Positions 1-9,027 of a DNA stretch of 9,027 nt are shown here, piece by piece; the first letter of the stretch is position 1, and every line of letters begins with the position of its first letter. This DNA is from Bacilli bacterium (GTDB taxonomy: Bacteria > Bacillota_I > Bacilli_A > RF39 > UBA660): contig CAAHEM010000088.1 in the NCBI GenBank assembly GCA_900772435.1, positions 1-9,027 on the forward strand, given 5' to 3'. The position numbers were made by a program, and so were the translations under genes. The notes under the pieces are model-generated. The model was not told the DNA's origin and did no database searches. It saw only the letters and a program-made list of their open reading frames with translations.

Positions 1-2
1 AA

Positions 3-2114
3 CTTCTAAAACAAAAAGACTACATAATGATGGATGAAAATAAATTTATGGAAGTATATGGTATCAAACCAATTAGAATGATAGATTTAAAATCATTAAT
101 GGGAGATGCTAGTGATAACATACCAGGTGTTAAAGGAATAGGAGAGAAAACAGCACTTTCACTACTTCAAAAATATGAAACTTTAGATGGAGTTTATAAT
201 CACTTAGATGATATAGGTGGTAAAACAAAAGAAAAACTAGAAAGTGATAAAGAAAACGCATACTTCTCATACAAACTAGCAACTATATATAAAACAATAG
301 ACTTCGAATATACTTTTGATAGTATTAAATACTTAAAGCCAAACACTGAAGCATTAATAGAAAAATATAAAGAACTAGAATTCAATTCATTCTTAAAGAC
401 TATTCCATCTAAAGTAGATAAAAAAGATGTAGCATATACATTAGTAAAAGGAAAAGTAGAAATAGAAGGAAAGAAGAGTCTTTATATAGAACTAGATAAC
501 ACAAACTATAATAAAGCAAACTTTATTGGAGCTTCTATCTATGATGGAAAGAACGCATATTATTTTGACGAAGCAAGTTTACTTCTAAATAGAGATTTAT
601 TAAAAGACGTATTAGTAACTTTTGATTATAAAAAGAATATAGTATTTTTAAATAAATTTGGTATTGAAACTCATACATCATTTGATACATTAATAGCTTC
701 ATATTTACTTGAATATAACGTAAAAGATGATGTTTCATACATAAGCACTACATATGGAATAGAAATACCTTACTATGACACAATTATTTCAAAGAAAAGC
801 ACACTTTCAGAAGAAGAAATAATCTCATCAATAGTTAAAAAATCTAAGTTCTTATATGATACATATGAAGACTTCAATAACAAGTTAAAGAATGAGAACC
901 TTTATGATCTTTATACTAATATAGAACATCCTTTAATTGAAGTACTAGCTACTATGGAAATAAATGGTATAAGTGTACTTCCAAATGTTATAGAAGACTT
1001 ATCAAAAGAATTAAAAGAAAGATTAACTATAATAGAAAATAAAATATATGAACTTGCCGGTGAAACATTTAATATTGGAAGCCCTAAACAATTAGGAGAC
1101 ATTCTTTATGAGAAGATTGGCCTTCCAAAAGGTAAAGGAAAGAATGCAACATCTACTGCTCATGATGTATTAATTAAATACAAAGATAAATTTCCAATTA
1201 TTAATGAAATACTAGAATATAGAAATCTTTCTAAATTAGTAAGTACATACTTAGATACATTTAATAGTTATATCTTAGAAGATGGAAAAATACATACTAT
1301 ATATAAGCAAACTGGTACACGTACCGGAAGACTTTCATCAGTTGAACCAAATCTTCAAAATATACCTGTTAGAAGTGAAGAAGGAAAAAAGATTAGAAAA
1401 GCATTCATTCCAAGCTCAAATGGATACCTTCTATCAAGCGATTATTCTCAAATCGAACTAAGAGTACTTGCTCATATAAGTTCTTCTGATAGCCTTAAAA
1501 ATGCATTCATTCATGGTGAAGATATACATACGCATGTAGCAAGCGATATATTTAGTATTCCTGAAAGTGAAGTAACACCAAATCAAAGACGTACAGCTAA
1601 AGCAGTAATATTTGGTATAGTCTATGGTATTAGTGGTTATGGTCTAGGTGAAAACCTTGATATAAGTGCTAGTGAAGCTAAAAAATATATAGATAAATAT
1701 CTAACACTATATCCAGAAGTAAATAACTACATGAAGAATATTGTTGAAGAAGCAAAGAAAACTGGAGAAGTAAGAACTCTATTTAATAGAAAAAGAGAAA
1801 TAGAAGAGTTAAAGAATACAAACTATATGATTAGAGCTATGGGTGAGAGAATGGCACTTAATACTCCAATACAAGGAACTGCAGCTGATATACTAAAAAT
1901 GGCAATGGTTAAACTTCATAACACATTAAAAGAAAAGAACTTGAAAACTAAAATGTTATTACAAGTTCATGATGAATTAATATTCGATGTACCAGAAGAA
2001 GAAATAGAAGAAGTAAAAGAAATCGTAAGAGATACAATGGAAAATATATATAAATTAGACGTACCATTAAAAGTAGAAATAAACTATGGTAAAGACTGGT
2101 ATGAAGCAAAATAA
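3..2114 (+). CDS. polA: DNA polymerase I, 5'-truncated by the window edge
   Basis: The frame is open through the left edge, so the ATG at 27 is internal and the gene starts outside the window. About 703 residues are visible. Domains in order: the end of the 5'-3' exonuclease with its helix-hairpin-helix (GDASDNIPGVKGIGEKT, near 105-150); a 3'-5' exonuclease-like domain (about 420-880); and a complete family A polymerase domain. Motif A is DYSQIELR with Asp at 1440-1442, motif B is RRTAKAVIFGIVYG with Lys at 1599-1601, and motif C is QVHDE with Asp at 1971-1973. The proofreading motif DxE is replaced by LYIELDNT, so proofreading is probably absent, as in Bacillus and Thermus Pol I. Motif B has Ile where almost all bacterial Pol I enzymes have Asn. 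The family role is gap filling, Okazaki primer removal and excision repair. It converges on tmcAL. Confidence 0.97.
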   Translation, partial: LLKQKDYIMMDENKFMEVYGIKPIRMIDLKSLMGDASDNIPGVKGIGEKTALSLLQKYETLDGVYNHLDDIGGKTKEKLESDKENAYFSYKLATIYKTIDFEYTFDSIKYLKPNTEALIEKYKELEFNSFLKTIPSKVDKKDVAYTLVKGKVEIEGKKSLYIELDNTNYNKANFIGASIYDGKNAYYFDEASLLLNRDLLKDVLVTFDYKKNIVFLNKFGIETHTSFDTLIASYLLEYNVKDDVSYISTTYGIEIPYYDTIISKKSTLSEEEIISSIVKKSKFLYDTYEDFNNKLKNENLYDLYTNIEHPLIEVLATMEINGISVLPNVIEDLSKELKERLTIIENKIYELAGETFNIGSPKQLGDILYEKIGLPKGKGKNATSTAHDVLIKYKDKFPIINEILEYRNLSKLVSTYLDTFNSYILEDGKIHTIYKQTGTRTGRLSSVEPNLQNIPVRSEEGKKIRKAFIPSSNGYLLSSDYSQIELRVLAHISSSDSLKNAFIHGEDIHTHVASDIFSIPESEVTPNQRRTAKAVIFGIVYGISGYGLGENLDISASEAKKYIDKYLTLYPEVNNYMKNIVEEAKKTGEVRTLFNRKREIEELKNTNYMIRAMGERMALNTPIQGTAADILKMAMVKLHNTLKEKNLKTKMLLQVHDELIFDVPEEEIEEVKEIVRDTMENIYKLDVPLKVEINYGKDWYEAK

Positions 2115-2138
2115 AAGTGACCTAAAAAGTCACTTTTT
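2113..2138. terminator. Bidirectional intrinsic terminator between polA and tmcAL
   Basis: A nine-base arm AAAAGTGAC (2113-2121) pairs perfectly with GTCACTTTT (2129-2137) across a 7-nt loop. A T-run follows on the plus strand, and the A-run of the left arm gives a U-run on the minus strand. The hairpin begins at the polA stop codon and contains the last codons and TGA stop of tmcAL, so one element serves both convergent genes. Confidence 0.88.
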
Positions 2139-3263
2139 AACTGGTATATTTTTAATTTCTTTATCCATTATGTCTGAGATTATCATAGAGTAAATACCGC
2201 TAACTCTTTTTTCTATTTCTAAAGCTTTATAACTAGTATCAAACTTATTAAGTATTTTTATGTCCATATTATCCTTAATACTATTTAAATGTTTTTGACC
2301 AACTTCATCAAATCCAAGTATTCTAATATATTCTATATCTTTAGTCTTGTCTCTTTCATCCTTAGTAAATGAACAAAGTATATGGTTAAGCATCCTAGAT
2401 ATTTTATTATAAGCGTATCTCTTAGTCTTAATATTTTGAATTAATTCGTCAAGACTATTAGATTTATCTATAGAATTTCTAATTCTAGTACTTAGCCCCT
2501 CATCTACATCCAAATATTTTTCTAAATCACTTTCGGAATTAATTTTATACTTCAAGAACTCAAAATATTTATTATTAAATTTAATATTTTTAAGTATTTT
2601 ATAAACATCACTAGGAACTTTATCTTTAATATCAATATTATTAATTAATTTATTTCTAATATTAGAAGCAGAAACTATCATTTCATTAGAATCTATATCA
2701 TGAAAATCATTAGTTCTTTTAATATTAAATATTTCAATATTATACTGATTCTTGATAATCTCCTTTACATAACTAAGAGCAAGTAAATCATTAGGTTCAG
2801 TAATCTCTATATCTATAAGTTTCTTTAATGCTTTATTTAAAGCAGTAGGGTAGTTAACGCCAAGTTCTAACTCTTCACGTACTATTTCATTATACTTTGG
2901 TTCATCTAACTGTGTAATAGCACATTTCTTTATATCACCAATACTATCTCTTTCAGTACCAAAACATATAGTATCAACTTTTAAATAGTTAAGTATTTTA
3001 ATAGCAGCACTAGCAAATACATCACTACTTTGAGTACTATAAACATAAGGAAGTTCAACTACTAAATTAACCCCATTATTAAGAGCAACTTTTGCTTTAT
3101 CAAATTTATTAAGTATTGAAGTGTCTCCTCTTTGAGTAAATGATGAAGAACATACAACTACAATAGTAGCATCTTTATATTTTTCTCTTATTTTATTTAT
3201 TTGATATAAGTGTCCATTATGAAATGGATTATATTCAGCAACAATACCAACAACTTTATTCAT
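2130..3263 (-). CDS. tmcAL: tRNA(Met) cytidine acetate ligase TmcAL
   Basis: This 377-residue protein of the TmcAL (YlbM, DUF795) family is a nucleotidyltransferase-fold enzyme. The family uses ATP and acetate to make N4-acetylcytidine at wobble position 34 of elongator tRNA-Met. Visible landmarks are the N-terminal GIVAEYNPFHNGH with the HIGH-like HNGH at residues 15-18, QRGD at 44-47, VVELP near 68-72, FGTE at 101-104 and the SASNIR stretch at 198-203. The C-terminal helical domain is present. It is slightly shorter than the Bacillus protein of about 415 residues. The ATG at 3263 is preceded by AGAAAGGA at good spacing. It is the second gene of an operon, overlapping the HAD gene by 8 nt, so translational coupling is likely. 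TGA is the stop codon and lies inside the terminator, which argues that TGA is not read as Trp here. Confidence 0.93.
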   Translation of the reverse strand: MNKVVGIVAEYNPFHNGHLYQINKIREKYKDATIVVVCSSSFTQRGDTSILNKFDKAKVALNNGVNLVVELPYVYSTQSSDVFASAAIKILNYLKVDTICFGTERDSIGDIKKCAITQLDEPKYNEIVREELELGVNYPTALNKALKKLIDIEITEPNDLLALSYVKEIIKNQYNIEIFNIKRTNDFHDIDSNEMIVSASNIRNKLINNIDIKDKVPSDVYKILKNIKFNNKYFEFLKYKINSESDLEKYLDVDEGLSTRIRNSIDKSNSLDELIQNIKTKRYAYNKISRMLNHILCSFTKDERDKTKDIEYIRILGFDEVGQKHLNSIKDNMDIKILNKFDTSYKALEIEKRVSGIYSMIISDIMDKEIKNIPVKK

Positions 3264-3957
3264 GACTTTTCCTTTCTATTTTTTTTACTAAACTTTTAAC
3301 TGAAGAAGTTAATCTAGCTCTACTAAATATTATTTCAGGATAAGAGTAGGGCATTTTATATCCATTAAATTCTAAAAGCATTCCTTTATCATTAGATGCA
3401 TCCCCTATAGTATAAATATCTTTTTTATTTACCCCTTCAATATCACTTACTATATATATTCCGTCCCTCTTATCAAATTCTTCTTTAAAAACAACGACAT
3501 TCATAAAAGAAAAACTACTTAAAAATGATATTTCTTCCATAACTTTACGAGCATCTAAAGTATTTCTAAATCTAAGAGTACAAGTAATAGATGTAGCTTC
3601 ATTATAATTCGTTGTAACTCTACCATATGCATCTTTAAGTTCAATACTTTTAATAAAACCAAATTTATTTAAATATCTAAGAGTCTTTTTAACAATATCT
3701 ATTAAAATAGTATTTTGAAATATTAAATTATCATCTCTATCAAATATAGAAGACCCATTATTACAAATTAAATAATCATATGGTATTTTATAATGAGAAG
3801 TCTCTCCTTTAATCGAATCAAAACTTCTACCAGTTGCGAATGCAAACAGATTACCATTATCCATAAATCTCTTAACTGCATCTATATTACTATTTATTTT
3901 AGATATATTTTTATCTTCATTAAATGTACCATCATAATCACTAACTAATAGTTTCAT
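3256..3957 (-). CDS. Cof-type HAD-superfamily hydrolase (likely sugar or nucleotide phosphatase)
   Basis: This 233-residue protein has all four HAD motifs: motif I DYDGT (Asp7, Asp9), motif II FATGR (Thr42), a motif III basic residue in FDKRDG (Lys163), and motif IV GDASND (Asp186, Asn189, Asp190). The first Asp is the phosphorylated nucleophile in this family. The segment between motifs II and IV (roughly 60-160) would be the C2-type cap of the Cof subfamily. The protein is shorter than the usual 260-280 residues, so the cap is compact. An in-frame ATG at 4005 would add 16 hydrophobic residues, but GAGGGG sits 7 nt before the ATG at 3957 and the promoter -10 box lies between the two ATGs, so 3957 is chosen. 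The substrate cannot be read from sequence; such enzymes dephosphorylate small metabolites in the cytosol. It is the first gene of an operon with tmcAL. Confidence 0.88.
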   Translation of the reverse strand: MKLLVSDYDGTFNEDKNISKINSNIDAVKRFMDNGNLFAFATGRSFDSIKGETSHYKIPYDYLICNNGSSIFDRDDNLIFQNTILIDIVKKTLRYLNKFGFIKSIELKDAYGRVTTNYNEATSITCTLRFRNTLDARKVMEEISFLSSFSFMNVVVFKEEFDKRDGIYIVSDIEGVNKKDIYTIGDASNDKGMLLEFNGYKMPYSYPEIIFSRARLTSSVKSLVKKIERKSHE

Positions 3958-3976
3958 AAGTAATCCCCTCGTGTAA

Positions 3977-4005
3977 ATTATAACAAAATAGTAGTATTTA
4001 TACAA
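3977..4005 (-). promoter_or_regulatory. Sigma-A promoter of the HAD-tmcAL operon
   Basis: On the minus strand a perfect -10 TATAAT (3982-3977) is preceded by TGT, making an extended -10 (TGTTATAAT). A weak -35 TTGTAT (4005-4000) stands 17 nt upstream. Counting 7 nt downstream puts the transcript start near 3969-3970, at the very edge of the GAGGGG ribosome binding site, so the leader would be only about 12 nt. Confidence 0.72.
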
Positions 4006-4033
4006 ATTTTATAAGAAAATACTAAAATTCACT

Positions 4034-4042
4034 TGATATTTT
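4034..4042 (+). promoter_or_regulatory. Weak candidate extended -10 element for rpmF
   Basis: TGATATTTT resembles an extended -10 box, but no convincing -35 stands 16-18 nt upstream. An alternative reading uses TTGATA (4033-4038) as -35, but its nearest -10-like hexamer (AATACT, 4059-4064) is 20 nt away. The rpmF promoter should lie in this 160-nt divergent region, but neither candidate is strong. Confidence 0.25.
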
Positions 4043-4084
4043 TATCTTTTTATGAGAAAATACTTTAGCGAAGTGAAAAAGATA
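4043..4084 (+). other. Possible stem-loop in the rpmF leader
   Basis: TATCTTTTT (4043-4051) and AAAAAGATA (4076-4084) are perfect reverse complements separated by 24 nt. A small inner pairing ACTT/AAGT (4062-4065 with 4071-4074) lies inside. It stands 33 nt before the rpmF ATG and would be in the leader if transcription starts near 4049 or earlier. The stem is nearly all A:U, so stability is poor. No known ribosomal-protein leader is recognised. Confidence 0.25.
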
Positions 4085-4102
4085 TTTTTACGACCTGATA
4101 TA

Positions 4103-4110
4103 AAAGGAGG
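4103..4110 (+). promoter_or_regulatory. Strong ribosome binding site deciding the rpmF start
   Basis: AAAGGAGG, the strongest Shine-Dalgarno match in the window, lies 7 nt before the ATG at 4118. The upstream in-frame ATG at 4052 has only T-rich sequence before it, so 4118 is taken as the start. Confidence 0.85.
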
Positions 4111-4117
4111 AATAAAA

Positions 4118-4333
4118 ATGAGATTAGACATTACTTTATTTGGTGCTTTACCATTTAGAAGAATTAGTAAAACTGCTAAAAGACAAAGAAGAACACATTT
4201 AAAGAAAACTGCTCCAACAGTTACTACTTGTACTAATTGTGGTGCTGTAGTTGCTCCTCATAGAGCTTGCACAAAATGTGGTTATTACAAAGGTAAAGAA
4301 GCTATCAAAGTTACTAAAGAAGAAACAAAGTAG
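4118..4333 (+). CDS. rpmF: 50S ribosomal protein bL32, with an N-terminal extension
   Basis: This 71-residue basic protein is bL32 of the large ribosomal subunit. The core reads PFRRISKTAKRQRRTHLKK (residues 12-30), followed by a zinc-ribbon with Cys38, Cys41, Cys51 and Cys54 and the family-typical GYYKGKE. In most bacteria bL32 begins MAVPKRRTSK or MAVPFRRTSK, so Pro is residue 4. Here Pro is residue 12, because about eight extra residues (MRLDITLFGAL in place of MAV) precede it. The start is set by a near-perfect ribosome binding site, and no ATG, GTG or TTG lies closer to the core. The usual upstream partner yceD (DUF177) is absent. It ends in its own terminator. Confidence 0.95.
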   Translation: MRLDITLFGALPFRRISKTAKRQRRTHLKKTAPTVTTCTNCGAVVAPHRACTKCGYYKGKEAIKVTKEETK

Positions 4334-4355
4334 TCAACTAATGTTGGCTTTTTTT
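4333..4355 (+). terminator. Intrinsic terminator of rpmF
   Basis: GTCAAC (4333-4338) pairs with GTTGGC (4343-4348) with one G:U pair and a TAAT loop, followed by seven Ts. The stem begins at the last base of the TAG stop codon. Its 3' arm also supplies the -35 box of the ppa promoter. Confidence 0.8.
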
Positions 4356-4372
4356 GTTGTCTATGTTATACT
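4344..4372 (+). promoter_or_regulatory. Sigma-A promoter of ppa, overlapping the rpmF terminator
   Basis: The -35 is TTGGCT (4344-4349) and the -10 is TATACT (4367-4372), with 17-nt spacing and an extended TGT before the -10. The predicted start near A4379 gives a leader of about 13 nt with the purine-rich AGGATGGTG at its 5' end. Confidence 0.65.
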
Positions 4373-4391
4373 TACGTTAGGATGGTGAAAT

Positions 4392-4874
4392 ATGAATAAC
4401 GTAGTAGAAGCTATAATAGAAATTCCTTATAGAAGTAGAAACAAATTTGAAATAAAAGATGGAAAAATTAAATTAGATAGAGTTTTATATTCAGCAATGG
4501 CTTATCCAGCAGAATATGGATTTATAGATAACACTCTTGCTAAAGATGGAGATCCATTAGATATATTAGTTATTGGAACTGAACCAACTTATCCAGGATG
4601 TATTATTCCGGCAAGAGTAGTTGGATGTTTGAAATTAATAGACAATGGTTTTGAGGATTATAAAATTATATCAGTAGTAGACGTAGATCCTAGATATAAT
4701 GAAATAAATGAACTTAAAGATTTATCCGAGTTTATACTTGAAGAAATTAAAAACTTCTTTGAAAATTATAAGTCACTGCAAAATATTAAAGTTGAAGTAG
4801 GAGAGTACTATAATAAAGAAGAAGCTTTAAAAGTAATTGAAGACTCTATAAATCGTTATAAAGAGACTAAATAA
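4392..4874 (+). CDS. ppa: Inorganic pyrophosphatase, family I
   Basis: This 160-residue soluble enzyme hydrolyses PPi to two phosphates, pulling nucleic acid and aminoacyl-tRNA synthesis forward. The family I signature is intact: DGDPLDILV supplies metal ligands Asp52, Asp54 and Asp57, and the second acidic pair is Asp84 and Asp89 in LIDNGFEDYKI. Lys18, Glu20, Arg30, Tyr42, Lys91, Tyr126 and Lys127 align with the E. coli active-site residues K29, E31, R43, Y55, K104, Y141 and K142. The length is slightly below E. coli (176), mostly from a shorter N-terminus. Many Bacillota instead carry the unrelated family II (DHH) enzyme, so the family I choice is mildly informative about lineage. It is a single-gene unit with its own promoter and terminator; AGGATGGTG precedes the ATG at short distance. 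Confidence 0.96.
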   Translation: MNNVVEAIIEIPYRSRNKFEIKDGKIKLDRVLYSAMAYPAEYGFIDNTLAKDGDPLDILVIGTEPTYPGCIIPARVVGCLKLIDNGFEDYKIISVVDVDPRYNEINELKDLSEFILEEIKNFFENYKSLQNIKVEVGEYYNKEEALKVIEDSINRYKETK

Positions 4875-4875
4875 G

Positions 4876-4904
4876 TTGCAAAAATAACAAAATCGTGCTA
4901 TAAT
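4876..4904 (+). promoter_or_regulatory. Sigma-A promoter of sigA, overlapping the ppa terminator
   Basis: The -35 is TTGCAA (4876-4881), 17 nt from a perfect -10 TATAAT (4899-4904) extended by TGC. The predicted start near A4911 leaves a 27-nt leader containing GAGGGGTG. The -10 hexamer spans the left arm and loop of the ppa terminator hairpin. A sigma-A-type promoter in front of sigA implies autoregulation by its own product. Confidence 0.75.
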
Positions 4905-4918
4905 ATTAGCACTTTTTT
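4895..4918 (+). terminator. Intrinsic terminator of ppa
   Basis: GTGCTA (4895-4900) pairs perfectly with TAGCAC (4907-4912) around a TAATAT loop, followed by six Ts. It lies 20 nt after the ppa stop codon and overlaps the sigA promoter. Confidence 0.8.
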
Positions 4919-4937
4919 ATTTGAGGGGTGAAAAAAT

Positions 4938-6176
4938 ATGAAAGGAAAAGCCGAAAAAATAGATGCAATAACTAAGTTTGCAAAAGAACAATTTCAAAAA
5001 GGGAATGCTACTGTTCAATTGAAGAATTGTAGAGAACTTTCAAAGTTTTTAGTAACTAATAAAATTTCGTTAAATGTTGATGATGTTGAAAATGTTGTTA
5101 TTGATAGTACTGAATTATCTGATATGCTTGCATCTGTAGCAACTATGGAAAATGCATATGATTTAGTAAATAGCAGTACAATTAGTGCTATGCTAACAGC
5201 ATATTGCATGATGACAGGAGCACAAGTTAAAGAAACAGAAGAAGCACAAACTAAAGAAGAAGTTATAGCATATGATTATGATACAAGTATAACACCAGAA
5301 AATGAAAGATTATATTTAAATGATATAAGAGGAACACTATTAACTCAAGAAGAAGAAATGGAACTTGGAAGACTTATTTCTGAAGGCAATGAAGAAGCTA
5401 AAAATGAATTAGTAGAACATAATTTAAGATTAGTTGTTTCAAATGCAAAACATTATGCAGGTAGAGGTGTAGCACTTCTTGATTTAATTCAAGAAGGAAA
5501 TCTAGGTTTAATAAAAGCTGCTGAAAAATTTGATTATACAAAAGGATATAGATTTAGTACTTACGCTACATGGTGGATTCGTCAAGCAATCACAAGATAT
5601 ATTGCAGATCAATCAAGAACTATTAGAGTACCTGTTCATCTACATGAAACAGCGCTTAAAGTTAAAAGAACTATAGAAAATTATGAAAAAGAGCATGGAG
5701 AAACACCATCAGTTGAAATGATTGCTGATATACTTGGAATGTCAGTAGAAAAAGTAAAATCAAGTCAAAAAATATTAGCTGGAACTACTGTTTCATTATC
5801 ACAAGCAATAAAAAATGGTGAAGATTCAGATGAAAGCGAACTTGGTGACTTTATTGAAGATCCTGAAACTAAAGGTAAAGATTTCTCAGATGGAGTATTT
5901 TATGAACAATTTAGAGATGCAGTATTTAATGGCGATGTATTAACTGATCGTGAAAAAATGGTAATAGCATGTAGATATGGTTATGTTGATGGTAAAACAC
6001 ATACACTAGAAGAAGTCGGAAAAAAATTAAATGTAACTCGTGAGAGAGTTAGACAAATCGAAGCAAAAGCATTAAGAAAATTAAGAAATAATAGACAAAT
6101 CAAAGCATTTAATCCTAATGATAATACACCTCATATGAAATTAACACTTAACAATAGTAATAAAAGAGCAAATTAA
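4938..6176 (+). CDS. sigA: Primary RNA polymerase sigma factor (sigma-A / RpoD)
   Basis: This 412-residue housekeeping sigma factor directs RNA polymerase to -10/-35 promoters. Region 1.2 is at about 124-150 ([15 protein letters not shown]). Region 2 at about 155-230 has [31 protein letters not shown] with the melting pair Trp212-Trp213, and [11 protein letters not shown]. Region 3 is at 235-315 with the finger LGDFIEDPE. Region 4 is at about 325-390 with the helix-turn-helix [28 protein letters not shown]. Residues 1-120 do not show a recognisable region 1.1 and are unusual. Region 1.2 is one residue shorter than the common IGKVPLLT pattern. GAGGGGTG precedes the ATG. The frequent upstream partner dnaG is not present. 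It has its own promoter and terminator, and a degenerate relative follows directly. Confidence 0.96.
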
Positions 6177-6190
6177 GTTTGCTCTTTTAT
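6160..6190 (+). terminator. Intrinsic terminator of sigA
   Basis: A perfect 13-bp stem (6160-6172 with 6178-6190) closes a 5-nt TTAAG loop that contains the start of the TAA stop codon. The last codons of sigA (Lys-Arg-Ala-Asn) form the left arm. The stem ends in a T-rich run (TTTTATTATA). Confidence 0.82.
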
Positions 6191-6200
6191 TATACCAAAA

Positions 6201-6229
6201 TTGACATTCTGTATCATTTGTGATATAAT
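6201..6229 (+). promoter_or_regulatory. Perfect-consensus sigma-A promoter of the sigma-like gene
   Basis: TTGACA (6201-6206), a 17-nt spacer and TATAAT (6224-6229), with the extended motif TGA directly before the -10. This is the only promoter in the window with both hexamers perfect. The predicted start near A6236 gives a leader of about 16 nt. Confidence 0.9.
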
Positions 6230-6240
6230 ACATTTAATTA

Positions 6241-6255
6241 ATGGGGGCTATATGA
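6241..6255 (+). other. Four-codon mini-ORF overlapping the sigma-like start
   Basis: ATG GGG GCT ATA TGA reads Met-Gly-Ala-Ile-stop and shares ATGA with the start codon at 6252. It has no ribosome binding site of its own. Its G-run (6243-6247) doubles as the weak Shine-Dalgarno of the main gene, so it may simply be that site. Confidence 0.2.
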
Positions 6256-7886
6256 AAAAAGTAGAAGAAATGAAATATTATTTAAAGGATATAGAAGGTT
6301 ATGAAATACCTTTAATTGCTGAAGAAAAAGATTTATTTAGAAGAATAAAAAATAATGATAAAAATGCACTTGATGAATTAGTGAGAAGATATTCTATGGA
6401 AGTAATAGGTGCTTCAGAAGAAATATTTTCTTATCTAAAAGGTGCCCAAATTGAAGATTTAATTCAAGAAGGATACATTGGCTTAGTAAGAGCTATTAAT
6501 ATATATACTAACTGTGACTCAAAAACAAGATTCACTTTTGTAGCAAGAAAAGAAATAAGAAAATCTATTATAAAATATATAAAATCTAATATAGAATTAA
6601 TGTCTAATATAACAAATGATGACTTCAAAAAAGAAGTATTATCTACACTTACAGAAGAACAAAGTCTAGAATTAGAAGAAAGATCAAATAAAAAAGTTGT
6701 ATCATTAGAAACATTATTATCAAATAGTGATATAGAAGAAAATGGTTTTTCAAGACCAAAATATTTAGAAGACGCTGTAACAAACAAAGTGGCTAACGAC
6801 GAATTATTTAAAAGAATAGAAGAATCAGAAAATCTATCTGATAAAGAAAAACTTATATTATTAGATTATTTTAGATTACAAGGAACAGTTGAAGATCCAC
6901 TTGAAGAAATCGCAAGAATAAGAGAAGCAAGAAAAGCTTATATTGAAACATTATTCTATGTTGGCGGAGAAAAACTAATACAAGAAATTCGTTTTGATGA
7001 AAATACTACAGAAATTGTAAATGAAAGAAAAAAACAAAAGCAAAGAGAACAACATAGCGATAAAATAGAAATAATTAATTTAGAATCAGAAGAACTAAAT
7101 TATGATGAGTTAGAATTAGAACGTCTTAAAAAAGAAATTGAAATTTTAGAAAGTAGAAGAAACGCACTATTAAGCAGCCCAAATATTGACTCAGACGCAA
7201 GAGAAATCGGATATAAAAAATTATCAGAAGAACTAGAAAGCAAAAGAGCAAAAGTACTTAAAATAGTAAATAGAATAGATGAATTAAAAAGAAGAAAAGT
7301 TCAAAGAGAAGAAAAATATAAAAAAAGATCAACTTTAAAAAAAGATTCAATATATGATGAAAGACCAGATTTAGATACTTTAACATCAGACAATAAGCCA
7401 AGACAATTCACATATTATTTAGTAGAACCAGATCCAGAATTAGTAAAAGAACTAGAAAGTGCAATATTAGAAGAAAGAACACAGCTAACTAAAGTTATAG
7501 GAATAAGACAAAGATTGCAACAAATAATAGCTAATGTGAGTAGTTTTACTTCATATGAACAATATACAAGTGAAAAGAAAAAACAAGAAGCTTTATATGA
7601 AGAAGCAGCAAATTTATTAGAAGAGAAAAAGTCAAAAGTAAGAACCATAAGAAGAGAAGTAGAACTATCTAAATTGCCAAAAGAGTCAAAAGATTATCTT
7701 TCATATGGCGAACAAATAGAAGAGTTACAAACTAAAAAGAAAGATACATTTTCAAATAGATTAAGAAGAGATATAGATGCTCAAATTGAAATGTTAAAAC
7801 AACAAAGACGAGATGCAAAAAGTTTTCTAGCAAACGCAGGTATATATGGATATACACAAAAAGTGTATAGAATGCCTAGATGTTAA
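6252..7886 (+). CDS. Degenerate sigma-70-like protein with long coiled-coil C-terminus
   Basis: This 544-residue protein has no exact family recognised. Residues 9-45 match sigma region 1.2 (YYLKDIEGYEIPLIAEEKDL). Residues 66-110 match region 2: IEDLIQEGYIGLVRAINIY, then RFTFVARKEIRKSIIKYI, where SigA has [18 protein letters not shown], so the melting pair Trp-Trp is Lys-Glu. Residues 150-180 resemble the region 3.2 linker (VVSLETLL...), with regions 3.0-3.1 apparently missing. Residues 195-248 resemble region 4 (LSDKEKLILLDYF...LEEIARIREARKAYIE), but the recognition helix is not recognisable. Residues about 255-525 are rich in Lys, Glu and Arg and look like two coiled coils (about 280-355 and 395-525). 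The tail is FLANAGIYGYTQKVYRMPRC. No signal peptide or membrane segment is seen. An in-frame TTG at 6201 is the -35 box itself, so the ATG at 6252 is the start. It probably arose from a sigma paralogue and may bind RNA polymerase without opening promoters; this is inference. Confidence 0.8.
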   Translation: MKKVEEMKYYLKDIEGYEIPLIAEEKDLFRRIKNNDKNALDELVRRYSMEVIGASEEIFSYLKGAQIEDLIQEGYIGLVRAINIYTNCDSKTRFTFVARKEIRKSIIKYIKSNIELMSNITNDDFKKEVLSTLTEEQSLELEERSNKKVVSLETLLSNSDIEENGFSRPKYLEDAVTNKVANDELFKRIEESENLSDKEKLILLDYFRLQGTVEDPLEEIARIREARKAYIETLFYVGGEKLIQEIRFDENTTEIVNERKKQKQREQHSDKIEIINLESEELNYDELELERLKKEIEILESRRNALLSSPNIDSDAREIGYKKLSEELESKRAKVLKIVNRIDELKRRKVQREEKYKKRSTLKKDSIYDERPDLDTLTSDNKPRQFTYYLVEPDPELVKELESAILEERTQLTKVIGIRQRLQQIIANVSSFTSYEQYTSEKKKQEALYEEAANLLEEKKSKVRTIRREVELSKLPKESKDYLSYGEQIEELQTKKKDTFSNRLRRDIDAQIEMLKQQRRDAKSFLANAGIYGYTQKVYRMPRC

Positions 7887-7954
7887 TTATAATTTAAAAT
7901 TAATACGAAAATAATTTTGTAAGAAAACCTAATTTAAAATAATTAAGAAATGAT
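7887..7954. other. AT-rich spacer after the sigma-like gene
   Basis: It contains a 10-nt direct repeat AATTTAAAAT (7891-7900 and 7931-7940) and a weak all-A:T inverted repeat AAAATTA/TAATTTT (7896-7902 with 7912-7918). No ORF or promoter is convincing. Such repeats are expected by chance at this base composition. Confidence 0.3.
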
Positions 7955-7978
7955 AGAGAACTAAAATAGTTCTCTTTT
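7955..7978 (+). terminator. Intrinsic terminator of the sigma-like gene
   Basis: AGAGAACTA (7955-7963) pairs perfectly with TAGTTCTCT (7967-7975) across a minimal AAA loop (or 8 bp with a 5-nt loop), followed by TTTCTTGTT. It stands about 68 nt after the stop codon, so the mRNA would have an AU-rich 3' untranslated region. Confidence 0.78.
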
Positions 7979-7991
7979 CTTGTTCAAATAA

Positions 7992-8020
7992 TTGTATTTT
8001 ATTACTTAATTTGTTAAAAT
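7992..8020 (+). promoter_or_regulatory. Sigma-A promoter of lepA
   Basis: The -35 is TTGTAT (7992-7997, the same hexamer as at the HAD operon) and the -10 is TAAAAT (8015-8020), with 17-nt spacing and an extended TGT. The predicted start 7-8 nt downstream falls at 8027-8028, on the ATG of lepA. Confidence 0.6.
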
Positions 8021-8027
8021 ATTTCTT

Positions 8028-9027
8028 ATGGAAAGAGATAAGATTAAAAATTTTTGTATAATAGCTCATATAGATCATGGCAAGAGTACTCTAGCTGATA
8101 GAATACTTGATATTTGTCATGCAGTAACAGAAAGAGAAAAGAAAGATCAAATACTTGACTCTATGGATCTTGAAAGAGAAAGAGGAATAACTATCAAGTT
8201 AAATGCTGTAGAACTTAAATATAAAGGCTATACTCTTCATTTAATAGATACTCCAGGGCATGTAGATTTTAGTTATGAGGTTAGTAGAAGTTTAGCTGCT
8301 TGTGAAGGCGCAATATTAGTAGTTGATGCAACTCAAGGAATTGAGGCACAAACGCTTGCAAATCTATATTTAGCACTTGAAGCAGATTTAAAGATAATAC
8401 CAGTTATTAATAAAATAGATTTACCAAATGCAAACCCTGAAAAAGTAAAAGATGAACTTGTTAAAGCAATTGGATTTGATAGAGATGAAATAATTTGTTG
8501 TTCAGGTAAAACAGGCGAAGGAGTAGATGAACTACTTGATGCAGTAATTGAAAGAGTACCGAGTCCAAAGAGTGATAGTAATAAATTAAGAGCCTTAATA
8601 TTTGATAGTTACTTTGATCCATATAAAGGTGTAGTAATACTTATTAGAATAATGGATGGAACTGTTAAAGTCGGAGATAAAATCAAACTTATAAATTCAA
8701 ATGCAACTTACGAAGTACTAGAACTCGGAAAACACACACCACATGAAATTAAAAAGAATAGTTTAAGTGCTGGTGAAGTAGGATTCTTAAGTGCATCTAT
8801 TAAAAGTATAACTGAAGTAGAAGTAGGAGATACAATATGCTTAGATGGAGAAACTGTTGAAGCACTACCTGGCTATAAACCAATGAAACCAATGGTATTT
8901 TCAGGAATATATCCAATCGAATCATCAAAATATCCAGACTTAAAAGAAGCATTATTAAAACTAAAACTAAGTGATGCATCTCTAACATTCGAACCAGAAA
9001 CATCAATCGCATTAGGTTTTGGCTTTA
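8028..9027 (+). CDS. lepA: Elongation factor 4 (LepA) GTPase, 3'-truncated by the window edge
   Basis: The first 333 codons of a protein usually near 600 residues are present without interruption. The start [21 protein letters not shown] matches the normal LepA N-terminus. GTPase motifs are G1 [10 protein letters not shown]2 RGITIK, G3 DTPGHVDF with the catalytic His, G4 NKID, and G5 SGKTG where SAKTG is usual. Domain 2 follows ([20 protein letters not shown]), then the start of domain 3 ([23 protein letters not shown]). The family binds the ribosome and has been proposed to back-translocate stalled ribosomes or aid initiation and 30S assembly. No Shine-Dalgarno precedes the ATG (AAAATATTTCTT), in contrast to the other complete genes here. 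It has its own promoter and no operon partner visible upstream; in many Bacillota it is followed by hemN or hrcA, which is outside this window. Confidence 0.96.

Follow-up and report, generated by a model that had tools for sequence, protein, structure and literature searches.

A sigma-factor-like gene with a long predicted helical C-terminal extension directly downstream of sigA in a Bacilli bacterium

The window, i.e. the whole stretch of 9,027 nucleotides analysed here (contig CAAHEM010000088.1 of assembly GCA_900772435.1), has a low GC content (23–31% in 600-base windows). It carries, in this order, a 5′-cut polA, genes for a HIGH nucleotidyltransferase and a Cof-type HAD hydrolase, rpmF, ppa, sigA, a sigma-factor-like gene at 6252–7886 and a 3′-cut lepA. 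These genes point to a Bacillota-type bacterium. The sigA gene (4938..6176, + strand) encodes a housekeeping sigma factor of 412 aa with matches to Pfam Sigma70 r1_2, r2, r3 and r4, all above cut-offs. RpoD is the top NCBIfam model for its product (6.2e-97), but the match stays below the RpoD model's own cut-off. The N-terminal ~120 residues of SigA (4938–5300), ahead of region 1.2, showed no Pfam match. Since residues 1–150 of SigA as query retrieved 30 proteins among 196 candidates, this N-terminal part looks lineage-specific.

The ORF list and the homologues define the sigma-factor-like gene as an open frame of 544 aa plus stop (6252..7886, + strand), which begins 75 bases past the sigA stop (6176). 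It is preceded by a promoter TTGACA-17-TATAAT with a TG one base ahead of the −10 element (6201..6229, + strand), which matches the consensus at 12/12 positions and is the sole site with at least 11 matches in the whole window. Sixty dinucleotide-shuffled versions of the whole window, counted on both strands, contained one 12/12 site and in all 68 sites with at least 11 matches. A GGGGG motif four bases ahead of ATG 6252 (6243..6247, + strand) is, judged from the sequence, the likely ribosome-binding site. In the ORF list a longer version of the frame opens at TTG 6201, which is the first base of the promoter −35 element, so that ATG 6252 is the better start. With this promoter and homologues at 98, 91, 50 and 50% identity, the ORF looks like a real gene. 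A hairpin across the sigA stop codon (6158..6192) is terminator-like on the − strand only and was not listed on the + strand by the scan, and a second terminator-like hairpin lies between the 6252–7886 gene and lepA (7955..7975, + strand; the scan lists both strands). As a consensus promoter precedes it, the gene need not belong to the sigA transcript. According to the promoter and the two hairpins it probably forms a separate transcript, which the housekeeping holoenzyme would produce.

By sequence comparison, residues 8–113 of the 6252–7886 protein are sigma region 1.2 plus sigma2. BLASTP aligned residues 8–110 with residues 124–222 of the neighbouring SigA (32/103 identical, 31%, E 3e-8). 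The NCBIfam SigH model (TIGR02859) matched residues 24–113 at 1.3e-8, with a score of 34.5 bits that is far below the curated cut-off of 294.8. The similarity to SigA through region 1.2 and sigma2 that the original prediction had drawn by eye was thus confirmed. In a Pfam search of the kind it had proposed, Sigma70_r2 matched with E 0.0016, below its curated cut-off, while Sigma70_r1_2, r3 and r4 gave no match to the protein up to E 10. By its sigma2, homologous to that of known factors, the protein fits the broad sigma70 family, the Pfam model itself remaining sub-cut-off. Because of the missing Sigma70_r1_2 match, the region 1.2 call rests on pairwise and profile-profile alignments.

In the profile-profile comparison of the 6252–7886 family with the SigA clade, residues 7–237 were aligned with E 9.6e-9 (single comparison). 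Here the block VVSLETLLS falls on TVSLSQAIK at the 3.2 linker and LSDKEKLIL on LTDREKMVI at region 4.1. All parts of the protein read on the + strand: a region 1.2-like block (residues 8–24, 6273..6323; BLASTP to SigA and profile-profile alignment), regions 2.1–2.2 with the core-binding surface (residues 25–85, 6324..6506; SigH model and identity to the relative P0005), regions 2.3–2.4 with replaced −10-facing residues (residues 86–113, 6507..6590; residue comparison), a 3.2-linker-like block (residues 149–182, 6696..6797; profile-profile alignment to SigA) and a sigma4-like segment that is degenerate in the window lineage (residues 183–246, 6798..6989; TIGR02937 in homologues). The proposed alignment through 3.2 and 4 holds in so far as both blocks line up, but profile searches with the 6252–7886 protein itself gave no match to sigma4. 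The general ECF/sigma70 model TIGR02937 spans residues 38–245 in P0004 (1e-8) and P0005 (1.1e-9), below cut-off in both; the bit scores are 16.2 for the 6252–7886 protein, 22.6 for P0002, 35.0 for P0004 and 38.2 for P0005, against a curated cut-off of 42.9. The sigma4 stretch of P0005 alone matched PF04545 with E 0.011 and was outscored by the unrelated family PF03847 at E 0.0031. In structure prediction, block pLDDT reached 56–86 for residues 21–110 with SigA rows included in the alignment. Sigma4 was poorly modelled, with values of 31–56 over residues 181–250 and of 34–58 when SigA rows were in the alignment. When the family profile was compared with solved structures, a SigA ranked first (E 1.8e-4) and SigH third (0.0014), so that the closeness of the family to SigH is not uniform.

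Between sigma2 and the sigma4-like segment lie ~70 residues, about half of which are the conserved 3.2-like block. Regions 3.0–3.1 are indeed missing, as originally predicted, in agreement with the lack of a Sigma70_r3 match. Group IV (ECF) factors are described as having sigma2 and sigma4 only, and SigI as a factor that lacks sigma3, holds an incomplete region 1.2 and carries a C-terminal domain not homologous to sigma4 in sequence (PMC10575876). The missing region 3 is therefore not by itself the mark of a non-initiator for which it had been taken, since ECF and SigI factors are also without it. A review table gives B. subtilis SigH as sigma2, sigma3 and sigma4 (PMC10141391). The seven SigH rows used here have 190–219 residues, too few to accommodate a sigma3 domain easily.

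A search with the 6252–7886 protein returned five proteins at E ≤ 1e-3 from 8000 scored candidates, and residues 1–215 returned four from 2013 candidates; both searches depend on shared words, so that more distant relatives may escape. Identity is 98% for P0001, 91% for P0002 and 50% each for P0004 and P0005, and in P0001 and P0002 it extends along the full length (91–98%). P0003, found with the full-length query only, has 451 aa on a contig of 1422 bases and shares the tail alone (99% over 55% of the query). Its different N-terminus, with a junction near residue 248, has no Pfam match at E 0.01, and it is probably an assembly chimera rather than a domain swap. P0003 was included in A1 and excluded from A2 and everything built on A2. 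The 98% copy P0001 was excluded from the tree and the pair counts, and pair tallies exclude pairs with at least 97% core identity.

Conservation is unevenly distributed along the sigma-like half. Between the 6252–7886 protein and P0005, 21/24 residues are identical in residues 1–24, 33/38 in region 2.1, 23/23 in region 2.2, 18/28 (64%) in regions 2.3–2.4, 23/34 in residues 149–182, 15/32 in region 4.1 and 16/32 (50%) in region 4.2. In P0004 one residue of region 2.2 differs (96%). The residues equivalent to E. coli D403, Q406 and E407 are retained in 4/4 rows of the family. The claim that the core-binding parts 2.1–2.2 have been kept is supported by these values. Cross-lineage pairs of the family, counted with narrower borders, gave 96–100% for 2.2, 71–76% for 2.3–2.4 and 47–53% for 4.2, and the SigH pair L001/L003 of like divergence (core 63%) gave 91, 76 and 61%. 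Region 4.2 lies at least 40 points below 2.2 in 4/6 pairs of the family, compared to 0/28 SigH, 0/347 SigA-clade and 0/10 wider SigA pairs. For 2.3–2.4, a drop of at least 25 points below 2.2 was seen in 1/6 pairs of the family, 4/28 SigH, 0/347 SigA-clade and 0/10 wider SigA pairs. Only the 4.2 drop stands out, and it does so thinly, because the family pairs amount to one independent contrast.

Y430 is reported to stack with the flipped −11A (PMC4496690). Its equivalent is V or L in 4/4 rows of the family, and it is aromatic in 20/21 other sigma rows and His in the remaining one. At the W433 and W434 positions the family has K and E; SigH rows likewise are without these tryptophans. The helix-turn-helix pattern of 4.2 is better kept in the P0005 row, and the window row misses several consensus residues. 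The predicted loss of DNA-facing parts is supported by the replaced −11A-contacting aromatic and the weak sigma4.

The C-terminal extension comprises residues 247–544 (298 residues; 6990..7883, + strand), close to the ~295 residues of added charged helix in the original prediction. It is rich in charged residues (D/E 20%, K/R 21%) and predicted to form long helices, with block pLDDT of ~73–93 over residues 281–350 and 391–540 and low values in between. Compared to P0005, 104 of 293 aligned residues are identical, single segments ranging from 0 to 63%. The blocks RPDLDTLT, KSxVRxIRREVE and VYRMP are nevertheless kept. Such conserved blocks in an otherwise diverged tail suggest that it may have specific partners. 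The tail alone gave no match in PHROG at E 0.1, its best Pfam match was DUF7904 with E 0.067, below cut-off, and fold searches returned generic helical hairpins only, within background. Matches of P0004 and P0005 to PHROG 351 that extend into the tail were set aside, as SigA ends at profile position 734.

Position directly after sigA and shared sequence blocks had been taken as signs of an old tandem duplication of sigA. A tree of 25 rows, built on region 1.2 plus sigma2 and using 5 of the 28 SigA rows P0006–P0033 (the SigA matches P0034–P0036 were left unused), placed the family beside SigH rather than SigA, though without strong support (89/76). A clade uniting the family with the SigA clade of the neighbour was rejected (p-AU 0.0089); the rejection was weaker for a grouping with every group-1-like row (p-AU 0.028). 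After removal of four long rows, the SigA-clade constraint gave p-AU 0.0144, and once region 1.2 was dropped as well, 0.0010. As a tandem duplicate the protein would be expected to branch as sister to its own lineage's SigA, a placement that these tests reject (p-AU 0.001–0.014); long branches weaken this result. The stem of the family is long (~1.4–1.7 changes per column), and other long branches may attract a rapidly evolving copy, so that a duplication of sigA as origin of the gene appears disfavoured rather than excluded. Region 1.2 is said to occur only in groups I and II and partly in SigI (PMC10575876), and the region 1.2-like block thus argues towards kinship with SigA.

Among known systems, SigH and the general sigma70/ECF type (TIGR02859, TIGR02937) provide the best NCBIfam matches. 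By eye the protein shares with SigH a similar sigma2 block around DLIQEGxIGL, and at their length the SigH rows are unlikely to contain a sigma3. Unlike SigH it has a region 1.2-like block, a weak sigma4 and ~298 extra residues, and it is without an aromatic residue at the Y430 position. With the group 1 factor SigA next to it, it shares region 1.2 and sigma2 at 31% identity over ~103 residues. It differs from SigA in having no sigma3 match and no W433/W434 or Y430 equivalents, and in not being its sister in the trees. In ECF41, ECF42 and ECF238, too, sigma2–sigma4 is followed by a tail with a presumed regulatory role; these tails are given as SnoaL-like, TPR-rich or Cys-rich (PMC8999054), whereas the tail described here matches no curated family above cut-off. 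According to the same review, more ECF groups with extensions remain unstudied.

Sigma-family proteins are best known for initiating transcription. We prefer, at roughly even confidence, the reading that the 6252–7886 protein is a lineage-restricted alternative sigma factor of a two-domain, SigH/ECF-like kind which keeps region 1.2 and is controlled by its tail. This reading is based on comparison of the region 1.2-like block, the near-invariant core patch, the 3.2-like linker, the sigma4 trace in homologues and the consensus promoter. SigA holoenzyme would make the gene product, which would bind the β′ clamp via 2.1–2.2 and thread the 3.2 linker. A promoter set of its own, changing fast, would be read through 2.4 and 4.2. 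The tail may hold or switch the protein, a role also put forward for the regulatory extensions of some ECF groups. Against this reading stand the V or L in place of the −11A-contacting aromatic and the consensus residues missing from the helix-turn-helix of the window protein, as do the lack of a sigma4 profile match in this protein, the weak and outscored match in P0005 and the poorly modelled sigma4. A further point against the SigH-like kind is that the family profile scored a SigA structure ahead of SigH. Part of this evidence would also fit the originally suggested core-polymerase regulator or decoy, which would hold the sigma2 site on the β′ clamp without promoter opening and lower or redirect SigA transcription, the tail acting as scaffold. 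We regard it as a possible but doubtful alternative. A near-invariant 2.2 beside the diverged 2.3–2.4 and 4.2, the drop of 4.2 seen in no SigH or SigA pair, the replaced Y430, W433 and W434 and the consensus promoter are all in line with it. Nevertheless, the drop is a single contrast which the L001/L003 pair partly resembles, the drop of 2.3–2.4 is found among SigH pairs too, and so is the absence of both tryptophans. The conserved 3.2-like block and the sigma4 trace in homologues favour an initiating factor. It seems rather unlikely that a sigma-derived protein, expressed from a consensus promoter next to sigA, occupies the sigma2 site of core without opening promoters and, as an intrinsic competitor or scaffold, regulates how much core is free in this lineage.

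A factor resembling SigI, in which the degenerate sigma4 and/or the tail would contact upstream DNA in a way different from sigma4, is improbable. The order of parts matches the description of SigI, namely sigma2 with an incomplete region 1.2, an unusual C-terminal part and no sigma3 (PMC10575876), but the tail is long and helical, P0004 and P0005 carry a sigma4 trace, and fold searches with the full model returned only generic helical matches for the tail. Furthermore, no SigI model was among the NCBIfam matches of five members up to E 10; the library presumably includes one. The divergent sigma4 and tail and the few relatives found would also be expected if an alternative sigma factor had become superfluous and were decaying. 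Such decay is very unlikely in view of an open frame of 544 codons, the 91–98% full-length identity in close relatives, the near-invariant 2.2 and the conserved tail blocks. A fixed core-binding surface combined with drifting promoter-reading parts would permit a direct test of whether the sigma fold is reused for polymerase regulators. Even as an initiator, the protein would enlarge the set of sigma factors in a little-sampled lineage by one whose helical tail matches none of the curated families searched.

Scans of genome contigs with the family and SigA N-terminal alignments confirmed nothing; with two peptide patterns each, they are weak evidence for absence. Scans of viral contigs with SigA, the 6252–7886 ORF, A2 and A3 likewise confirmed nothing, and the titles and abstract starts of open-licence PMC articles among the matches listed hold no description of the protein. 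The ORF gave no match to phages. P0005 matched four phage records (E 6e-3 to 4e-2), and the three inspected carry a phage sigma gene in one case and sigma genes of bacterial appearance in the other two. In two unverified records named "Bacteriophage sp.", a primase-like frame lies beside rpoD (L018, 1–2313) and a frame resembling phosphoglucosamine mutase next to a SigH-like gene (L017, 81–2160), both pairs having, as judged by eye, the look of common bacterial genes; these records are probably bacterial contamination. In four plasmid records the ORF had matches of the sigma2 type (best E 1e-7, residues 2–117), three annotated as sigma factor and the fourth without a feature. On an Alkaliphilus plasmid (L002, 2389–3486), a SigA-like gene is immediately followed by another sigma-like gene, whose product shows a region 1.2-like block and a His at the Y430 position.
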